Assembly: GCF_000020485.1 (NCBI RefSeq) | Contig: NC_011899.1 | Span: 2,426,501-2,490,500, forward strand | Direction: 5' to 3' | DNA length: 64,000 nucleotides | DNA from: Halothermothrix orenii H 168 | GTDB taxonomy: Bacteria > Bacillota > Halanaerobiia > Halanaerobiales > Halothermotrichaceae | In this document: positions 1 to 64,000 of the stretch, piece by piece | Position numbering within the stretch: position 1 is the first letter of the stretch | How the letters are laid out: the number at the start of each line of letters is the position of its first letter | The notes under the pieces: generated by a model | Database searches by the model: none | Told to the model about the DNA's origin: nothing | The model's input: the letters and a program-made list of their open reading frames with translations, nothing else | Position numbers and translations under genes: made by a program

Positions 1-55
1 CATTATCCCTTAAAAACTTTATTATCTTCCACAGGGTAAACAGACTTTTCCTCAT
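1..55 (-). CDS. Start of a truncated unidentified protein
   Basis: An ATG at 55-53 on the minus strand opens 18 codons (reading M-R-K-S-L-F-T-L-W-K-I-I-K-F-L and on) that run off the left edge without a stop. A GGAGG at about 66-70 sits nine or ten bases upstream, so this looks like a real start. The next gene upstream, the hemerythrin-like gene, is on the same strand and ends 54 bases away, so the two may be co-transcribed. Too little is visible to name a family. Confidence 0.5.
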   Translation of the reverse strand, partial: MRKSLFTLWKIIKFLRDN

Positions 56-109
56 TTTAAAATGCCTCCTGTTTTAAATACCTCCTGTAACCTTTATATA
101 TATTATACC

Positions 110-538
110 TCAATCAACTATCGGAAGAAAATCATTCTTTAACTCCATTTTTTCCATGAGGAGTCCAAGCTGTTCTTCAGTTAGAAAATTATCAACCATA
201 AAGTAAACGGTTTCTTCCTCTTTTTTCATGTGTGACATAATTTTTCTGGAAAAGTTATGGATATCTCCATCTCCTTTAAGCTTCTCCATCAGTTTCTTTA
301 TCTTCTCATGGTCTTCAGTTATAAAATTGATTGTCCTCTCTTCTATATCAACCAGGGTACTTAACATCTCAAGCATGGGCCCTTCTTCAAGAGCAAAATG
401 TTCGTTAACCCTTTGCATAAGACTCCCGTATTCTGGTGTCAGCTCTCCTTTTTTAAAATCTTTACTCTCTGGTTCAAATTCTTTTATCATCTTTTCTATC
501 TGGTTATGCTGCCATTTTAGAATTTCTACTGGTCCCAT
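110..538 (-). CDS. Hemerythrin-like HHE cation-binding protein
   Basis: Protein of 142 aa that fits a four-helix hemerythrin-like bundle. Such proteins bind a di-iron or related metal centre and serve in oxygen, NO or redox sensing or in iron storage. The helices carry the expected ligand-type residues: an H in 'KWQHNQIEK', H and E in 'NEHFALEEGP', an H in 'EDHEKIKKL', and H and E in 'SHMKKEEETVYF'. The ATG at 538 is chosen over a GTG at 547 because the SD-like GGGGTGAT lies just before it and overlaps the GTG. There is no signal peptide or membrane segment, so it should be cytoplasmic. In an anaerobe a role in oxygen or NO protection is likely but not shown. Confidence 0.85.
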   Translation of the reverse strand: MGPVEILKWQHNQIEKMIKEFEPESKDFKKGELTPEYGSLMQRVNEHFALEEGPMLEMLSTLVDIEERTINFITEDHEKIKKLMEKLKGDGDIHNFSRKIMSHMKKEEETVYFMVDNFLTEEQLGLLMEKMELKNDFLPIVD

Positions 539-775
539 TATAATCACCCCTGTTTTAGTTTTTACCTCCTGGCTTTAAAATATATAAAGAAATATTTATT
601 AAATTATATTTTGCTCTGTAACCTTTATTTAATCCCCTTTCAGGAAATATTAATTAAAGAGAATTTTTATGAAAAGAAACCCTCGCTCAGTTTTATAACC
701 AGAAAATCAATTGCAAAAATAATTTAAGCAGGAAGTTTACTATAACCCTAACCTTTACTCAAGGAGGTAAATATC

Positions 776-1798
776 TTGCCAGACTTCACACCACAGACGG
801 TATTTGTCCGGGAAAACGCCATGGATTATCCCCTGGGGAAAAAATTATATAATAAATTTAAAGAAAGTGGCATTGATACCAGAATAATAGCCTCCCGGGG
901 CCCTTTTCCCTTAAACCCCAATGTGTCTTTCCAGAAGAAGTTTATCAGGGCCAAAAGGACGGTAGTCGTGTCAGTCCGTTCCCTGGGGCAATTTCAATCC
1001 TGTAAACCCTCTGCCCATTATCAATTACCCCTGGTCACGGGTTGTCCTGCCCATTGCCATTATTGTTATCTCTCTACCAATCTCGGGAAAAACCCCTATA
1101 TCAAAATATATGTAAATATTGAAGAAATCCTGAAAAAGGCCGAAAAATATATGGAAGAACGAAAACCGGATATTACTATTTTTGAGGGTTCAGCCACTTC
1201 AGACCCGGTTCCTGTTGAAGAATGGAGCGGTTCCCTGAAAAGAACTATAAATTATTTTGCCGGGACAAAGCTGGGCCGGTTCAGATTTGTAACCAAATTC
1301 AGTAACATAGATTCTCTGCTCCACATAAAGCATAATAATCATACTGAATTCCGTTTTAGTATAAATAGCAGCTACCCCATAAAAAAATTTGAACCAACCA
1401 CACCCTCTCCCCGGGAAAGGATTGAGGCTGCTACCAGGGTTTTTAAGGCCGGTTATCCGATGGGTTTTCTAATAGCCCCTATTTTTATATACGAAGGATG
1501 GCAGGAAGAATACGGTATTCTTTTTAAAGAATTAAAAGATAAACTTAAAACCAGTGGTAAAGGAATATTTTTTGAGCTCATTACCCACCGCTTTACCAAA
1601 CGGGCCAAAGAGATTATAGAAGAAATATACCCCAATACCAGACTCCCCATGAATGAAGAAACCCGCCAGTTTAAATATGGACAATTCGGGTATGGAAAGT
1701 ATGTTTATCCCCCGGAGACAATGAAAAAAATTGAGTCATTTATGAGGGAGACAATTAATAAATACTTCCCTGAGGCAGAAATAAAATATTTTGTTTAA
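776..1798 (+). CDS. splB: Spore photoproduct lyase (radical SAM)
   Basis: Protein of 340 aa, the usual length for SplB, which repairs the 5-thyminyl-5,6-dihydrothymine lesion in germinating spores. The radical-SAM cluster motif is Cys90-x3-Cys94-x2-Cys97 within 'TGCPAHCHYCYL', followed by family sequence such as 'KPYIK-IYVN'-type and 'KPSAHYQ' segments. The start is a TTG at 776 with AAGGAGG at 761-767. The residue aligned with the hydrogen-donor cysteine of the Bacillus enzyme (Cys141, in a FEAxCTSD context) is Ala140 here ('FEGSATSD'), and an extra Cys76 lies in 'QSCKPSAH'. This suggests an alternative donor of the clostridial kind. The gene stands alone on the plus strand with no splA. It implies the organism forms, or recently formed, spores. 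Confidence 0.93.
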   Translation: MPDFTPQTVFVRENAMDYPLGKKLYNKFKESGIDTRIIASRGPFPLNPNVSFQKKFIRAKRTVVVSVRSLGQFQSCKPSAHYQLPLVTGCPAHCHYCYLSTNLGKNPYIKIYVNIEEILKKAEKYMEERKPDITIFEGSATSDPVPVEEWSGSLKRTINYFAGTKLGRFRFVTKFSNIDSLLHIKHNNHTEFRFSINSSYPIKKFEPTTPSPRERIEAATRVFKAGYPMGFLIAPIFIYEGWQEEYGILFKELKDKLKTSGKGIFFELITHRFTKRAKEIIEEIYPNTRLPMNEETRQFKYGQFGYGKYVYPPETMKKIESFMRETINKYFPEAEIKYFV

Positions 1799-1871
1799 AT
1801 AAGGGTTATTCATATCAAGGGCTTTCGGAATTGATATTTATAATATATCAGAACTTATTAAAAAATTTACT

Positions 1872-1916
1872 CAAAAATAAAAAACCGGGCGGAACCATAA
1901 CAGTTTACCACCCGGT
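1872..1916 (-). terminator. Rho-independent terminator of the metNIQ operon
   Basis: The arms at 1884-1892 and 1908-1916 pair over nine positions (ACCGGGCGG with CCACCCGGT, one G-U). On the minus strand the hairpin is followed by a T-rich run (complement of the A-run at 1872-1883). It lies about 220 bases after the metQ stop. Confidence 0.75.
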
Positions 1917-1957
1917 CACTATCCATTCAATATTCGGTCACTACCCAGTTCAATATA
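1914..1957. repeat. 22-bp imperfect tandem repeat, two copies
   Basis: GGTCACTAYCCA followed by TTCAATAT occurs at 1914-1934 and again at 1936-1957. The copies differ by two substitutions and a one-base insertion. The first copy overlaps the terminator arm. Function unknown. Confidence 0.6.
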
Positions 1958-2133
1958 ATGTAATTAAGATTAAAACCTGGTGTTAATTAATGCCCAAATC
2001 CAGTACAGGACCAGATTCTCTAAATCTTCCTAAAGTTATATTAAATGTAAAGAAAATACCTTAAAGACACAATCTCTGGCCTAAAGCCAGTGATAGCAGC
2101 GTTATAGTTAAATTTAATGTAAAGGACATACCC

Positions 2134-2925
2134 TTAAAACACCGGCACAACTGCTCCTTTATACTTCTCCAGGATAAAATCTTTTACCTTCTGGCTCGTT
2201 AATACTTCACCCAGCTTTATAATCAGGGGGTTATCTTTATCTTCTGTTCTAACAGCCAGAACATTGGAATATGGGGATTCACTACCCTCAATAATAAGGG
2301 CATCCTTTAAAGGATTCAGTCCAGCTTCCAGGGCATAGTTAGTATTGATAAAGGCTGCCATAACATCAGGTAATATCCGGGGTAAAGTCGCTGCTTCCAG
2401 CTCTACAAATTTAAGGTTATAGGGATTCTCAACAATATCAAAAGGGGTAGCCTTTAATTTATCTTCTGCATCTAATTTAATAAACCCTTTACTCTCGAGC
2501 AACAACAGGGCCCGCCCCTCGTTGGAGGGATCATTGGGCAGGGCTATTCTGGCACCCGCGGGCAGGTCATCAATGGAATCTATTTTTTCTGAATACAGCC
2601 CAAAGGGCTCAACATGTATTTTAAGGGTATAGGTTATATCAAGGTTATGGTCCTTTTTGAACTGATTTAAATAAGGTACGTGCTGAAAATAGTTGGCATC
2701 AATGCTTCCCTCGGCAAGGGCCAGGTTGGGGGTAACATAGTCAGTAAACTCCACTATCTCAAGTTTAATGCCTTCCTTTTCCAGAATAGGTTTCACAAAT
2801 TCGAGTATCTCAGCATGGGGAACTGGTGTCGCTCCTACCTTTAATACCTTATCCCCGGCCAGGGCTATACTACCTACTCCCAGAACAAAAATCAACACCA
2901 GAAAAAAGATTATATTTCTTCTCAC
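2134..2925 (-). CDS. metQ: Methionine ABC transporter substrate-binding protein MetQ
   Basis: NlpA/MetQ-family protein of 263 aa that delivers D- or L-methionine to the MetNI transporter. The mature part opens with 'LKVGATPVPHAEIL' and contains the family segments 'DANYFQHVPYL' and 'ALPNDPSNEGRALLLLE'. The N-terminus is a signal peptide: two arginines, a hydrophobic core of about 17 residues, then 'SIALAG', which fits signal peptidase I cleavage after ALA. There is no lipobox cysteine, unlike MetQ of monoderm Firmicutes, so the protein is probably soluble in a periplasm. It is the last gene of metN-metI-metQ, 59 bases after metI, and should be governed by the SAM riboswitch upstream of metN. 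Confidence 0.93.
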   Translation of the reverse strand: MRRNIIFFLVLIFVLGVGSIALAGDKVLKVGATPVPHAEILEFVKPILEKEGIKLEIVEFTDYVTPNLALAEGSIDANYFQHVPYLNQFKKDHNLDITYTLKIHVEPFGLYSEKIDSIDDLPAGARIALPNDPSNEGRALLLLESKGFIKLDAEDKLKATPFDIVENPYNLKFVELEAATLPRILPDVMAAFINTNYALEAGLNPLKDALIIEGSESPYSNVLAVRTEDKDNPLIIKLGEVLTSQKVKDFILEKYKGAVVPVF

Positions 2926-2984
2926 TTCTCATCTCTCCTTTTCTTTTTTATAATTTTCACGGTAAAAAAAGCTGAGCCTTCATA

Positions 2985-3656
2985 TTAACGATGGTCAAAA
3001 CGGCTTGCCAGGTAATTACCAAGCCACTGAACAAGCTGGACCAGGATTACTAAAACGATCACAGTTTCTATCATGATACCTACTTTAAACCTTTGAAATC
3101 CATAACGGACAGCAATATCCCCGAGACCACCTCCTCCAACAGCACCGGCCATGGCTGAATAGCCTATCAAATTAATTCCGGTCAGGGTTATTCCCAGAAT
3201 CATGGCCGGGAGTGACTCGGGCAGTAAAACCTTAAAGATAATCTGCCATGGAGCAGCACCCATTGATTGAGCGGCTTCAATTACTCCCGGACTAATTTCC
3301 ATCAGGGCATTATTAATAACCCGCCCCAGAAATGGAATAGCAGCCAGCGACAGAGGGACTATAGCTGCTGTAGTCCCTATTGAAGTCCCCACCAGCCACC
3401 TGGTCAGGGGAATAATAGCTACCATCAGAATTATAAACGGTACTGACCGTCCAATATTGATAATACTATTCAATACTTTGTTAAGGACTTTACATTCCAT
3501 AATGTGTCCTTTAGCCGTTATGGTAGTCATCACCCCGAGGGGGATACCGAATAATGTTGCCAGTCCCAGTGACAACCCAACCATATATAAAGTTTCTTTA
3601 AGCCCGTTTATGATTAAATCATTGTACCTGGCCAACAGCCCTATCAGGTCTGTCAT
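2985..3656 (-). CDS. metI: Methionine ABC transporter permease MetI
   Basis: Protein of 223 aa with about five membrane-spanning segments. The ABC permease EAA-type loop is visible as 'EAAQSMGAAPWQIIFKVLLP', where MetI contacts MetN. The ATG at 3656 has GGAGG nine bases upstream, so the 38-bp overlap with the end of metN is real and suggests translational coupling. It forms the membrane channel of the MetNIQ methionine importer. Confidence 0.95.
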   Translation of the reverse strand: MTDLIGLLARYNDLIINGLKETLYMVGLSLGLATLFGIPLGVMTTITAKGHIMECKVLNKVLNSIINIGRSVPFIILMVAIIPLTRWLVGTSIGTTAAIVPLSLAAIPFLGRVINNALMEISPGVIEAAQSMGAAPWQIIFKVLLPESLPAMILGITLTGINLIGYSAMAGAVGGGGLGDIAVRYGFQRFKVGIMIETVIVLVILVQLVQWLGNYLASRFDHR

Positions 3657-4677
3657 CTGTTAACACCTCCACTTTTAGCCCCTGTTGGCGCAAGAATTTT
3701 ATAGCCCTGTCAATCTGGGTTATGTCTCCTTCCAGTTTTAACACCAGAGTTCCGAAGGGTACCCCCTTTATATCATCGACATTACCATAAAGGATATTGG
3801 CATCAATTTTATATTTTCTAACCAGAGAGGATATCAACGGTTTATGGGTCTTTTCCCCGACAAATGATAGTCTGATAATTTTCCCTTCCTTTTTATCGAT
3901 TACATCCAGGTGTTCCAGGACGCGGGGGGAGAGATCAAAATTAATAACTGATTTGATAAAGCGCCTCGTTAAAGGGGCCTGAGGGCTGGCAAAAACATCT
4001 ATTACCTTCCCCTCCTCTATTATTTTTCCGCCTTCAATTACAGCCACCCGGTCACAAATCTGTTTTATAACCTCCATTTCATGGGTTATAAGGATAATGG
4101 TTAAATTCATTTCCTCCCTTATTCTTGATAATAAATTCAAAATAGATTCTGTACTCTCCGGGTCCAGAGAAGAAGTAGCTTCATCTGATAATAATAAATC
4201 AGGATTGTTGGCCAGGGCCCGGGCTATACCGACCCTCTGTTTCTGGCCACCACTGAGCTGTGAGGGGTAATGGTCAGCCCGGTCACCAAGTCCAACCAGT
4301 TCCATTAAACGTTCAACCCTCTCTTCCCTCTCAACTGCAGGCACTCCGGCAATTTCTAAAGGAAAGCTTATATTCCCCCTGACTGTCCTGGAGTTTAAAA
4401 GATTAAAGTGCTGAAAAATCATACCAATTTTCTGCCTCTTTTTCCTCAATGTTTTACCCTTTAAAGAAGTTAACCTGACACCATTTATGTATATCTCACC
4501 ACTGGTCGGCTTTTCCAGCAGGTTTATGGTCCTGATCAGGGTACTCTTGCCGGCTCCACTCGGCCCAATTATGCCAAAAATCTCCCCTTCCCTCACCCTG
4601 AGATTAATCCCTTTCAAGGCTGTCACTTTTCCATGTCCGGTATTATATTCCTTTACCAGATTCTTGATAACAACCAT
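3619..4677 (-). CDS. metN: Methionine ABC transporter ATP-binding protein MetN
   Basis: Protein of 352 aa. Residues 1-240 form an ABC ATPase with Walker A 'GPSGAGKST', the signature 'LSGGQKQRVGIARAL' and Walker B 'LLLSDEATSSLDP'. Residues of about 265-345 match the C-terminal NIL regulatory domain ('ISSLVRKYKIDANILYGNV', 'GTLVLKLEGD'), which binds methionine and gives trans-inhibition in characterised MetN proteins. It is the first gene of the operon, 55 bases downstream of an SAM riboswitch terminator. Confidence 0.96.
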   Translation of the reverse strand: MVVIKNLVKEYNTGHGKVTALKGINLRVREGEIFGIIGPSGAGKSTLIRTINLLEKPTSGEIYINGVRLTSLKGKTLRKKRQKIGMIFQHFNLLNSRTVRGNISFPLEIAGVPAVEREERVERLMELVGLGDRADHYPSQLSGGQKQRVGIARALANNPDLLLSDEATSSLDPESTESILNLLSRIREEMNLTIILITHEMEVIKQICDRVAVIEGGKIIEEGKVIDVFASPQAPLTRRFIKSVINFDLSPRVLEHLDVIDKKEGKIIRLSFVGEKTHKPLISSLVRKYKIDANILYGNVDDIKGVPFGTLVLKLEGDITQIDRAIKFLRQQGLKVEVLTDDRPDRAVGQVQ

Positions 4678-4730
4678 CTTATCCCATCCTTCCTCTAAAA
4701 AAAATAGCCCCTTTAAAAGAGGCCCTGATT

Positions 4731-4757
4731 AAAAAAAACCCTCATGAGAGGGTTTTT
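4731..4757 (-). terminator. Expression-platform terminator of the SAM riboswitch
   Basis: On the minus strand the arms AAAACCCTC and GAGGGTTTT enclose a four-base loop and are followed by eight or more T residues (A-run 4731-4738 on the plus strand). It lies immediately after the SAM aptamer, where it would stop transcription before metN when SAM is bound. Confidence 0.9.
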
Positions 4758-4761
4758 AATT

Positions 4762-4876
4762 CCCCTCATCTCTCACTCCGGATTCCCCAGAATGCAGGAT
4801 TTGGCACCTTACCTTGCTAAACTCAGGTAGGTTGCCGGGCTTCTTCGGGCCAGTCCCTCCACCACTCTTGATGATT
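4762..4876 (-). promoter_or_regulatory. SAM-I (S-box) riboswitch aptamer
   Basis: Read on the minus strand, the leader contains the S-box signatures in order: ATCAAGAGTGGTGGAGGGAC, then TGGCCC-GAAGAAGCCCGGCAACC, then AAGGTGCCAAATCC, then GAGTGAGAGATGA. The P1 helix closes with TCATC pairing to GATGA. Together with the terminator at 4731-4757 this forms a transcriptional OFF switch. High S-adenosylmethionine should reduce expression of the metNIQ methionine importer. Confidence 0.96.
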
Positions 4877-4914
4877 GGCATTTTATTCAATTATATGCAG
4901 TTTAATTGTTTAAT

Positions 4915-4943
4915 ATTTTACCAGACATTGATAAGTGTGTCAA
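4915..4943 (-). promoter_or_regulatory. Promoter for the riboswitch-metNIQ transcript
   Basis: On the minus strand TTGACA (4943-4938) is separated by exactly 17 bases from TAAAAT (4920-4915). Transcription would begin near 4908, just upstream of the S-box aptamer. This is a near-consensus housekeeping promoter. Confidence 0.8.
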
Positions 4944-5009
4944 GTTTAATTTATATATATTTAGTCAACAGAAACTCAATCATATACTTCTCCAGATAAA
5001 TTTGGTAAA

Positions 5010-5966
5010 TTATAAAAACATGATACTGGCCAGAAGGCTAACAGCCATAAAGGCAGCTATAGAAATCAAAGAATGTAAAGACAGGGTATTATATATATAA
5101 CTTTTGTCCTTATCTTTATCCTCCTTAATAAAGAGTGGTATTATAAAAGGGGGTGGCAGGATAAACATTACCATCAGGGCCAGAACATACATCCTGTTTA
5201 ACTTTAAAAAATCAACAAAGGTAAAACCTATAAGGCCAGCAACCAGAACAGCAAATATCAGTCTTAGGGCTGAAATCTTGAGGGGAAGCCGAACCGAATT
5301 TGCCTTAAAATCCAGTTCAAACCCAATTATTAATAAAATCAGGGGAACGGTAATATTCGATAAGAGGCTTATACTATCAATTATCCCGTTATAGAGATAG
5401 ATATTCTTCAAAAGACCTGGTATACCGGCTGTGTTAAAAACCATTCCCATCAAAATAGCAATAATTATGGGTGATGTTATAAAGGATCTGGCAAGCTGTT
5501 TATAGCTCTGCTTTCCCTTTTTGAGGGTAAGTAAAATACCCAGTAATACAAACCATATATATATTTCATGACCAATATCAATAATACCAATATATTTTAC
5601 ATTCTCTATCCCAAATACAGCTGTAAAAAGAGGGATTCCCAGCATCCCTACTTCAAAGCCACTGAACAGCAACGGTACATATTCATCATCAACCCCTATA
5701 AAACCCTTAAATTTATAACCAGTAAACAGTAAAATCAGATTTCCCAGAAAAACCATTATTATAATATAAAGATAGTTAACCTGAAAGTTTACATTTAAAA
5801 ATGAATTAAAAAGTAAAGCCGGTAAAGCTATATTTACCACCAGTTTTTTAATATCATTTACAGTATTTTGTGAAATATAGGTTTTAACCCTTAGATAATA
5901 ACCAATCCCCATTAGAACAACAACTGGAATAAATTTAGAGAGAATTGCAATAAAATTAAGTTCCAT
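5010..5966 (-). CDS. AEC-family (auxin efflux carrier-like) permease
   Basis: Integral membrane protein of 318 aa with about ten hydrophobic segments. It starts 'MELNFIAILSKFIPVVVLMG' and includes the conserved-looking 'NIALPALLFNSF' near the N-terminus, typical of bacterial AEC proteins. Members export or exchange organic anions such as malate or lactate, or are of unknown substrate; nothing here fixes the substrate. An AGGGGGTG SD lies before the ATG at 5966. It is separated by 179 bases from the DASS transporter gene upstream. Confidence 0.85.
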   Translation of the reverse strand: MELNFIAILSKFIPVVVLMGIGYYLRVKTYISQNTVNDIKKLVVNIALPALLFNSFLNVNFQVNYLYIIIMVFLGNLILLFTGYKFKGFIGVDDEYVPLLFSGFEVGMLGIPLFTAVFGIENVKYIGIIDIGHEIYIWFVLLGILLTLKKGKQSYKQLARSFITSPIIIAILMGMVFNTAGIPGLLKNIYLYNGIIDSISLLSNITVPLILLIIGFELDFKANSVRLPLKISALRLIFAVLVAGLIGFTFVDFLKLNRMYVLALMVMFILPPPFIIPLFIKEDKDKDKSYIYNTLSLHSLISIAAFMAVSLLASIMFL

Positions 5967-6145
5967 TTTAACAACACCCCCTGGTGTCTTTATATTCTGT
6001 ATAATCTTATTTCACTATAAAACAAACAGGACTTACCCCTGTTCATCAGGGTTTAAGCCCTTAACTACCAACCCTGGGAAATTATTCTTTTATTACCTGC
6101 CAGCACAACTACTCCTGAAATGGTTAAAGTCCTGAAATGCTAATG

Positions 6146-7525
6146 TTATAAATTTATACCGAGGAGTGGCCAGTAAAATTTACTGATTAACAATACCACT
6201 ACCCAGGAAATTATGTTCAAAATGACCCCAACCTTCAGGACATCACTTATCCTGTAATAACCAGCCGAAAACGCAATGGCATTGGGAGGAGTCCCCATGG
6301 GCAAACAGAAGGCTAAACCTCCTGATAGGGCAACAGCCAGTGTAGTTGCTATCGGGTTTATCTGACTTATTTCACCCCAGCTAAAGGCAAGGGGAAGTAT
6401 GATGGCCACAGCAGCCACATTACTGATCCCTTCGGTCAAAAGTTTAGTAACCAGGGTAATAACAGCAATAAAGATAAAGGGACTTACAGAAATACTGGAG
6501 AAAATCGTACTGGAGAGCCAGGCAGCAGCACCGGTAATACTCAGGGAGCTGGCTACAACAATAGCCCCTCCGTACATAAAGATTACTCCCCAGTTTACAT
6601 AATCTACAATGTCCTTCCACTTAACGATATCAAGGACGAAAATAGCCACTCCCCCCAGAAGGGCCGTAATAGCAATGTCAACCCTGGAGGATAGTAAAAG
6701 CCACATCAGAATAACCATTATAAGGACAGCAATCAGTTTTTTCTCCGATTTACTGAGTTGGCCCTGATTACCCATTATTTTTTCCAGTTTCTTTTTAGCC
6801 TCAACTGAGTCCGTTATTTCCGGTTTAAAGAAATATGTAATTGTAAAATAGGCCAGTATTAAAATTATAATGGGAATGGGAAGGGCCATAAGAATCCAGT
6901 TAACAAAACCTATGGAAATGTGATAATTTTTCTGGAGAATATCTACCGCCAGCAAATTCCGGGCTCCACCTAAATAGGTAGTTATCCCCCCGATAACAGC
7001 TCCCCAGGCCAGGGACAGGAACAGGGCCTTACCCAGTTGACTTTCCATCGGTTTTAAATTTAGACTGCGTGATATCTGAATCACTATCGGAAACAACAGG
7101 GCTGCTACAGCGTGTTCGGGCATAATACACGATAGGAGAGCTGCTGTTGTCAAAATACCACCAATTAAATTATTGGCACTCCCGTCAAAAAAAAGTAATA
7201 TCCGGTAAGCTATCCTGACCCCGAGGCCTGTTTTCTGGATTCCTGCAGCCAGAATTAAGGCCCCCAGGATAAAGAAGATAGCCTTATTCCCGAACAGAGA
7301 AAAGGACTCCTCAACATCCATAACCCCGAGTAAGGGAATCAAAGCCATACCCAGAAGGCTGGTCATAGCAAGGGGTATGATGTTAGTAACCCAGAGGGTT
7401 AAACTGATTATAAAAATGGCAAAGGCATTTTTGCCAGATACCGTAAGCCCTGCCGGTGGCGGTATTAACAATAAAAACAAACTTATTATAAGACCACAGA
7501 CGACAATTATCCTTTTTAACCTCAT
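6146..7525 (-). CDS. SLC13/DASS-family sodium:anion symporter
   Basis: Protein of 459 aa with many membrane segments. Family hallmarks are two related halves with 'ILGALILAAGIQKTGLGVRI' in the first and 'MGTPPNAIAFSAGYYRISDV' near the end, the conserved DASS signature region. Substrates in the family are dicarboxylates, citrate or sulfate, and sequence reading alone does not decide. The gene follows a small ribbon-helix-helix protein by 13 bases and a PHP-domain gene. The window also holds sat, cysC and a sulfotransferase, so sulfate is an attractive but inferred substrate. Confidence 0.88.
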   Translation of the reverse strand: MRLKRIIVVCGLIISLFLLLIPPPAGLTVSGKNAFAIFIISLTLWVTNIIPLAMTSLLGMALIPLLGVMDVEESFSLFGNKAIFFILGALILAAGIQKTGLGVRIAYRILLFFDGSANNLIGGILTTAALLSCIMPEHAVAALLFPIVIQISRSLNLKPMESQLGKALFLSLAWGAVIGGITTYLGGARNLLAVDILQKNYHISIGFVNWILMALPIPIIILILAYFTITYFFKPEITDSVEAKKKLEKIMGNQGQLSKSEKKLIAVLIMVILMWLLLSSRVDIAITALLGGVAIFVLDIVKWKDIVDYVNWGVIFMYGGAIVVASSLSITGAAAWLSSTIFSSISVSPFIFIAVITLVTKLLTEGISNVAAVAIILPLAFSWGEISQINPIATTLAVALSGGLAFCLPMGTPPNAIAFSAGYYRISDVLKVGVILNIISWVVVLLISKFYWPLLGINL

Positions 7526-7538
7526 TTTTTACCCCTCT

Positions 7539-7781
7539 TTATTCCAGGTATCCTAAACTCTTCAAACGCTGTTTTATAAGATTAATTTCCTCTTTTATCA
7601 AATCCTCTCTACTAAATATTTCCTCCCGGTCTTTATCTTTAACCTCGGTGGTTGAAATTAAATCCCTCATGACATAAACAATAAATTCGGTAACACTGTT
7701 AAACCCGGTACCATCAATAACTTTTTTTATATTATTATAAAGGGGACGGGGAATTTTGATTGTAACTTTATCATCACTCAT
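7539..7781 (-). CDS. Small ribbon-helix-helix (CopG-like) protein
   Basis: Protein of 80 aa. Residues 4-12 ('KVTIKIPRP') look like the DNA-contacting beta strand, followed by helices through 'LYNNIKKVIDGTGFNSVTEF' and 'VMRDLI'. The C-terminal third is charged and helical ('REEIFSREDLIKEEINLIKQ'). The arrangement suggests a CopG-type dimeric DNA-binding regulator or accessory factor. It overlaps the upstream PHP gene by 8 bp and precedes the DASS transporter by 13 bases, so it may regulate or travel with that transporter. No antitoxin partner is visible. Confidence 0.75.
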   Translation of the reverse strand: MSDDKVTIKIPRPLYNNIKKVIDGTGFNSVTEFIVYVMRDLISTTEVKDKDREEIFSREDLIKEEINLIKQRLKSLGYLE

Positions 7782-8619
7782 CCAGAAAACCTCCCCAGTG
7801 GGCTTTAAGCCTGTCTACATAACTGTCTTCTATAACAACATCACCCATATCTATATCAGGAGAATTATCTCCATGAAAATCTGAACCTCCAGTGATAAGA
7901 AGATCCAGTTCCCGGGCTACCCCCAGGTAATAGTTGCTGACTTCTTCAGAATGCTTGGAATGATAGACCTCTATTCCCTCAAGGCCTCCCTCCACCAACC
8001 TGCTGATCTCCTCTTTCTTTAAGGGGTCACCCCTGTTAATAAAGTGGGGATGGGCCAGGACAGGGATACCATCCGCCTCTTTAATTAATTGAATAGCCCG
8101 TTCCGGGGATAGCTGATATTTGGGGACATAAGCCCGACCATTATTCCCGATATAATCATCGGTAAAGGCTTCTCCCATCTCAGTGATATAACCCTTTTTG
8201 ATCATAGCCCTGGCAATATGGGGCCGTCCTACATAATCATCACCAGCCAGGTTCCTTACCTCCTCATAACTTATCTCAACTCCGAGCTCATTAAGTTTTT
8301 CAACCATCTTCCTGGCCCTGTTCAGCCGGGCCTGATATATCTTATCAATCTCGGCCAGAAAATCATTATTATTATAATCTATAAAATACCCGAGTATATG
8401 TATCTCCGCTTTTTTACGGAAAGTCGAAAATTCAATAGCAGGAATAACCTCAATTCCCCTTTCCCTGCCGTATTTTAAAGCCTCTGCAACCCCTTCCACT
8501 GTATCATGGTCAGCCACAGCTATTGTCTTTAACCCCTTTTTTGCCGCATAACTAACCAGTTCAGCCGGGGTATAAGACCCGTCTGAATATGTAGAATGTA
8601 TGTGTAGATCTGCTGGCAT
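7774..8619 (-). CDS. PHP-domain metal-dependent phosphoesterase (TrpH/RNase AM-like)
   Basis: Protein of 281 aa. PHP motif I is 'DLHIHSTYSDG', motif II 'ADHDTVEG', with a conserved glutamate in 'EFSTF', a metal ligand His in 'LAHPHF', and the C-terminal 'GGSDFHG'. Characterised relatives are 3',5'-nucleoside bisphosphate phosphatases that also trim RNA 5' ends. If that holds, the enzyme could remove PAP (3'-phosphoadenosine 5'-phosphate), the by-product of PAPS-dependent sulfation, a possible link to the sulfotransferase nearby. It is translationally coupled (8-bp overlap) to the ribbon-helix-helix gene. Confidence 0.87.
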   Translation of the reverse strand: MPADLHIHSTYSDGSYTPAELVSYAAKKGLKTIAVADHDTVEGVAEALKYGRERGIEVIPAIEFSTFRKKAEIHILGYFIDYNNNDFLAEIDKIYQARLNRARKMVEKLNELGVEISYEEVRNLAGDDYVGRPHIARAMIKKGYITEMGEAFTDDYIGNNGRAYVPKYQLSPERAIQLIKEADGIPVLAHPHFINRGDPLKKEEISRLVEGGLEGIEVYHSKHSEEVSNYYLGVARELDLLITGGSDFHGDNSPDIDMGDVVIEDSYVDRLKAHWGGFLDE

Positions 8620-8659
8620 ATTTTTCTCCTCTCCTTTTATTTATTAATAAATTTAATTA

Positions 8660-9430
8660 TTAAATCCTGCCCCTGACCTTATACCACAAAAGGCCAATCC
8701 ACTCATGAATAGCAGCCAGGGTAGCATTCAAATTAGATCGGGCCGGAAAAAAGTCAAGCCAGCCCTGGGTATGATCAGCAAAATACCCCGCCGGTACCGG
8801 CACCACCTTAAGATTTAGCCTCCGGAAAACACCAACTGCCCGGGGAAGGTGAACAGCCGAAGTAACCAGATAAACACCTCTATCAAGCCCGTTTCTCTGC
8901 TCCAGGTAATCCCTGACATACAATCCGTTTTCATAGGTATTGCGGGCCCTGTTTTCCAGAACTAAAGCTTCCTGATTAATTCCCAGCTCCCGGAGGAACT
9001 CCCCGGCAACATCAGCCTCACTGGGGCCGGAATGGCCGATACCCTGCCCCCCGGTAAAAATCAGGGTGGTTTCTACTTCTTTATATAACCTGTAACCGGT
9101 TACTAACCGCTGAAGGGTTATCGGATTTAACTTTCCCTCACCTTTTTCACCAAAATAATTAATACCTCCTCCCAGAACCACAATAGGGAGTTCTTTATCA
9201 TATCTACTGATATTATAATACGGGAATTTTGTTTCCAGGGGTATCAAAAACAGCATAACCCCCACAGCTGATGACAATATATACATTAAAACAAGGGATA
9301 TACAGGCCAGCCCCACGATCAGGCGGTTACTCCTTTTTTTAATTAAATAAACAGTAATAACCACCCAGATTACCAGGAAAAGTCCCGGCGGGGAGACAAA
9401 TGAGGATATAATTTTTTCAAGGACAATCAT
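8660..9430 (-). CDS. YdcF/ElyC-like DUF218 membrane protein
   Basis: Protein of 256 aa. Two hydrophobic segments at about residues 10-28 and 37-68 anchor a DUF218 domain that starts with 'PIVVLGGGINYFG' and contains 'TLIFTGGQGIGHSGPSEADV', 'LENRARNTYENG' and 'VTSAVHLPRAVGVFRR'. Family members (SanA, ElyC, YdcF) affect envelope or peptidoglycan-precursor metabolism, but the biochemical reaction is unsettled. The start lies two bases after the yjbQ stop, so both probably share a transcript. Confidence 0.85.
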   Translation of the reverse strand: MIVLEKIISSFVSPPGLFLVIWVVITVYLIKKRSNRLIVGLACISLVLMYILSSAVGVMLFLIPLETKFPYYNISRYDKELPIVVLGGGINYFGEKGEGKLNPITLQRLVTGYRLYKEVETTLIFTGGQGIGHSGPSEADVAGEFLRELGINQEALVLENRARNTYENGLYVRDYLEQRNGLDRGVYLVTSAVHLPRAVGVFRRLNLKVVPVPAGYFADHTQGWLDFFPARSNLNATLAAIHEWIGLLWYKVRGRI

Positions 9431-9432
9431 TT

Positions 9433-9849
9433 TTATTCACCTATTACTTTGACCAGAACCCTTTTCTCCCTTTGACCATCAAACTCACCGTAAAATATCT
9501 GTTCCCAGGGGCCAAAATCAAGTTTACCCCCGGTTATTGCCACCACTACCTCACGCCCCATAATCTGCCTTTTCAAATGAGCATCAGCATTTGTTTCAAA
9601 CCCATTATGGGCATACCGGGATATAGGTTCATGGGGAGCAAGTTCCTCCAGCCACTTTTTAAAGTCACTATGCAGGCCTGGTTCATCATCATTAATAAAA
9701 ACACTGGCCGTTATATGCATGGCATTAACAAGGCATAACCCCTCATCAATACCACTCTTATCAACAATTTGCTGAACCCTGTCAGTAATATTTATAAGTT
9801 CAACCCTGTTTTTGGTGTTAAACCACAGATATTCGCGGTATGATTTAAT
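9433..9849 (-). CDS. yjbQ: YjbQ family protein (UPF0047), apparent ATT start
   Basis: The family similarity begins well upstream of the first ATG (9720). Read from 9849 the protein is 138 aa, the normal family length: it opens [18 protein letters not shown] and continues '[19 protein letters not shown]' without a stop. The only start with a suitable ribosome binding site is an ATT at 9849-9847, preceded by GGAGG (9862-9858) with 8-base spacing; no ATG, GTG or TTG exists in the N-terminal section. The C-terminal half shows '[14 protein letters not shown]' and '[14 protein letters not shown]'. Members can supply thiamine phosphate synthase activity in genetic tests, but the natural role is unclear. 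ydcF-like follows after two bases. Confidence 0.82.
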
Positions 9850-9932
9850 TTTAATCCCCTCCTTTATCTTATCCTTTATTCTATCCCTATAGTATATTAT
9901 ATACCTTTAACAAACAGGTAACAAATTATGGG

Positions 9933-10304
9933 TTACTCTTCCAGGACATGTTCCAGACCCTGGCTAAACAGGGTTAGAACGTGGTCATCATCCAGTGAAT
10001 AAAAGACAGAGCGACCCTCTTTACGATACTTAACAAGATTCATATTCCTCAATACCCTTAGCTGATGGGAAACAGCTGAAGGACTCATATTTAACAACTC
10101 AGATATATCGCAGACACATAACTCCCTCTCCCTCAAGGCATAAATAATTTTAACCCTGGTCGGATCAGACATGGTTTTAAATAATTCAGCTAATCTATTA
10201 ATTATTTCATCATTTATCTGGGTATCTTTCAGCATCTTAACTATTTTGGTATTGGGGTCAAAGACTTCACAGACATCACAGGGGAAATCTTCTTTTTTGT
10301 CCAA
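9933..10304 (-). CDS. ArsR/SmtB-family metal-sensing repressor
   Basis: Winged-helix repressor of 123 aa. The recognition helix region is 'MSPSAVSHQLRVLRNMNLV'. Two metal sites can be read. The alpha-3N-type site has the CadC-like 'LCVCDI' plus an N-terminal 'CDVC'. The alpha-5 site has D-x-H-x10-H-x2-E in the C-terminal helix ('DDDHVLTLFSQGLEHVLEE'), as in SmtB and CzrA. It should bind Zn, Cd or Pb and leave DNA on binding. The TTG at 10304 is chosen because AGGAGG lies eight bases upstream; the ATG at 10331 has no SD. No metal efflux gene is adjacent, which is unusual. A palindrome at 10347-10369 is a likely autoregulatory operator. Confidence 0.88.
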   Translation of the reverse strand: MDKKEDFPCDVCEVFDPNTKIVKMLKDTQINDEIINRLAELFKTMSDPTRVKIIYALRERELCVCDISELLNMSPSAVSHQLRVLRNMNLVKYRKEGRSVFYSLDDDHVLTLFSQGLEHVLEE

Positions 10305-10346
10305 ACCCCTGACCTCCTCTCCTGTACCCATAAATGTAATTTTAAC

Positions 10347-10369
10347 ATAACTTATATATAATAAGTCAT
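10347..10369. promoter_or_regulatory. Candidate ArsR-family operator
   Basis: ATAACTTAT and ATAAGTCAT form 9-bp inverted arms (one mismatch) around ATATA, just upstream of the ArsR-type gene. Size and AT-rich arms resemble SmtB/ArsR operators, so autoregulation is likely. Confidence 0.55.
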
Positions 10370-10433
10370 ACCAGCCTTATCTTGCTGATCTGGATGGTCA
10401 CCCATTTAAACCCACTTTTTCTGATTGAATATC

Positions 10434-10459
10434 TTAAAAAGGCCGGGTTACCCGGCCTT
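10434..10459 (-). terminator. Rho-independent terminator of the sulfotransferase gene
   Basis: Perfect 9-bp stem AAGGCCGGG/CCCGGCCTT with a three-base loop (10439-10459), followed on the minus strand by TTTTTAAG. It sits 16 bases after the sulfotransferase stop codon. Confidence 0.85.
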
Positions 10460-10475
10460 AAATCCACCAAAATTA

Positions 10476-11147
10476 TCAGACCCTACAGCTCTCCCTTTCC
10501 AGTTCCTGAAGGATTTGATACATTTTTTCCTCTTCGGCGGTCACCAGGACTCGACTCCTCTGCTGGGTCCTCTCTTCTTTTTTCACCAGGTCAAGATCTA
10601 CATCAAGTCCCAGCTTCTGAAAACCCTGTTTAACCCATTCTTTTCCGGAAAGAAGAGATTCATAGCTAACTACTATACTGTTTTCTATATTTTCATAGGC
10701 AGCAATCAGGGCATTATTATTCTCAAGCCAGCCGGGGCTAAATCCAGAAATACCCCTTCTAAAAAGGCTGGCTTTAACATCAGCCGGATTCCGGTAAACA
10801 AAGACAGCTTTCAAATTTCTGGCGACATGACGGTAAAAGAAGATGGCCGGTATTCTTACAATTTTAAGACCGGCTGTCCCCCTGCAGGAATTTAACCTCT
10901 CTATTATTTTATTCATATCAATGGTATTTTCTACAGTCATAGCCTTTTTTATTAAACGTTTTGATAAATCCTTACTCAAAGCCAGTTCATAATATCCGCC
11001 TTTATTATAATCATCACCGGCAAAATCAGATGGAAACTTAACCCCGGCACTCTCAACCAGCTGACAGGCCAGGGAAGTCCCACTTCTCGGGTGGCCGGCA
11101 ACTATGACTGCATCTTTTAATATCTTTACCTTAATATCATCATTCAT
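10476..11147 (-). CDS. Sulfotransferase family protein (PAPS-dependent)
   Basis: Protein of 223 aa. The 5'-phosphosulfate loop is near the N-terminus ('VAGHPRSGTSLACQL'), and the 3'-phosphate site is 'VFVYRNPADVKASLFRRG', the two PAPS-binding elements of the sulfotransferase fold. It should transfer sulfate from PAPS to a hydroxyl or amine acceptor; the acceptor is unknown. The protein is short for the family and has no signal or membrane segment, so it is cytoplasmic. AGGAGG precedes the ATG. It is a monocistronic unit with its own terminator. The PAPS source would be the sat-cysC pair at 44-46 kb. Confidence 0.82.
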   Translation of the reverse strand: MNDDIKVKILKDAVIVAGHPRSGTSLACQLVESAGVKFPSDFAGDDYNKGGYYELALSKDLSKRLIKKAMTVENTIDMNKIIERLNSCRGTAGLKIVRIPAIFFYRHVARNLKAVFVYRNPADVKASLFRRGISGFSPGWLENNNALIAAYENIENSIVVSYESLLSGKEWVKQGFQKLGLDVDLDLVKKEERTQQRSRVLVTAEEEKMYQILQELERESCRV

Positions 11148-11559
11148 ATTCTTCTCCTCCTGTATTACGTAATTTTTACCAGATTATCCCCTGGTTATAT
11201 ACCAAAATATACTTTAAGTTTCACATCTATGCAAATAAAATTAGACTTATAAATTATTATAACATTAATTTTATCGTAATCTACTCTAAACATACCATAA
11301 ATTATATATTTTAACAGTCATAAAATATATTTTAGAACACACCCCTGATTTCCTCCTTTTTTAGTATTTTTTAAATAGAGGAATTTATAAATCAGATAAT
11401 CTCATGTTCAGTAATTCACCAGTCAATACCTATTTTTGGGGAATTACAGGGATTAATAATTTACCCTTATATTGTTAAATAACAGGAAACCTTTATATTG
11501 TAAACTTAATTAAACTTGTTTTTATACCGGTAACGATCACTTTTTTCTACTGGCACATA

Positions 11560-11597
11560 AAAATGAGGTAAGGTTAATTAAAACAACCCTACCTCAT
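11560..11597 (-). terminator. Terminator downstream of the MCP at 11.7-13.7 kb
   Basis: ATGAGGTA (11563-11570) pairs with TACCTCAT (11590-11597), with further pairing inside (GGTT with AACC). On the minus strand it is followed by TTTTTAT. Confidence 0.7.
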
Positions 11598-11609
11598 TTA
11601 TTATAAAAT

Positions 11610-11649
11610 AATTAATATGTCTATCTTGTAATTAATATATCTATCCTGC
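11610..11649. repeat. 20-bp tandem repeat beside a stop codon
   Basis: AATTAATATRTCTATCYTG plus one base occurs at 11610-11629 and 11630-11649 with only a few differences, ending 13 bases from the chemoreceptor stop codon. Confidence 0.65.
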
Positions 11650-11662
11650 AAACAGTTACGAA

Positions 11663-13690
11663 TTAAACCTCAAAATTTTCGACGAGTTTATCAAGCCTGG
11701 CTGACATTTCGGCAAGCCTGTCAGCCATGGCAGCTATTTCTTCTACAGAAGCACTTTGCTCTTCACTGGCTGCAGCCACTTCCTCAGCACTGGCCGAGGT
11801 TTCCTCAGAGATACTGGCAATGTTTTGAATTCTCTCCACAATGTCCTGACTGCTATCACTGGCATTCTTAACAGCCTCACTGGCTTTGGAAATACCCTCA
11901 GTTACCCTCTGAACAGCCTGATCAATATTTTTAAATGCCCTTGCGGCTGAAAGAACAACTTCCTGACCATTTTCTACTTCTTCTGTCCCTCTGGCCATTC
12001 TTTCACCGGCCCGGGCTGTCTCGTTTTTGATCTCTTCAATTAATTTTCTTATTTTATCAGCTGAAGCGGCAGATTCCTCAGCCAGCTGGCGAATCTCATC
12101 AGCAACAACACTGAAACCCTGACCGGCTTCCCCGGCCCTGGCCGCCTCTATGGCAGCATTTAAAGCCAGCAGATTGGTTTGATTTGCTATATTATTAATT
12201 ATCTCCAGGATACTATCTATTTCCTCTGAAATGGTCTTTAAATTATTAATATCCCGGGCCACTTCCTTGATGGCTGATTTAATACTGTTCATCTGCTCCC
12301 TTACCTCTTCTATTTCTTCCTGCCCATTTTCTGAGGCCTGATTCATTTCCCCGGCCATGTTCTCCACCATACCATTTGTATTTTCAAGCTCATCCAGAAC
12401 CCCGGCCAGGTTTTGAATCCTTTCATCTATTTTCTCAATATTGTGGGCCTGATCATCAGCACCGGTTGCTACCTCCTGGATGGAAGCTGAGACCTGTTCC
12501 GACACTTCTCCCACCTGGTCAGAAGCCTCTTCAAGTTCCCGGGATAGTTCTTTAACCTGACCCGAATCGGAATCAATACTGGTTATAAGGGTCTTGAGTT
12601 CTGAAACCATTCTGTTAAATATCTGTCCCATAACCCCGATTTCATGCCGGCGTTTAGCAGGTACAGAAACCTTTAAATTCCCACTGGCTACTTCCTGCAT
12701 GGCCTGTGATATCCGGATAACAGGTTTAAGCAACAACAAATTAATAATTAAATAGACCCCGACAACCAGAACCAGTAGCACTATACCTGAAATTATAAAT
12801 AGTTGTCTGTTAACCCGGGACTGAGCCTGATAGGCCTCTTTGACAGGTATCTGGGCTACAATTGCCCCTTTTATCTTCGGAGTGGGGGTATAAGAAGCAA
12901 GTTTGGTTACTCCATTGTAGGTATATTCAGTAGAATCACTTTCTCCGCTGAGGACCCTTTCCAGGTTAACTTCCTGGCCAAAATCATAACTTTCCTCTAC
13001 CATGTTTTCCTCTGGATGGGCAATTATCCTTCCCTGATCATCTATAATAAAAGTATAGCCATTTTCCCCAACCGGGGTCGCTTTCACAAGCTGGTTTAAA
13101 ACCTCCAGGGAAACATCACCACCTATGACACCTATAAGCCCCTGTTCCGGGTGGTATACAGGAGTAACAACTGTTATAACCCGGTTACCTGATATTTTAC
13201 TCTCCCTAGCCCCGAGCCAGGTAACCCCTTTTTTATCCAGAGCTTTATTATACCAACCGGTTTCAACAGGGTCAAAATTAGACAATTTAGAATCAGGGTA
13301 TGTAATAAATTCCCCATTCTGGCCAGCAAAATACACCCGGGATATTAAAGGAGAATCTTCGGTAACTTCTTTTAAAAATACTTTGATCCTCTCTATATCT
13401 CTATTTTTAACAGCTTCCTGGTGGGAAGTTAAAGTTATAATATCCTCAACCTCGTCAAACTGGCCCCTTAACCTTCCCTCCAGGGCCATAGCAATACCCA
13501 GGTTTCTATCCCTCACTAACCCGGTTATCTCCTGTTTTACAGTGGTATTTATCCTGTAATACATTAGTAAACCCGCCATTAAAATAATAATACAAATAAA
13601 CACCATAACCCTTATGCCAATACTTTCACGGAACTTAACCTGTGATAAAAAGTTTTTAACTACATTTCGTCTGTTACCCGACTGGTCCAT
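11663..13690 (-). CDS. Methyl-accepting chemotaxis protein (Cache sensor)
   Basis: Protein of 675 aa from the ATG at 13690, which has GGGAGGG nine bases upstream; an ATG at 13735 lacks an SD. A first membrane segment lies near residues 25-45. It is followed by an extracytoplasmic Cache-type sensor ('[20 protein letters not shown]', '[20 protein letters not shown]'), a second membrane segment ('[18 protein letters not shown]'), a HAMP domain and the MCP signalling domain with its hairpin tip '[20 protein letters not shown]'. It senses a periplasmic ligand, probably an amino or organic acid, and controls CheA. It is monocistronic with its own terminator and away from the che operon. Confidence 0.95.
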
Positions 13691-13960
13691 ATCCAGGTCC
13701 CTCCCTTTATAGTAATAGGTTGGCTCCACTATCAAATCTAAATGTTTTTAAACAAGAAATGTAAAAAATATGTACTTTGAAATCAACGTTCCAGATAAAA
13801 GCAAATTACCTAAATTAATTACATCGAACTATGTGTAATCCCGATATGTGTTATATGTGATATATTTTACTTAATTATATTACAAAATAATACGTTATGC
13901 AATAATAAGTAATGAAAACTATTATCTTTTACAAATATATAACAATAAACTAATGTAAAT

Positions 13961-14992
13961 TTACATATTTTTCCCCAGCAAGCTACGGGTATCTTCCTTA
14001 CCCTTTTTAAATAACCGCAAAATAGCCTTAATGTTATCAAATCCGGCAGCCCCGGGGGGTTTAAGGGTGGATTCAGGGGCTATTTTATAGATATTAATTC
14101 TTCTTTTAGCATCTTTTTTACCACGCTGTTTTATATCCAGTATTTTTTTAAGCTTCCAAATAAAAGAGGGCTTAATCTTGCCACGGTATTCATCCAGTAA
14201 ATTCAATACTCTGTTTATTTCTTCTGCCCGTTGTAAATCACCATACATTAATTTACTTGAAGCTATATCAATAAACCTGTCTAATACTGACAGGGCGGCA
14301 CTGTAGTTCTTACCCGGAAGCTGGTCTTCTCCTTCTTTAATCTCCTTTAAGGGTACCAGTAAAACTACATATATATTTCTGGCCCCCCAGAGAATGGCTT
14401 CTTTCAAAGGGGTGTTATCCAGGGCACCCCCATCCATGTAATAATTATTACCAATTTTAACACTGGGGAAAGCTGCTGGATAGGCCATGGAGGCTAAAAT
14501 CCCCTTAATTACCTCAATCCGGGAATTATAATCAAATACCCTGGTAATTCCTTTATTGAGGTCTGTCCCGGTTATACTCAGCTGACAGATCTTATAATCT
14601 GATATCATTCTCGTCTCCGGAATATAATCTGATATAACCTTTCTTAAAACTAAATTGGTAAATACTGAGGGAATTCTCCATGGAGTAAAGATGTTTTTTA
14701 AAAAACCGGGCCAGTTCAGGGTCAAAACCTTTTCCAGGTTTAACCAGACCTCTTTTATCCTCTCAACCGGATCTTCAGACCTGTACTGGCCATACTGTAA
14801 AAATTCAGCCAGTAGAGCCCCGTTAAAAGCCCCGATAGATGACCCGGTAACCAGATCGATCCTGATTCCCCGCCTTAACAGTTCTTCTATAACCCCGACC
14901 TGATAGGCACCCTTGGCACCACCCCCACTTAACACCAGGGCTGTATCTATTTTTTGTTCTCCAATACTCTCCGTATCATACCTGACCTTCAT
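13961..14992 (-). CDS. Patatin-like phospholipase
   Basis: Protein of 343 aa. It has the oxyanion-hole motif 'LSGGGAKGAYQVG', the nucleophile elbow G-x-S-x-G in 'GSSIGAF', and the catalytic aspartate in 'MDGGALDN', which together give the Ser-Asp dyad of patatin lipid acyl hydrolases (RssA/YlbK-like group). There is no signal peptide, so it is probably a cytoplasmic or membrane-associated esterase acting on phospholipid acyl chains. The C-terminal 90 residues are basic and lie beyond the catalytic domain. A G-rich SD lies just before the ATG. Confidence 0.9.
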   Translation of the reverse strand: MKVRYDTESIGEQKIDTALVLSGGGAKGAYQVGVIEELLRRGIRIDLVTGSSIGAFNGALLAEFLQYGQYRSEDPVERIKEVWLNLEKVLTLNWPGFLKNIFTPWRIPSVFTNLVLRKVISDYIPETRMISDYKICQLSITGTDLNKGITRVFDYNSRIEVIKGILASMAYPAAFPSVKIGNNYYMDGGALDNTPLKEAILWGARNIYVVLLVPLKEIKEGEDQLPGKNYSAALSVLDRFIDIASSKLMYGDLQRAEEINRVLNLLDEYRGKIKPSFIWKLKKILDIKQRGKKDAKRRINIYKIAPESTLKPPGAAGFDNIKAILRLFKKGKEDTRSLLGKNM

Positions 14993-15243
14993 GGTCTCCC
15001 CCCCGGTTGTAAATTATTTAAACCCTTCAGGAATTTTTATAATATAATTAAACAACCAATCTTATTCCTGACCTTTCATAATTGATTTCCATAGCTGCAA
15101 ACTCCACAACAACTTCCGTTTATTTCAGATTATGGCTTTTTAAAATTCCTTTATTTAAATAATATTGTTAATACCACTTCATAAGAACTGACCATTCCTC
15201 CGTTCCTGTAAAAGCCATTCGCCACATTAAACAAGTATAAATT

Positions 15244-15270
15244 AAACAAAGGCCCCTGTAACAGGGGCCT
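15244..15270 (-). terminator. Terminator of the AsnB-like gene
   Basis: AGGCCCCTG (15250-15258) pairs perfectly with CAGGGGCCT (15262-15270) around a three-base loop. On the minus strand it is followed by TTGTTTAATTT. It lies 17 bases after the stop codon. Confidence 0.8.
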
Positions 15271-15287
15271 GTAGGACCTTCCTTATC

Positions 15288-16742
15288 TTAATTTACAGTC
15301 CGGGTCCTTCCGATGGTATCCAGGATTGACCGGTGGGGATAATACTCCCTGAAGATTCGGTAGTAATAAAGCTCTTCTTTACTCCTGAGGGTAACATCAT
15401 CAGAAATCTTTTTTTCCTTTTTAAACTCTTTATCACTTATAAATGACTCTATTTTGCTCTTTATAGTATCAGTGGTATTTGACCCCTCAAAAAATTTAGC
15501 CTTCTTTCGCCAGATAATCTCATCAGGAAGGTCATCCTCAAAGGCCTTCCTTAAAATCCATTTCTCCACCGGTTTATTACCATAAAGCTTCCACTTTACC
15601 GGAATACTGAAGGCAAATTTTACAATCTCTTTGTCCATAAAAGGCATATCATATAACAGGGAATGGGCCATATTCATTCTATCTACCCTCTGAAAACCAT
15701 TGGAATGGCCCGACATTGTTAGAACTTCAAGCTCTTCCCTGATATCAGCAAGGCTTTGCATGTCCTTTAAATAGTGATAACCACCAAATAACTCATCGCC
15801 ACCTTCACCACATAGTACCAGTTCAACCCCCGTCTCTTTGGCCAGCCTGCCAACAAAATAGTTGGCAATTGAACTGCGGACCAGATACTGGTCAAATGAT
15901 TCCAGCTGATAAATAACCTCAGGGACTATTTCCAGAGCCTCTTCTACAGTATACCGGTATTCATAGTGGTCGGTTCCCAGATGGTCTGCCACCAGCCTGG
16001 CTTTTTCCAGATCATTACTCCCTTTAGCCCCGACTGCAAAGGTTTTAATAACTTCCTTAACTTTCGAAGCTGCAGCCACAATAGTACTGCTATCAATCCC
16101 TCCACTTAAATATATGCCAGGGTTATCAATTCCACCAATTCTCCTCTTTACCGTTTTAATAAGTAAATTACGCAGCCTTTTTACCCCTTTATCGACTGAA
16201 GTTATCCTCTGTTTATGGGATACACCTTTAAAATATTCCTGAAACCCTACTTCAGAATGATAATAGTGTCCGGGAGGGAAGGTTTTAATCTCTGAATCAA
16301 ACTGGGCCAGACCCTTAATTTCAGAGGCAAATACAAATTTTTCACCAATATTACTATAGTACAGGGGTTTCAATCCTAAAGGATCCCGGGCCACAAAAAT
16401 ATTTTCCCCGTCAAAAATAGCAATAGCAAAGGGGCCATTAAAGTAGTGAACACATTCCTTCCCAAATTTATTATATAGTTCGATTATTTCACTATTGCCT
16501 TTAACCCATTGTCCATACCCTGAACTGTCTTTTTTTCCTTCAACTACCACCCTGCCATCGGAAATAGCTATAACCTCTTTCGGGGAATAATCCCCCTTAC
16601 CCTTAATCCGGGTACATCCCAGAACCCCCTTCGGGGCCTTATAAATTCTGGTACTTTCTGGACCCCGGTGTTCCATCTTTTTTAGGACATCTCTCACCAG
16701 TCCGGGGTCATCATCCTCGTAAACTCCTGCAATGCCACTCAT
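15288..16742 (-). CDS. Asparagine synthetase (AsnB)-like protein lacking the glutaminase cysteine
   Basis: Protein of 484 aa with the AsnB architecture: an Ntn-type N-terminal domain (about 1-165) and an ATP-PPase synthetase domain with PP-loop 'LSGGIDSST' (residues 212-220), 'CGEGGDELFGGYHY' and 'ALLYDMPF'-like segments. The normal N-terminal M-C-G-I is M-S-G-I here, so the nucleophilic cysteine for glutamine hydrolysis is a serine (codon AGT). The N-G-E motif that binds glutamine is also absent ('ISDGRVVVEGK'). It may use free ammonia, or it may catalyse a different amidation or cyclisation, as beta-lactam synthetase-type AsnB relatives do. SD GGAGG is about 15 bases from the ATG. It is monocistronic and divergent from rtcB. 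Confidence 0.85.
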   Translation of the reverse strand: MSGIAGVYEDDDPGLVRDVLKKMEHRGPESTRIYKAPKGVLGCTRIKGKGDYSPKEVIAISDGRVVVEGKKDSSGYGQWVKGNSEIIELYNKFGKECVHYFNGPFAIAIFDGENIFVARDPLGLKPLYYSNIGEKFVFASEIKGLAQFDSEIKTFPPGHYYHSEVGFQEYFKGVSHKQRITSVDKGVKRLRNLLIKTVKRRIGGIDNPGIYLSGGIDSSTIVAAASKVKEVIKTFAVGAKGSNDLEKARLVADHLGTDHYEYRYTVEEALEIVPEVIYQLESFDQYLVRSSIANYFVGRLAKETGVELVLCGEGGDELFGGYHYLKDMQSLADIREELEVLTMSGHSNGFQRVDRMNMAHSLLYDMPFMDKEIVKFAFSIPVKWKLYGNKPVEKWILRKAFEDDLPDEIIWRKKAKFFEGSNTTDTIKSKIESFISDKEFKKEKKISDDVTLRSKEELYYYRIFREYYPHRSILDTIGRTRTVN

Positions 16743-16922
16743 TGTGTTAGTGTAATACCTCCCTGGTTTTTATTACCTTTTTATTATCATTTAAAGATAA
16801 TAATAAAAATTCCTTCCTTTTTTTCTCAAAAATTTTAAGATAAGATGTCTTTTATAATTTATTTGTATTTATAGACATTTTTCAGAAAAGTTGATATTAT
16901 AAGAAAAAGGGAGGGGAATGTT

Positions 16923-18266
16923 TTGAAATACTACCGTTTTAAGCAGGAAGGGAGAATGAACTGTGATGTCCGGGTCTTTGCCACCCGGGACCTCTATAAC
17001 CAGATAGAAAAAACAGCCTTAAAACAGCTTTTTAATGCAGCCAGCCTTCCAGGAGTAGTCGGGGTTATAGGACTCCCCGATATCCATCAGGGGTATGGAT
17101 TACCCATCGGTGGAGTAATGTGTTCCAGTTTAAAAAAAGGAGTCATCTCTCCCGGGGCGGTAGGTTTTGATATAAACTGTGGAGTCCGGCTTTTAGTTGC
17201 CGGTTTAAGGCTCGAAGATATAATTGATAAACTGGATGATATAATGTCCGGACTGAAAAATGAAATCCCGGCCGGGTTAGGGGTTAATTCAACATTAACA
17301 TTTACCGACCAGCAATTTGAACGGGTAGTTGAGGAGGGACTACCCTTTTTAATAACCAGGCTGGGGTATGGACAGACCATTGATATAGCAGCCTGTGAGG
17401 AAAACGGCCACCTAAAGGGGGCAGATCTTACGGGGGTCTCAAAAAAGGCCATAAACAGGGGTAAAAAACAGCTGGGAACCCTCGGTTCAGGCAATCATTT
17501 TCTTGAAATTCAGGTAATTGATAAGGTCTATAATCATAACTCCGGTCTCGAAGAGGGCCAGATCAGTATCATGATCCACACCGGATCCCGGGGTTTTGGC
17601 CACCAGATTGCTGAAGATTATATCAACATTGCCAAAAAAAGGGCCAAAAAATATAATTTTGATTTCCCCACTAAAAACCTGGCCTCCTTCCCCATTAATT
17701 CCCCGGAAGGGGAAGACTACTACCGGGCCATGGCCTGTGCCGCTAACTTTGCTTTTGCCAACCGGCAGATATTAACCCATTTTGTAAGACAGGTAATAAA
17801 CCACTTTATACCGGGAACCTTTATTACTGTATATTATGACCTCGCCCATAATATCTGCAAAAAGGAAATTCACCAGATAAATGGCAAGAAAAAAGCCCTT
17901 CTGGTCCACCGTAAAGGGGCTACCAAGCTATCCCCTGACGGCATTGCCCTTGTTCCAGGATCTATGGGAACAGACAGTTATATTGTCAGGCCGAAAAATC
18001 AGGAGGCCCTGAAAGCTGCCTTTGAATCTGTTTCCCATGGAGCCGGTCGGAAAATGGGGAGAAGGCAGGCCAGAAAGAAACTATCATACCGGGAACATTT
18101 AAAGAGTCTGGGGGAAGTCAGAGTGACCTCGGCCACCAATGACAACCTCCTGGATGAATCACCACTGGCCTATAAGGATATTAGTGAGGTCATAAGGTCC
18201 CTTAAAGAAACCGGGCTGGCAGAACCGGTGGTCCGTCTTAAACCCCTGGCTGTTTTAAAGGGATAG
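16923..18266 (+). CDS. rtcB: RNA-splicing ligase RtcB
   Basis: Protein of 447 aa. RtcB joins 2',3'-cyclic phosphate or 3'-phosphate RNA ends to 5'-OH ends using GTP and Mn. Visible active-site segments are 'PDIHQGYGLPIGGVM', the metal-binding 'GFDINCGVRLL', 'GTLGSGNHFLEIQ', 'MIHTGSRGFGH', 'YDLAHNICKKE', 'VHRKGATKLSP', 'LVPGSMGTDSYIV' and the guanylated histidine in 'SHGAGRKMGRRQA'. The TTG at 16923 is the start, with GGAGG eight bases before it; the nearby ATG at 16919 stops after two codons. No archease or RtcA gene is adjacent. The role is RNA repair or tRNA rescue. Confidence 0.95.
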   Translation: MKYYRFKQEGRMNCDVRVFATRDLYNQIEKTALKQLFNAASLPGVVGVIGLPDIHQGYGLPIGGVMCSSLKKGVISPGAVGFDINCGVRLLVAGLRLEDIIDKLDDIMSGLKNEIPAGLGVNSTLTFTDQQFERVVEEGLPFLITRLGYGQTIDIAACEENGHLKGADLTGVSKKAINRGKKQLGTLGSGNHFLEIQVIDKVYNHNSGLEEGQISIMIHTGSRGFGHQIAEDYINIAKKRAKKYNFDFPTKNLASFPINSPEGEDYYRAMACAANFAFANRQILTHFVRQVINHFIPGTFITVYYDLAHNICKKEIHQINGKKKALLVHRKGATKLSPDGIALVPGSMGTDSYIVRPKNQEALKAAFESVSHGAGRKMGRRQARKKLSYREHLKSLGEVRVTSATNDNLLDESPLAYKDISEVIRSLKETGLAEPVVRLKPLAVLKG

Positions 18267-18360
18267 TCTTTTAACGAAGAATGTTAAATACCTTAATGAT
18301 AATGAAATGATAGGTCTGACCAAGTATATATAGATTCAGTTTAACAATAAATGTTATTTT

Positions 18361-19170
18361 CTAACTCAAACTGAGTAAACACCCCTCACTCAATTCAACC
18401 TTACTACTTTCTCCAAAAAGGCCGGGTTTACCCTGTTGCCTGGTCATACTGACCGTATGCAGGGCCAGGATATTATTTAAGCTGAACATTATTTCTCCTT
18501 TATTGACCACAAGTTTAAAGGGGATTTTTGTCTCCCAGTTTAAATTAAAATGGGATAGATTATTTTCCTGGATTATTTTATATTCAAACCACCGGTGTCC
18601 ATCGGTTCTTATATGTGGTAAATGCTTAATAAGCCTGACCGTATCTGTATCTGGTATTATTTCCACAAAATAACCACTGCTATCTTCACTGAGGTGGAAG
18701 GCAAAACCACCCCTGGCACCATCTATTTTTAACTTGCCTTTTAATAGAAAATCATTTAAAGGTTCATAGAAAGGTATTATTTGTAACCCTTCCTCCACCT
18801 GTAAAACCATCTTTTCCCTGCCATTTCCATAATCTGAATAAGAATTAACTAAAAGGGGCTTACCAAAGGCTATCGAAGTCTCTTTTTTGCCATCAAGATA
18901 GGGCTCAAGAAGCCTGTCCGATATTCCCAGATACAACCTCCCCCCTTCTTCCTGTCTTACTTCAGGGAAAATGGGAAGGTATTTCTTTAAAGAGCCACCA
19001 TCTGCTTTCAAATCTCCCGATGGATAAGGCCCATCTACTTCAAAATAGGTCCAGCAGCCGTACCTCACCTTCCCCCTGAAGGAAACAACCTTTCCAGCAT
19101 AATGGCTATGAGGAACAAAAAGCCGGTTATCACCTAATGCCCGGTAGGGGCCTTCCAGTCTTTCCGACAC
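18361..19170 (-). CDS. C-terminal part of the frameshifted GH32-like gene
   Basis: Open frame of 269 aa from an internal ATG ('MSERLEGPYRALGDNRLF'). It holds the last blade of the propeller and a beta-sandwich ('LKIDGARGGFAFHLSEDS', 'FKLVVNKGEIMFSLNNIL') like the C-terminal domain of GH32 enzymes. There is no SD before the ATG, and the frame really continues upstream to about 19221, so it is not an independent gene. Confidence 0.6.
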   Translation of the reverse strand: MSERLEGPYRALGDNRLFVPHSHYAGKVVSFRGKVRYGCWTYFEVDGPYPSGDLKADGGSLKKYLPIFPEVRQEEGGRLYLGISDRLLEPYLDGKKETSIAFGKPLLVNSYSDYGNGREKMVLQVEEGLQIIPFYEPLNDFLLKGKLKIDGARGGFAFHLSEDSSGYFVEIIPDTDTVRLIKHLPHIRTDGHRWFEYKIIQENNLSHFNLNWETKIPFKLVVNKGEIMFSLNNILALHTVSMTRQQGKPGLFGESSKVELSEGCLLSLS

Positions 19171-19196
19171 CCAGTAACGCTGACTCCTGTCTTCAA

Positions 19197-19829
19197 TTAT
19201 TGAGGCAAATATGTAATAATAATCACTATTTTAAATAACTGGGGACATTCCAGGTCATAAAACTGCCCCGGGGCAAATAGTGGTTTTTTTACCTCCCAGT
19301 CAATTAAATTATCAGAAACAGCCAGGGCTACCACACCTCTCCTGAGGAAAGGACCTGAATTACTCCGGCTGGAAATAACCATATAGTACTTACCGTTTTC
19401 GTAATATATCTTGGGGTCCCGCCAGGAGACCATTATTTTGTCTCCCAGTTCATTTTCATACCAACGGCTGTCGGCGGATAAAACAGGATTCCCATCGTAT
19501 TTTTCCCAGTTTATCAGGTCAGGAGACACAGCCATGGCTGTCCTCTGAACCCGACCAGCCTCCCTGGTGGAACAGGCAGTATAGAACATATAAAACTTCC
19601 CCTTATGTCTGGTAACACCCATGGTCCAGATACGATCATCATCATAGCTCCCTGTATCACCGATAGTAATGGCCGTAGGGAGGCTATCCCAGATTATCCC
19701 ATCATCAGAAACAAGGTGCCTTACCGCACTGTTCCCCGGTGATACCAGATGGAAAAGGTGGAGTCTATCATTGTGTACTATCAAATCTACATCTCCCACC
19801 GAGTCTTTAAAGCTTCTTAAATAGTACAT
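19197..19829 (-). CDS. N-terminal part of the frameshifted GH32-like gene
   Basis: Open frame of 210 aa with GGAG ten bases before its ATG at 19829. It carries most of the five-bladed propeller, including the RDP and EC motifs, and ends about ten residues after the frameshift. No signal peptide is present, so the intact enzyme would be cytoplasmic and act on imported oligosaccharides. Confidence 0.65.
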   Translation of the reverse strand: MYYLRSFKDSVGDVDLIVHNDRLHLFHLVSPGNSAVRHLVSDDGIIWDSLPTAITIGDTGSYDDDRIWTMGVTRHKGKFYMFYTACSTREAGRVQRTAMAVSPDLINWEKYDGNPVLSADSRWYENELGDKIMVSWRDPKIYYENGKYYMVISSRSNSGPFLRRGVVALAVSDNLIDWEVKKPLFAPGQFYDLECPQLFKIVIIITYLPQ

Positions 19830-20220
19830 TTAACATCCACTCCTGTTTTCATATTACAATATACCACATAAACTCACTAACTGATTTAACTATAGTATTC
19901 ATTGTAACGTCCAGACCTATCATATTATATATAAAATAATTTATCAACTAAGAAAAAATCATTAATGATATTTTATAACCGGGCCGTACATTAAGGTTGC
20001 ACCACAGGTGCTCCGTATCTAAGAAAACCGTACAGAACATTAAGGGTGCACCCATTAAATGTTTCCTTTAAATTGAAATTACTTAAGGAATAATATATAG
20101 TAGTTACTGTAGATTTAATAAATATCTTTTATATTTATTACCCGGGACTTAAGGCAAATTTTAATTTGCTTTAAATATTTACTGTAGGTAAATAAATTAC
20201 GATTTACAGGAGGCTTTATT
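19830..20220. other. 391-base intergenic region with a repeated G-C-rich motif
   Basis: No ORF was recognised. CCGTACATTAAGGTTGCACC (19984-20003) recurs imperfectly as CCGTACA-GAA-CATTAAGGGTGCACCC (20028-20053), and the second copy contains the perfect palindrome GGGTGCACCC. These could be operators for the divergently placed GH32-like and HyuA-like genes. AGGAGG lies before 20221. Confidence 0.45.
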
Positions 20221-21960
20221 ATGATTATCGGAATTGATGTCGGTGGAACACACACTGATGGGGTTTTACTTGTTCTGGATTCAGACAATCCCCCGGTCTA
20301 TAAAGTCCATAAAACCTGCAAAATGGAAACTGATCATCAGGAACTGGAAGGTTCCATTTTAAAGGTCCTCGATTATCTAACTGAAGGGGTCAACAGAAAA
20401 GATATAACCCGGATTGTTTTAAGTACTACTCTGAGTACCAATACAATCATAGAACATAATCATGACCCGGTGGGGTTAATTATCATCCCCGGCCCGGGTT
20501 TAAACCCCGGACTATTATTAATCGGTGAAGAAAATGCCAGCCTCAATGGGTATATAAACCACCGGGGGCAAGAAGAAAAACCACTGGTTGAGTCAGAAAT
20601 CAGCAAAGCCCTGAAAAGGTTTCAAGAAAAAGGGATAACTAATCTGGCTATAGTTGGTAAGTTCTCACCCCGCAACCCCGGTCATGAACTTAAGATTAAA
20701 GACTATATCATGGAACAGGGATATAATTTCAAACACATCACCCTGGGGCATGAACTCTCCGGAACTTTAAATTTCCCGAGACGGGTAGCTACTGCCTATT
20801 ACAATGCTGCTATTTCTTCAGTCCACCATAATTTTATAACTTCTATAAAAAAGGCTCTCAGTCTCAGGAATATTAAGGCTGAGGTGGTGCTTCTTAAATG
20901 TGATGGTGGAACCCTTACCCTAGCACAGGCAGCCCGGCGGCCTGTTGCTACCGTTAAATCAGGCCCGGCCGCCAGTCTTATGGGAAACCTGGCTTTTATC
21001 AGGGACAAACTCACCTCCATTGCCCTGGATATTGGCGGGACTACTACCGATATCGGACTATTTATTGATGGGGTACCCGCCTTTGTTCCCGGTGGTATAA
21101 AAGTGGGGGGCTTACCTACCCTGGTCCGGGGCCTCTTCTCCCGGTCCATCCCCTGTGGTGGGGATAGTGAAGTCAGGGTTGTTAAAGGCCAGCTTACAAT
21201 CGGCCCACGGCGCCGGGGAATACCAGCCTCAAAAGGAGGCCCGTCCCCGACCCCGACCGATGCCCTGGTTGCCCTGGGGCTTATAGAAGACAGCAAACAC
21301 TTTAATTATGAACTGGCTGTAAAAAGCTTGTCTCCCCTCTATGACCTGGTAAAAAACGGTCTAATAAAAAAAGATAATAATGAAAAAACTGAAAAACCCG
21401 TTTTCAGAGCTAAAAAAGTAGCCCGTCTCATTATTGACAGGATGAGTCATATAATCGAACAGGAAATTAATAATATCCTGACAACCCTGGAAAACCAGCC
21501 AGTCTATACCATCAGGGAGTTGCTGGAAAATTTCTCTATTAACCCCCGACTCATTACTGGAATGGGGGGACCGGCCCGGGCACTCATCCCCCGGCTTGCT
21601 TCAAAAATGGGTTATGACTATATAATTACACCCCATTCAGGAGTGGCCAATGCTATCGGAGCCGGGGCAGCCCGGCCAACGGTCGAAGTTACTGTCAGGG
21701 CCGATACCGCAACCGGACAATTAACCGTTCCGGAAACAGGTTTACATAAAAGAATAAACCGGGACCTCAGGTTAAATCAGGTTGAAGAAGTAGCCCGGAA
21801 AGAGCTTGAAAAACTCAATCCTAATCCCCATCCTGAAAGCCCTGTTGAAATAACCCAGCGGGAAAGCTTTAATGTAATCAGGGGTTTCAGAACTCTGGGA
21901 AGGATTATAGAAGTAAAGGCCCAGGTCAAACCCGGCCTGATAGCCCGGATCAGGCCCTGA
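20221..21960 (+). CDS. Hydantoinase/oxoprolinase family protein (HyuA-like)
   Basis: Protein of 579 aa with an acetate-kinase-like ATPase fold. It opens with the phosphate-binding motif 'MIIGIDVGGTHTDGVLL', and a second nucleotide motif is 'IALDIGGTTTDIGLF' about 265 residues in. Family members hydrolyse hydantoins, 5-oxoproline or N-methylhydantoin with ATP, or carboxylate acetone or acetophenone, usually with a HyuB partner. No HyuB is present here, so the reaction is open. AGGAGG is eight bases before the ATG. It is followed after 107 bases by a UMF1 transporter on the same strand, perhaps its permease. Confidence 0.87.
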   Translation: MIIGIDVGGTHTDGVLLVLDSDNPPVYKVHKTCKMETDHQELEGSILKVLDYLTEGVNRKDITRIVLSTTLSTNTIIEHNHDPVGLIIIPGPGLNPGLLLIGEENASLNGYINHRGQEEKPLVESEISKALKRFQEKGITNLAIVGKFSPRNPGHELKIKDYIMEQGYNFKHITLGHELSGTLNFPRRVATAYYNAAISSVHHNFITSIKKALSLRNIKAEVVLLKCDGGTLTLAQAARRPVATVKSGPAASLMGNLAFIRDKLTSIALDIGGTTTDIGLFIDGVPAFVPGGIKVGGLPTLVRGLFSRSIPCGGDSEVRVVKGQLTIGPRRRGIPASKGGPSPTPTDALVALGLIEDSKHFNYELAVKSLSPLYDLVKNGLIKKDNNEKTEKPVFRAKKVARLIIDRMSHIIEQEINNILTTLENQPVYTIRELLENFSINPRLITGMGGPARALIPRLASKMGYDYIITPHSGVANAIGAGAARPTVEVTVRADTATGQLTVPETGLHKRINRDLRLNQVEEVARKELEKLNPNPHPESPVEITQRESFNVIRGFRTLGRIIEVKAQVKPGLIARIRP

Positions 21961-22067
21961 TAACAGGACACGCAATAATTTAATGTTAAATAAATGTTAA
22001 ACAAAAGGTAGATTTAACCCCTTTCCAGAATTAAATAATAGATAATATTATATTCCGGGGTGATATA

Positions 22068-23333
22068 ATGAAAAACAAAAAACAGGTTTATGCCTGGGCC
22101 CTTTATGACTGGGCCAATTCTGCTTTTGCCACCACTATTCTGGCCACTGTCCTGCCCATCTTTTATAAAGATGTTGCCGCCAGTGGCATACCGGACCACC
22201 TGGCTACCTCATACTGGGGGTATACCCAGACCATCGGGATGCTGATTATTGCTATTTTATCCCCCATTCTGGGGGCCATGGCCGACTACTCCCGTTCCAA
22301 AAGGCTTTTCCTCAAGGTCTTTGCCTATCTCGGTATGATCGGGACCGGCTTACTGTATTTTGTCGGTGAAGGTGATTATATCCTGGCCTCTTTATTCTTT
22401 ATTCTGGGCAGCATTGGCTTTTCAGGCGGTAATGTTTTTTATGACAGTTTTTTGCCTGATATTTCTGACAAAAACAAAATGGATTATGTTTCAGCCCTGG
22501 GCTTTGCCGCCGGATACCTGGGTGGAGGTCTTTTACTTCTCATTAACCTGATAATGATATCAAAACCCCAGCTGTTTGGCCTGTCCAGCACCCTGGCTGC
22601 CACCAAAATATCTTTCGTCAGTGTGGCCGTCTGGTGGTTTATTTTCTCGCTGCCTGCCTTTAAGACCCTGCCCTCACCTGATTCCCAACATACCCATCTT
22701 ACCCTGAAAAAATACGTAAAAGCGGGTTTTAAGAGGCTGGCCACAACCTTTAGAAATATACGGCGTTACCGTGAATTATGGAAGTTTCTCCTGGCCTTCT
22801 GGGTTTATAATGACGGAATAGGTACCATAATCAGGATGGCTACCATCTACGGAAGGGAAATAGGAATAGGCCAGACTGATTTAATCGGGGCTCTCCTCCT
22901 GACACAGTTTGTCGGGATACCCTGTGCTCTTCTATTTGGTAAGCTGGGAGAAAAAATAGGTACCAAAAAAGGTATCTTTATTGCCCTTATGATTTATCTC
23001 ATGATTACTATCAGGGGTTATTATATGACCACGGCCTTCGATTTCTGGCTCCTGGCCGGTCTGGTAGGACTGGTTCAGGGAGGAGCCCAGGCTTTGAGCC
23101 GTTCCCTTTATGGTAGTATGGTTCCTGAAAATAGAACGGCCGAATTCTTTGGTTTTTATGGTATTTCCAGTAAGTTTGCAGCCATTACCGGCCCCTTCCT
23201 CTTTGCCCTGGTAGGACAGCTGACTGAATCCAGCCGCCTGGGGATACTGGCGGTAGCTTCCTTCTTTATCATCGGTATAATTTTATTGAGCAGGGTTGAC
23301 ATTGAAAAGGGACGGAGTGAGGCCCTGAAATAA
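22068..23333 (+). CDS. UMF1/Atg22-like MFS transporter
   Basis: Protein of 421 aa with about 12 membrane segments. The N-terminal signature 'WALYDWANSAFATTIL' is typical of the UMF1 group of the major facilitator superfamily, related to yeast vacuolar amino-acid exporter Atg22. Further MFS features are 'GAMADYSRSKRLFL' and 'GGAQALSRSLYGSMVPENR'. The substrate is unknown, and amino-acid or peptide-like efflux is the family precedent. The start is supported by GGGGTGAT before the ATG. It is probably co-transcribed with the HyuA-like gene. Confidence 0.88.
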   Translation: MKNKKQVYAWALYDWANSAFATTILATVLPIFYKDVAASGIPDHLATSYWGYTQTIGMLIIAILSPILGAMADYSRSKRLFLKVFAYLGMIGTGLLYFVGEGDYILASLFFILGSIGFSGGNVFYDSFLPDISDKNKMDYVSALGFAAGYLGGGLLLLINLIMISKPQLFGLSSTLAATKISFVSVAVWWFIFSLPAFKTLPSPDSQHTHLTLKKYVKAGFKRLATTFRNIRRYRELWKFLLAFWVYNDGIGTIIRMATIYGREIGIGQTDLIGALLLTQFVGIPCALLFGKLGEKIGTKKGIFIALMIYLMITIRGYYMTTAFDFWLLAGLVGLVQGGAQALSRSLYGSMVPENRTAEFFGFYGISSKFAAITGPFLFALVGQLTESSRLGILAVASFFIIGIILLSRVDIEKGRSEALK

Positions 23334-23344
23334 AAAATCTTAAG

Positions 23345-23383
23345 TTAACCTTCAACATGGGTAAAAATTAACCTTCAACCTGG
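23345..23383. repeat. Direct repeat duplicating a gene's 3' end
   Basis: TTAACCTTCAACMTGG occurs at 23345-23360 and 23368-23383 (15 of 16 identical). The second copy contains the stop codon and last codons of the phospholipase C-like gene, and the first is a displaced duplicate just downstream of that stop. Confidence 0.65.
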
Positions 23384-24237
23384 ACAAGGGGCAGCAGAAA
23401 AGACTTTACCTCTTCCTGGTTCAACCTGCCGTTAATATATTGACATACTACATCTATAAACTCTGCTGCCTCATCTACCCCTTTTTCAAATCCGGTCATA
23501 ACCTCTTCTTTCTCCTCATTTTCTAAAAACCCACTCTGTACCTTTTCCGGATAGCTATAGATTGTTATATCAAGGGGTAAGAGCCAATTTAAAACCTTCA
23601 GTAACATTTTTTTAAGATATCGGGGACTGTAAAAAATTCGTTGTACCCTCTTCATATCACGGTAGGCGCCATTGATAAACCCTGCCAGGTCTTCATCTGC
23701 CATCCTGTAGCCATAAACCTTTTTTAAAATATAGTGGTAAAAAGCCTCTATTTCCCCGGGTAAATTAGGCCCCACTTCAATAGCTTCCCTAGAATAAAGG
23801 CGGTCAGCCCTCTGCCCCTTCAAGCGGGCCATTAAATATGTATCCAGCTGGATCTCAAACCATTTATGTTCTAAACTATTACTGGTCCTTGAATTAATCA
23901 AAGGGTGTAACCACTTATCCAGGGAAAGATGGGTGATAAGGCCGGCCAGGTAACTTCCCAGTAGGGGGAAATCGGCTTTACAGGATAAATCTTTAAGGTA
24001 ATCAACGCCGGTAATAAGAAACTGGTCCACTTTTTTCAAATGGAGATCAGCCCCGGTAGCCGGCCCTTTTTTATTTTTAATCCAGGGCCAGAATTGATGG
24101 TAAAAGAAAAAATCAGGCCCCTGACACCCCAGGTTAAAGACTTTTATATTATCTTTTATAATCTCCTGAAACTTTTTATCCTCCAGTTTGTCAATAACCC
24201 TCTCCCCGGCCAGGATATGTGTCCAGAAATCAGGCAT
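23368..24237 (-). CDS. Zinc-dependent phospholipase C-like protein
   Basis: Protein of 289 aa of the zinc PLC/S1-nuclease-like group. The N-terminus 'MPDFWTHILAGERVIDKL' has the W and H that ligate zinc in the family. 'GCQGPDFFFYHQFWPW' and 'LITHLSLDKWLHPLINSRT' supply further D and H ligands. The ATG at 24237 is chosen over 24267 because AGGAGG lies seven bases before it. There is no signal peptide, unlike secreted clostridial phospholipases, so this is a cytoplasmic member of unknown substrate. It diverges from the deacetylase gene across 156 bases. Confidence 0.85.
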   Translation of the reverse strand: MPDFWTHILAGERVIDKLEDKKFQEIIKDNIKVFNLGCQGPDFFFYHQFWPWIKNKKGPATGADLHLKKVDQFLITGVDYLKDLSCKADFPLLGSYLAGLITHLSLDKWLHPLINSRTSNSLEHKWFEIQLDTYLMARLKGQRADRLYSREAIEVGPNLPGEIEAFYHYILKKVYGYRMADEDLAGFINGAYRDMKRVQRIFYSPRYLKKMLLKVLNWLLPLDITIYSYPEKVQSGFLENEEKEEVMTGFEKGVDEAAEFIDVVCQYINGRLNQEEVKSFLLPLVQVEG

Positions 24238-24393
24238 AATTATTCCTCCTATCCAGACTGTGTCCATATTTATTTTTTATATGATTGTAGTTATAATACA
24301 AGACCCGAAATCACATGGATTATGGTCACATTTATTCTCTACCCAGTTTATGGTATAATTAAAAATAAAAAAAATCAACCGGCAGGTGATATA

Positions 24394-25764
24394 ATGCCAG
24401 ATTCAATTAAAAATATTAAGGCAAAAAATAAACTGGGCCTTATTTTCTTCCCGGCCTTTGACTGGGCTATCTCCCCCACCCATCCGGAGCGGGAAGAACG
24501 CCTCCTCTATACCAGGGACCAGGTCTTTGAGGAGGGGCTTATGGATATTGATGGTATTAAGGAATTTAACCCCGGAATCGCGGAGGAAAAAGATGTCCAG
24601 AAGGTTCATATCTGTGTCCCTGAAGTAAAGAAAGTAACCACTCCATCCCACCTTATATCAGCCGGGGGAGCCATTAAAGCCGCCGGGCTTGTTTTAAATA
24701 AAGAAGTTGACAAGGCTTTTGCCATCGTCAGACCACCAGGCCACCACGCCTTCCGGGTAGTTCACGGAGCCAGAGGATTTTGTAATATCAATAATGAGGC
24801 CATCATGGTTGAAGCCATCCGGTCAAAATACCCGGATCTGAAAATAGCCTTTGTAGATACTGATGCCCATCATGCCGATGGTACCCAGGAAATATTTTAT
24901 CATGACCCCCATGTCTTACATATATCACTTCATCAGAATGGGAGAACCCTCTTTCCGGGATCCGGTTTTACAAACGAAGTGGGAGGGCCCGGGGCCTATG
25001 CCAGAACCCTCAACATACCCCTCCCCCCCTACACTACTGACGAAGGCCTGCATTACGTCCTGGATAACCTGGTATTACCGGTTTTAGAAGATTTTAAGCC
25101 TGACCTCATCATTAACGCAGCCGGCCAGGATAATCACTATTCTGACCCCTTAACCAATATGAAAATATCAGCCCGGGGATATGCCGAATTAAATGCCAGA
25201 CTCAACCCCGATATTGCCATTCTTCAGGGTGGTTATTCTATAGAAAGTGCCCTTCCCTATATCAATGTTGGGCTCATCCTGGCCATGGCCGGCCTTGATT
25301 ATAGTAATGTCAGGGAACCAGATTTTGACAGCCGGAACCTGACTCAGGACCCGGTCATAACAGATAATATCAAAAATACGGTTGCTGTCCTGAGGGAAAT
25401 CTGGGAAAACCGGAATAACCAGGCACCAGTCCCTGATACAGGTGAATTTACTATTAAGAACAATTTCTATGAAAGGGAAAAACACATCTTTTATGATACT
25501 GACGGTATAAATGAACTCCAGCGAGAGCGGGTAAAAGCCTGTCCCGACTGCCCTGGATATATTATTATCGACTCCAGGGCTGAAAAGGGCTTTAGAAATA
25601 CCCGTATCAAAGCCATAAGTATCCCCTTAAAGGCCTGCAAGAATTGTCACGAAGAGGCACACCTCAAATTTGAGGAGGCAAAAAAAGAGGCAGGTAATAA
25701 GTATGATTACCTCTACCTGCAGGATGTAAAGGGAGAAGAATTTGTAACCTATCCTTCTCCCTGA
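24394..25764 (+). CDS. Histone deacetylase family protein with C-terminal CxxC extension
   Basis: Protein of 456 aa from the ATG at 24394 (GGTGAT SD; a TATAAT at 24354-24359 lies upstream). The catalytic His pair is 'RPPGHHAFR', zinc ligands are in 'DTDAHHADGTQE' and 'AAGQDNHYSDP', and the transition-state tyrosine is in 'QGGYSIESALPY'. This makes it an intact arginase-fold zinc deacetylase, related to AcuC and acetylpolyamine amidohydrolases. About 120 residues follow the core and carry two CxxC pairs ('KACPDCPGYI', 'KACKNCHEEAH') that could hold a second zinc. Likely substrates are acetylated small amines or acetyl-lysine proteins; none is indicated by context. Confidence 0.9.
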   Translation: MPDSIKNIKAKNKLGLIFFPAFDWAISPTHPEREERLLYTRDQVFEEGLMDIDGIKEFNPGIAEEKDVQKVHICVPEVKKVTTPSHLISAGGAIKAAGLVLNKEVDKAFAIVRPPGHHAFRVVHGARGFCNINNEAIMVEAIRSKYPDLKIAFVDTDAHHADGTQEIFYHDPHVLHISLHQNGRTLFPGSGFTNEVGGPGAYARTLNIPLPPYTTDEGLHYVLDNLVLPVLEDFKPDLIINAAGQDNHYSDPLTNMKISARGYAELNARLNPDIAILQGGYSIESALPYINVGLILAMAGLDYSNVREPDFDSRNLTQDPVITDNIKNTVAVLREIWENRNNQAPVPDTGEFTIKNNFYEREKHIFYDTDGINELQRERVKACPDCPGYIIIDSRAEKGFRNTRIKAISIPLKACKNCHEEAHLKFEEAKKEAGNKYDYLYLQDVKGEEFVTYPSP

Positions 25765-25819
25765 TTTTCTCTTTTTAAACAATTAATTTACTTTTAAAGT
25801 TTAAACAAATACTCTCCTT

Positions 25820-25981
25820 TTATTCTACTTTTTCAAACTGATCTTTCCCAACACCACAGACCGGACATACCCAGTCTTCAGGCAAGTCTTCAAAGGGTGT
25901 CCCGGGATCTATACCATTATCCGGGTCTCCTTCATCCGGGTCATATATATAGCCACACACCTGGCATTCATATTTATCCAT
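25820..25981 (-). CDS. Rubredoxin
   Basis: Protein of 53 aa with the canonical rubredoxin layout: Cys6-x2-Cys9 in '[16 protein letters not shown]' and Cys39-x2-Cys42 in '[16 protein letters not shown]', which together bind one Fe(S-Cys)4. AGGAGG sits nine bases before the ATG at 25981. It is 61 bases downstream of fprA on the same strand. In characterised systems rubredoxin gives electrons to the flavodiiron protein for reduction of oxygen or NO. Confidence 0.97.
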
Positions 25982-26042
25982 ATATCTTCACCTCCTTTAT
26001 TACCCCTGTTACTATTTATAATATATTTTAATTAATGGTTAT

Positions 26043-27218
26043 TTATTTCTTTTTAATCTCCCCTTTAATTTCATTAATTTTTGCTTTTAAATCTTCCTTA
26101 ACTGGCCTGTACCTGATTTTAATCTGGCCCAGGACACCAAATTTAGACTCCTCCAGCATATCTGCTACCTGACCGATACTCTGGCCACTCCAGCCATATG
26201 AACCGAAAGCAAGGGCCTTTCTGCCCCGGGGACTTAGACCCTTTAAATATGTCAAAAAGGAGGCAACGGTCGGCAGCATATTATTATTTAAAGTCGGTGA
26301 CCCGACACAGATATATTCAGCGTCAATAACATCAGTTATTACATCTGAAATGTGATTTTTTTTCAAATTACGTAAGGCCGTCTCTACACCAAGCCCTTCG
26401 AACATCTCTACAATACGATAGGCAATCTCCTCTGTCGAACCCCACATGGTGTCATAGACAACAACAGCTTTATTATCTGTTTTATTGCCAGCCCACTTTC
26501 GGTAGGCCGCTATGATTTTATCGGTATATTTCCGCCAGACAATCCCGTGAGAGGGAGCAATAATATCTAGTTCCAGCCCGTGGTTCTCGATAGCATCCAG
26601 TTCCCGTTTTACCTGTCCTCGATAACCCATTACTATATTGGCAAAATATTTTTTGGCTTCTTCGAGGGCAATATCCAGTAATACTTCATCATCAAACCTC
26701 TCCGATGTAGCATAATGCTGGCCAAAGGAATCATTTGAGAATAATATTTTCTCTTCCGGCATATAAACCACCATATTATCCGGCCAGTGAACCATGGGAG
26801 TCAGGATGAAATTAAGGGTCCGCTTACCCAGTTCCAGAGGGGCTCCCGGTTTCACCACTTTCATATCCCAGTCACTACTGTCATAATGAAATTCGAGGCC
26901 TTCCTTGCCCTTGGGTGAGGTAAACAGGGTAGCCCCGGTAACTTCCATAAGCTTCGGTAATCCCCCTGAATGATCCATTTCCACATGGTTAGATACAATA
27001 TAATCTATTTCTGAGGGATCGATGATACTTGATATCCTCTCAATCATCTCATCATAGAGATAATGTTTTACTGTATCAACCAGGGTAACTTTTTCATCAA
27101 CAATTAAATAGGCATTATAAGTAGAACCCCGCTGGGTTAAATACCCGTGAAAGTTCCTCAAGTTCCAGTCTATTCCTCCAACCCAGTATACTCCTTCTTT
27201 AATCTTTACAGCCTTCAT
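26043..27218 (-). CDS. fprA: Flavodiiron protein (rubredoxin:O2/NO oxidoreductase)
   Basis: Protein of 391 aa. The N-terminal metallo-beta-lactamase-like domain holds the di-iron ligands H-x-E-x-D-H in 'SNHVEMDHSGG', a His in 'VHWPDN', an Asp in 'FSNDSFG' and a His in 'APSHGIVW'. The C-terminal flavodoxin domain binds FMN ('VVYDTMWGSTEEIA', 'GSPTLNNNMLP', 'GSYGWSGQSIG'). The enzyme reduces O2 to water and/or NO to N2O with electrons from rubredoxin, whose gene follows. A strong promoter lies at 27272-27300. It serves oxygen or nitrosative defence in a strict anaerobe. Confidence 0.96.
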   Translation of the reverse strand: MKAVKIKEGVYWVGGIDWNLRNFHGYLTQRGSTYNAYLIVDEKVTLVDTVKHYLYDEMIERISSIIDPSEIDYIVSNHVEMDHSGGLPKLMEVTGATLFTSPKGKEGLEFHYDSSDWDMKVVKPGAPLELGKRTLNFILTPMVHWPDNMVVYMPEEKILFSNDSFGQHYATSERFDDEVLLDIALEEAKKYFANIVMGYRGQVKRELDAIENHGLELDIIAPSHGIVWRKYTDKIIAAYRKWAGNKTDNKAVVVYDTMWGSTEEIAYRIVEMFEGLGVETALRNLKKNHISDVITDVIDAEYICVGSPTLNNNMLPTVASFLTYLKGLSPRGRKALAFGSYGWSGQSIGQVADMLEESKFGVLGQIKIRYRPVKEDLKAKINEIKGEIKKK

Positions 27219-27271
27219 TATGTTCCCCCTTATTAAAAATCATCTCTTTTTACACCCTGAGGTATATCGTA

Positions 27272-27300
27272 ATAATAGCATTAATTTTCTTACATTTCAA
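27272..27300 (-). promoter_or_regulatory. Promoter of the fprA-rubredoxin operon
   Basis: On the minus strand TTGAAA (27300-27295) and TATTAT (27277-27272) are separated by 17 bases, 54 bases upstream of the fprA start. Confidence 0.7.
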
Positions 27301-27406
27301 GTATTATTTAAAATGCCCGTTTTCATTTACAATATTAGATAAATAGTCATGATTTTAAATATATGTTATCTGATTCCTGAATTTATATTATAAAATGTTT
27401 ATTAAA

Positions 27407-27439
27407 TAAAAAAGCAGGTGATAACCTTATATCACCTGC
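27407..27439 (-). terminator. Terminator of the two-gene unknown operon
   Basis: GCAGGTGATA (27414-27423) pairs perfectly with TATCACCTGC (27430-27439) around a six-base loop. On the minus strand it is followed by a TTTTTTATTT run. It lies 15 bases after the stop of the 199-aa gene. Confidence 0.85.
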
Positions 27440-27454
27440 CAGGTAAAGGTCTTC

Positions 27455-28054
27455 TTAATTAGCATCTAACTGCTCTTTCAACCCTTCCAAGAGGGCATTA
27501 AACTTCTGCTCATAGGCTTCCTCAAACTGATTCATTCTTTCTGAAACCTTTTTCTTAATGTCATCATCCACATCGGACTGAACCTGCATAACAGTCTTCC
27601 CGTCTCTGGTCTTGACCGGTTTAATTTTCAGGCGAGAATTCTTTTCAACCAGGTTTTTAAATTGTTCTTCTATTCTTTCCCGTTCCTGACTGTAGTTTTC
27701 GACCAGCATGGTAATCTGGTTTAATAACTGTTCCAGAATTGAACTATTATTGTCCTGCTTTAAGGATTCAATGGCCAGAATCCCCTCTTTTCTCTTTTTT
27801 ATATCTTCTGGACTTATTTTTAAACCCAGGGACTCTGCCATCAAACGCTGGGTAACTACAAGAAGCTCAGAGTCATTTTTTTCCTTTAACTCCTTCCAGA
27901 GTCCTTCAGCATCAATCTCATCCTTAAAAAACCTGGCAAGGATGGGTTTTGCTTCCTCTCTTTTTTCGAGCTTACCATCTGTATCACCGCTTTTTTTAGC
28001 CAGGTCTTCCGCTCTTTCCAGGGCAATTTCCAGAGCACTCTTGATCCTTTTCAT
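27455..28054 (-). CDS. Unknown helical protein, second gene of an unrecognised pair
   Basis: Protein of 199 aa of unrecognised family. It is highly charged and predicted almost wholly alpha-helical with coiled-coil stretches ('NQITMLVENYSQERERIEEQ', 'RMNQFEEAYEQKFNALLEGL'). A short beta-like section sits between ('IKPVKTRDGKTVMQVQ'). It has no signal, membrane segment, cysteine cluster or nucleotide motif. Its ATG follows the stop of the upstream 248-aa gene with no gap (TAAATG), so the two are translationally coupled, and they share a clean terminator. A structural partner or adaptor role is a guess from composition only. Confidence 0.75.
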   Translation of the reverse strand: MKRIKSALEIALERAEDLAKKSGDTDGKLEKREEAKPILARFFKDEIDAEGLWKELKEKNDSELLVVTQRLMAESLGLKISPEDIKKRKEGILAIESLKQDNNSSILEQLLNQITMLVENYSQERERIEEQFKNLVEKNSRLKIKPVKTRDGKTVMQVQSDVDDDIKKKVSERMNQFEEAYEQKFNALLEGLKEQLDAN

Positions 28055-28801
28055 TTACCTTCCACCACCCTTTCTAAAAAGATCGAAAAACCTATCCTGG
28101 TAAGCTTCAAAAACCCCCCAGCGATCCAGTTCCCTTTTCAGTACTGAAGGGTCAAGGTCACCACTTTTTACCCTGTCAAACATCTTTTCAATCTCCTCAC
28201 TGACAGCTATTGGCAACCCTTCCAGGTTACGGGTTACAACATAATACCCTTTATCATCGGTACTCAAAAAGCCACGATCTTCATAATAAGGAATCTGGGA
28301 TTTATACATGCTCTTTATAATCAGCTCCTGAACAAGTTTCATCAAAGAGACATCCCAGAGTTCATCTATACCCTTTATTATTGCAGTCATGGTATCTCCT
28401 TTTTCCTTGATTTCATCCTTAATGCGGTCACTGGTCTGTTCAATGGATTTGGAGACACTGAAGGTCCTTAAGGACTCCTTTTTGTAGTTCATCTTGTATA
28501 AAAAACCGGCCAGATCCGGGTGGTTTTGGGACATCAGCTGCAAGGCCTTTTTAGCTTCCTTACTGAAGCCCTCCATATTCAAAACATAACCTGGTGTCAA
28601 AAGTTTTGGTTTCTCCCAGGTTATTTTCCCTTCTCTGACTTTGGTTTCCGGACCTTCGTTTTCGAGTACTTCCAGGTAATATGGTTCGGCCAGAACGAAA
28701 TAATGCAGGGTCGTACTCTGTGATGGTGATATCAGTTTATCAGGAAATTTCAGTATTTCTGTTTCCTTTAAGGCTTCCCTTATTTTCTTGCGTTCCTCCA
28801 T
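28055..28801 (-). CDS. Unknown protein, first gene of an unrecognised pair
   Basis: Protein of 248 aa of unrecognised family. The N-terminal third looks beta-rich with aromatic residues ('STTLHYFVLAEPYYLEVL'), and the rest is helical, ending in a basic tail ('FDLFRKGGGR'). There is no signal peptide or clear catalytic motif. AGGAGG precedes the ATG by eight bases. It is directly coupled to the 199-aa gene, and the pair has its own terminator, so the two proteins probably form a complex. The function is unknown. Confidence 0.75.
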   Translation of the reverse strand: MEERKKIREALKETEILKFPDKLISPSQSTTLHYFVLAEPYYLEVLENEGPETKVREGKITWEKPKLLTPGYVLNMEGFSKEAKKALQLMSQNHPDLAGFLYKMNYKKESLRTFSVSKSIEQTSDRIKDEIKEKGDTMTAIIKGIDELWDVSLMKLVQELIIKSMYKSQIPYYEDRGFLSTDDKGYYVVTRNLEGLPIAVSEEIEKMFDRVKSGDLDPSVLKRELDRWGVFEAYQDRFFDLFRKGGGR

Positions 28802-29148
28802 CTTATAACCTCCTTTCCTGATGTTATTTATTCTTTAAACCTGACTCCAGTCTAACTAAAATTTCAACCTGCCTGGAATATTAAACTACTGTTATCAGTT
28901 TCTATAAAGTACTTTATTCTATAAATATTACATTTACCCTCCCAAATATAGTATATAGTATATGTTATATTTTTTCCAGCCTTCTGAAGTGAGCCCTTTT
29001 TATAAGTTTTTCTTAAATTTACCTTTTTTATACTGAAAGGACCCGTTTTTACGGGTCCTTTTCCATAAAAATTTATTTGTTTTACTGACATCTACCCCCA
29101 TATTTGTTGATATATATTAATATGATACTTAAAAATCATAAGAAATAC
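28802..29148. other. 347-base intergenic region
   Basis: Apart from a terminator-like hairpin (29037-29060) and the likely promoter of the unknown operon, nothing was recognised. A 75-codon minus-strand frame at 28864-29091 runs through the hairpin and is judged spurious. Confidence 0.4.
29037..29060 (-). terminator. Hairpin downstream of the alpha-glucosidase gene
   Basis: AAGGACCCGT (29037-29046) pairs perfectly with ACGGGTCCTT (29051-29060). The T-tract is short on both strands (CCTTTCAG on minus, CCTTTTCC on plus), so termination strength is uncertain. Confidence 0.6.
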
Positions 29149-30837
29149 TTATATTAACTGGTAAACAAGAGCCTCATAGGGCTTCAGGGTTAAATTGGAT
29201 AAATCCTTCTGTAACCCAACCGGGTAATTTCCAATCAATATCTTTTTATCGCTGTAACCAATACCTTCCGGTAATTTAAATTTAACCTCTTCTTCCGAGA
29301 AATTGAGTATAACCAGAAGGCGGCTTTCTTCCCCATCTTCATTAAGGGTCCTGAGATAGGAAAAGAGCTTTTCATCATCTTCAAGGATAGGCCTGTAATC
29401 ACCGTAGACAATTACGGGATTTTCCTTCCTTAACTGAATTAACCTCCGGTAATAATGGAAGATGGAATCCTGGTCTTTACGGGCTTTAGCAACATTGATA
29501 TCTTTATAATTGGGGTTTACCTTAACCCAGGGGGTACCTGTGGTAAAACCGGCATGGGGACTATCATCCCACTGCATGGGAGTCCGGGCATTATCACGGC
29601 TGGCCCAGTGGATTGCTTCCATAACTTCTGCCTCAGTCCTTCCCTCTTCTATCTGTTCCCTATACCAGTTGAGGGTCTCAATATCCCGGTAGTCTTCGAT
29701 ACTGTCAAAAGCCACATTGGTCATCCCGATCTCTTCACCCTGGTAAATATAGGGGGTACCGGGAAAGGTATGGAGCAGGGTTGCCAGCAGTTTCGCCGAT
29801 TCTACCCGGTATTCCTTATCATTACCAAAGCGGGGAACCATCCTCGGTTGGTCATGGTTATTCATATAAAGACTGTTCCAGCCTTTCTCTTTTAATCCCT
29901 CATACCATCTATTGAAAATTCTTTTAAACTCGGTAAGCTTCCAGTCTTTTTTATCCCATTTACTTAACCCGCAGTCAATCCCCATCAGCTCAAACTGGAA
30001 GACCATATTAAGTTCATTTCGGTCATAACCAACATACTTTCTGGCAATCTCAGGGGTAACCCCCGGGGTCTCCCCGACGGTCATGACATCATATTTCGAG
30101 AGAACCTCCCTGTTCATCTCCTGTAGATAATCATGAACCCTGGGACCATTCAGATAATAAGGGCTGCCATCACCATATTTGGCCCCGGGGTATACCTTAC
30201 CATCCGGTAGTCCCTTTACCTTGGAGATCATATTAATTACATCCATCCGGAAACCGTCAATACCTTTATCAAGCCACCATCTCATCATTTTGTAAACCTC
30301 TTCCCTGACCCGGGGGTTTTCCCAGTTCAGGTCAGGCTGCTTTTTAGAGAAAAGGTGAAGGTAATACTCCCCGGTTTTTTCATCATATTCCCAGGCAGAG
30401 CCACTGAAGGCAGAACCCCAGTTATTGGGCGGCCCGTCGTTTTTACCCTTTCGCCAGATATAAAAGTCGCGATAAGGGTTATCTTTAGATGATTTCGACT
30501 CCTGAAACCAGGGGTGTTCATCAGAGGTATGGTTGACCACCAGGTCCATAATTAACTTCATGCCCCGCTTATGGACCCCTTCAATTAGTTTATCCATATC
30601 CTCCATTGTTCCGAACTCATCCATAATATCATAATAATCACTGATATCATAACCATTATCATCATTGGGGGATTTATAAACAGGGCATAACCAAATAATA
30701 TCTACCCCCAGCTCCTTTAAGTAATCCAGTTTTTCGATAATACCCGGCAGGTCACCGATACCATCACCATTACTATCATTGAAACTCCTGGGGTAAATTT
30801 GATAAACCACCCCTTCTTTCCACCATTTTCTTTCCAT
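29149..30837 (-). CDS. GH13 alpha-glucosidase / oligo-1,6-glucosidase
   Basis: Protein of 562 aa from the ATG at 30837, with GGAGGG eight bases before it; the ATG at 30852 lacks an SD. GH13 conserved regions are visible: 'DLVVNHTSDEHPWF', the nucleophile Asp in 'GFRMDVINMISK', the acid Glu in 'MTVGETPGV', and the third acid in 'YMNNHDQPRM'. The sequence 'DVINM' with Val after the nucleophile fits oligo-1,6-glucosidases (MalL type) that cut isomaltose-like alpha-1,6 links. The enzyme is cytoplasmic and releases glucose from imported oligosaccharides. It lies directly downstream of a LacI-type gene and a perfect LacI operator. Confidence 0.94.
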   Translation of the reverse strand: MERKWWKEGVVYQIYPRSFNDSNGDGIGDLPGIIEKLDYLKELGVDIIWLCPVYKSPNDDNGYDISDYYDIMDEFGTMEDMDKLIEGVHKRGMKLIMDLVVNHTSDEHPWFQESKSSKDNPYRDFYIWRKGKNDGPPNNWGSAFSGSAWEYDEKTGEYYLHLFSKKQPDLNWENPRVREEVYKMMRWWLDKGIDGFRMDVINMISKVKGLPDGKVYPGAKYGDGSPYYLNGPRVHDYLQEMNREVLSKYDVMTVGETPGVTPEIARKYVGYDRNELNMVFQFELMGIDCGLSKWDKKDWKLTEFKRIFNRWYEGLKEKGWNSLYMNNHDQPRMVPRFGNDKEYRVESAKLLATLLHTFPGTPYIYQGEEIGMTNVAFDSIEDYRDIETLNWYREQIEEGRTEAEVMEAIHWASRDNARTPMQWDDSPHAGFTTGTPWVKVNPNYKDINVAKARKDQDSIFHYYRRLIQLRKENPVIVYGDYRPILEDDEKLFSYLRTLNEDGEESRLLVILNFSEEEVKFKLPEGIGYSDKKILIGNYPVGLQKDLSNLTLKPYEALVYQLI

Positions 30838-30903
30838 AGGCCATCCCTCCATTATTAACTATTTTTATTTTAAGAAATATTACAGTCCCCCATTTTTTAT
30901 TTG

Positions 30904-30917
30904 AGTAAACGTTTACT
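30904..30917. promoter_or_regulatory. LacI-family operator upstream of the alpha-glucosidase
   Basis: AGTAAACGTTTACT is a perfect 14-bp palindrome with the central CG typical of LacI/GalR operators. The 12-bp core GTAAACGTTTAC recurs upstream of the LacI gene at 32158-32169, so the same repressor probably binds both. Confidence 0.85.
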
Positions 30918-30997
30918 AAACACTTAAATAATTTTAATACCTCACTAAAACCTATATGCCTGTTTTCCTTAAAAATAACACCCCCATTTTAACATAA

Positions 30998-31996
30998 TCA
31001 AACTTTTTTAACTGTTTCCCTTTCCACTATAACATGAGGTAAAATGGCACTATTTACTTCCTTTCCTTTTATTGCTTTTAATAAGAGCTTTAAGCCCTTA
31101 TAACCCATTTGATAAAAGGGCTGACTGACTGTAGTCAGTGGTGGAATAGTCATTTCAGCAAGCTGGGTATTATCAAATCCGATTATAGATATATCTTCAG
31201 GTACCCTGATTCCGGATTTATAAGCGGTCGATAAAGCCCCGGCCGCCATTTCATCACTGGCCACGAAAATGGCCGTAATACCTTGATTATTGTTTAAAAG
31301 TCTTTCCATACATTCCTTACCACTGTCAAACCAGAAATCTCCAAAGACTATGTTCTCTTCTTTAACCGGTAGTCCATTTTCCCTTAAAGCCTTCTTATAT
31401 CCATCAAGCCTGGGTTTACCGGCAACCATATCCTCCGGGGTACCGCTTATCATGGCTATATTTTTATGACCCTTACTGATAAGGTATTCAGTAGCCTGAT
31501 AAGCAGCCTGTTCATCATTGACTTTTATATGGGGGAATTGTCCTGTTTCATCTATAGTAGAAATCAAGATCACCGGAACCTTTAATTCTACCAGTTTATT
31601 GGCATATTCCTCAGTCAACATTTCACTGACAACAATGATTCCATCTACCCGCTTTTCCCGCAACACATCGAGATATACCATCGTTTTTTGCCCATCATTA
31701 TCGGTATTACAGATAATGACACTGTGGTCGTTTTTATGGGCCGCATCTTCAATACCATTCATTATCTGAGAACTAACCATGTTGGATATCCGCGGGATTA
31801 AAACCCCCAGCGTTTTTGTCCTTTTCCCAACCAGCCCCCGGGCCAGGGCATTGGGATGGTATCCAAGTTCATCTATAGCCTCAAGGACCTTTTTTTCAGT
31901 TTCCACAGAATACCCGGGCTGGTTATTTAAAACCCGGGATACAGTAGCCACCGACACATTGGCTTTTCTGGCAACATCTTTAATGGTAGGTTTCAT
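30998..31996 (-). CDS. LacI-family transcriptional regulator
   Basis: Protein of 332 aa. The N-terminal HTH and hinge ('TIKDVARKANVSVATVSRVL', 'GYHPNALARGLVGK') are followed by a periplasmic-binding-protein-like effector domain ('TLGVLIPRISNMVSSQIMNG', 'DISIIGFDNTQLAEMTIPPL'). The gene lies between two copies of the palindrome GTAAACGTTTAC, one before itself and one before the alpha-glucosidase gene. It is therefore probably an autoregulated repressor of oligosaccharide use, with a maltose- or isomaltose-like inducer inferred from the target. Confidence 0.94.
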   Translation of the reverse strand: MKPTIKDVARKANVSVATVSRVLNNQPGYSVETEKKVLEAIDELGYHPNALARGLVGKRTKTLGVLIPRISNMVSSQIMNGIEDAAHKNDHSVIICNTDNDGQKTMVYLDVLREKRVDGIIVVSEMLTEEYANKLVELKVPVILISTIDETGQFPHIKVNDEQAAYQATEYLISKGHKNIAMISGTPEDMVAGKPRLDGYKKALRENGLPVKEENIVFGDFWFDSGKECMERLLNNNQGITAIFVASDEMAAGALSTAYKSGIRVPEDISIIGFDNTQLAEMTIPPLTTVSQPFYQMGYKGLKLLLKAIKGKEVNSAILPHVIVERETVKKV

Positions 31997-32024
31997 ATCC
32001 CTAAAACCCCTTATATAATATTGG

Positions 32025-32099
32025 TTAATTTAGTAAATATTAATTTGGTAAATATCAATTTAGTAAGTATAAATTTAGTAAATATCAATTTAGTAAATG
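32025..32099. repeat. Five tandem 15-bp repeats containing AGTAAA half-sites
   Basis: Units at 32025-32039, 32040-32054, 32055-32069, 32070-32084 and 32085-32099 follow the consensus TNAATTTAGTAAATA. Each contains AGTAAA (GGTAAA in the second and AGTAAG in the third), the same six bases as half of the LacI operator AGTAAACGTTTACT, and each is itself near-palindromic (ATTTAGTAAAT). They lie between the full operator and the LacI start codon. Confidence 0.8.
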
Positions 32100-32157
32100 T
32101 TATTTTCATTTTTAATATTAGTTAATGTTGTTTATGTAAATATTCATTTGCATTTTA

Positions 32158-32169
32158 GTAAACGTTTAC
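32158..32169. promoter_or_regulatory. LacI-family operator upstream of the LacI gene
   Basis: GTAAACGTTTAC is a perfect 12-bp palindrome, identical to the core of the operator at 30904-30917. Autoregulation is likely. Confidence 0.8.
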
Positions 32170-32316
32170 GTTATACCTAAAAAATAGTACATAACAAATA
32201 TTATTTATATTTATTACTAAAATTATTATAATTAAATATTCTTCCAAAGTCAAGGGACTTTTTTAAATTTATATAATTTTTAGATAAGGCTTAGATAAGC
32301 CGGAGTCAGGGTATAG

Positions 32317-33309
32317 CTAAACTTGAGTCTGATTATTATTCTCCATTTCTTTATTACTTATATTATCATTTAAATCTTTACTTTCATTAAAAACATTCAA
32401 AGCCCTGACCATCAACCTCATATCACTGGGCAAAAAGACAGTAGTCGCCTGCCCTTGCCCCAGATTTTGACTTATTTTTTCGGCATTATGTAACTGAAAA
32501 TAATTGGTTAGAATAGTGGGTTCTTCTTTAATTATCTTCGCAATTTTCTTATAACCATAGACCTCAGCATCAAATTTATATTTTTCAGCTTCAGCACGGG
32601 CCCGGGCCTTGATCCTGATTGCCTCCGCTTCCATCTCGGCATATGCCTTTAAGGCCTCTCCTTCCTGAATTTTAGCCTCTTTTAATCCTTCAGCCCTGAG
32701 TATTTGTTTTCTCTTCTCCAGTTCCTCCTGCTTTTGTTCAATCAATTCCCGGGCAAAATCCCCCAGTTCAAACTCCTTAATCTCCAGCTGGGTTACATCA
32801 AGACCCCAGTTAGTTACGGCTTTATCTGCTTCTACTTCGAGGTTACGTGATATTTTCCCCCGGCTACAGTACACCTGCTCCAGGTTATACCGTCCAATTT
32901 CATCCCTCAGTATAGAACGAATAGTAAGCTGAAGGGACTTAACATAATCATTGACATTAAAGACCGCTTTTCTCGGTTCTACAACTCTGAAAAAAACAAT
33001 TGCATCTACTTTAAATTCTACATTGTCCTTTGAGATTACCTTTTCTTTGGGAAAATCAAATACAATCTCCTTCATATCTATTTCATGGGTGTGTTTTACT
33101 TCAAGGGTATTGGGGTCAGTAACATAGTAATAATGTATCTGCCCTAATAATCCAGACAGGGAAAGGAACCAGTTCAGGCCAGGTTTCAGGGTCCTGACAT
33201 ATTTTCCGAATCTGGTTATAATAACATTGGTGCCCTCCCTGACATACACAAACCGGATAATACCCAGGGTCAACCAGGTCAGAATTTTGTCAACACTGAT
33301 GTTTTTCAT
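32317..33309 (-). CDS. SPFH/Band 7 (stomatin-prohibitin-like) protein
   Basis: Protein of 330 aa. A short hydrophobic N-terminal stretch ('ILTWLTLGIIRFVYV') is followed by the SPFH domain ('VREGTNVIITRFGKYVRTLK', 'GLDVTQLEIKEFELGDFARE'). A long Ala/Glu/Lys-rich coiled coil follows ('EGEALKAYAEMEAEAIRIKA', 'ARARAEAEKYKFDAEVYGYK'). Such proteins form membrane-bound ring assemblies that organise lipid domains or guard proteases. No NfeD or protease gene is adjacent. It is probably its own transcription unit. Confidence 0.87.
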   Translation of the reverse strand: MKNISVDKILTWLTLGIIRFVYVREGTNVIITRFGKYVRTLKPGLNWFLSLSGLLGQIHYYYVTDPNTLEVKHTHEIDMKEIVFDFPKEKVISKDNVEFKVDAIVFFRVVEPRKAVFNVNDYVKSLQLTIRSILRDEIGRYNLEQVYCSRGKISRNLEVEADKAVTNWGLDVTQLEIKEFELGDFARELIEQKQEELEKRKQILRAEGLKEAKIQEGEALKAYAEMEAEAIRIKARARAEAEKYKFDAEVYGYKKIAKIIKEEPTILTNYFQLHNAEKISQNLGQGQATTVFLPSDMRLMVRALNVFNESKDLNDNISNKEMENNNQTQV

Positions 33310-33462
33310 AAGTATTCCCCCAGATAGATAGTTTGGTCTATTAATGATTATTTCAATATTGGTATTATTAGAACTGTTCTAACGTTTATTCAAAGAAATA
33401 TATCTTTGACAGTTTTAAAAATCAGGTTAGAAAAACCTTTAGCTAAGTCTCCCCCTTAATAA

Positions 33463-33502
33463 AAAATACCCCCGGGGCAGTGTAATAATTCTGCCGGGGG
33501 TA
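33463..33502 (-). terminator. Terminator of the che operon
   Basis: TACCCCCGGGGCAG and CTGCCGGGGGTA pair with a two-base bulge across a ten-base loop. On the minus strand the stem is followed by TATTTTTTATT. It lies just after the last gene of the chemotaxis operon. Confidence 0.8.
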
Positions 33503-33522
33503 TATATTCAGTGAATCGACTG

Positions 33523-35502
33523 TTAAAATTTTTCAAAATCGTCCTCATTAAACTTAATCTCTTCTTCCCTTTCCAGTAATAAACCTTTTTCACCCTTATT
33601 ATTCATGGCCTGTTTCAATTTGCTACCATTATCACCCTCCCCAGACACCTCATCAGTAGTATTTAACTTAAACTTCCTGACCAGAGCCATCATCTCTTCA
33701 GACTCGTCATTGAGTGATTCACTGGCACTGGCAATCTCTTCCACAAGGGCTGCATTCTGCTGGGTCACCTGGTCCAGCTCACTGACCGATGTTTGAATTT
33801 GTTCAGCGGCAGAAGCCTGTTCCTGCATAGCTGCAGCTATTTCTTTAATGGCCTGGGTGGTCTGCTTACCGTATTCAACGATTTCATTTAATGATTTGCC
33901 GGTCCTGTCAACTAGCTGATTACCATCTTCAATCTGTTTAATAATACTGGTAATTAATTTTTCGATCTCACCGGCAGACTCTGCTGTCCTACCGGCCAGG
34001 TTCCTGACCTCTGCTGCCACAACAGCAAATCCTTTACCGTGTTCTCCAGCCCTTGCTGCCTCTACAGCAGCATTTAATGCCAGCAAATTGGTCTGAAAGG
34101 CAATGTCGTTAACCGTGGTAATAATATCAGCTATCTGTTTGCTGCTTGCCGTAATTTCAGACATTGACTGCATTGTCTTTTCAACAACCCGTGACCCCTG
34201 TTTTACGACATCCATTGTTTTTTCACCCAGATTTTCTGCATTTTCAGAGCTGGCAGCAACCTCTTCAATGGCTGATGATACCTCTTCAATGGTTGCAGAC
34301 ACTTCTTCAAGGGAAGAAGCCTGTTCCTGGGTTCGCTGAGATAAGTCCTGGTTTCCTTCAGCTATTTCATTGGAAGAATTAGTTACCCCTGCCGATGCCT
34401 TTTTGACCCTGTTTAGCATATCCTCAAGATTATCGATGGTCCTGTTAAGATCTTCAGCCATTCTCCCCAGTTCATCATTACTCTTTACATGTACCTTGTC
34501 AGTAAAATCCCCATCAGCAACCTTACCTAATACCTTCTGAATATTATAGATTATTTTGGCAATTGAGCCAGTTACAAGGTAAACAATTATGGAAATAATT
34601 ATAAACAGAGCCAGATAACCTATAATTGACTGTTGTGTCAGTTCCCGGGCTGCTACAGTTAACTCCTCTACCGGTACAGTAAGACCAAGTGACCAGTCTA
34701 CCCATTCAACCGGATGGTAGAATACATACTTTTCTACACCCTGGTATGTATATTTATCTCTATCGGTTTCTCCTGCTATCATTTTCCTGGTTATTTCTAT
34801 CAACTTCTGGGTGCTTGTCTGATCATTTAGTAAATTCAACTCCATTGACTGGGTTGGATGAGCAACTACAACTCCATCACTTTTTACCAGGTAGGCATAA
34901 CCGGTCTCCCCGAGTTTAAAGTCGTTTACAATATTTTGTAGTGGTTTTAATAATACCGTCCCCCCGACAATAGCCACCGTCTTCCCGGTGTTATCTTTTA
35001 CCGGGACTGCAATAACAAAGACATCCTGGTTGGTCAGGCGGGAATGGATGGGGTCACTGATATAAAGACTGTCAGTCTTTTTCACCTTCTGGAAAAAGTC
35101 TCTATTTGTATAATCATATATTTTATTATCCTGGGTAGTCCAGGTATTACCCTCTAAATCCATCAGTAAAATATTTTCATATGTTCCTTCAAGTGATTTC
35201 CTCTCTAATTCTTTTATGTATAACCAGCCTGATTCCTGATTTAAATTCCAGCCCTCTTTCAGGTCTATTGCTTTAGATAAAACCTTGACTTCATTAACCT
35301 TTGCTTCAATCCAGTTATTCACCAGCCTGGCCATAGCCTCAACCTGCTGGTTACCATTTTCCTCAACAATCTCCACTACATGGTCCACAGTAGAATTATA
35401 ATTAACAAATAAAACAACTCCAAGAATAACAAGTAAAGGCACCAGTATAAAAGTCAACAATTTATTCCTGACTGTAAGGCGTTCTTTGAAAAATTTAAAC
35501 AT
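33523..35502 (-). CDS. Methyl-accepting chemotaxis protein (Cache), last gene of the che operon
   Basis: Protein of 659 aa. It has TM1 ('LLTFILVPLLVILGVVLFV'), an extracytoplasmic Cache domain ('NILLMDLEGNTWTTQDNKIY', 'FKLGETGYAYLVKSDGVVVA'), TM2 ('IIGYLALFIIISIIVYLV'), HAMP and a signalling domain with tip '[20 protein letters not shown]'. The family-typical 'HPTQSMELNLL' in the sensor suggests a small-molecule ligand. The C-terminus ends in an acidic tail ('EIKFNEDDFEKF') without an obvious CheR-tethering pentapeptide. It lies 33 bases after cheB and so is expressed with the pathway. Confidence 0.95.
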   Translation of the reverse strand: MFKFFKERLTVRNKLLTFILVPLLVILGVVLFVNYNSTVDHVVEIVEENGNQQVEAMARLVNNWIEAKVNEVKVLSKAIDLKEGWNLNQESGWLYIKELERKSLEGTYENILLMDLEGNTWTTQDNKIYDYTNRDFFQKVKKTDSLYISDPIHSRLTNQDVFVIAVPVKDNTGKTVAIVGGTVLLKPLQNIVNDFKLGETGYAYLVKSDGVVVAHPTQSMELNLLNDQTSTQKLIEITRKMIAGETDRDKYTYQGVEKYVFYHPVEWVDWSLGLTVPVEELTVAARELTQQSIIGYLALFIIISIIVYLVTGSIAKIIYNIQKVLGKVADGDFTDKVHVKSNDELGRMAEDLNRTIDNLEDMLNRVKKASAGVTNSSNEIAEGNQDLSQRTQEQASSLEEVSATIEEVSSAIEEVAASSENAENLGEKTMDVVKQGSRVVEKTMQSMSEITASSKQIADIITTVNDIAFQTNLLALNAAVEAARAGEHGKGFAVVAAEVRNLAGRTAESAGEIEKLITSIIKQIEDGNQLVDRTGKSLNEIVEYGKQTTQAIKEIAAAMQEQASAAEQIQTSVSELDQVTQQNAALVEEIASASESLNDESEEMMALVRKFKLNTTDEVSGEGDNGSKLKQAMNNKGEKGLLLEREEEIKFNEDDFEKF

Positions 35503-35535
35503 ATTGTTACCCCCTTATTATAAAAGATTTAATGA

Positions 35536-36597
35536 CTACCTGTGGTTATTATTTAATTTTAAAAATATCTTATCGACTATTTCCCCGGTTGAAACCTCTT
35601 CGTCAACAGCACCTATTTCAATAGCTTTTCTGGGCATACCAAAAATGGTCGCCGTTTCCCTATCCTGGGCAAGTGTATAACCACCTGCTTGCCTGATTTT
35701 CTTTAAACCCCTGGCACCATCCTGGCCCATACCTGTAAGCAGGACACCGATGGCGTTTTTCCCGGCACATTCTGCCATTGATTTGAAGGTTACATCTACA
35801 GCAGGGCGCTGGTGGTGAATTTTTTTATTTTTATTTAGCCTTATATAAAAGTTATGCCCTTTTTTTAATACCTCCAGATGATAACCGCCCGGGGCCACAA
35901 AGGCTGTTCCCGGTTTGACAATATCACCGGTTGCAGCCTCCCTTACATCAAGAGTGCTTATGTTATTTAACAGCCGGGCAAAAGAATTGGTAAACCCGCC
36001 TGGCATATGCTGTACAATTACTATACCAGGAGATTCCCTGGGGAACCCTGGTAGAATATACTTAATCGCCTTCACCCCACCAGTAGAAGCCCCGATTCCT
36101 ATGATATACCTTGAAAGTAAATTGCTGTATCTTAGCTTGTTAACCTTCTTACTAACAGTAGATGTCCTGTATCGAAAACTGGTCAATTTCCTCACATCTA
36201 CCCTGGCAGCAACCTTAACTTTGTTAATAATCTCCTGTTGAAATATTTGCCTTTCCTTATTACCAAATATACACGGCTTGGCAACAAAATCAACTGCCCC
36301 TTCGTTTAATGCCTTTAGAGTAATTTCACTTCCTCTGGTAGTAAGGGTGCTCACCATAATAACTGGCATAGGATGGGAAGACATAAGCTTTTTAAGGAAC
36401 TCAAGTCCATTCATTCTGGGCATCTCTACATCAAGCGTTAGAACATCAGGTTTTAAACAGGTAATTTTACTTACAGCTTCATAGGGGTCTCTGGCAGTAC
36501 CAACCACAGTAATGTTATTATCCTTTTCCAGGGTGTTTGTTAATATTTTTCTTACCATAAGAGAATCATCAATTACTAAAACCCTGATTTTACTCAT
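35536..36597 (-). CDS. cheB: Chemotaxis protein-glutamate methylesterase/deamidase CheB
   Basis: Protein of 353 aa. The receiver domain (1-120) has the acidic pair in 'VLVIDDSLMVRKIL', the phospho-acceptor in 'LTLDVEMPRMNGLE' and Lys in 'FVAKPC'. The C-terminal methylesterase domain has its catalytic Ser in 'GIGASTGGVKAI', His in 'IVQHMPGGFT' and Asp in 'GMGQDGARG'. It removes methyl groups from receptors when phosphorylated by CheA. The start at 36597 (AAGGA upstream) overlaps cheD by 8 bp; the ATG at 36609 lacks a spaced SD. Confidence 0.95.
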   Translation of the reverse strand: MSKIRVLVIDDSLMVRKILTNTLEKDNNITVVGTARDPYEAVSKITCLKPDVLTLDVEMPRMNGLEFLKKLMSSHPMPVIMVSTLTTRGSEITLKALNEGAVDFVAKPCIFGNKERQIFQQEIINKVKVAARVDVRKLTSFRYRTSTVSKKVNKLRYSNLLSRYIIGIGASTGGVKAIKYILPGFPRESPGIVIVQHMPGGFTNSFARLLNNISTLDVREAATGDIVKPGTAFVAPGGYHLEVLKKGHNFYIRLNKNKKIHHQRPAVDVTFKSMAECAGKNAIGVLLTGMGQDGARGLKKIRQAGGYTLAQDRETATIFGMPRKAIEIGAVDEEVSTGEIVDKIFLKLNNNHR

Positions 36598-37096
36598 TAA
36601 CTGATACATCCTTTATTTCAGTCATTTTGATTTTTCGTGAAAAGACATTTTTACGGGGCCAGAAATATATCTGCCTGCCATGTTTCCCCCCAACATCCCT
36701 GGCAATAATGGGTATACCTTTCTTTTTTAAAAATTGTATTGCCAGTCTAATGTTTGCCCGGGCCACATTACTATGGGTTGTTCCTGCAACCTGTCCTCCA
36801 CCAAACACCTTAGCGGTCATATAATTAATCCGCGCCCCCCTCTTCTCCATTTCCGTAATTAGTAACTCCATTGCATCTTCACCATATTTTCCAGAATAAA
36901 CATTATTACTTTCACGGACTCTGGTTGGTAACATAAAATGATTCATACCATATACAGAATTAAAATCATCACTTAAACAGACAGCAACACAGGAACCCAG
37001 CAGAGTAGAAATAATAACATCACTACTAGTTGTAACGTAAAATTCACCGGCGAAAATAGTTTTAACTTCCCTTCTACCCAATCTTTTATGCTCCAT
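36590..37096 (-). CDS. cheD: Chemoreceptor glutamine deamidase CheD
   Basis: Protein of 168 aa (or 171 from the GTG at 37105). The catalytic Cys is in 'TLLGSCVAVCLSDD', His in 'YGMNHFMLPT', and the glycine-rich turn is 'VFGGGQVAGTTHSN'. CheD deamidates receptor glutamines; in Bacillus and Thermotoga it pairs with the phosphatase CheC. No cheC is present in this operon. It overlaps cheR by 11 bp and cheB by 8 bp, so the three are translationally coupled. Confidence 0.93.
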   Translation of the reverse strand: MEHKRLGRREVKTIFAGEFYVTTSSDVIISTLLGSCVAVCLSDDFNSVYGMNHFMLPTRVRESNNVYSGKYGEDAMELLITEMEKRGARINYMTAKVFGGGQVAGTTHSNVARANIRLAIQFLKKKGIPIIARDVGGKHGRQIYFWPRKNVFSRKIKMTEIKDVSVNE

Positions 37097-38015
37097 CTCT
37101 TTCACCCTTGCCTGTTTTCTGATAGGTTGTCTGCCAGACTAATTTCCATCGGTTGTTTTTTGCTCTACTGTTATTTATAGATTCAGAATGTCCTAAAAAT
37201 AAATAACCATTATCCTTGAGAAGTCTATAAAAATGCTCAAGTATCCTGGCCCTAATTTTATGGTTAAAATAAATAAACACATTACGGCAGAAAATAAAAT
37301 CTAGTTTTGACTCAATCTGATAACTACCAGAATTCAAATTTAACTTTTTAAAAACAATTAACTTCTTAATATCATCCTTTACTTTAAAAAGACCTTCATT
37401 GTCCCCTGTTCCCATTAAAAAATATCTGGACAATAAATTATAGGGTATATTTTTTACCTGCTGGTAATTATAGATACCCTCTCTTGCCATATTCAAAACC
37501 TCAGTATTTATGTCAGTAGCCAGAATCTTTATATCCCATTCAGGGCCAAAATGGTCATAAAGAATTATTGCCAGGCTATAGGCTTCTTCACCACTTGAAC
37601 AGCCCGCACTCCAGACCCTAATTTTTTTATTATGTTTTTCCTGCTTCAGTTCAGTAAAAACCCTGTTTTTGAGAAAAGCAAAATGATGAATTTCCCGAAA
37701 AAAATTAGTGACATTAGTAGTCAGAAGGTTAATAAGCTCTTCCAGCTCACTGGTATCTTTTTTAAGTAACTGATAATACTTATTAAAATTAGTTAACCCC
37801 AGCTCTCGCAAACGTCTGGAAAGCCGCGAATAGACCATATACTTTTTCTTATCAGTAAGTTTTAACCCAATTTTCTCATGGACGAGTTTGCTGATTTTCT
37901 GAAATATTTCATCACTCATCTCTGCCTTTACTCCCCGTATGCCCTCTTTTCCCATATCCTGACCTTCCCGCCTTATAATGTTATTATGCTCCTTATCCAT
38001 ATTATGGTCTCTCAT
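37086..38015 (-). CDS. cheR: Chemotaxis protein methyltransferase CheR
   Basis: Protein of 309 aa. A helical N-terminal domain ('IFQKISKLVHEKIGLKL') precedes an SAM-dependent methyltransferase domain with 'VWSAGCSSGEEAYSLAI', 'ILATDINTEVLNMAREG', 'FIFCRNVFIYF' and 'GYLFLGHSES'. It methylates glutamates of the chemoreceptors. The ATG at 38015 overlaps the cheW stop by one base (TGATG). The first 20 residues are not typical, and an ATG at codon 21 with AAGG before it is an alternative start. Confidence 0.93.
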   Translation of the reverse strand: MRDHNMDKEHNNIIRREGQDMGKEGIRGVKAEMSDEIFQKISKLVHEKIGLKLTDKKKYMVYSRLSRRLRELGLTNFNKYYQLLKKDTSELEELINLLTTNVTNFFREIHHFAFLKNRVFTELKQEKHNKKIRVWSAGCSSGEEAYSLAIILYDHFGPEWDIKILATDINTEVLNMAREGIYNYQQVKNIPYNLLSRYFLMGTGDNEGLFKVKDDIKKLIVFKKLNLNSGSYQIESKLDFIFCRNVFIYFNHKIRARILEHFYRLLKDNGYLFLGHSESINNSRAKNNRWKLVWQTTYQKTGKGERDGA

Positions 38016-38671
38016 CAGGAATTACTGCAGTTATCAACCCGTTCATCGTCTTTTTCAGGTAAATAAATTTTACTGTCACTATTTTCATCATCTTCATTAT
38101 TATTATCAGTTTCAACGTCCCTGTTACCTTCATCTTCACTATCAATCTTTTCCCCAAGTCTATTAATAGCACCCAGTTCATTAAAGTTAAGCAACATATC
38201 AAGCTTTAATAGCATGATAAGCCTCTCATCAAGTTTTGCCATACCATCAATAAACTCTACATTGATATCAGAGCTAAACTCCAGGGTTCTCTGGATATCC
38301 TCACTTGAAAAACTGAGTATATCTGACACCTGATCAACAATTATACCCAGTATTTTTTCTCTTACTTCCAGAACAATAATGACAGTAAAATTGTCATACT
38401 CCCTGTAGGGAAAACCAAATTTCTTCCTTAAGTCTATAACCGGAATAACCTCACCCCTGAAATTAATTACCCCTTTAATAATGTCTGGAGTATTGGGTAT
38501 TTTAGTAGGTTCATGGTAACGGATAATCTCCTGAACCCTTAATACATCTACCCCATATTCCTCTTCTTCAATTTTAAAAGTCAAAAACTGGTTCTCAGCA
38601 GATATACTGGTTAACTGCTGGTTCAGTATATCCAGTGTATTATCCTGCTTTCCCCTTGCTTCCCCACTCAT
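38015..38671 (-). CDS. cheW: Chemotaxis coupling protein CheW with acidic tail
   Basis: Protein of 218 aa. The CheW domain (about 25-165) shows 'FLTFKIEEEEYGVDVLRVQE', 'GVINFRGEVIPVIDLRKKFG' and 'LDMLLNF'. It links CheA to receptors. About 50 extra residues at the C-terminus are strongly acidic and Asn-rich ('DVETDNNNEDDENSDS'), giving a disordered tail not found in standard CheW proteins. An SD GGGGGGGAC lies before the ATG. It sits between cheA and cheR. Confidence 0.94.
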   Translation of the reverse strand: MSGEARGKQDNTLDILNQQLTSISAENQFLTFKIEEEEYGVDVLRVQEIIRYHEPTKIPNTPDIIKGVINFRGEVIPVIDLRKKFGFPYREYDNFTVIIVLEVREKILGIIVDQVSDILSFSSEDIQRTLEFSSDINVEFIDGMAKLDERLIMLLKLDMLLNFNELGAINRLGEKIDSEDEGNRDVETDNNNEDDENSDSKIYLPEKDDERVDNCSNS

Positions 38672-38691
38672 AAATAAGTCCCCCCCTTCAT

Positions 38692-40791
38692 TTAATTAAC
38701 AGCCATCCTGATAATAGTAGATACATCCAGTATCATGGCAACCCTGCCGTCACCCATAATAGTTGCTCCTGCAATTCCGTCAATAAATGTATAATTATCT
38801 TCCATACTTTTCACCACTGCCTGTTGCTGGCCAACAATTTCATCGACCAGCAAACAGAGTTTGCGGTTTTCATCCTGTAAGATAACCAGTATACCCTCGG
38901 TTGGGTCAGTTTTACTGCCCTTTAAATTAAACAATTTATAGAGCCTGCTCAAAGTTATATATTCGTCCCTGACTTTAACTACCTCTCCCTTGCCATTAAC
39001 TGTTTTTATATGCTCAGGTAGTGGCCTGATAAACTCAACTATAGAATTCAACGGTATAATAAACTGTTCATCTCCGACTTTAACATTCATTCCATCAATT
39101 ATTGCCAGTGTCAGCGGGAGTTTTATTTTAAACCTTGTCCCTTCGCCCGGGTTGCTAAATATATTAATAGTACCTCTAAGCTGTTCAATATTATTCCTGA
39201 CTACATCCATTCCTACCCCGCGTCCTGAAGTCTCTGTAACTTCTTCACTTGTGGAAAGACCTGGTTCGAATATTAGCCGGTAGATTCCCTGTTCTGTCAG
39301 TTCCTGGTCTTCATCGACTACCCCCCGGTTGATAGCTTTATCCAGTATTTTCTCTTTATCCAGACCCCTACCGTCATCGGCAACCTCAATGATGATATTC
39401 CCTTCCTGATGATAAGAATTCAATGATATCGTACCAACCCTGTTTTTTCCCAATGCTTCTCTTTCTTCAGGTGGTTCTATTCCGTGGTCAACTGAATTCC
39501 TGATCATGTGTTTTAAAGGATCATAGATTCGTTCAATAACAATTTTATCCAGTTCAGTCTCTTTACCCCTTATTTCCAGATTGATTTCTTTTCCCTGTTC
39601 TCGTGATAGGTCCCTGACCAGCCTTTTGAACCTAAGAAATGTATTACCAATGGGAACCATTCTTACTTTCATAATATCTTCCTGCAGGTTACGTATCCTT
39701 TTATCAACCGAATTTAAGGCAGTCATTATCTCATTTTCAGACCTGTCGGTTCTATGAATAACTAATTCCCTGACCTTGGCCTGGGCAATTACCAGTTCAG
39801 CCATAGAATTCATTAGGGACTCCAGTTTATGCGTATCTACCTTAATAGTACTCTTTTCCTTTACCGCCCGACTTTTGTGCTGGTCATAAACAACCCTCTG
39901 AACCTGTTCCCTGCTTACCTTTCCTTCCTCAGTTAATATTTCTCCAATCTTTTTTTGCCTTGCAAGGGCCTGTGTGATATCTTCTTCTTCAACAATCCCT
40001 CTCTCAACCAGTATTTCACCTGTCTTTTTATCTGACAGGGAAATGTCAATATTGTCAGAGAAATTTTCTGTGATATCTTCAATTTCTACCTTATTATCAA
40101 CCTGAACAAAAATAAAGACATCCTTTATCCTATCAATTCCTACCCCGGTTTTAATTAAGATAGTTAATGTAAGATAACATAATTCAGGATCAAGGTTGTA
40201 TAAGTCAGGTACCCTGGTATAATTGACTGCCACCATCAATATGTCACTAAATTCCCTTAGTTCCCTGACAAGCATCAAGGGGTCTGTACCTGTTTCAAAT
40301 AAATTGGGATTGAAATCGAGTTTAATACGGTAACATCTTTCCCCTGTACCAAAATTATGTAGATTATCTCCAAGACTTCCTTCCTCAGAAGGAGTATGTT
40401 CTGTTTGATCCTTCAACAACTTTTTAATTTCCCATATAATAGACTCAACTTTCTCATTTTTAACCTGCACATCATCATTACCTAGCGCTTCAACCATTTC
40501 TCCAATCAGGTCAGTACATGTGAGTAATAAATTAATAACCTTATCATTTACTGTAATACATCCTCTTCTGACCTGGTCCAGTAAATCCTCAGAATGATGA
40601 ACAAAATTAGCAATATCGTTAAGGCCTGTTAGACTGGCACTTCCTTTCAGAGTATGCATCCCCCTGAAAATGTTATTAATCAAATCCATATCACCTGGTT
40701 TTGCCTCCAGCTCAAGCAGGTCTACTACCATCTTATCCAGTAATTCCTTTGCCTCTTCAATAAAGGTATTAAGCAGGTCTCCTTCAGTCAT
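38692..40791 (-). CDS. cheA: Chemotaxis histidine kinase CheA with inserted helical repeat module
   Basis: Protein of 699 aa. The P1 phospho-acceptor is His46 in 'RGMHTLKGSASL'. Residues of about 155-240 form an uncommon intermediate domain. Residues 257-300 hold two related motifs, 'TGEILVERGIVEEEDITQAL' and 'IGEILTEEGKVSREQVQRVV', like the N-terminal module of GspE/MshE-type proteins. P3 dimerisation follows near 315-370. The P4 kinase boxes are 'HMIRNSVDHGIEPPEER', 'VADDGRGLDKEK' and 'TSGRGVGMDVVRNN', and the P5 CheW-like regulatory domain is 'INVKV'-like to the end. It phosphorylates CheY and CheB. Confidence 0.96.
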   Translation of the reverse strand: MTEGDLLNTFIEEAKELLDKMVVDLLELEAKPGDMDLINNIFRGMHTLKGSASLTGLNDIANFVHHSEDLLDQVRRGCITVNDKVINLLLTCTDLIGEMVEALGNDDVQVKNEKVESIIWEIKKLLKDQTEHTPSEEGSLGDNLHNFGTGERCYRIKLDFNPNLFETGTDPLMLVRELREFSDILMVAVNYTRVPDLYNLDPELCYLTLTILIKTGVGIDRIKDVFIFVQVDNKVEIEDITENFSDNIDISLSDKKTGEILVERGIVEEEDITQALARQKKIGEILTEEGKVSREQVQRVVYDQHKSRAVKEKSTIKVDTHKLESLMNSMAELVIAQAKVRELVIHRTDRSENEIMTALNSVDKRIRNLQEDIMKVRMVPIGNTFLRFKRLVRDLSREQGKEINLEIRGKETELDKIVIERIYDPLKHMIRNSVDHGIEPPEEREALGKNRVGTISLNSYHQEGNIIIEVADDGRGLDKEKILDKAINRGVVDEDQELTEQGIYRLIFEPGLSTSEEVTETSGRGVGMDVVRNNIEQLRGTINIFSNPGEGTRFKIKLPLTLAIIDGMNVKVGDEQFIIPLNSIVEFIRPLPEHIKTVNGKGEVVKVRDEYITLSRLYKLFNLKGSKTDPTEGILVILQDENRKLCLLVDEIVGQQQAVVKSMEDNYTFIDGIAGATIMGDGRVAMILDVSTIIRMAVN

Positions 40792-40807
40792 TTATTCCCC
40801 CCTCCCT

Positions 40808-41182
40808 CTATTTAATAAACTTTCTGGCAACACTAATTAGCTGTTCAGGTTTAAATGGTTTAACAAGCCACCCTGCCGCCCCGGCTTCTTTTCCCTTTAA
40901 CTTCATTTCTTCCTGGGACTCTGTTGTCAGGACAAGAATAGGAATAAACTTAAACTGCTTTTCTTTTTTAACCTCTTTAATGAAGGTTATCCCGTCCATC
41001 CGGGGCATATTAACATCAGTAATAATCATCCCGGGTTTTTCTCTGGATTGTTCTTTCAGGATATCTAAACCTTCCTGCCCGTCTTCAGCCATAATAACTT
41101 CATAGCCGTGTCTGGCCAGGGCATATCGGACTGAAGCCCGTACAGTTTTAGAATCATCAATAACCATGATTTTTTTTGCCAA
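40808..41182 (-). CDS. cheY: Chemotaxis response regulator CheY
   Basis: Single receiver domain of 124 aa. It has the acidic pair in 'KKIMVIDDSKTVRAS', the phospho-acceptor in 'IITDVNMPRMDGITF', Thr in 'VLTTESQEEM' and Lys in 'GWLVKPFKPEQL'. A TTG at 41182, giving the standard M-A-K-K-I beginning, is preferred over the ATG at 41197, which has no SD; GGGGG lies eight bases before the TTG. It overlaps the STAS gene by 26 bp. It is the expected soluble output regulator to the flagellar motor. Confidence 0.92.
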   Translation of the reverse strand: MAKKIMVIDDSKTVRASVRYALARHGYEVIMAEDGQEGLDILKEQSREKPGMIITDVNMPRMDGITFIKEVKKEKQFKFIPILVLTTESQEEMKLKGKEAGAAGWLVKPFKPEQLISVARKFIK

Positions 41183-41453
41183 CCTCAACACCCCCATCCA
41201 GGAGCCAGTCCAATCCTGCTAGTTCAAGGGCCTCAATAAGTGGTTTTACAGAATTTTTCAGGGTTAACTGATCAACACTCTTCCTCAATGATAGCAACAA
41301 TTGAACTCCAGCACCATCTACTGTTTGCAATTCTTTGCAGTCAATAATAATTTCATCTGTCTTCTGTAACACATCTAATAATTTCTCTTTAAATTTGTGT
41401 ACTGTATAGATTGTTAATTCAGAAGGGGCAATAATAGTTCCATTGGTGTCCAC
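41157..41453 (-). CDS. STAS-domain protein
   Basis: Protein of 98 aa with the STAS fold of anti-sigma-factor antagonists. The position of the regulatory phosphoserine (D-S-S-G in SpoIIAA) reads 'TVDGAGVQLLLSL', so it cannot be phosphorylated there. STAS proteins of this small DxAGxQLLLSL kind often sit in chemotaxis operons beside receptor-like proteins. No anti-sigma kinase is nearby. It probably serves as an interaction module in the chemosensory complex. Confidence 0.83.
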   Translation of the reverse strand: MDTNGTIIAPSELTIYTVHKFKEKLLDVLQKTDEIIIDCKELQTVDGAGVQLLLSLRKSVDQLTLKNSVKPLIEALELAGLDWLLDGGVEVGKKNHGY

Positions 41454-41557
41454 AAAACTCCCTCCCTTTTTTCAATTTTTTTAAACCCTGTTATAAAGCT
41501 AAACCAATTTTGAAAATAAAAGTTCTTTTAAATTTAAGAAATAAACATTTATCAGGA

Positions 41558-43432
41558 CTAAAACAGAGTTAATTCCCCACCTTCACTACCCACATCAATA
41601 TTCAGATCCGAAAGCTCTTCACTGGCCGTTTTTCTTTCCAGATAACTGGTAAATTCATTAACAAGGTCATTTAACCTGTCATTACTCCCTTTTTGGTTAT
41701 TTAATTTAAACCCAATCAGGTACCCATTTTTAAATTTATCCACCTCTTCTTTTACTTCTTTAAAATAAGCAATTATTTTTTGCCCATCTTCTTTCAAGGC
41801 AAAAGCATTTTTTATGTTTCCATTTACTTCTGCAACTTCTTTCACCAGTACCAGCACAGCAGAACGAAAATCCTCAACCGTACTGCCAATCAGTTTAATT
41901 GAAAGCTTAAGTTCTTCCTCTGACTCCTCAATAATCTGGATTGCTTTTCTAATACTCTCTATATTACCGTTTGCTAAATTCAGAAATTGACCATATTCAT
42001 CTTCCAGTTCATTTTTTAAATCTGTATATATCCTGTTATTCCTGTTGCTAGTGTTAATAACATCATCAATAGCTTTTTCTATAGCCCCAGTAAAAATATT
42101 TCTATTTTCCATTTTAGTAAATTCAATTTTCGCCAGGAGTTTAATTTTACAAAACCAGTCACTGATAGTAATAATCTCATTAAATCCATTCTCAATACCA
42201 TCCATATTGTTAAAAAAACCACTACTTCCATCAACCAGCTTAAGGTATTCTTCTAAAAGGCATGATAGTTTCCTGTTAAGGCGGGGAATAAAATCCATAA
42301 GTTTGTGAAAAATAAAACTTATTTTTGATGTCATCCCCCCACTTTCTAAGTCACTTATACTAAAAAAAAGGTCTGGGGAATTATTCTCCATTAACCTTTC
42401 GAGTCGCTTTTCCATGTTTTCAAGCCTGTTCTGAATGGCAAACAGGGAATCATATAACTGGTTTATAATGTTATCCATCAATTTCTGCCCGAGTCCAGAT
42501 ACATCAGTTAAAAAAGTTAATACGTCAAATACTTTTTCTATTTCGACAGGGTCTGTTAAATCAGCTTTTTTTAAATAACTTACTTCCTTCCTTGTTTTTC
42601 CAATAATTTTAATCAAGTTTTCAACATTCTGTCTTATAATGTCCTGATTCTGAAGAAGAATTATTATATCATAAACAGGATTGATAGCTTTATTTATACT
42701 ATCAGTTACTTCTTTTAATTTTTCTGATATATCATAAAGGGCATTAAATATATTATTAAAAATACTTTCAAGTTTATTACGGTAATCTAAAGCAATTTTT
42801 TCTTCCTCTGAAACCAGTTGTTTAATACCGGTTGTAAAATTACCATGCCAGTTATGAAGCGATTTAATATTGTTCTCAATTACCCGATATCTATCTTTTA
42901 TCTTTTGTGACAGGTTATTTATCTCATCAGAAATAACTTTAAAACCCGCCCCATTGTTACCCGATTTAAAGGCAACAATATTTGCATTAATTGATAATAT
43001 ATGAAGCTGATTAAGAACAGACTCTAGCTCCTTAATTAATTGCAGAACCTGTAAAATTCTGGCCTGCTCATCATTACTATTATTTAGTAAAAAACCTTCC
43101 AGCATGCTCGATATCTCATCTCTAGCTGAAAGTGAACTATAAACCTGTTCAATTTTTGTTTTAAAGTCATTGACAACCCTGGTTACCTTACTAAAATTAT
43201 GTTCACTATTATTTTCAATAAAAAAATCTGTGAGTGACTCCATTTCTTTGGCTGTATTATCAACCTTTTCTTCTAATAAAGGTAACCTGTCAGAAATTTG
43301 GCCATAAAGAAACCCGGTATGTTCAATCATACCATTCAGGACCTCAATACTATTTTTAAAAACACAATCCAGCCAGTCCACTAATTCTATTACTCTTCCT
43401 TTAACATTTTTTGACTGTATTACTTCCTGCAA
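41558..43432 (-). CDS. Soluble MCP-like protein with a CheZ-like DxxxQ motif
   Basis: Protein of 624 aa, entirely helical and without membrane segments, first gene of the che operon (TTG start, GAGGGG ten bases before). Residues 136-195 are a degenerate MCP hairpin: 'LNQLHILSINANIVAFKSG' and 'GAGFKVISDEINNLSQKIK' match the conserved tip [25 protein letters not shown] with many replaced residues. Residues 259-275 read 'LLQNQDIIRQNVENLI', resembling the CheZ active-site helix (Q-D-L-T-G-Q; Asp and Gln four apart), here Asp264 and Gln268. The C-terminus ends 'GGELTLF'. It may be a cytoplasmic adaptor or the missing CheY-P phosphatase; this is inference. Confidence 0.8.
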   Translation of the reverse strand: MQEVIQSKNVKGRVIELVDWLDCVFKNSIEVLNGMIEHTGFLYGQISDRLPLLEEKVDNTAKEMESLTDFFIENNSEHNFSKVTRVVNDFKTKIEQVYSSLSARDEISSMLEGFLLNNSNDEQARILQVLQLIKELESVLNQLHILSINANIVAFKSGNNGAGFKVISDEINNLSQKIKDRYRVIENNIKSLHNWHGNFTTGIKQLVSEEEKIALDYRNKLESIFNNIFNALYDISEKLKEVTDSINKAINPVYDIIILLQNQDIIRQNVENLIKIIGKTRKEVSYLKKADLTDPVEIEKVFDVLTFLTDVSGLGQKLMDNIINQLYDSLFAIQNRLENMEKRLERLMENNSPDLFFSISDLESGGMTSKISFIFHKLMDFIPRLNRKLSCLLEEYLKLVDGSSGFFNNMDGIENGFNEIITISDWFCKIKLLAKIEFTKMENRNIFTGAIEKAIDDVINTSNRNNRIYTDLKNELEDEYGQFLNLANGNIESIRKAIQIIEESEEELKLSIKLIGSTVEDFRSAVLVLVKEVAEVNGNIKNAFALKEDGQKIIAYFKEVKEEVDKFKNGYLIGFKLNNQKGSNDRLNDLVNEFTSYLERKTASEELSDLNIDVGSEGGELTLF

Positions 43433-43550
43433 TATAGAACCACCCCTCTCTCAGGGTAATAAATAACAGTATTTACTTGCTCCGTCATTTTTATGCAATT
43501 AACCTATTTACTATAAATATTAATATATTAATTCAAATATTTAATTATAA

Positions 43551-43871
43551 ATTTCGCAAAAGGTATATTATGTAAATTATATTTTAATATTTTTACATTT
43601 TAAGTTACTAATAAAATTATTATATATTTTTTGTAATATATGCTAAGGAAATAAATATTTAATTTATATACTTTAAGGTAAAATTTTAATAACAATAATA
43701 GGGCCAAAGTCCTAATGAATTCAGTCAAATATATAAAAATGCAGGATTTTACTGATTTATGTAGAACACACTGTATGTAATAGTTTAAATTAAATATAAA
43801 ATATTGTATTATGGGTATATGATGATATCGTGGTAAGAATTTACTGGAATAAAATATACCTTTTGCGAAAT
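43551..43871. repeat. MITE-like segment with 19-bp perfect terminal inverted repeats
   Basis: ATTTCGCAAAAGGTATATT at 43551-43569 is the exact reverse complement of AATATACCTTTTGCGAAAT at 43853-43871, and weaker complementarity continues outward. The 283-bp interior is AT-rich and non-coding. No target-site duplication could be fixed by eye. Confidence 0.55.
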
Positions 43872-44011
43872 ATAATAAAATTTTTTACATTATTTCCAGG
43901 ACATAAGTTGGGTTTTTTAAGACCTGGAAAAACCCGTCACGCCATTTTTGTCTAAAGCTAAAGCCAGATCAATAAACATTATAAAAATACTTGTAAAGCT
44001 AGCATACCAAT

Positions 44012-44045
44012 AAAAAAAAAGAGGGGATATCCCCTCTTTTTTTAG
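44012..44045. terminator. Bidirectional terminator downstream of cysC
   Basis: The palindrome GAGGGGATATCCCCTC (44021-44036) is flanked by A9 on the left and T7 on the right, so it can terminate in either direction. It ends the sat-cysC transcript on the minus strand. Confidence 0.85.
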
Positions 44046-44107
44046 TGTATAATTTATTTTATTTTAATACTGGTCTCACCTTTATTTTTTATGTTGTCTT
44101 GCCTACA

Positions 44108-44665
44108 TTAACCTGCCAGAACATCCTCAGGCAAATTTATATAACCCTTCTCTTCAAGGTATTCAATTACCTTACTCGCACTTTCTTCCACAGTTTCTTT
44201 GTCGGTCCTCAGTTCCAGATCTGGATTTTGTGGTGGTTCGTAAGGATCGGAAATGCCTGTAAAGTTATCAATTTCCCCGGCCCTGGCTTTGGCATACAGC
44301 CCTTTAACATCCCTGTCCTCACAGACTTCCAGGGGAGCATTAACATAAACCTCAATGAATTCACCTATTATTTCCCTGGCTGTCTGGCGGGCCTTACGGT
44401 AAGGCGAAATAAATGAACACAGGGTAATGATATCATTCTGGGTAAGTAATTTAGCTACAAAACTGTTTCTTCTGATGTTTTCATCCCTGTCTTCCTTGGT
44501 AAATCCTAAATCCCTGGTTAAATGCTGACGGACAATATCACCATCAAGCCTCTGGACATAATAGCCTTTTTCTTTTAATTGCCTTTCTACTTCTCTGGCA
44601 ACAGTGGTTTTACCGGCCCCGCTTAAACCGGTAAACCAGACAGTTACTCCCTTTTGATTTCGCAT
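44108..44665 (-). CDS. cysC: Adenylylsulfate (APS) kinase CysC
   Basis: Protein of 185 aa. It has Walker A 'TGLSGAGKTTVAREV', the APS-binding region 'RLDGDIVRQHLTRDLGFTKE' and 'DRDENIRRNSFVAKLL', and a lid 'CEDRDVKGLYAKARAGEIDN'. It phosphorylates APS to PAPS with ATP. AAGGAGG lies before the ATG. It follows sat by 170 bases and ends at a strong terminator. No PAPS reductase is in the window, so the PAPS may feed sulfation rather than assimilation. Confidence 0.96.
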   Translation of the reverse strand: MRNQKGVTVWFTGLSGAGKTTVAREVERQLKEKGYYVQRLDGDIVRQHLTRDLGFTKEDRDENIRRNSFVAKLLTQNDIITLCSFISPYRKARQTAREIIGEFIEVYVNAPLEVCEDRDVKGLYAKARAGEIDNFTGISDPYEPPQNPDLELRTDKETVEESASKVIEYLEEKGYINLPEDVLAG

Positions 44666-44810
44666 TATTACTTCCTCCTTTATTAAATCCTTTCTAAATT
44701 AACTGAGTTATATTGATCATAATCGGTTATTCAATGTAACCGGCTATAATTAAAAGTTTATAAATAAAATTAAATTTACAAAAATAGTTTTTTTAAAGAT
44801 AAAGAAAACT

Positions 44811-44847
44811 AGTTTTTTATTGCTGCATGAGTTATTTATTGCTGCAT
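44811..44847. repeat. 19-bp-period tandem duplication spanning the sat stop codon
   Basis: AGTTWTTTATTGCTGCAT occurs at 44811-44828 and 44830-44847 (17 of 18 identical). The right copy contains the sat stop codon (44836-44838) and its last codons; the left copy is a displaced duplicate beyond the stop. Confidence 0.75.
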
Positions 44848-45987
44848 GCCCTGAATTAAAACCTCAGCCACTTCAGGACGGGTCATTTCCTTTGGAGGTT
44901 TTTTACCCTCCCTGAGGAGCTTTCTAACCCTGGTTCCACTCAAGAAGATGTGGTCATCGGCGGAATGAGGACAGGTCTTGCCACTGGCCATGCCGCCACA
45001 TTTTTTGCAGTAAAAAGAATATTCAAATTTGAGGGGGGTAATCCCGATCTCTTCAGGGTCAAATTCATCAAAAATCTTCTGGGCATCATATGTACCATAA
45101 TAATCCCCAACCCCGGCATGGTCACGCCCCACAATAAAATGGGTACAACCATAATTTTTTCGGCACAGGGCATGGAATATAGCTTCCCTGGGGCCGGCAT
45201 AATGCATCGCAGCCGGGAAAACAACCATCATGGTCCGGTCACGGGGATAGAATTTATCCAGCACAACTTCATAGCTCTTAATCCTGATATCGGCAGGAAT
45301 ATCACTGGCCTTGGTCCTTCCCACAAGAGGACTTAAGAAAAGGCCGTCAACCGTCTCCAGGGCACATTTCTGTAAGTATTCATGAGCCCGGTGAATGGGG
45401 TTTCTGGTCTGGAAACCAACTACCGTTTGCCATCCTTTTTCCTTTATTTTCTCCCTGGTTTCGGCAGGTGTCAGTCGGTAATTATTAAAGTCATCATACT
45501 TAAGCCTGTTAATGAGGCTTATCTTACCACCCAATAATATTTCATCCCGTTTATAGACATTTTTGACACCCGGGTGTTCTTCCTCAGTGGTTCCATAGAC
45601 CAGTTCTGCTTCCCGTTCCGGGTCACAGGTATATTTCTCTTCCAGATGCAGGATAGCATATAGCTCATCATCTTCCTCAAAGTATAAACCAACATCCTGG
45701 CCCTCTTTGAGGTTATCAGCTTCCTCCCTGGTCACCCCCAGAACCTCTGGAATACTCCAGACAGTTCCATCAGCCAGGCGCATCTCTTCAACTACCCGGT
45801 TATAGTCTTCACTGGTTAGAAAACCCTCAAGGGGGCTAAAGAGGCCAGTCGCGATATTATCTACCGCGGTAAGCTCATCCCGGTTTAACATAATCCGGGG
45901 CATCTCTCCAGCTTTTTTTATAAGTTCTTCCCGCTTTGCCCCTTCTACGATTCTATTTACCAGTTTACCTCCATGTGGTTTAATCAC
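44836..45987 (-). CDS. sat: Sulfate adenylyltransferase Sat
   Basis: Protein of 383 aa. ATP sulfurylase makes APS from ATP and sulfate. It has an N-terminal PUA-like domain ('[20 protein letters not shown]'), the catalytic '[20 protein letters not shown]', '[22 protein letters not shown]', '[15 protein letters not shown]' and a Cys pair region '[18 protein letters not shown]' that may bind zinc. The start is a GTG at 45987 with GGAGG seven bases before. A strong promoter containing a palindrome lies upstream (46050-46078). Confidence 0.96.
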
Positions 45988-46049
45988 TAAAATTCCTCCC
46001 TGTTTCTAAAAATTTTTATATAACAGTATATTATTTTTATTTCTACACT

Positions 46050-46078
46050 ATTATAACACTCTTATAAGAGGGTTTCAA
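46050..46078 (-). promoter_or_regulatory. sat promoter with a palindrome in the spacer
   Basis: On the minus strand TTGAAA (46078-46073) and TATAAT (46055-46050) are exactly 17 bases apart. The spacer contains the perfect 12-bp palindrome CTCTTATAAGAG (46059-46070), an ideal position for a repressor operator. The binding protein is unknown. Confidence 0.75.
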
Positions 46079-46151
46079 CAGATTCAACCCCCTTATTAAT
46101 GGTTCAAGAATTTGTGGCATCACTTTTCCAGCCACCGTGTATATCACCTCA

Positions 46152-46217
46152 TCAAACAGGACATCCCGGGCAGTAAAGTCCCTGTTTATCACAATCATGA
46201 CAGTCCGCATATTTCAT
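46152..46217 (-). CDS. Possible 21-aa Cys-rich micro-ORF or gene remnant
   Basis: ATG at 46217 opens MKYADCHDCDKQGLYCPGCP plus V, then stop. Four cysteines in two CxxC pairs would suit a metal site. The frame stays open upstream to about 46256 with protein-like content (P-S-F-W-E-K-F-A-E-V-K-Y-G-S) but no start or SD. It may be the last part of a decayed gene rather than a functional peptide. Confidence 0.25.
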   Translation of the reverse strand: MKYADCHDCDKQGLYCPGCPV

Positions 46218-46294
46218 CGATCCATATTTAACTTCGGCAAATTTCTCCCAAAAAGAAGGGATTTTTTAGTTTTATGACGAAATAAATAGTAGAA

Positions 46295-46337
46295 ATATGC
46301 AAATATTTTAATTTGTTATATATGCAAACGTTTTAAT
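46295..46337. repeat. Two 18-bp direct repeats upstream of an MCP gene
   Basis: ATATGCAAAYRTTTTAAT occurs at 46295-46312 and 46320-46337 (16 of 18 identical), 25 bases apart and 27 bases before the TTG start of the MCP. The spacing is suitable for regulator binding on nearly the same DNA face. Confidence 0.55.
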
Positions 46338-46363
46338 AGACTAATTTAAAGGAGGGGGTTTAT

Positions 46364-48625
46364 TTGTTTATCAAACTTCCCCGGCTGGGGCTATTGGGGA
46401 AATTATTATTTATGGTTATCACTATCACCGTTGTTTCTATCGTCATCTCCACCCTTATAACCTTTACCAGTATGCAGAACTCCATAGAGAATATTCATTT
46501 TAATAAACTCAAGAATATTAGGACTATAAAAAAGAATCAGATAGAAGATTTCTTCAGAGAAAGGCTTAACAATATAAATATTCTGAGTAAATCAGTTGCC
46601 GTTCAGGAGGGATTATCAAAGCTCAACTCCTCTTTCATCTACATAGGACTAAATTCCAGCAATTATAAAAAAGTAGCTGAAAACTATAGCCCCTTTCTGG
46701 AGAACTATGTAGAAAAATACGGTTATGCTGACCTTATGTTGATTAACAAAAAGGGGGATATTATCTACTCCGTTGCCGGAAGGAAAGACCTGGGAACCAA
46801 CCTGATTAAAGGCCCCTACAGCAAGACCAACCTGGGACGAATTTTTGAGAAAGCCCTGAAAAATCAGGTCCTGTCCGATTATGAACTATACGGCCCCTTA
46901 AATGCACCGGCCTGCTTTGTCGCCGCCCCTGTTAAAGACAACTGGGGAAATGTCAAGGGAATTGTAGCCCTGGAGCTTTCTGATAAAAAAATAGATGCCA
47001 TTATGGGAGAAACTACTGGTCTCGGCAAAACCGGGGAAACCTACCTGGTTGGCAGTGATCAGTTAATGAGGTCCAACTCCAGGTTTGTTAAGGAAAATAC
47101 CATGTTAAAGACAAAGATTGATACCGAGGCCGTCGGACTGGCCCTCAAGGGAAAAGAAGGGGAAAGAATTATTGAGGGTCCTCGAGGACATAGGGTATTA
47201 AGCTCTTTTGCCCCCCTGAATATTAAGGGGCTTAACTGGGTTATCGTAGCTGAAATCAAGGAAAGTGAGGTCTTTGGCGGAATTAGAGACCAGGCAGAAA
47301 AAATAGTATGGTTTACCCTGATATTTGTGGCTATCGTTATTGTTGTTGTTTATTTCTTCTCCCGACAGTATACCTCACCAATCAAGAAATTTAATGACCT
47401 CTTTTCCCGGCTGGCCCGGGGGGACTTATCGGTTCAATACCCCATTAAAAACATCAACTGTTCAGAGGTTATCAACTGTGACCAGGAAGACTGTCCTGAC
47501 TATAACCAGGATAATGTTTCCTGCTGGTTGGATGTTGGTAGTTTTGCCCCTGATTTCGGTGAAGAAATTACATGCCAGCAAATTCTAAAAGGTAAGTATA
47601 AAACATGTGAGGAATGTAAAGTGTACCGGATGGCCAATACAGATGAAATGTCTACCCTGGGAGGGCTTTTTAATAAACTTGTCAGTAATCTAAGGGAAAT
47701 GATCGGCCAGGTAGTATGGGTTTCAAAGAAAATGGCTTCTGCCAGCGAAGACCTCTCATCATCAGGTGAAGACCTGGCCCGGACCGCTGAACAGGTCAGT
47801 ATCTCCATCCAGAATGTGGCCGCTGATGCCGACAGGGAAGCCTCCCAGATAAATAATGGCAGGAACAATGTTGACTCACTGGTAGACCAGATTAAAGGAG
47901 TAGTAGATTTGTCTGAAAAGATGAATACCCAGGCTGAAAATGTTATGGATAATATAAAAGACGGTAATAATTATATCTCAACATCAGTTGAAAAAATAAC
48001 CAATGTTAAAGATAATTCAAGAGAGATTGCATCTACCATTAACTCCCTGGGGAAAATGTCCCGTGAAATTGGTAATATAATTGAACTAATAGATGGTATT
48101 GCTGCCCAGACCAATTTGCTTGCCCTCAATGCTGCTATTGAGGCAGCCAGGGCCGGTCAGGCAGGCCAGGGTTTCAGTGTGGTCGCCGATGAAATCAGGC
48201 AACTGGCTGAAGAATCCTCAAAGGCCACCGAACAGATTGCCACCCTTATCAATGATATCCAGGGTAGTGTTGAAGATGCTGTCACTAAAATGGATGATAC
48301 CGAAAATGCCGTCGACGAAAGTGTTAATATCATAGAAAAGACCGGTAATTCCTTTAATGAAATAAACAGTGCTGCTACCAATTTAAGCTCCCTGATTAAG
48401 GGGATTACAGAACGGGCCAGCCTTATGGCCGAAGATAGTGACCAGGTCGAAAGGGTAATCGATAATATTGCTGAAGTCAGTGAACAGGTGGCCGGTAATG
48501 CCGAAGAGGTTTCAGCCTCCAGTGAAGAACAGATAGCCGCCACCGAAGAGATAGCAGCCTCGGCCCGGGAACTGGCCAGCATGGCAGAAGAACTCTCACA
48601 GGCCGTTAATCGCTTTAAGTTATAA
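46364..48625 (+). CDS. Methyl-accepting chemotaxis protein with Cys-rich HAMP insert
   Basis: Protein of 753 aa starting at a TTG (46364) with GGAGG eight bases upstream. TM1 spans about 14-36, a Cache-type sensor follows (about 45-305, with '[20 protein letters not shown]' and '[18 protein letters not shown]'), and TM2 is about 313-333. HAMP begins '[18 protein letters not shown]' and resumes '[19 protein letters not shown]'. Between the two halves lie seven cysteines (366, 372, 377, 387, 404, 415, 418) in a CW-type module. The signalling tip is '[20 protein letters not shown]'. The cysteine cluster may bind metal and sense redox state. It is monocistronic and divergent from sat. Confidence 0.94.
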
Positions 48626-48648
48626 GATATTTAAGTTATAAGATATTT
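48617..48648. repeat. 16-bp tandem duplication spanning the MCP stop codon
   Basis: AAGTTATAAGATATTT is perfectly duplicated at 48617-48632 and 48633-48648. The first copy contains the final Lys-Leu codons and the TAA stop (48623-48625). Confidence 0.85.
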
Positions 48649-48758
48649 AAATAATTTAAGATATCTTTAATTTACAAGATAAATTATAAATTTATTATCC
48701 GTTAAAGAAATTAAGTGGCCAAGTAATTTAAATGATAGAACTTTTCTATAAGGACAAA

Positions 48759-48864
48759 TAAAACTCTCCACATTAAGCCAGGATAATTTCAGGGTTCTTA
48801 TAAAACCTCTTATCCCTTAACCTGACTTTAAACCGTTGTACCTTAACCAATGTGGAGAGTTTTT
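48759..48864. ncRNA. Long 16-bp-stem structured element, terminator or small RNA
   Basis: TAAAACTCTCCACATT-type bases at 48759-48774 pair with AATGTGGAGAGTTTTT at 48849-48864, closing a 74-base interior that can fold further (GGTTCTTATAAAACC; AGGATAA with TTATCCC). T-tracts follow on the plus strand. It lies between convergent genes (MCP and PfkB kinase), so it may terminate both. The large interior is unusual for a simple terminator. Confidence 0.5.
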
Positions 48865-48906
48865 CCTTCCTGCCCTTTTTTAATTCTGGAATAACAGTTC
48901 ATATGT

Positions 48907-49851
48907 TTACATCTTCTGTTGTGATTTAATAAATTCATCTAATTCCGGAACAGTCCTGGTCCCCTCCATGGGACCTTTTGTAGTTACAGCAAGAGCCCCG
49001 GCAGCACTGGCATACCGTAAGGCCTTTTCAAACCCCTTCCCGTTAACCAGGCTTGCTATCAAGGCCCCGTCATATGTATCCCCTGCCCCGGTAGGATCAA
49101 CCTCCTCTACCTTAAAGGGTTTTAATGTATACGTAACTTCATCAGTATAAACCTTACTGCCCCTTCTACCCTTTTTGACAGCAATTATTTCAACACCTTT
49201 ATTCCTTAAATACTGAATGGCCTCTTCTTCTCTGTCATACCCGGTTACAAACTTAAGCTCCTCTTCCCCGGGTAAAAATATATAACACTGATCCAGGATT
49301 CTATCAAACAGGTCCTTAATCTCCTTATCCTGAAGGAGCTCCTTTCTGACGTTGGGGTCAAAGGATATCCTTACCCCTTTTTCAGATGCTATGTCCAGGG
49401 CTTTACCTATGGCCTTTCGTATAGACTTATTAAATAGGGAACAGCCCATCAAATGAAGGTATTTACAATCTTCAAAGTATCCTTCATCAATATCATCTTC
49501 ACTTATATAGCCAGGGGCGGCTTCTTTTAAGTGAAAAATAAATTCCCGGTCACCATTATCCATATAGGTAACAAAAGCAACACCGGTAGTATGTTCGTCT
49601 GAAACAGCGAGATAACTGGTATCAACCCCATCCTTTTCAAGCCTTTTCTGGTTGAGGTATCCAAAATCATCATTACCTACTTTTGATATTATCCCACAGC
49701 TAACTCCCATTTTGGCGACCTGATCAATAAATATGGCCGGAGCTCCGCTGGGAAATGGCCCGACAAACTCCCCGGGCTCAGAAAACTTCTGGTTAATCTC
49801 CCTGGCCATTACTTCAACAAGGACTTCACCAATGGTTATTACTTCAGGCAT
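48907..49851 (-). CDS. PfkB-family sugar kinase
   Basis: Protein of 314 aa. Ribokinase/PfkB signatures are 'FPSGAPAIFIDQVAKMGVSC' near the N-terminus and 'VEEVDPTGAGDTYDGALIAS' with the catalytic Asp near the C-terminus. It phosphorylates a sugar or sugar acid. It is the last gene of the RbsBAC-type transporter set, 79 bases after the permease, so it probably phosphorylates the imported sugar. The G-x-P-x-N substrate details do not let me choose between ribose, fructose, 2-keto-3-deoxygluconate or others. Confidence 0.9.
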   Translation of the reverse strand: MPEVITIGEVLVEVMAREINQKFSEPGEFVGPFPSGAPAIFIDQVAKMGVSCGIISKVGNDDFGYLNQKRLEKDGVDTSYLAVSDEHTTGVAFVTYMDNGDREFIFHLKEAAPGYISEDDIDEGYFEDCKYLHLMGCSLFNKSIRKAIGKALDIASEKGVRISFDPNVRKELLQDKEIKDLFDRILDQCYIFLPGEEELKFVTGYDREEEAIQYLRNKGVEIIAVKKGRRGSKVYTDEVTYTLKPFKVEEVDPTGAGDTYDGALIASLVNGKGFEKALRYASAAGALAVTTKGPMEGTRTVPELDEFIKSQQKM

Positions 49852-49930
49852 GTAAACCCCCCTCTAGTGGTGTTCTCCCGAATCTCTTAATATCAGTTTC
49901 CTGTTTAAGTTTCTCTCTTTTTTATATTGT

Positions 49931-50899
49931 TTACCTATTTGATTTATTTCTTACATCAATATATACAGCAACCAGGATAACCAGTCCTTTAACAATTAAC
50001 TGGTAAAAATAAGGTACACTGACAAGGTTCATCCCGTTATTGATAACACCAATTATAATAGCCCCGATTAAAGTGCCAAAGATAGTTCCATAACCACCAC
50101 TCAGGCTTGTTCCACCCAGTACTGAGGCAGCAATTGCATCAAGCTCATAGCCACTGGCAGCATTGGGCTGGGCCGAATAAAGCCTGGAAGCAAGGAGAAT
50201 ACCACTGACGGTAGCCATTAAACTGGTGATAACATAAATTTTAATTTTCAGATTGGAAACTTTAATACCGGCAAACCTGGCCGCTTCCTCGTTCCCACCG
50301 GTAATATAGGCATGGCGTCCGAATTTAGTTTTAGATAAGAGCACACCGGTGACAATAAATAACCCCAGCAGTACCAGAACCGGAATCGGAATCCCCAGAA
50401 AGGAGTTATTACCCAGGGCCAGGAACACACCATCCTGAATTACAATAGGAATACCCCCGGTTATCAGATAGGCAATCCCCCTGAAAATACTCATGGTAGC
50501 CACCGTTACAATAAAGGCTGGAATATGGAGCTTTGAAATCATGGTTCCATTAAATAACCCCAGAATAGCCCCAAAGGCAAGGGTTAATAAAAGCACCAGC
50601 AAAAAAGGCAGGCCCTGAGTTAACAGGAAGGCAGCCACTGTCCCTACCAGAGCAATGGTTGAACCAACTGACAGGTCAATACCACCAATGATGAGGGCAA
50701 AAGTCATCCCAAAGGCTGCAATAGCAATAATTGATACCTGTAATATGATATTCATGATATTCCTGATATTTAGAAAACGGGGAGAAAGTATTGTAAAGAT
50801 AAGACATATAATTATTAAACCCAGTAAGATTCCTCCATAGGACTTTATAAACTCTCCCTCTAAGAATTTTAACCTCTTTTTAGAAGCTACTCTGTTCAC
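49931..50899 (-). CDS. Sugar ABC transporter permease (RbsC type)
   Basis: Protein of 322 aa with 8-10 membrane segments. It shows the BPD_transp_2 features 'GMTFALIIGGIDLSVGSTIA' and 'AASVLGGTSLSGGYGTIFGT', typical of ribose/galactose/xylose-type permeases. The GTG start overlaps the rbsA stop by four bases (GTGA). It forms the inner-membrane channel with the neighbouring ATPase and binding protein. Confidence 0.94.
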   Translation of the reverse strand: MNRVASKKRLKFLEGEFIKSYGGILLGLIIICLIFTILSPRFLNIRNIMNIILQVSIIAIAAFGMTFALIIGGIDLSVGSTIALVGTVAAFLLTQGLPFLLVLLLTLAFGAILGLFNGTMISKLHIPAFIVTVATMSIFRGIAYLITGGIPIVIQDGVFLALGNNSFLGIPIPVLVLLGLFIVTGVLLSKTKFGRHAYITGGNEEAARFAGIKVSNLKIKIYVITSLMATVSGILLASRLYSAQPNAASGYELDAIAASVLGGTSLSGGYGTIFGTLIGAIIIGVINNGMNLVSVPYFYQLIVKGLVILVAVYIDVRNKSNR

Positions 50900-52401
50900 C
50901 TTCTATTACCCCCTGTCGCATATAACATTATTTCTTCCTGGGTGGTCCGGGATGTTACAAACTCCTTAACAAATTGACCATCCCTCATGACAACGATCCT
51001 GTCACTCATGCCCATTATTTCAGGCAGTTCGGAAGAAATCATAATAATACCTGTTCCTTTACTTGCAAGTTTCCTCATAATCTGGTAGATTTCATGTTTA
51101 GCCCCGACATCTATTCCTCTGGTCGGTTCATCAAGGATCAGTATCTCGGGGTCAACTTCAAGCCATTTTGCCAGGACAACCTTCTGCTGGTTGCCACCAC
51201 TCAAATTATTAACCTTCTGGCTTACCCCCGGGGTCTTAATCCTCAGGCTATCAACAGCCTTCCGGGCCACTGAATCCTCCCGTTTTTTATCCAGAAACTT
51301 AAACTTATTCAGTATCTTGTCTAAAGTAACCATGGTAACATTTTTACTGACACTGTTAAATAAGACCAGGCCTTCCTCTTTTCTGTTTTCAGTGATAAAG
51401 GCCAGACCATTATCAATAGCATCAGTGGGGTTATTAATATCCACTTTTTTACCCCTGACTTCAATATGACCACTATCTTTGGGGATAATACCAAAGATAG
51501 TTTTGGCAACCTCTGTCCGGCCTGAACCCACCAGACCGAATATCCCGACAATCTCACCCTTTTTCAAGTCAAGGTTGATATCATTAAATAATCCTTCTTT
51601 AGAAAGTTTATTTACCTTAAATATGGTCTCATCAGAAACATCATAGTCTTTATCAGGGTAAATATCTTTTAACTCCCGCCCGGCCATCATTTTTATAAGT
51701 TCATTGATTTCTGCCTCTTCTACAGGAACAGTCCCGATATACTGTCCATCCCTGAGGACAGTTATTTCATCAGACACTTTAAAGATTTCATCCATCCGGT
51801 GGGAGATATAGAGCATAGAGACACCCTGTTTTTTCAGCCTTTCGATAACCCCGAACAGTTTTTCTGTCTCCCGCTCACTCAGGGCAGATGTCGGTTCATC
51901 CATAATAATAATTTCAGCCTTAAGGGATAAAGCCTTGGCTATCTCCACCAGCTGCTGCTGGGAAACACTCAAATCTTTAACCATGGTCCTGGGGTCAATC
52001 CGGGCATCCAGCTGATCCAGTATCTTTCTGGCTTCTTCATTGATTTTCTTCTCATCCAGCAGGAAATTTGATTTAACCATCTCCCGGTTGGCAAAAATAT
52101 TGGCCCCGACACTCAGGTTGGGACAGAGACTGAGTTCCTGATAGATAATAGCTATCCCCTTTTCCTGGGCATCTTTAGGATTTTCAAAATAAACTTTCTG
52201 ACCCTTGATAAAAATATCGCCTTCATAATCGGTGTGAACCCCGGCCAGAACCTTCATCAGAGTTGACTTGCCGGCACCATTCTCCCCCAGGATGGTGTGA
52301 ACATGCCCCTTCTTCAGTTTTAAAGAAACATCCTTCAGGGCCGTTACCCCGGGAAACCTTTTGGTTATATCCTTCATTTCTAAAATTATATCTTCTGGCA
52401 T
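50896..52401 (-). CDS. Sugar ABC transporter ATP-binding protein (RbsA type)
   Basis: Protein of 501 aa with two fused ABC ATPase domains, as in RbsA/MglA/XylG. Domain 1 has Walker A 'ILGENGAGKSTLMKVL', signature 'LSVSQQQLVEIAKAL' and Walker B 'IIIMDEPTSAL'. Domain 2 has a degenerate Walker A 'GLVGSGRTEVAK', signature 'LSGGNQQKVVLAKWL' and 'ILILDEPTRGIDVG'. It energises import of a monosaccharide together with the RbsC- and RbsB-like proteins. Confidence 0.95.
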   Translation of the reverse strand: MPEDIILEMKDITKRFPGVTALKDVSLKLKKGHVHTILGENGAGKSTLMKVLAGVHTDYEGDIFIKGQKVYFENPKDAQEKGIAIIYQELSLCPNLSVGANIFANREMVKSNFLLDEKKINEEARKILDQLDARIDPRTMVKDLSVSQQQLVEIAKALSLKAEIIIMDEPTSALSERETEKLFGVIERLKKQGVSMLYISHRMDEIFKVSDEITVLRDGQYIGTVPVEEAEINELIKMMAGRELKDIYPDKDYDVSDETIFKVNKLSKEGLFNDINLDLKKGEIVGIFGLVGSGRTEVAKTIFGIIPKDSGHIEVRGKKVDINNPTDAIDNGLAFITENRKEEGLVLFNSVSKNVTMVTLDKILNKFKFLDKKREDSVARKAVDSLRIKTPGVSQKVNNLSGGNQQKVVLAKWLEVDPEILILDEPTRGIDVGAKHEIYQIMRKLASKGTGIIMISSELPEIMGMSDRIVVMRDGQFVKEFVTSRTTQEEIMLYATGGNRR

Positions 52402-52439
52402 AATACCACCTCAAAAGTATACTTAATTAAAGAGTGCAC

Positions 52440-52468
52440 AGTCCGGTAAAAGAGACTTTTACCGGACT
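52440..52468 (-). terminator. Intercistronic hairpin between binding protein and ATPase genes
   Basis: AGTCCGGTAAAAG (52440-52452) pairs perfectly with CTTTTACCGGACT (52456-52468) around AGA, and GTGCA/TGCAC extend it. There is no T-run. It is probably an attenuating or mRNA-stabilising stem that keeps the binding protein more abundant than the transporter. Confidence 0.75.
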
Positions 52469-52504
52469 GCACCTCAATTATATAAAGTAAATATGGGCTA
52501 GGGC

Positions 52505-53431
52505 CTAGTCAAGTACTACTTTTTTCTGTTCTCCCTCTTTGGTGAAAAGACCGGGTAGAACCGGGATTTCTTTTTCAACTTTTTCTCCTTTAATTACCCT
52601 GAGAGCTGTTTCCAATCCGAGACGACCCATTTCACCGGGATACTGACAGACAACTGCTACAAAGGACTCTTCTTTCTTAACTGCATTGCGGGCTTCTTCC
52701 ATTCCGTCAAAACCGATTACCTTAACATCATCTTCCATACCGGCAGATTTAACAGCCACTACAGAAGCCAGGGCAGCGTCATCACCAAAACCAAAGATAC
52801 CATCTACTTCAGGATGGGCCTGAAGGATATTCTGGGCAGTATTTAAAGCCTCAGGTCTGGTGATACCGGGCTGAATAGCAACAATTTCAATACCGGGGTA
52901 TTTACTGACAGCTTCTTTAAAACCGGCAACCCTGTCCCTTACAGACTGAACTACAGGGTAGTCAATAATGGCAACCTGTCCTTTTCCATTTAAAACTTTA
53001 GCCATGGTTTCTCCAGCGATTCTGCCACCATAATAGTTGTCAGTAGCAACATGAGCATCTACTTCTACACCTTCAGCAGAGATATCAACAGTGATTACAG
53101 GGATGCCGGCCCTTTTAGCTTTAATAATAGCCCCGACAACACCCTTGGAATCAACCGGACTCAGGACAATAGCATCAACACCCCTGACGATAAAGTCTTC
53201 AACATCAGAAATCTGTTTGTTTAAATCCTGATTGGCAATAGAAACTATTAATTCAACACCATTATCGTCAGCAGCTTTTTCCATAGCCTGTTTTAGCTGG
53301 ACATAAAAGGGATGCTGCTGTGTCAGTAAAGAAGCCCCTATGGTAATATCATCAGCCAGGGCAAATTGACTTAAACCTAAAACCATCACCGCTACCAGTA
53401 ATACTACTAAACCTTTTGCTTTATTTGTCAT
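52505..53431 (-). CDS. Sugar ABC transporter substrate-binding protein (RbsB type)
   Basis: Protein of 308 aa of the periplasmic-binding-protein-like I fold ('TIGASLLTQQHPFYVQLKQA', 'DAIVLSPVDSKGVVGAIIKA', 'GIFGFGDDAALASVVAVKSA'). It has an N-terminal signal ending 'SQFALADD', which fits signal peptidase I and has no lipobox Cys. It is thus a soluble periplasmic protein, as in diderms. The segment 'VDISAEGVEVDAHVATDNYY' is ribose/allose-binding-protein-like. First gene of the transporter set. Confidence 0.94.
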   Translation of the reverse strand: MTNKAKGLVVLLVAVMVLGLSQFALADDITIGASLLTQQHPFYVQLKQAMEKAADDNGVELIVSIANQDLNKQISDVEDFIVRGVDAIVLSPVDSKGVVGAIIKAKRAGIPVITVDISAEGVEVDAHVATDNYYGGRIAGETMAKVLNGKGQVAIIDYPVVQSVRDRVAGFKEAVSKYPGIEIVAIQPGITRPEALNTAQNILQAHPEVDGIFGFGDDAALASVVAVKSAGMEDDVKVIGFDGMEEARNAVKKEESFVAVVCQYPGEMGRLGLETALRVIKGEKVEKEIPVLPGLFTKEGEQKKVVLD

Positions 53432-53775
53432 TATTTAATTTCCCTCCCAAAGCCTTTTAAGTTTTTTTATTTTTATATTTCTGATTTCTAACCTGACATT
53501 CAGACCAACTCCAGAGTTTACCCGTGAACTATCCTCTTATAAATCACCCGGTACAGACCTTAAATCACCCCTCCCCATTTTTAAATTTATCTTATAGAGT
53601 TTTACCGCTTATAGTTTTCTTTTTAAAAATGACTTTAAATTTCCCTAAAAAGGTTTATAAATGGTAATCATGTAGTTAAATGTTTTCATAATTGATTTCT
53701 GTCAGTTGAGAAACCAATTATTAAAGTTTATAAATATAGGAAAATCCTTATAAAGGTTATGTACTTATAATATTA
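53432..53775. other. 344-base leader between the LacC-like and RbsB-like genes
   Basis: No ORF was found. A 13-bp imperfect inverted repeat (53688-53721) is the only structure of note. It could be the operator of the transporter promoter for the ROK regulator. Confidence 0.4.
53688..53721. promoter_or_regulatory. Inverted repeat, candidate operator
   Basis: ATAATTGATTTCT (53688-53700) and AGAAACCAATTAT (53709-53721) pair at 12 of 13 positions around an eight-base loop. There is no T-run on either side, so it is not a terminator. Confidence 0.45.
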
Positions 53776-54723
53776 TTAACTGGAATAATTGCATGACATG
53801 TCTCTAACCTTTACTCTATCAATAATATTGTTTACATCTTCCCTGTGGCAATAGCCTGTCTTCATATTCATGGCATTGGCAGCAGAGGCAGCACTGCCCA
53901 GTCTCAATATATCTTCCAGGCTTTCACCCCTGTCCAGGCCACAGGCCAGACCGGCCACCAGGGAATCACCACATCCCACTGTATTGACCACCTCTATCTC
54001 CGGTGGTTTGACATAGTAGGTAAAGTCAGGGCTGACAGCTACAAAACCCTCTTTACCGAGGGAAACTATCCCCAGTTCAACCCCCATATCCAGAAGCCTT
54101 TCCCCTGCCTGTCTGGCGTCAGAAATACTGTTAATTTTTATATCAAAAAGGGCTTCGGCTTCATCCTGGTTGGGTTTAACAATACTGGGAGCCCCTTTAA
54201 TCCCTTCTTCCAGCAGGGTCCCACTGGCATCAAGGATAACTTTTTTGTTTGCAATTTTAGCTATTTCAACAAGCCTTTTATAGATATCTGCCGGGACACC
54301 CCGGGGTACACTACCTGACATGCAGACCACCCGGGCTGGTTTTATCTCCTCCCTATAAAGGTCAATAAAACGTTCCAGGCTTTCTGCATCAACCACAGGC
54401 CCCGGCTCTAAAAGCTCGGTCTGCCTTTTTCGCTCCTTTTCAATTACATTTATACATGAGCGGGTTTCCCCTCTTACTTTAAGGAAATTATGGTCAATCT
54501 CTTCTTCCCGCAGTTTTTTTAAGATAAATTCTCCAGAATAACCACCCACCAGACCAATGGCCTTCACCGGGGTCCCGAGCTGCCGGGCAACCCGGGCTAC
54601 ATTCAATCCCTTTCCCCCGGCCGTATTCCGGGTCTCTTTGACCCTGTTTACCCCACCTGTTTCCATCTGGTTGAGTATATAGGCCTTATCTACTGAAGTA
54701 TTAAGGGTAACAGTTACTACCAT
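53776..54723 (-). CDS. PfkB-family hexose-phosphate kinase (LacC/FruK-like)
   Basis: Protein of 315 aa. The start 'MVVTVTLNTSVDKAYIL' and 'NTAGGKGLNVARVARQLGTP' match tagatose-6-phosphate kinase/1-phosphofructokinase. The catalytic loop is 'NTVGCGDSLVAGLACGL'. The ATG at 54723 has GGAG eight bases before it, inside the end of the SIS gene; the GTG at 54732 is an unlikely alternative. It should convert a ketohexose monophosphate to the bisphosphate used by the aldolase encoded upstream. Confidence 0.9.
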   Translation of the reverse strand: MVVTVTLNTSVDKAYILNQMETGGVNRVKETRNTAGGKGLNVARVARQLGTPVKAIGLVGGYSGEFILKKLREEEIDHNFLKVRGETRSCINVIEKERKRQTELLEPGPVVDAESLERFIDLYREEIKPARVVCMSGSVPRGVPADIYKRLVEIAKIANKKVILDASGTLLEEGIKGAPSIVKPNQDEAEALFDIKINSISDARQAGERLLDMGVELGIVSLGKEGFVAVSPDFTYYVKPPEIEVVNTVGCGDSLVAGLACGLDRGESLEDILRLGSAASAANAMNMKTGYCHREDVNNIIDRVKVRDMSCNYSS

Positions 54724-54728
54724 GAAAA

Positions 54729-55802
54729 TCACTCCATCATTTTCTTTTTAAAATAATCTATTATATTTACCGGTGTCGGGTCTATCCCCCTGGCAATTGC
54801 ATGATAAATGGTAACAAAATCTCCCAGGTAGATTAAAGAAAACATCCTGGCCAGCCTGGTATGACCTTCAGCATAAACCTCGATAACCTTGCCGATCCTT
54901 TCTCTGAGGATTTCAACGGTAACATCCTTGCGTTTTTTAATATTATCCAGGTCAAGTTCTGAATCCCTTAAAACCACCAGGTAAAACCTCTCCAGTACCT
55001 CTTTTTCCATCTCCCATCCCACGGCCTCATCATGGTGCAGGTTGGGGATAACGTTATAAAAGGCCAGCTTTTTACCATTTTCTCCAAACTGGTTCTTCCA
55101 CCGCCAGGCTACCACATCATAATAATCCAGGGAACCATAGATGAGCGGAATGTAGTTGTCCAGATCAACAGCCAGTTGTTTGGCCGGATTTTTCTCAAGG
55201 GGGGTTTTAAGCCGGTAACGGTTTTTTAATTCCCCGAATAGCTCTATCAAATCCAGTACCTCACCGGTTTTATCTTCAATTAACCCCAGTTTGTTAAGCA
55301 AAGCAAGTAAAGGGATAAAGATATAACCAAGGTCCCGGCGGGGATGGCCGATATCCCGGGGTACAATTAGATGGGGTATTCCCTGCTCCCGGGCCTTTTC
55401 ACCCAGGATCCCCCCTGAGGTCAGAATAAAGATACAGGCTCCCCTCTGTTCCGCCTGTTTGAAGGAATTAACAATCTCTTCAGTATTACCAGAATGGGAT
55501 ACAACTAAAACCAGGGTATTCTCATCGACCCAGGCCGGAATATTATAACCCTGATTTATATACAGGGGAACAGGTAATTCATCAAACAGGTAGGACTGTA
55601 AAAGCCCCCCGGTGATTGCTGACCCCCCACCGGTCCCCAGCAGGATTATATTATCAATCCGGTCCGGTAGTTCTTCAATCTCAATGGATTGTCCGAGTTT
55701 CAAACCTTCCTGAAACTGACTGTCATAATTTTCCGTGGTTTCAATGGCCTTCTGGCTATCAATCTCCTTAACCTTTTCAATATTATTTAAATCTATTAAC
55801 AA
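54729..55802 (-). CDS. SIS-domain sugar-phosphate isomerase (PGI/PMI-like)
   Basis: Protein of 357 aa. The SIS domain has 'IILLGTGGGSAITGGLLQSY' and 'LVLVVSHSGNTEEIVNSF'. The C-terminal half ('GENGKKLAFYNVIPNLHHDE') resembles bifunctional phosphoglucose/phosphomannose isomerases, including the His and Glu region near 'LHHDEAVGW'. The TTG start at 55802 has GGGGG eight bases before. It probably interconverts aldose- and ketose-6-phosphate in the pathway of this operon; a deglycase role as in FrlB is an alternative. Confidence 0.85.
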   Translation of the reverse strand: MLIDLNNIEKVKEIDSQKAIETTENYDSQFQEGLKLGQSIEIEELPDRIDNIILLGTGGGSAITGGLLQSYLFDELPVPLYINQGYNIPAWVDENTLVLVVSHSGNTEEIVNSFKQAEQRGACIFILTSGGILGEKAREQGIPHLIVPRDIGHPRRDLGYIFIPLLALLNKLGLIEDKTGEVLDLIELFGELKNRYRLKTPLEKNPAKQLAVDLDNYIPLIYGSLDYYDVVAWRWKNQFGENGKKLAFYNVIPNLHHDEAVGWEMEKEVLERFYLVVLRDSELDLDNIKKRKDVTVEILRERIGKVIEVYAEGHTRLARMFSLIYLGDFVTIYHAIARGIDPTPVNIIDYFKKKMME

Positions 55803-55935
55803 CTACATTACCCCCTCTCCAGGATTCCGGCATGATATCTCCGGCAAAAAACCCCCCGGTTTAAAGTCCACACCTGAAAATTAACTATCGATACTCTATT
55901 TATGAAAGCTCCTGATGAAACAACTTTAATTACAT

Positions 55936-56787
55936 TTATGCTTTATTATTACTGCCGGTAAGCCTTATCTTATGGGCGGTTACCTCAGAAATAGCCTTCC
56001 TGGCTGTCTTAAAGTACTTCCTGGGGTCCAGTTCCTCTGGTTTTTCCCTGAAGTGGGTCTTCAGGGCAGCCCCGAAGGCATTTTTAAGGTCAGTGGCTAT
56101 ATTAACCTTATTGACACCAAACTGGACCGTTTTTTCGATGACATCATCTTTTAATCCTGAAGCCCCATGGAGGACAATGGGTACCTCCAGCTTTCCTTTA
56201 ATGGTCTGCAACCTCTTATAATCAATCTCAGGGTCACCCTTATACATCCCGTGGGCGGTACCGATGGCTATAGCCAGGGAATCAACCCCGGTCCTGTCGA
56301 CAAACTCAACAGCCTTATCCGGGTCAGTCAGGGTAGCTTCCCTCTCATCCACCTTTAAGTCATCTTCCTGACCACCTATCTTGCCCAGTTCGGCTTCAAC
56401 CTGAACACCCCTGTCCCGGGCATAGGCAACTACCTCTTTAGTAAAGGCTATATTTTCTTCAAAAGGCAGTTTAGAACCATCAACCATGACTGAAGTATAA
56501 CCCAGGTCGATACATTTTTTAATGGTCTCAATATCAGTACAGTGGTCGAGATGGAGGGCAAAGGGGATATCATACTCATGCTGAGCAGCCCTGGCCATGG
56601 CCACCATATACCTGATTCCAACATGCCTCAGGGTACCCGGAGTAGTCTGAATAATTACCGGGGCTTTTTCTTTAATCCCGCCTTCCATTACTCCCTTAAA
56701 GGTCTCCAGGTTATGTACATTGAAAGAAGCAATGGCATAACCTTCTTTCATGGCTTTTTGTAACATTTCCTTAGATGATACTAACAT
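55936..56787 (-). CDS. Class II fructose/tagatose-bisphosphate aldolase
   Basis: Protein of 283 aa. Zinc-ligand histidines appear in 'FALHLDHCTDIET', 'AIGTAHGMYKGDPEID' and 'IVLHGASGLKDDV', and the phosphate-binding 'NIATDLKNAF' follows. Length and motifs fit the FbaA/GatY/KbaY group. It cleaves a ketose 1,6-bisphosphate to dihydroxyacetone phosphate and an aldehyde. It lies between the ROK regulator and the SIS isomerase. Confidence 0.92.
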   Translation of the reverse strand: MLVSSKEMLQKAMKEGYAIASFNVHNLETFKGVMEGGIKEKAPVIIQTTPGTLRHVGIRYMVAMARAAQHEYDIPFALHLDHCTDIETIKKCIDLGYTSVMVDGSKLPFEENIAFTKEVVAYARDRGVQVEAELGKIGGQEDDLKVDEREATLTDPDKAVEFVDRTGVDSLAIAIGTAHGMYKGDPEIDYKRLQTIKGKLEVPIVLHGASGLKDDVIEKTVQFGVNKVNIATDLKNAFGAALKTHFREKPEELDPRKYFKTARKAISEVTAHKIRLTGSNNKA

Positions 56788-56823
56788 CTTTAATTCCCCC
56801 TGTTCTTACTGTAATAGGTCTAT

Positions 56824-58014
56824 TTATAATATTTCATCCATGACTATATTTCCGGCCCCTTTCAGGGTCCCGATATCACCCAGTTCTGAAAAGACAATAT
56901 CACAGGATTGATAGGCATTAGTTAATGCCCTTTCTTCAACACTTTTGTTTATAATCTCTTCAATGTGGAGTCGGGCCTTGATGATACCCCCGCCGATAAC
57001 AATCACCTTGGGGTTTATAGAATTAATAATGTTGGCAATCCCTATACCCAGATACCGCGCTGCCTCCTGTAATACAGACAGGCTCAACTCATCTCCCCGG
57101 TCGGCGGCCCGGTAAACGTGGTCAGGAGTTACTTTCTCCAGATTCCCATCACAGAGCTCCCTTACCAGGGACATCCGGCCTGCCTTCAAATCTTTTACCA
57201 CCGCTTTAACAATGGCATTTTCAGAAGAGAGGGCTTCAAGGCAGCCATAGTTACCACAGTTACACCGGGGGCCACCTATATCCACCGTAGTGTGGCCGAA
57301 CTCACCGGCACTATCACTGATTCCCCGGAATATCTTCCCGTCAAAGATAATGGCTGAACCTATTCCATACCCGATCTTTAAAAAGACCAGGTTATCAACA
57401 CCCTTGCCGGAACCATAATAAAACTCTCCAAGCCCCATGGCCCTGACGTCATTCTCAACACAGACAGGTTTTTTAAATCTCTCCTGAACCAGTTTTTTGA
57501 TGGGAACATTACGCCACCCTATATTGGGGGCAAAGACAGAAACACCCTCCCGGGCTTTAACCGGGCCGTGGACAACCACCCCAAGGGCAGGTACCTCCTG
57601 TGAGGCTGATTTTATTAATTCATCGATTACTTCAAACATCAAATCCAGTATCTTCTGCTTTTCCAGTCTTTCTATATCATAAACAACTTTTTTGCTAACT
57701 TTCAGATAGGCATCAGTCAAATAACCTGTCAATTTGTTTGAACTGACATGGGTGACCACTATATTAAAGGCTTCAGGGTTCAGCCTGACCAGCTGAGGGG
57801 GCCTTCCGCCACTAGATTCCCCCATGATATCTTCCAGGACCAGGTTCTCTTCAACCAGTTTATTAATAACATTGGTAACGGTAGGAGGGGTCAGATTGGT
57901 TTTTTTGGATATATCAGCCCTGGAGATGGGTCCATCCCTTCTGATAATATTCAAAATTAACTTTTCATTCATACCTTTCTGTAATTTGTAGCTGACCGGA
58001 TACACTTTTTTCAC
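56824..58014 (-). CDS. ROK-family transcriptional regulator
   Basis: Protein of 396 aa. The N-terminal winged HTH ('RRDGPISRADISKKTNLTPP', 'TVTNVINKLVEENLV') is followed by a sugar-kinase-like ROK domain with the zinc motif 'GEFGHTTVDIGGPRCNCGNY' continuing 'GCLEAL'. The start is a GTG at 58014 with GGAGG eight bases upstream. It is the first gene of the sugar locus and so is the likely regulator (NagC/XylR type), with a sugar or sugar phosphate as effector. Confidence 0.92.
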   Translation of the reverse strand: MKKVYPVSYKLQKGMNEKLILNIIRRDGPISRADISKKTNLTPPTVTNVINKLVEENLVLEDIMGESSGGRPPQLVRLNPEAFNIVVTHVSSNKLTGYLTDAYLKVSKKVVYDIERLEKQKILDLMFEVIDELIKSASQEVPALGVVVHGPVKAREGVSVFAPNIGWRNVPIKKLVQERFKKPVCVENDVRAMGLGEFYYGSGKGVDNLVFLKIGYGIGSAIIFDGKIFRGISDSAGEFGHTTVDIGGPRCNCGNYGCLEALSSENAIVKAVVKDLKAGRMSLVRELCDGNLEKVTPDHVYRAADRGDELSLSVLQEAARYLGIGIANIINSINPKVIVIGGGIIKARLHIEEIINKSVEERALTNAYQSCDIVFSELGDIGTLKGAGNIVMDEIL

Positions 58015-58206
58015 TGACTGTCCCTCCTACTTTATTATTCATTTTAATAAAGTCTATTTATAATATACTACATAAATATCAATTTTCCTTCTTTTTTTAA
58101 AAATTTTTTAAAAAAGTTTTTTAACTTTATTCTTATTTTCGAGGTTTTTTCGTATTTTTCTACAATTTTTACCCTTTTGTTATTTAAAATGTTTAATAAA
58201 GTTATA

Positions 58207-58234
58207 ATAAAAAAATCCATGGCCGGACCATGGA
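58207..58234 (-). terminator. Terminator of the small membrane-protein gene
   Basis: TCCATGG (58216-58222) and CCATGGA (58228-58234) pair around five bases, followed on the minus strand by seven T residues. Confidence 0.8.
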
Positions 58235-58287
58235 CAAAAAACTTATATGTACTTTTATATGGCTTTTGTGTTTTACCCTTTAAAAGA

Positions 58288-58638
58288 TTAACCCCTGACC
58301 CCCTTTTTCTCTCCTTTATTCCCTGGATAAGGGTTGGATATCTGTCCAACCTTGCCTATATCGTGTTCCCCGTCGAAGAGTTCATCCTGGACACTGGGGT
58401 CATAGTCAGATGGATTAAAAAGCCAGTGGGGGTCTTTAATAACCAGATATACCAGGATAAAAATCATGGCCCCGGCAAAGGCAATAGCCACCCCGACCAC
58501 GGTGTAGAGCAAAACTGGCAGAAGCTCTTCATGACCTTTAAGGGGCCATAAGCCTGCCGCCAGGGCAGTTTCAATCCAGGCCAGATAAAAACCGGCCATC
58601 TGTAAGGGGCTTTTGATTGATTTAAAATAATTTTTCAT
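58288..58638 (-). CDS. Small two-TM membrane protein of unknown function
   Basis: Protein of 116 aa. One hydrophobic segment lies near residues 14-30 ('GFYLAWIETALAAGLWPL') and a second near 40-66 ('LLPVLLYTVVGVAIAFAGAM', then 'IFILVYLVI'). An acidic, Pro- and Asp-rich cytoplasmic or periplasmic tail follows ('NPSDYDPSVQDELFDGEHDI'). GGAGG precedes the ATG. I do not recognise the family. It is monocistronic with a clean terminator, between the ROK regulator and ugd. Confidence 0.7.
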   Translation of the reverse strand: MKNYFKSIKSPLQMAGFYLAWIETALAAGLWPLKGHEELLPVLLYTVVGVAIAFAGAMIFILVYLVIKDPHWLFNPSDYDPSVQDELFDGEHDIGKVGQISNPYPGNKGEKKGVRG

Positions 58639-58716
58639 TTTACTTACCTCCGTTTCTACAAAATATTTTATTATAATTACATTTGTAGAAATATTTACAA
58701 TTTCCTGCCTGATGTA

Positions 58717-58750
58717 ATAAAAAAACCTGACCGGATAAAATCCAGTCAGG
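58717..58750 (-). terminator. Terminator downstream of ugd
   Basis: CCTGACCGGA (58726-58735) pairs with TCCAGTCAGG (58741-58750), one mismatch, five-base loop, followed on the minus strand by TTTTTTTATT. It marks the end of the polysaccharide transcript. Confidence 0.8.
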
Positions 58751-58831
58751 GATTATTCAAATCTATTATTAAACTTTTGTTAATCTATTTATATTACCTG
58801 GCCCTGCTTTACCCCCGGATAACTTCCGGTG

Positions 58832-60214
58832 TTACTCCTCCCGGGCCGCTGCAGCCTCTTTAAAGGCCTCAGCGTCGGCTTTCTGGGCAGTACCGACCCC
58901 GATATATTCAAGGCCGACCTTTTCCACTTCCTCTACTTCATAGACATTCCTCAGGTCGAAGAAAACGGGATCAGCAAGAAGCTCTTTCACCCTCTTCAGG
59001 TCAAGCCGGCGGAACTGGTTCCATTCAGTGAGTAAAACAAGGGCATTGGACCCCTTCATAACCTCATACTCATTATCACAGTAGATAATATCTTTTTCAT
59101 AATCCTTTAACCGCCAGGTGGCCTCTTTTATGCCCTCGGGGTCAAAGGCCCTTATCCGGGCTCCCCGTTTTATGAGTTCGGGAATAATGGTCAGGGCCGG
59201 AGCTTCACGCATATCATCTGTTTCCGGTTTAAAGCTAAGACCAAGAATACCCAGGGTCTTACCCTTGAGGTCTCCCAGCTTATTTACAATCTTTTCTACC
59301 ATGTATAGCTTCTGATTTTCATTGGCCTCAATTCCGGCCTTAATAACCTTGAGATCAACCCCGTTTTCAGCAGCAATCCTGACAATGGCCCTGGTATCTT
59401 TGGGGAAACAGCTTCCTCCATATCCGGGCCCGGCGTGAAGGAATTTATCCCCGATACGGCCGTCCATACCCATGGCTTTAGCCACCACCTGAACATCGGC
59501 ATTGACCTTTTCACATAGAACCGAGATCTCGTTAATAAAGGAAATCTTGGTGGCCAGAAAGGCATTTGAGGCATATTTTATCATTTCAGCTGTCTCCAGG
59601 TTGGTAAAGACAAAGGGAGTATCATTTAAGTATAAAGCACGGTATACTTCTTTTAATATATCACGGGCCTTTTCACTCTCGGTCCCGATAACCACCCTGT
59701 CGGGGTGGGTAAAATCATAAACAGCCTTACCCTCCCTTAAAAATTCGGGATTGCTGACAACATCAAACTTATAGTCCACCCCGCGTTTGTCCAGCTCCTC
59801 CTGGATAACGGCCGCTACCTTCCGTCCAGTACCGATGGGCACAGTAGACTTGTCCACTATGACTTTATAGCCATTCATATATTTACCGATATCCCGGGCT
59901 ACCGAAAGAACATACTGCAGGTCAGCACTCCCATCATCCTTTGGAGGAGTACCTACCGCAATAAAGACAACCCCTGAATTCTCGATGGCCTCTTTTACAT
60001 CTGTGGTAAAGGATATCCTGCCTGATTCAAAGTTTCTCTGTAGATATTCTGAAAGTCCAGGCTCATAAATGGGAACTTCACCATTATTAAGTTTGTTAAT
60101 CTTTTCTTCATCAATGTCAACATTGATAACAGTATTACCGAAGTCAGCCAGACAGACTCCACTGACCAGGCCTACATAACCTGTTCCGATGACACTTATT
60201 TTATTTTCGTACAT
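58832..60214 (-). CDS. ugd: UDP-glucose 6-dehydrogenase
   Basis: Protein of 460 aa. The NAD-binding start is 'ISVIGTGYVGLVSGVCLADF', the catalytic Cys is in 'GPGYGGSCFPKDTRAI', and 'SKPEFLREG'-type sequence appears as 'VSNPEFLREGKAVYDF'. It oxidises UDP-glucose to UDP-glucuronate, a precursor of acidic surface polysaccharide. About 20 extra residues at the C-terminus are Ala- and Glu-rich ('AEAFKEAAAAREE'). SD GGAGGGG lies before the ATG. It is the last gene of the polysaccharide cluster. Confidence 0.95.
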   Translation of the reverse strand: MYENKISVIGTGYVGLVSGVCLADFGNTVINVDIDEEKINKLNNGEVPIYEPGLSEYLQRNFESGRISFTTDVKEAIENSGVVFIAVGTPPKDDGSADLQYVLSVARDIGKYMNGYKVIVDKSTVPIGTGRKVAAVIQEELDKRGVDYKFDVVSNPEFLREGKAVYDFTHPDRVVIGTESEKARDILKEVYRALYLNDTPFVFTNLETAEMIKYASNAFLATKISFINEISVLCEKVNADVQVVAKAMGMDGRIGDKFLHAGPGYGGSCFPKDTRAIVRIAAENGVDLKVIKAGIEANENQKLYMVEKIVNKLGDLKGKTLGILGLSFKPETDDMREAPALTIIPELIKRGARIRAFDPEGIKEATWRLKDYEKDIIYCDNEYEVMKGSNALVLLTEWNQFRRLDLKRVKELLADPVFFDLRNVYEVEEVEKVGLEYIGVGTAQKADAEAFKEAAAAREE

Positions 60215-60321
60215 CTTAACCCCTCCAGTACCTTGTTAAATTATTCACTTATATGTTTATGATAATATATTTAGAGCACTTTAGCAAATAAACATATACT
60301 ATGATTAATAAAAGTAAAATT

Positions 60322-61278
60322 TTATAAGCTTTCTTCCAGGGTAGTCGCTACCTCATCTAAACCAAGTTGACGGGCATAATACGATATTGTCCTGGTTAAC
60401 CCTGACTTTAAGTCATACCGTGGAGCCCAGTCTAAAACCTCTTTAGCCCGGGAGTTATCAAGGTAACTATGGCGAATATCCCCTGGCCTTTCCCGATTAA
60501 ATATGGGTTCTATATCCATTTTCAGGATATCTTTCATAGTTTTAAATAATTCAATGACACTGGTCTGAGTCCTGGTACTAATATTAACTATTTGATTATC
60601 ACCTCTATTAAGAGCTTTAAGATTGGCTGCAACGATATCTTCGACATAAATAAAATCACGTGTCTGTTTCCCATCTCCATAAATTGCTGGCTGTTCACCG
60701 TTCACCATTTTATCAGTAAATATAGAGACTACCCCACCCTCTCCTTTTGGATCCTGGCGGGGACCGTAAACATTGGCATACCTTAAAATGGTATATTTTA
60801 AATCATATAATTCTCCATACATCTTTATGTAATGCTCCGGGGTATGTTTACTAATACCATAGGGAGACATGGCTTTTATAGGATGGCTTTCATCAATGGG
60901 TAAATAATCGGGTTCTCCATAGACCGCAGCTGAAGAAGCATATATTATCTTTTCTACATTATTTTTACGGCAGGCCTCGAGTAAATTAATGGTACCTTTT
61001 ATATTATTATCAGCATCAAAAATGGGATCTTTAACAGAACGCTGGACATCTATCTGGGCTGCATGATGAATTACGTGGGTTATTTTTTCTTTTTTTATAA
61101 TATCTTCTATATCTGATGATATTATATCTACTTTATAAAATTTAGCTGTAGAATTAAGGTTTGTCTTATAGCCCGTAGAAAGGTTGTCCACAACAACCAC
61201 ATCATGTCCTATATTTATTAACTTATCTACTATATTTGAGCCGATAAAACCTGCTCCACCGGTTGCTAAAATAATCAT
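60322..61278 (-). CDS. NAD-dependent nucleotide-sugar epimerase (UDP-glucose 4-epimerase-like)
   Basis: Short-chain dehydrogenase-type epimerase of 318 aa. It has Rossmann 'ILATGGAGFIGSNIVDKLIN', 'VIHHAAQIDVQRSVKDPIFD', catalytic Ser/Tyr/Lys in 'YASSAAVYGEPD' and 'SPYGISKHTPEHY', and 'RYANVYGPRQDP'. It probably epimerises UDP-glucose or UDP-GlcNAc at C4, or UDP-glucuronate given the ugd gene next to it. AGGAGA precedes the ATG. Confidence 0.9.
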   Translation of the reverse strand: MIILATGGAGFIGSNIVDKLINIGHDVVVVDNLSTGYKTNLNSTAKFYKVDIISSDIEDIIKKEKITHVIHHAAQIDVQRSVKDPIFDADNNIKGTINLLEACRKNNVEKIIYASSAAVYGEPDYLPIDESHPIKAMSPYGISKHTPEHYIKMYGELYDLKYTILRYANVYGPRQDPKGEGGVVSIFTDKMVNGEQPAIYGDGKQTRDFIYVEDIVAANLKALNRGDNQIVNISTRTQTSVIELFKTMKDILKMDIEPIFNRERPGDIRHSYLDNSRAKEVLDWAPRYDLKSGLTRTISYYARQLGLDEVATTLEESL

Positions 61279-61335
61279 TATTAACAGTCTCCTATTTTAT
61301 TTAGTATTAGTTACAAAGGATTTTTTAATAAATTT

Positions 61336-62088
61336 TCATTTTAAATATTTACTTAATCCATTAATAAAATAGTTAATAAAATAATATAACGATTTAACAA
61401 TAGATAAATTTTCTATCTGACGGTATATTTTCCATTGATATTTTGCAGAAACAACTTTATTACTAGACAACGAATTTTTATTTGTTCTGTAATAGGCCAA
61501 GACTTCATTTACTCCATAAGCCGTTATCCCTTTTTTTAAAATCTTTAACCAAAGTGCATAATCTTGTCTTCTATCAATAACTGGCATATATACTTTTCCA
61601 ACATATTTGGTATCATACATCGCAGTTAAACAACCAATAGAATTGGTTTTCAGTAGTTGATTATAATTAATTTTTTTGGGAGGTCTTATAATACCCCTTA
61701 AATTTCCAAACTCATCTATTTTTCTGTAAGCTGTATATGATAAAACAACATTATTGTTTTTCATAAATTCAACCTGCTTTTTTAATTTATCTTTATGCCA
61801 GAGGTCATCACTGTCCAAAAAGGCAATGTATCTGCCTTTGCTTATCTTAATTCCCTTGTTTCTAGCTACAGCAGCTCCACTATTTTTTTTCAATTTAATT
61901 AATTTAATCCTACTATTTTTCTTTAAATATTCCTTAACTATATCTGGACCTGAATCAGTTGAACAATCATCCACTACTATCATTTCCCAATTTGCATATG
62001 TTTGGTTTAAAACACTTTTTATAGTCTTTTCAATAAACTGTTCTGAATTATAAAGTGGAGTAATTACTGAAACTAATTCAGATCTCAT
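61336..62088 (-). CDS. Glycosyltransferase family 2
   Basis: Protein of 250 aa, GT-A fold. It has 'VSVITPLYNSEQFIEKTIKS', 'WEMIVVDDCSTD', 'NKGIKISKGRYIAFLDSDDL' (the DxD-type metal site) and the TuaG-like 'RRQDYALWLKILKKG'. It transfers a sugar from a nucleotide sugar to a growing surface glycan. No membrane segment is certain, though the C-terminus is aromatic and hydrophobic. GGAGG precedes the ATG. Codon use is more AT-rich than the genes left of 58 kb. Confidence 0.92.
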   Translation of the reverse strand: MRSELVSVITPLYNSEQFIEKTIKSVLNQTYANWEMIVVDDCSTDSGPDIVKEYLKKNSRIKLIKLKKNSGAAVARNKGIKISKGRYIAFLDSDDLWHKDKLKKQVEFMKNNNVVLSYTAYRKIDEFGNLRGIIRPPKKINYNQLLKTNSIGCLTAMYDTKYVGKVYMPVIDRRQDYALWLKILKKGITAYGVNEVLAYYRTNKNSLSSNKVVSAKYQWKIYRQIENLSIVKSLYYFINYFINGLSKYLK

Positions 62089-62124
62089 TTAAATTCCTCC
62101 ATAGATAAGTTTAAGTATATTGAG

Positions 62125-63204
62125 TTATAATAAATCTAACACTTGATTAATTATATTATTCCAATCATGCTTTTCCGCCCATCTTATACAATCTTCTTGG
62201 TAATTCTTTTTGTTATAATATTCTTCATAAAACTTTATAATTCCCTCAGATATACTTTTAGGATCGCCACCATCAACTATCAACCCGGTCTTACCATGGT
62301 TTACTGCATCCAAAATCCCTCCTGAATTACCTGCTATCACAAACTTACCATACATATTAGCTTCTAAATATACTATTCCAAAACCTTCTACACTTCCATC
62401 TTTTTTAACCTCATAGCTCGGCATAACAAACAAATCACACTTTTTATACATTTCATCTTTTTGTTCTTCTGAAATAAAACCTAAAAATGTAACATAGTTT
62501 TCAATATTCAATTCACTAACAATTTGTTTTAGTATTTTATTATATGGACCTTTCCCCCCGATATAATAATGGATATCTGGATATCTAGATATTATTTCAG
62601 GCATAGCTCTGAGAGTATTATCAATACCCTTTCTTTGCTCTAATCGTGATAACGTAAACAATATTTTCCTATTTTTGACTTTGTTTTTATTATCAATCTT
62701 TATATTTTTATAATCAATTCCAGGGTGAATTACTTTTATGTTAAATTCACCATATGTATTGCATAATTTTTTTGTAAATTTACTATTAGCAATTATTTTA
62801 TTCGCATTCTTTAAGACTCTTTTTATCACAAATTTTTCAACAAAATTTTTATTGTCAGGGTAAATATCATTTCCATGTACATAAACTATATAAGGAATAT
62901 TATATAATATCTTTAATAAATAAGTTATTATTCCTAGTTTCCAAGTTAAAGCAATATTAATGTAACTTTTGTTTTTCTTAAAGTCGTAATATGACTTCTT
63001 AAATAAGTCATAACCTATTTTAATTTGTGAATTATTATATTTTGAGTAATAAACACCTTTGATTTTTTCATCATTTATATTCCCTGAATATGCAGAAACT
63101 TTAACATATTCTTTTAAATACTTAAATAGATTGAAAGATAAATTTTGAATTCCACCCATTGTTTTTGATAAATAAGGAGTAAATATTGTTATTTTTTTAT
63201 CCAT
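62125..63204 (-). CDS. Glycosyltransferase family 4
   Basis: Protein of 359 aa, GT-B fold. The acceptor-side start is 'ITIFTPYLSKTMGGIQNLSF'. Donor-binding sequences are 'ILFTLSRLEQRKGIDNTLRA', 'YYIGGKGPYNKILKQIVSEL', 'MPSYEVKKDGSVEGFGIVYL' and the E-x7-E region 'GFGIVYLEANMYG'. It is a retaining glycosyltransferase for polysaccharide assembly. AGGTG lies before the ATG. Strongly AT-rich with many Asn, Lys and Ile codons, as expected for a variable, probably acquired, polysaccharide gene. Confidence 0.92.
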   Translation of the reverse strand: MDKKITIFTPYLSKTMGGIQNLSFNLFKYLKEYVKVSAYSGNINDEKIKGVYYSKYNNSQIKIGYDLFKKSYYDFKKNKSYINIALTWKLGIITYLLKILYNIPYIVYVHGNDIYPDNKNFVEKFVIKRVLKNANKIIANSKFTKKLCNTYGEFNIKVIHPGIDYKNIKIDNKNKVKNRKILFTLSRLEQRKGIDNTLRAMPEIISRYPDIHYYIGGKGPYNKILKQIVSELNIENYVTFLGFISEEQKDEMYKKCDLFVMPSYEVKKDGSVEGFGIVYLEANMYGKFVIAGNSGGILDAVNHGKTGLIVDGGDPKSISEGIIKFYEEYYNKKNYQEDCIRWAEKHDWNNIINQVLDLL

Positions 63205-63467
63205 ATCTACAACACCTCATAGGTAGACAAATAAAATCTATATTAAAATAAAAAAACCGTATCAATATTTAATATAACCTTTACCCTTATATAGAATAAA
63301 AAATTATATTTTCCACGCACAAATATAACCTTTTATTTATTAGTGTGTGTAGTAGTGTGTGTAGCTATTTTTATTTTCTAACATCAAATTGCATAGAATT
63401 TATTTGTGATAATATTATGGCATTAATACATATATCATTGTACATCAAAATGTACCAACTCCCATAG
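63205..63467. other. AT-rich intergenic region with a 12-bp tandem repeat
   Basis: TAGTGTGTGTAG is perfectly repeated at 63341-63352 and 63353-63364. Nothing else was recognised. Confidence 0.4.
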
Positions 63468-63830
63468 CTAAAGTAGCCCAGTCAATTTTTTCCGAAAATA
63501 TTGACAGCCAACAAAGTTATAAATTTGTATACTCAAATTTAAGTTTATATCAATCAGATTAATCCTATTAACTGAAGTACCCAAGGCTGTTTTTAAAGGA
63601 TTTTGAGCTGGATTTTTTTGTTCACCTATAATCTTTTTCGTTTTTTCGTTCTGTTTTTTAGTTAAGCATCTTTGTTGGCTTAGTTTATTATTGAAAAAAC
63701 CATTAAATTGTCTGTTAAAAAATTTCCCAAAATTATTACGACTTGATACCCATACTCATCAGCTAACTTCAGATGGTTTACAGCCTTTGAATATTTTCAT
63801 TTCATCCTTTGTTTTATCCTTTTTTTATAA
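63468..63830 (-). pseudogene. Decayed reading frame of unknown family
   Basis: On the minus strand one frame from about 63830 to the stop at 63468 reads as protein except for two adjacent TGA codons near 63756-63761. It reads 'KDEMKIFKGCKPSEVS', then the stops, then 'VWVSSRNNFGKFFNRQFNG', 'NEKTKKIIGEQKNPAQNP', 'SVNRINLIDINLNLSIQIYN' and 'FVGCQYFRKKLTGLL'. After the stops 95 codons are open without a usable start. It has protein-like composition but no family I recognise; a transposase remnant is one option. Confidence 0.4.
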
Positions 63831-63891
63831 ATTAAATTTACAATTTGCTTAAAAATCATAGGTATTTTACACTTTAGAGGTTCCTTTAAGG

Positions 63892-64000
63892 CTAAGAATA
63901 TTTCATCAAACTTCCTATAATCAAATATAAATAAATTTGAAATATAAATGACTCTATACCTGTAATAAACACTCCAATAATAAGGAAAGTTGACAAAAAA
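63892..64000 (-). CDS. C-terminal end of a probable polysaccharide polymerase/ligase membrane protein
   Basis: From the right edge a minus-strand frame reads FLSTFLIIGVFITGIESF, then IFQIYLYLIIGSLMKYS and a TAG stop at 63894-63892. Two hydrophobic segments separated by a short polar turn, ending in a short basic tail, fit the C-terminus of a Wzy or O-antigen-ligase-type protein. The polysaccharide context supports this. Only 36 codons are in view, so the call is tentative. Confidence 0.4.
   Translation of the reverse strand, partial: FLSTFLIIGVFITGIESFIFQIYLYLIIGSLMKYS

Follow-up and report, generated by a model that had tools for sequence, protein, structure and literature searches.

How does an asparagine synthetase work once it has lost the residue with which it draws nitrogen from glutamine? 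The question is raised by one gene in the window examined here (the whole stretch of 64,000 nucleotides that was analysed, from the halophilic thermophile Halothermothrix orenii H168), whose product, P0001, resembles AsnB throughout its length and lacks the catalytic N-terminal cysteine. To judge from the sequence, it is well supported that the glutaminase half of P0001 is dead while the synthetase half looks intact, so that free ammonia, or some other amine, is probably used directly.

An inactivated glutaminase half

The gene is an open reading frame of 484 codons for amino acids, starting with an ATG at 16742 and closing with a stop at 15290-15288; the nine open codons upstream of it contain no alternative start codon.

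15288..16742, minus strand: coding sequence of P0001, a predicted glutaminase-dead AsnB-type synthetase, 484 aa (ORF and family searches)
16737..16739, minus strand: codon 2, AGT (Ser), where the catalytic N-terminal Cys is expected (aligned with E. coli Cys1)
16551..16559, minus strand: D62-G63-R64, replacing the glutamine-binding N74-G75-E76 (alignment)

The N-terminus reads M-S-G-I-A-G, and the serine that the preliminary description had placed at the site of the catalytic cysteine, on the strength of codon AGT, does align with E. coli Cys1 (16739-16737). A sequencing slip is not the cause, since the serine recurs in the closest relatives whose N-terminus can be read (in genomes G324, G388 and G506). 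The same description had found the NGE motif missing, as it is, with DGR at residues 62-64, and the loss extends further than was claimed: four of seven glutaminase markers (C1, R30, R49, N74, G75, E76, D98) are gone, leaving R30, R49 and G75, and the E. coli tunnel residue M120 is a proline. Within the set Arg49, Asn74, Glu76 and Asp98, which we take to be the glutamine-binding residues, just the arginine is kept; Asn74 has become Asp, Glu76 has become Arg, and the place of Asp98 holds Asn or Gly depending on the alignment. Against Pfam, P0001 matches Asn_synthase at 219 bits and GATase_7 weakly, at 60 bits over residues 80-146 alone. Genome-wide (a single contig of 2,578,146 bases), Asn_synthase matches the two halves of P0001 and nothing else.

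A synthetase half of the AsnB type

In the C-terminal half the following features can be placed, with E. coli residues numbered from Cys = 1.

16086..16109, minus strand: PP loop, L212-S219, LSGGIDSS (sequence and alignment)
15870..15893, minus strand: D284-S291 (DQYLVRSS), Asp and Arg kept, E. coli Thr321/Thr322 replaced by Tyr286/Leu287 (alignment)
15792..15812, minus strand: C311-E317 (CGEGGDE), E. coli Glu348, Asp351 and Glu352 kept, Ser346 replaced by Cys (alignment)
15696..15698, minus strand: G349, equivalent of E. coli AsnB Asp384 and beta-lactam synthetase Glu382 (alignments)
15687..15689, minus strand: R352, equivalent of E. coli Arg387, invariant (alignment)
15501..15503, minus strand: K414, equivalent of E. 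coli Lys449, invariant (alignment)

The earlier view that the ATP-PPase half is intact thus holds good: beside the LSGGIDSS loop, P0001 keeps the SGGxDSS pattern and the equivalents of E. coli Asp238, Asp279, Asp319, Arg324, Glu348, Asp351, Glu352, Arg387, Lys429 and Lys449. In the alignment sample of its clade, all 22 members retain Ser234, Gly235, Gly236, Asp238, Asp279, Asp319, Glu348, Asp351, Glu352, Arg387, Lys429 and Lys449, and Arg324 is replaced in nine of the 22 (by Asn in six). Human ASNS Glu364 and Asp367, which occupy the places of E. coli Glu348 and Asp351, are described in one report as required for ammonia-dependent activity and as touching the amino and carboxylate groups of aspartyl-AMP (PMC6748925). 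In the aspartate pocket, whose conservation the preliminary description had proposed as a check, two threonines, Thr321/Thr322, have given way to Tyr/Leu. The acid cluster (Glu348, Asp351, Glu352) stands, and Asp384 is Gly. Replacement of the two threonines is general in this branch of the family, in Cys-bearing and Cys-less members alike.

An AF2 model of P0001 (pLDDT 88.8, pTM 0.90, from 39 aligned sequences) finds its best structural match, by Z, in E. coli AsnB (1CT9; Z 46.2, rmsd 2.1 over 464 residues), with human ASNS at Z 41.7-42.4, beta-lactam synthetase at 35.2-36.1, TsnB9 at 34.8 and carbapenam synthetase at 28.8-30.5. Among family profiles, P0001 passes the cut-off of TIGR01536 (asn_synth_AEB; 280 bits against 267.1) and falls below those of PRK09431 (410.5 against 499), of N-acetylglutaminylglutamine amide synthetase TIGR03104 (146.9 against 570.1) and of the lasso peptide cyclase NF033535 (130 against 525). 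P0001 shares with AsnB (E. coli 1CT9; human ASNS) the two-domain fold, the PP loop, the catalytic acid cluster, the lysines and a TIGR01536 score over cut-off, and differs from it in having no Cys1, DGR for NGE, no Asp98, Pro for Met120, Gly for Asp384, Tyr/Leu for Thr321/Thr322 and a score under the PRK09431 cut-off.

Recurrent loss of the cysteine in a widespread branch

At E < 1e-60, relatives occur in 12 genomes besides its own among 101 searched, and a search of 398 genomes of the phylum added more. Within its own order the distribution is patchy, with full-length relatives in three of 37 order relatives besides the genome itself (G004, G027, G030). The nearest relatives (G324, at 54% identity, G388, G368 and G506) all belong to the class of G095, and, as G095 is kin only at the level of the phylum, horizontal transfer may have brought the gene in. 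Orthologues with Cys2 in near relatives had been named in advance as evidence against the first reading of this gene; the nearest that can be read are all Ser (L157, L158, L261; the N-terminus of L170, from G368, is not readable), and Cys-bearing members are found elsewhere in the branch. Some genomes (G388, G355, G415) hold both kinds, one Cys copy with at least one Cys-less copy. In G109, two Ser copies stand beside a Cys-bearing AsnB copy that is cut by an in-frame TAG (L165:9029 onward); intact Cys-bearing copies are known in other genomes.

In this short AsnB branch 41 of the 66 readable members are Cys-less, the cysteine being replaced by Ser (29), Ala (7), Arg (3), Tyr (1) or Gly (1); these counts omit L165 (internal TAG), L186 (a fragment, with Ser), L252 and L253 (unreadable N-terminus) and L053 and L170 (no N-terminus). 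The motif filter missed a further eight loci (L185, L187, L189-L194), each of which proved to be an ordinary AsnB that has Cys and NGE and carries Asp at 384. A phylogeny, which the preliminary description had also suggested, was built on the synthetase domain with column 384 omitted (72 rows: the 66 labelled members, two without an N-terminus and four outgroup rows), and on it the Cys-less state arose repeatedly: seven changes between Cys and not-Cys are needed, and a single clade for the 41 Cys-less rows is rejected (log-likelihood lower by 339, p-AU 1.7e-51, on a quick tree of 70 rows without L053 and L170). The clade of P0001 comprises 24 rows, none with Cys and one of unknown N-terminus, with support 92, rising to 98 for its nearest five rows.

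Erosion of the rest of the domain accompanies the loss. Of the 41 Cys-less rows, 35 have Asp where Asn74 stood. Met120, the counterpart by alignment of human Val119 (a tunnel residue according to PMC11615228), persists in 24 of 25 Cys-bearing rows and in four of the 41 without Cys. For pairs at 40-65% C-domain identity, which are not independent of one another, the ratio of N- to C-domain identity is 0.94 between Cys members (277 pairs) and 0.67 between Cys-less members (541 pairs), a difference that points to faster drift of the N-domain in the Cys-less members.

A residue of the synthetase site that tracks the glutaminase inside the branch

The best separator of Cys from Cys-less rows among 300 synthetase columns is that of E. 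coli Asp384. It holds 23 Asn, one Asp and one Gly in the 25 Cys rows, and 27 Gly, 11 Ala, two Asn and one Thr in the 41 Cys-less rows. Scored by the seven glutaminase markers, a set applied after rows L249, L250, L258 and L261 had been seen, Asn or Asp occupies the site in all 23 rows with intact markers and is absent from 40 of 43 broken rows, the exceptions being L092 (in which only Gly75 has changed), L181 and L249. An earlier set of 23 Cys and 39 Cys-less rows had fewer exceptions, and the four added rows brought two more by Cys alone: L249, a Ser row with Asn at 384, whose loss looks recent from its place as the short-branch sister of Cys row L184, and L250, a Cys row with Gly at 384, which has lost Arg49, Asn74, Gly75 and Asp98 and so obeys the glutaminase rule while breaking the Cys rule.

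Among 71 sequences of E. coli-type AsnB, 68 have Asp at this place and three have Asn; that all 71 carry Cys follows by construction, because only frames whose Cys start was recognised entered the set (67 of the 70 loci, plus four). The set excludes L067, L064 and L087 (of which L064 and L087 were reassigned to the branch) as well as a Cys-less second copy from each of L097, L100 and L101. These last are Flavobacterium loci with a tandem AsnB pair, of which the second (near 6800) lacks the catalytic Cys (Gly or Ser), a separate loss outside the branch. The second copies of L097 (MGGIL, NGEIY) and L100 (MSGIL, DGEIY), the two in which 384 was read, have NGE/DGE motifs that are otherwise little altered and keep Asp at 384, so the coupling is not general; that of L101 starts MSGLL. 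In a pair test on starred branches, five pairs gave on average 3.8 in the same direction and none opposite (p 0.125, with 0.05 out of reach). Inside the branch the link between 384 and the glutaminase thus appears strong by count, yet unproven against shared descent. The equivalent in human ASNS is Asp400, described as part of a synthetase-site network that also includes Asp334 and Arg403 (PMC6748925).

Genomic setting and the supply of asparagine

P0001 looks like a single transcription unit, between a divergent RtcB RNA ligase gene upstream and a patatin-like phospholipase gene downstream.

16800..16829, minus strand: promoter-like site TTGAGA-18-TATTAT upstream of P0001 (scan, weak: 6 sites against 4.7 expected in the stretch)
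15250..15270, minus strand: terminator-like hairpin past the stop (scan, chance level: 1 found against 1.8 expected)

No conserved neighbour specific to P0001 emerged from 13 compared loci or from a wider locus set, the neighbourhood comparisons revealed no biosynthetic cluster, and Rfam gave no match near the gene. One family is shared nearby in five genomes, a 690-residue chemoreceptor-like protein (assigned by reading its sequence). Cys-bearing copies elsewhere often adjoin an Octopine_DH gene and a gene for a B12-binding protein weakly like methylaspartate mutase E (L159:5775-8566, L160:6567-9313, also G428, G225 and others), and these with the AsnB step could possibly form a small pathway.

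The genome carries AsnRS (626.9 bits, over cut-off) and GatB, and AsnA has no match in it. Across 26 Cys-less genomes of known AsnRS state (eight more lie outside this count), AsnRS passes its cut-off in 16 and is lacking in 10, and AsnA stands beside the Cys-less gene in three of 11 tested genomes (G040, G049, G078); neither comparison reveals a clear link. Supplying AsnRS is accordingly not the general role of Cys-less genes, which occur without AsnRS and beside AsnA. The genome's own AspRS (L217) has His/Gly at the places of E. coli Leu30/Lys81, despite the presence of AsnRS; we take this to be the non-discriminating signature, and together with GatB it means that asparagine could also arise on tRNA. 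AspRS type was considered as proof of a need for P0001 and rejected, given the genome's own His/Gly and the occurrence of both Leu and His in genomes of the phylum without AsnRS, where the signature consequently does not predict the route (rows G394 and G066, in the wrong frame, are uninformative). Several order relatives with AsnRS (such as G002, G005 and G007) match neither AsnA nor Asn_synthase, and presumably take up asparagine from the medium or form it on tRNA, as has been reported for Bdellovibrio (PMC4206432).

Proposed formation of asparagine from free ammonia, and the competing readings

On the sequence and the model together, we lean, by a little, towards P0001 being a glutaminase-dead, ammonia-dependent synthetase that makes asparagine or a close aspartate beta-amide. 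The N-terminal Ntn glutaminase domain would keep its fold and neither cut glutamine nor hold it properly; the C-terminal ATP-pyrophosphatase domain would activate a carboxylate as acyl-AMP, the likeliest being aspartate's beta-carboxylate; and external free ammonia would attack this intermediate. Aspartate as the acid is suggested by the kept acid cluster (human Glu364, Asp367, Glu368) and by family kinship. Loss of the 384 side chain might open or retune the nucleophile side once ammonia ceases to arrive through the tunnel. The other glutamine-binding residues may have been lost because an enzyme lacking Cys would be blocked by the glutamine it bound. Human ASNS mutated at Cys-1, in work by Sheng in 1993, reportedly keeps ammonia-dependent activity and is inhibited by glutamine through an abortive complex. 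A natural Cys-less enzyme with an intact synthetase half should therefore work with ammonia and gain by losing glutamine binding, and the sequences fit. Caution is advised by the replaced Thr321/Thr322, by Gly in place of Asp384 and by the lack of a tie between Cys-less genes and AsnRS.

The most interesting alternative is that a bulkier amine attacks activated aspartate (or a relative of it), with Gly or Ala at 384 making room for it and with tunnel and glutaminase having become useless. The small residue at the best-separating column would fit such an amide ligase, as would the alignment of 384 with a Glu of beta-lactam synthetase that is presumably catalytic, the keeping of tunnel M120 in Cys-bearing rows and its loss from most Cys-less ones, and the failure of Cys-less genes to follow AsnRS. 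No cluster or partner gene points to a second substrate, however, and repeated independent losses are more easily explained by an unchanged product; we think this unlikely for P0001. Put for the branch as a whole, that a widespread lineage dropped glutamine often and in parallel, mostly with Asn/Asp384 to Gly/Ala, to yield ligases of activated aspartate and an amine other than ammonia, the proposal is a tentative one that we would not expect to hold.

The acid, rather than the amine, might instead differ, the entire branch, Cys-bearing members included, amidating with ammonia something other than free aspartate, such as a modified aspartate. Loss of both threonines regardless of the cysteine would suit this, as would the opine-dehydrogenase-like and B12-binding genes that adjoin some Cys-bearing copies, but P0001 has no such neighbours and the residues that PMC6748925 places in contact with aspartyl-AMP (human Asp367, Glu364) are invariant here, which makes it improbable. 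A pseudoenzyme, regulator or decaying gene would account for the patchy occurrence (three of 37 order relatives) and the fast drift of the N-domain; it is very hard to reconcile with SGG-D, Glu348, Asp351, Glu352, Arg387, Lys429 and Lys449 kept in 22 of 22 clade members, and we give it very little credence.

Beta-lactam and carbapenam synthetases share the AsnB fold with P0001; they too lack the catalytic Cys, their glutaminase domain is dead, and both belong to antibiotic clusters. In the alignment, which supplies the beta-lactam synthetase numbering and leaves CarA outside, Tyr348 and Glu382 stand at the places of E. coli Glu348 and Asp384, where P0001 has Glu313 and Gly349; we take the pair to be the catalytic Tyr-Glu dyad, which is said to be the subject, by its title, of a 2009 paper by Raber. 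The preliminary description had allowed for either an ammonia-dependent enzyme or a different amide- or lactam-forming one. That glutamine use has gone and the synthetase half has stayed is well supported; an intramolecular amide former of this kind is the least credible reading of all, given Glu313 and Gly349, the greater nearness of AsnB in sequence and in fold (the structural Z being lower for the lactam formers) and a lone gene with neither cluster nor pathway.

Place among known systems

P0001 thus appears, as far as sequence can tell, to be an AsnB that has given up glutamine, one of a branch in which that loss recurred; its enzyme chemistry is predicted. AsnA has the fold of class II aminoacyl-tRNA synthetases, unrelated to that of P0001, and shares with it the proposed reaction of aspartate, ATP and ammonia. 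In the NAD synthetase family, according to a 2012 survey, ammonia-only and glutamine-using forms coexist, and a table there gives AsnB as glutaminase-fused throughout 700 genomes (100%) and as lacking the domain in none (PMC3376133). The ammonia-only NAD synthetases have no glutaminase domain, whereas P0001 has kept and inactivated its own. A domain that is present but dead would make the label 'glutamine-hydrolyzing' wrong for most sampled members of the branch. A described natural Cys-less, ammonia-dependent AsnB was not found in the open-access literature, subscription journals lying mostly outside the search.

Taken together, the parallel losses make up a series in nature, with L249 and L057 among its little-eroded members. 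Cys and Asn74 would have gone first, residue 384 soon after and the rest of the domain later, and the series makes the coupling of two active sites testable through swaps at one residue.

Other features of the window

Two further loci in the window deserve mention. At 18361-19829, on the minus strand, two ORFs seem to be pieces of one GH32-type glycosidase, the first (210 aa) with a GH32 N-terminal match and the second (269 aa) with no Pfam match; the gene is possibly broken. At 24040-25764, on the plus strand, a histone-deacetylase-type protein has a long, odd N-terminal stretch over an opposite-strand ORF (23368-24267), and its true start probably lies further in.

Follow-up and report, generated by a model that had tools for sequence, protein, structure and literature searches.

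The phosphatase CheZ is defined by the two elements AxxF(Y)Q and DxxxQ, and its most conserved site is the glutamine preceding the catalytic aspartate (PMC7750401). The acid and the amide of DxxxQ coordinate the attacking water, and a helix-borne phosphatase pair of this kind is also found in HisKA_3 kinases such as NarX (PMC3510030). CheC, CheX and FliY use an acid and an amide as well, although in another fold and with an ExxN motif. For pathways without a recognized CheY phosphatase, as in Geobacter, a CheZ-independent mechanism has been called for (PMC2577667). A second chemosensory operon containing cheD, with an anti-sigma factor antagonist encoded beside the che genes, is known from Shewanella (Che1, CrsA/CrsR; PMC9855816). 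Within the accessible part of that source, no MCP-like protein with a QDxxxQ motif is described. Here, such a protein (MLP) from a second chemosensory operon of Halothermothrix orenii H 168 is compared with these systems. Altogether, it is assumed with a probability of roughly 60% that MLP is a CheZ-like DxxxQ phosphatase of CheY-P, which would be carried by a receptor-derived arm, would hold CheY by a C-terminal tether and would be dedicated to the second pathway.

The MLP operon and the flagellar gene set

The analysed window is a stretch of 64,000 nucleotides corresponding to positions 2426501-2490500 of the complete 2.58 Mb chromosome. On its minus strand it contains a che operon with the order MLP-STAS-CheY-CheA-CheW-CheR-CheD-CheB-MCP. 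The MLP gene (41558..43432, minus strand) is the first of the operon, starts with TTG and encodes a soluble protein of 624 aa. It is followed, on the same strand throughout, by the gene of a 98 aa STAS-domain protein (41157..41453), assigned by a Pfam-type domain match and synteny, and by the cheY of the second system (40808..41197), for which the TTG at 41182 is the probable start. The active site of this CheY is intact, comprising the acidic pocket, the phospho-acceptor Asp, Thr and Lys. CheA (38692..40791) showed Hpt, dimerisation, ATPase and CheW-like domains. CheW (38015..38671) was assigned by its domain match, CheR (37086..38015) by domain match and blastp to relatives, and CheD (36590..37105) and CheB (35536..36609) by domain matches and relatives. 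The last gene encodes a transmembrane MCP (33523..35502), whose C-terminal pentapeptide DFEKF belongs to the CheR/CheB-tether type, in which it differs from ELTLF of MLP.

Several further observations were made in and around the operon. Between the Hpt and dimerisation domains of CheA, Pfam gave no match for a CheY-binding P2 domain; residues ~255-310 of this region contain two short repeats, ILVERGIVEEEDITQALARQKKIGEILTEEGKVSREQV, which appear MshEN-like. The AT-rich region upstream of the operon contains a 22-nt inverted repeat (43548-43569 and 43853-43874, 95% complementary, 283 nt apart), possibly representing regulator sites. A perfect 15-nt inverted repeat with a T run (44014-44043) resembles a terminator and lies between an adenylylsulfate-kinase-like gene and the che operon.

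The chromosome encodes two CheA, since a flagellar-type set cheY-cheA-cheW-cheW-cheC-cheD is located at ~817-822 kb, separate from the MLP operon. In the first-pass annotation, MLP was suggested to be the missing CheY-P phosphatase of the che operon. It was correctly recognized that no cheC, cheX, fliY or cheZ is present in the MLP operon, but such a phosphatase is not missing from the genome: cheC is found at 821003 in the flagellar che set and fliY at 1796944-1797345 among flagellar genes of the same chromosome. A cheC elsewhere in the genome was one of the two objections to its proposal that the annotation had named. In consequence, MLP can at most be a phosphatase specific to the pathway of the second operon. 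The same situation is encountered in relatives. CheC/FliY-type genes were present in all 24 searched genomes carrying MLP-type proteins, CheX-type genes in several of the genomes searched, and CheZ (PF04344) gave no match above the cut-off in any of the 24. Phylogenetic exclusion is therefore uninformative, and it is the absence at the level of the operon that helps instead. The wide occurrence of these genes could also mean that the flagellar CheC or FliY acts on the second CheY-P as well, with another role left for MLP. We consider this very improbable, since the genes of both accompany the flagellar set with its different CheY, and the conserved linkage of MLP to cheY would stay unexplained.

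Architecture of MLP and its conserved QDxxxQ helix

ORF, hydropathy, Pfam and structure prediction agree with the earlier description of MLP as a membrane-free, helical, MCP-like protein. No membrane helix was found (maximum 19-residue Kyte-Doolittle value of 1.25), and the AF2 model is almost entirely helical with a pLDDT of 79.5. The sole Pfam family above its cut-off was MCPsignal (PF00015, 46.7 vs 34.6 bits, residues 84-248). CheC and CheX profiles were not among the Pfam matches of MLP, and CheZ (PF04344) gave no MLP match even at E<=1. In a PDB profile search, residues ~75-256 matched chemoreceptor domains of cytoplasmic or soluble type, among them 2ch7 and the T. maritima domain 3g67. 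When PDB structures were searched with the fold of the AF2 model, generic coiled-coil and MCP matches were obtained only. Neither a sensor domain nor any other domain was found in MLP, as is the case for some soluble receptors. A search of IMG/VR revealed no relative, and a plasmid search yielded for MLP only ordinary MCP-type matches.

Based on the family alignment and the PDB profile matches, residues 136-195 (42848..43027, minus strand) comprise an MCP hairpin tip, which is still recognizable but degenerate, as had been annotated. It reads INANIVAFKSG and deviates from the NxxxEAARAG conserved in receptors: N149 is invariant, while the Glu of NxxxEAA is replaced in all ten members of the family. 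Another conserved segment of the alignment, KIKLLAKIE (residues 429-437; 42122..42148, minus strand), was placed by a second HH alignment on the tip of the small family described below. It resembles a further receptor tip in strongly degenerate form, so that MLP may have arisen by an internal duplication of a receptor hairpin.

The ten-member alignment comprises relatives of 21-42% identity. Relatives were obtained as one full-length protein in the same order (30%), others across the phylum, and further named ones, the named set including Halanaerobacter, Orenia, Fuchsiella, Candidatus Frackibacter and Thermincola. MLP carries the sequence LLQNQDIIRQNVENLI, in which D264 (codon 42641-42643, minus strand) and Q268 (codon 42629-42631, minus strand) were found four residues apart as annotated. 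Based on conservation and predicted helicity, the putative active-site helix QNQDIIRQNVEN covers residues 261-272 (42617..42652, minus strand). This is the best-conserved 12-residue window of the whole alignment, its score being reached in 24 of 5000 column permutations, and five of the 24 invariant columns belong to it (Q261, Q263, D264, Q268 and E271). A bare DxxxQ is common by chance, with two occurrences in MLP and 2-6 per family member. The other pair of MLP, D478/Q482, is not conserved, while D264/Q268 is kept in 10/10 members, an invariance not expected by chance. The relatives keep QD[IL][IL][RE]Q, MLP itself showing QDIIRQ, and the distance from the tip Asn to D264 amounts to 115 residues in every member.

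In the AF2 model, the motif is located on a helix of residues 252-289, set off from the preceding chain by a break of one residue (251). In a helical wheel oriented by the hydrophobic moment, both families show the Asp at ~110 and the Gln at ~162 degrees away from the centre of the hydrophobic face, so that both residues lie on the polar side; for CheZ, the same measure gives 159 and -149 degrees. This phase argues against a burial of the D264 and Q268 side chains, an objection that the first-pass annotation had raised against its own proposal. PDB profile searches with the motif regions matched chance helices only.

Compared to the definition of CheZ, the DxxxQ pair preceded by Gln is present in MLP, with Q263, D264 and Q268 invariant in ten members. 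Of AxxF(Y)Q, only the Q is kept in the MLP family, position -2 being occupied by N, K, S, H or R. The conserved helix could also be explained by a docking or structural element without catalysis, binding CheY, STAS or a partner helix, e.g. in order to sequester or localise CheY. The invariant polar residues Q261, Q263 and E271 exceed what a catalytic pair comprises, Q263 sits in the middle of the hydrophobic helix face like a buried structural polar residue, and STAS is a near-constant neighbour. Nonetheless, we regard a docking helix as rather unlikely, because in both families Asp and Gln retain the CheZ spacing together with the preceding Gln, while the residues between them vary. In CheZ, too, it is the Gln before the Asp that is most strongly conserved (PMC7750401).

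After the motif region, the second conserved island of the MLP family is the C-terminal element FTSYLERKTA...GGELTLF (residues 594-624; 41561..41653, minus strand), delimited by family conservation. It aligned with YTTxxERxNH...NVELF of the small family. The tail ends in LF. CheZ also possesses a conserved C-terminal tail, but one of different sequence. By analogy, it is proposed that GGELTLF tethers CheY. A function of ELTLF as CheR-tether pentapeptide was considered as well and is judged unlikely, since the MCP of the operon has DFEKF and the second position of ELTLF is not aromatic.

A small family in other Firmicutes and the relation to CheZ

A tip-free profile of MLP residues 228-292 retrieved its own family and, in addition, small proteins of other Firmicutes (alignment of n=17, a few of them near-identical). 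Their coiled arm is combined with [FY]QDxxxQ, an element resembling YTxxxER and, at the C-terminus, N[VI]E[LIF]F. An MCP-type tip is present in most of them and is near-canonical in much of the family. The distance from tip to Asp is again 115 in 8 of the 11 members with a pattern-recognizable tip, the remaining three showing 108, 118 and, in an ORF that extends into masked sequence, 112. D and Q are constant, in contrast to the position directly ahead of the Gln, where R, A, G, S, T and Y occur. All aligned members retain F(Y)Q, and the variant FQDIAGQ comes close to the FQDLTGQ of CheZ. Since the ORFs were labelled by the motif pattern, the presence of the motif in this list is partly a result of selection. 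All small-family matches of a profile built from the C-terminal parts carry the motif, and this profile also retrieved the MLP family, including MLP itself with an E of 5e-4. The tip-free profile-profile comparison of the two families placed motif on motif with 86% probability and, more weakly, tail on tail with 18%. A plasmid search with the small-family C-terminal part gave no matches.

The usual gene order in the small family is cheA-STAS-MLP-cheY. This block is constant in the loci L097, L099, L133-L136, L138, L139, L141 and L142, the che operons of which otherwise differ, and its STAS gene has a short form of 84-90 aa. The CheY proteins encoded near MLP-type genes match the CheY of the window with 47-68% and are closer to it than to the flagellar CheY. 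The small-family genes of L101 and L103 are located away from che genes. One member of 217 aa (L137:8400-9053, plus strand) directly follows cheY and combines FQDITRQ and the tail LGNNVELF with one N-terminal hydrophobic stretch of membrane type. Lacking a receptor tip, it is comparable to CheZ in size and in gene position.

The detection of the MCPsignal domain, the cytoplasmic receptor domains such as 3g67/2ch7 as the closest solved structures by sequence, and the near-canonical tip in much of the small family could be explained by MLP being a degenerate soluble chemoreceptor or array scaffold, which conveys a cytoplasmic signal to the second CheA and uses the motif for packing or methylation. 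This explanation appears improbable. The tip Glu is lost throughout the MLP family, the protein of L137 keeps motif and tail without any tip, and in a set of 72 receptor-like ORFs with canonical tip, the tail never occurs where the motif is absent. Moreover, a complete MCP with a tether of the CheR type is already encoded in the operon. In general, MLP shares with the MCP domain the match of residues 84-248 and the recognizable tip region, but differs in the lost Glu and the missing sensor domain, whereas ordinary MCPs lack the invariant QDxxxQ and the C-terminal tail, which in MLP is no pentapeptide of the CheR type.

When the small family was compared with five CheZ sequences, FQDxxxQ aligned in exact register at an HH score of 33.7 and a probability of 60%. 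Column-shuffled controls scored 11.8+/-2.2 with a maximum of 19.0, and 0 of 200 reached 33.7. When the seven motif columns were masked, the score dropped to 13.9 and thus to the baseline. The likeness of the small family to CheZ is therefore beyond chance but depends on the motif; it possibly reflects a short homologous remnant, convergence or another role of the helix. For the MLP family, the direct HH comparison with CheZ remained at the baseline. Pfam matches of CheZ on the small family (E 0.001-0.02) were discounted, because ordinary MCPs score as well.

Altogether, MLP and CheZ have in common a QD[LI]xxQ that occupies the polar face of a long helix, a helical build, a conserved C-terminal tail with a hydrophobic end (mostly F) and a gene position often beside cheY. 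On the other hand, an overall sequence match is lacking, and MLP has a receptor-type hairpin and tip. The residue before the Gln is Gly in CheZ and R267 in MLP, the tail is VDDLLxSLGF compared to GGELTLF, and MLP is three times larger. Since there is no overall match, MLP is not filed as a CheZ but is proposed to work like one.

Proposed function and its implications

From family, invariance, spacing, linked tail and gene neighbourhood, all read from the sequences, we infer catalysis, CheY binding, a place in the array and a role of STAS as follows. D264 and Q268, spaced by one turn of the long helix and facing the solvent, would enter the active site of CheY, where Q268 would orient the attacking water and D264 would contact Mg2+ or the active-site pocket. 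The conserved tail ending in GGELTLF would tether CheY like the C-terminal peptide of CheZ. The receptor-derived hairpin would serve as a rigid arm, holding the phosphatase site 115 residues from the receptor-like tip and perhaps setting it in or near the receptor-kinase array. The proposed removal of CheY-P is also the task of CheC, CheX and FliY, which are, however, encoded elsewhere in the genome. Compared to NarX, which carries the same type of helix-borne pair (PMC3510030), MLP has neither a phospho-accepting His nor a kinase domain. Thus, of the earlier proposal, the receptor-derived phosphatase is retained, as it agrees with the invariant CheZ-type pair, the operon free of known phosphatases and the wider set of cheY-linked proteins, while its being the missing one had to be given up.

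A STAS gene was found by synteny in the MLP neighbourhood of nearly all relatives, and this conserved neighbourhood suggests that STAS and MLP may be linked. Together with the precedent of Shewanella Che1, it makes STAS a good candidate for binding to MLP. In some relatives, the MLP gene is adjoined by an additional STAS-like gene, which contains a DITNS motif (L056:8746-9054, L060:8794-9105), and the downstream neighbour of the MLP gene in L060 resembles, by eye, an RsbU-type phosphatase. Both observations suggest a partner-switch output.

No CheZ-like phosphatase on an MCP scaffold was found in the open literature, which is weak evidence of novelty, since most subscription papers lie outside this scope. 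The small family is what CheZ resembles, and CheZ may thus descend from a receptor-derived phosphatase that lost its tip. In a wider and more tentative sense, chemoreceptor-like proteins with QDxxxQ and an LF-type tail, which recur in che operons of Firmicutes and are labelled as MCPs by profile, might be overlooked CheY-P phosphatases, with CheZ perhaps descending from a tip-less one like that of L137. Many che operons contain no recognized CheY phosphatase, and, if the assumption is true, this gap would partly close. Furthermore, proteins now labelled as receptors would be given another function, and a route by which CheZ may have arisen would become testable.
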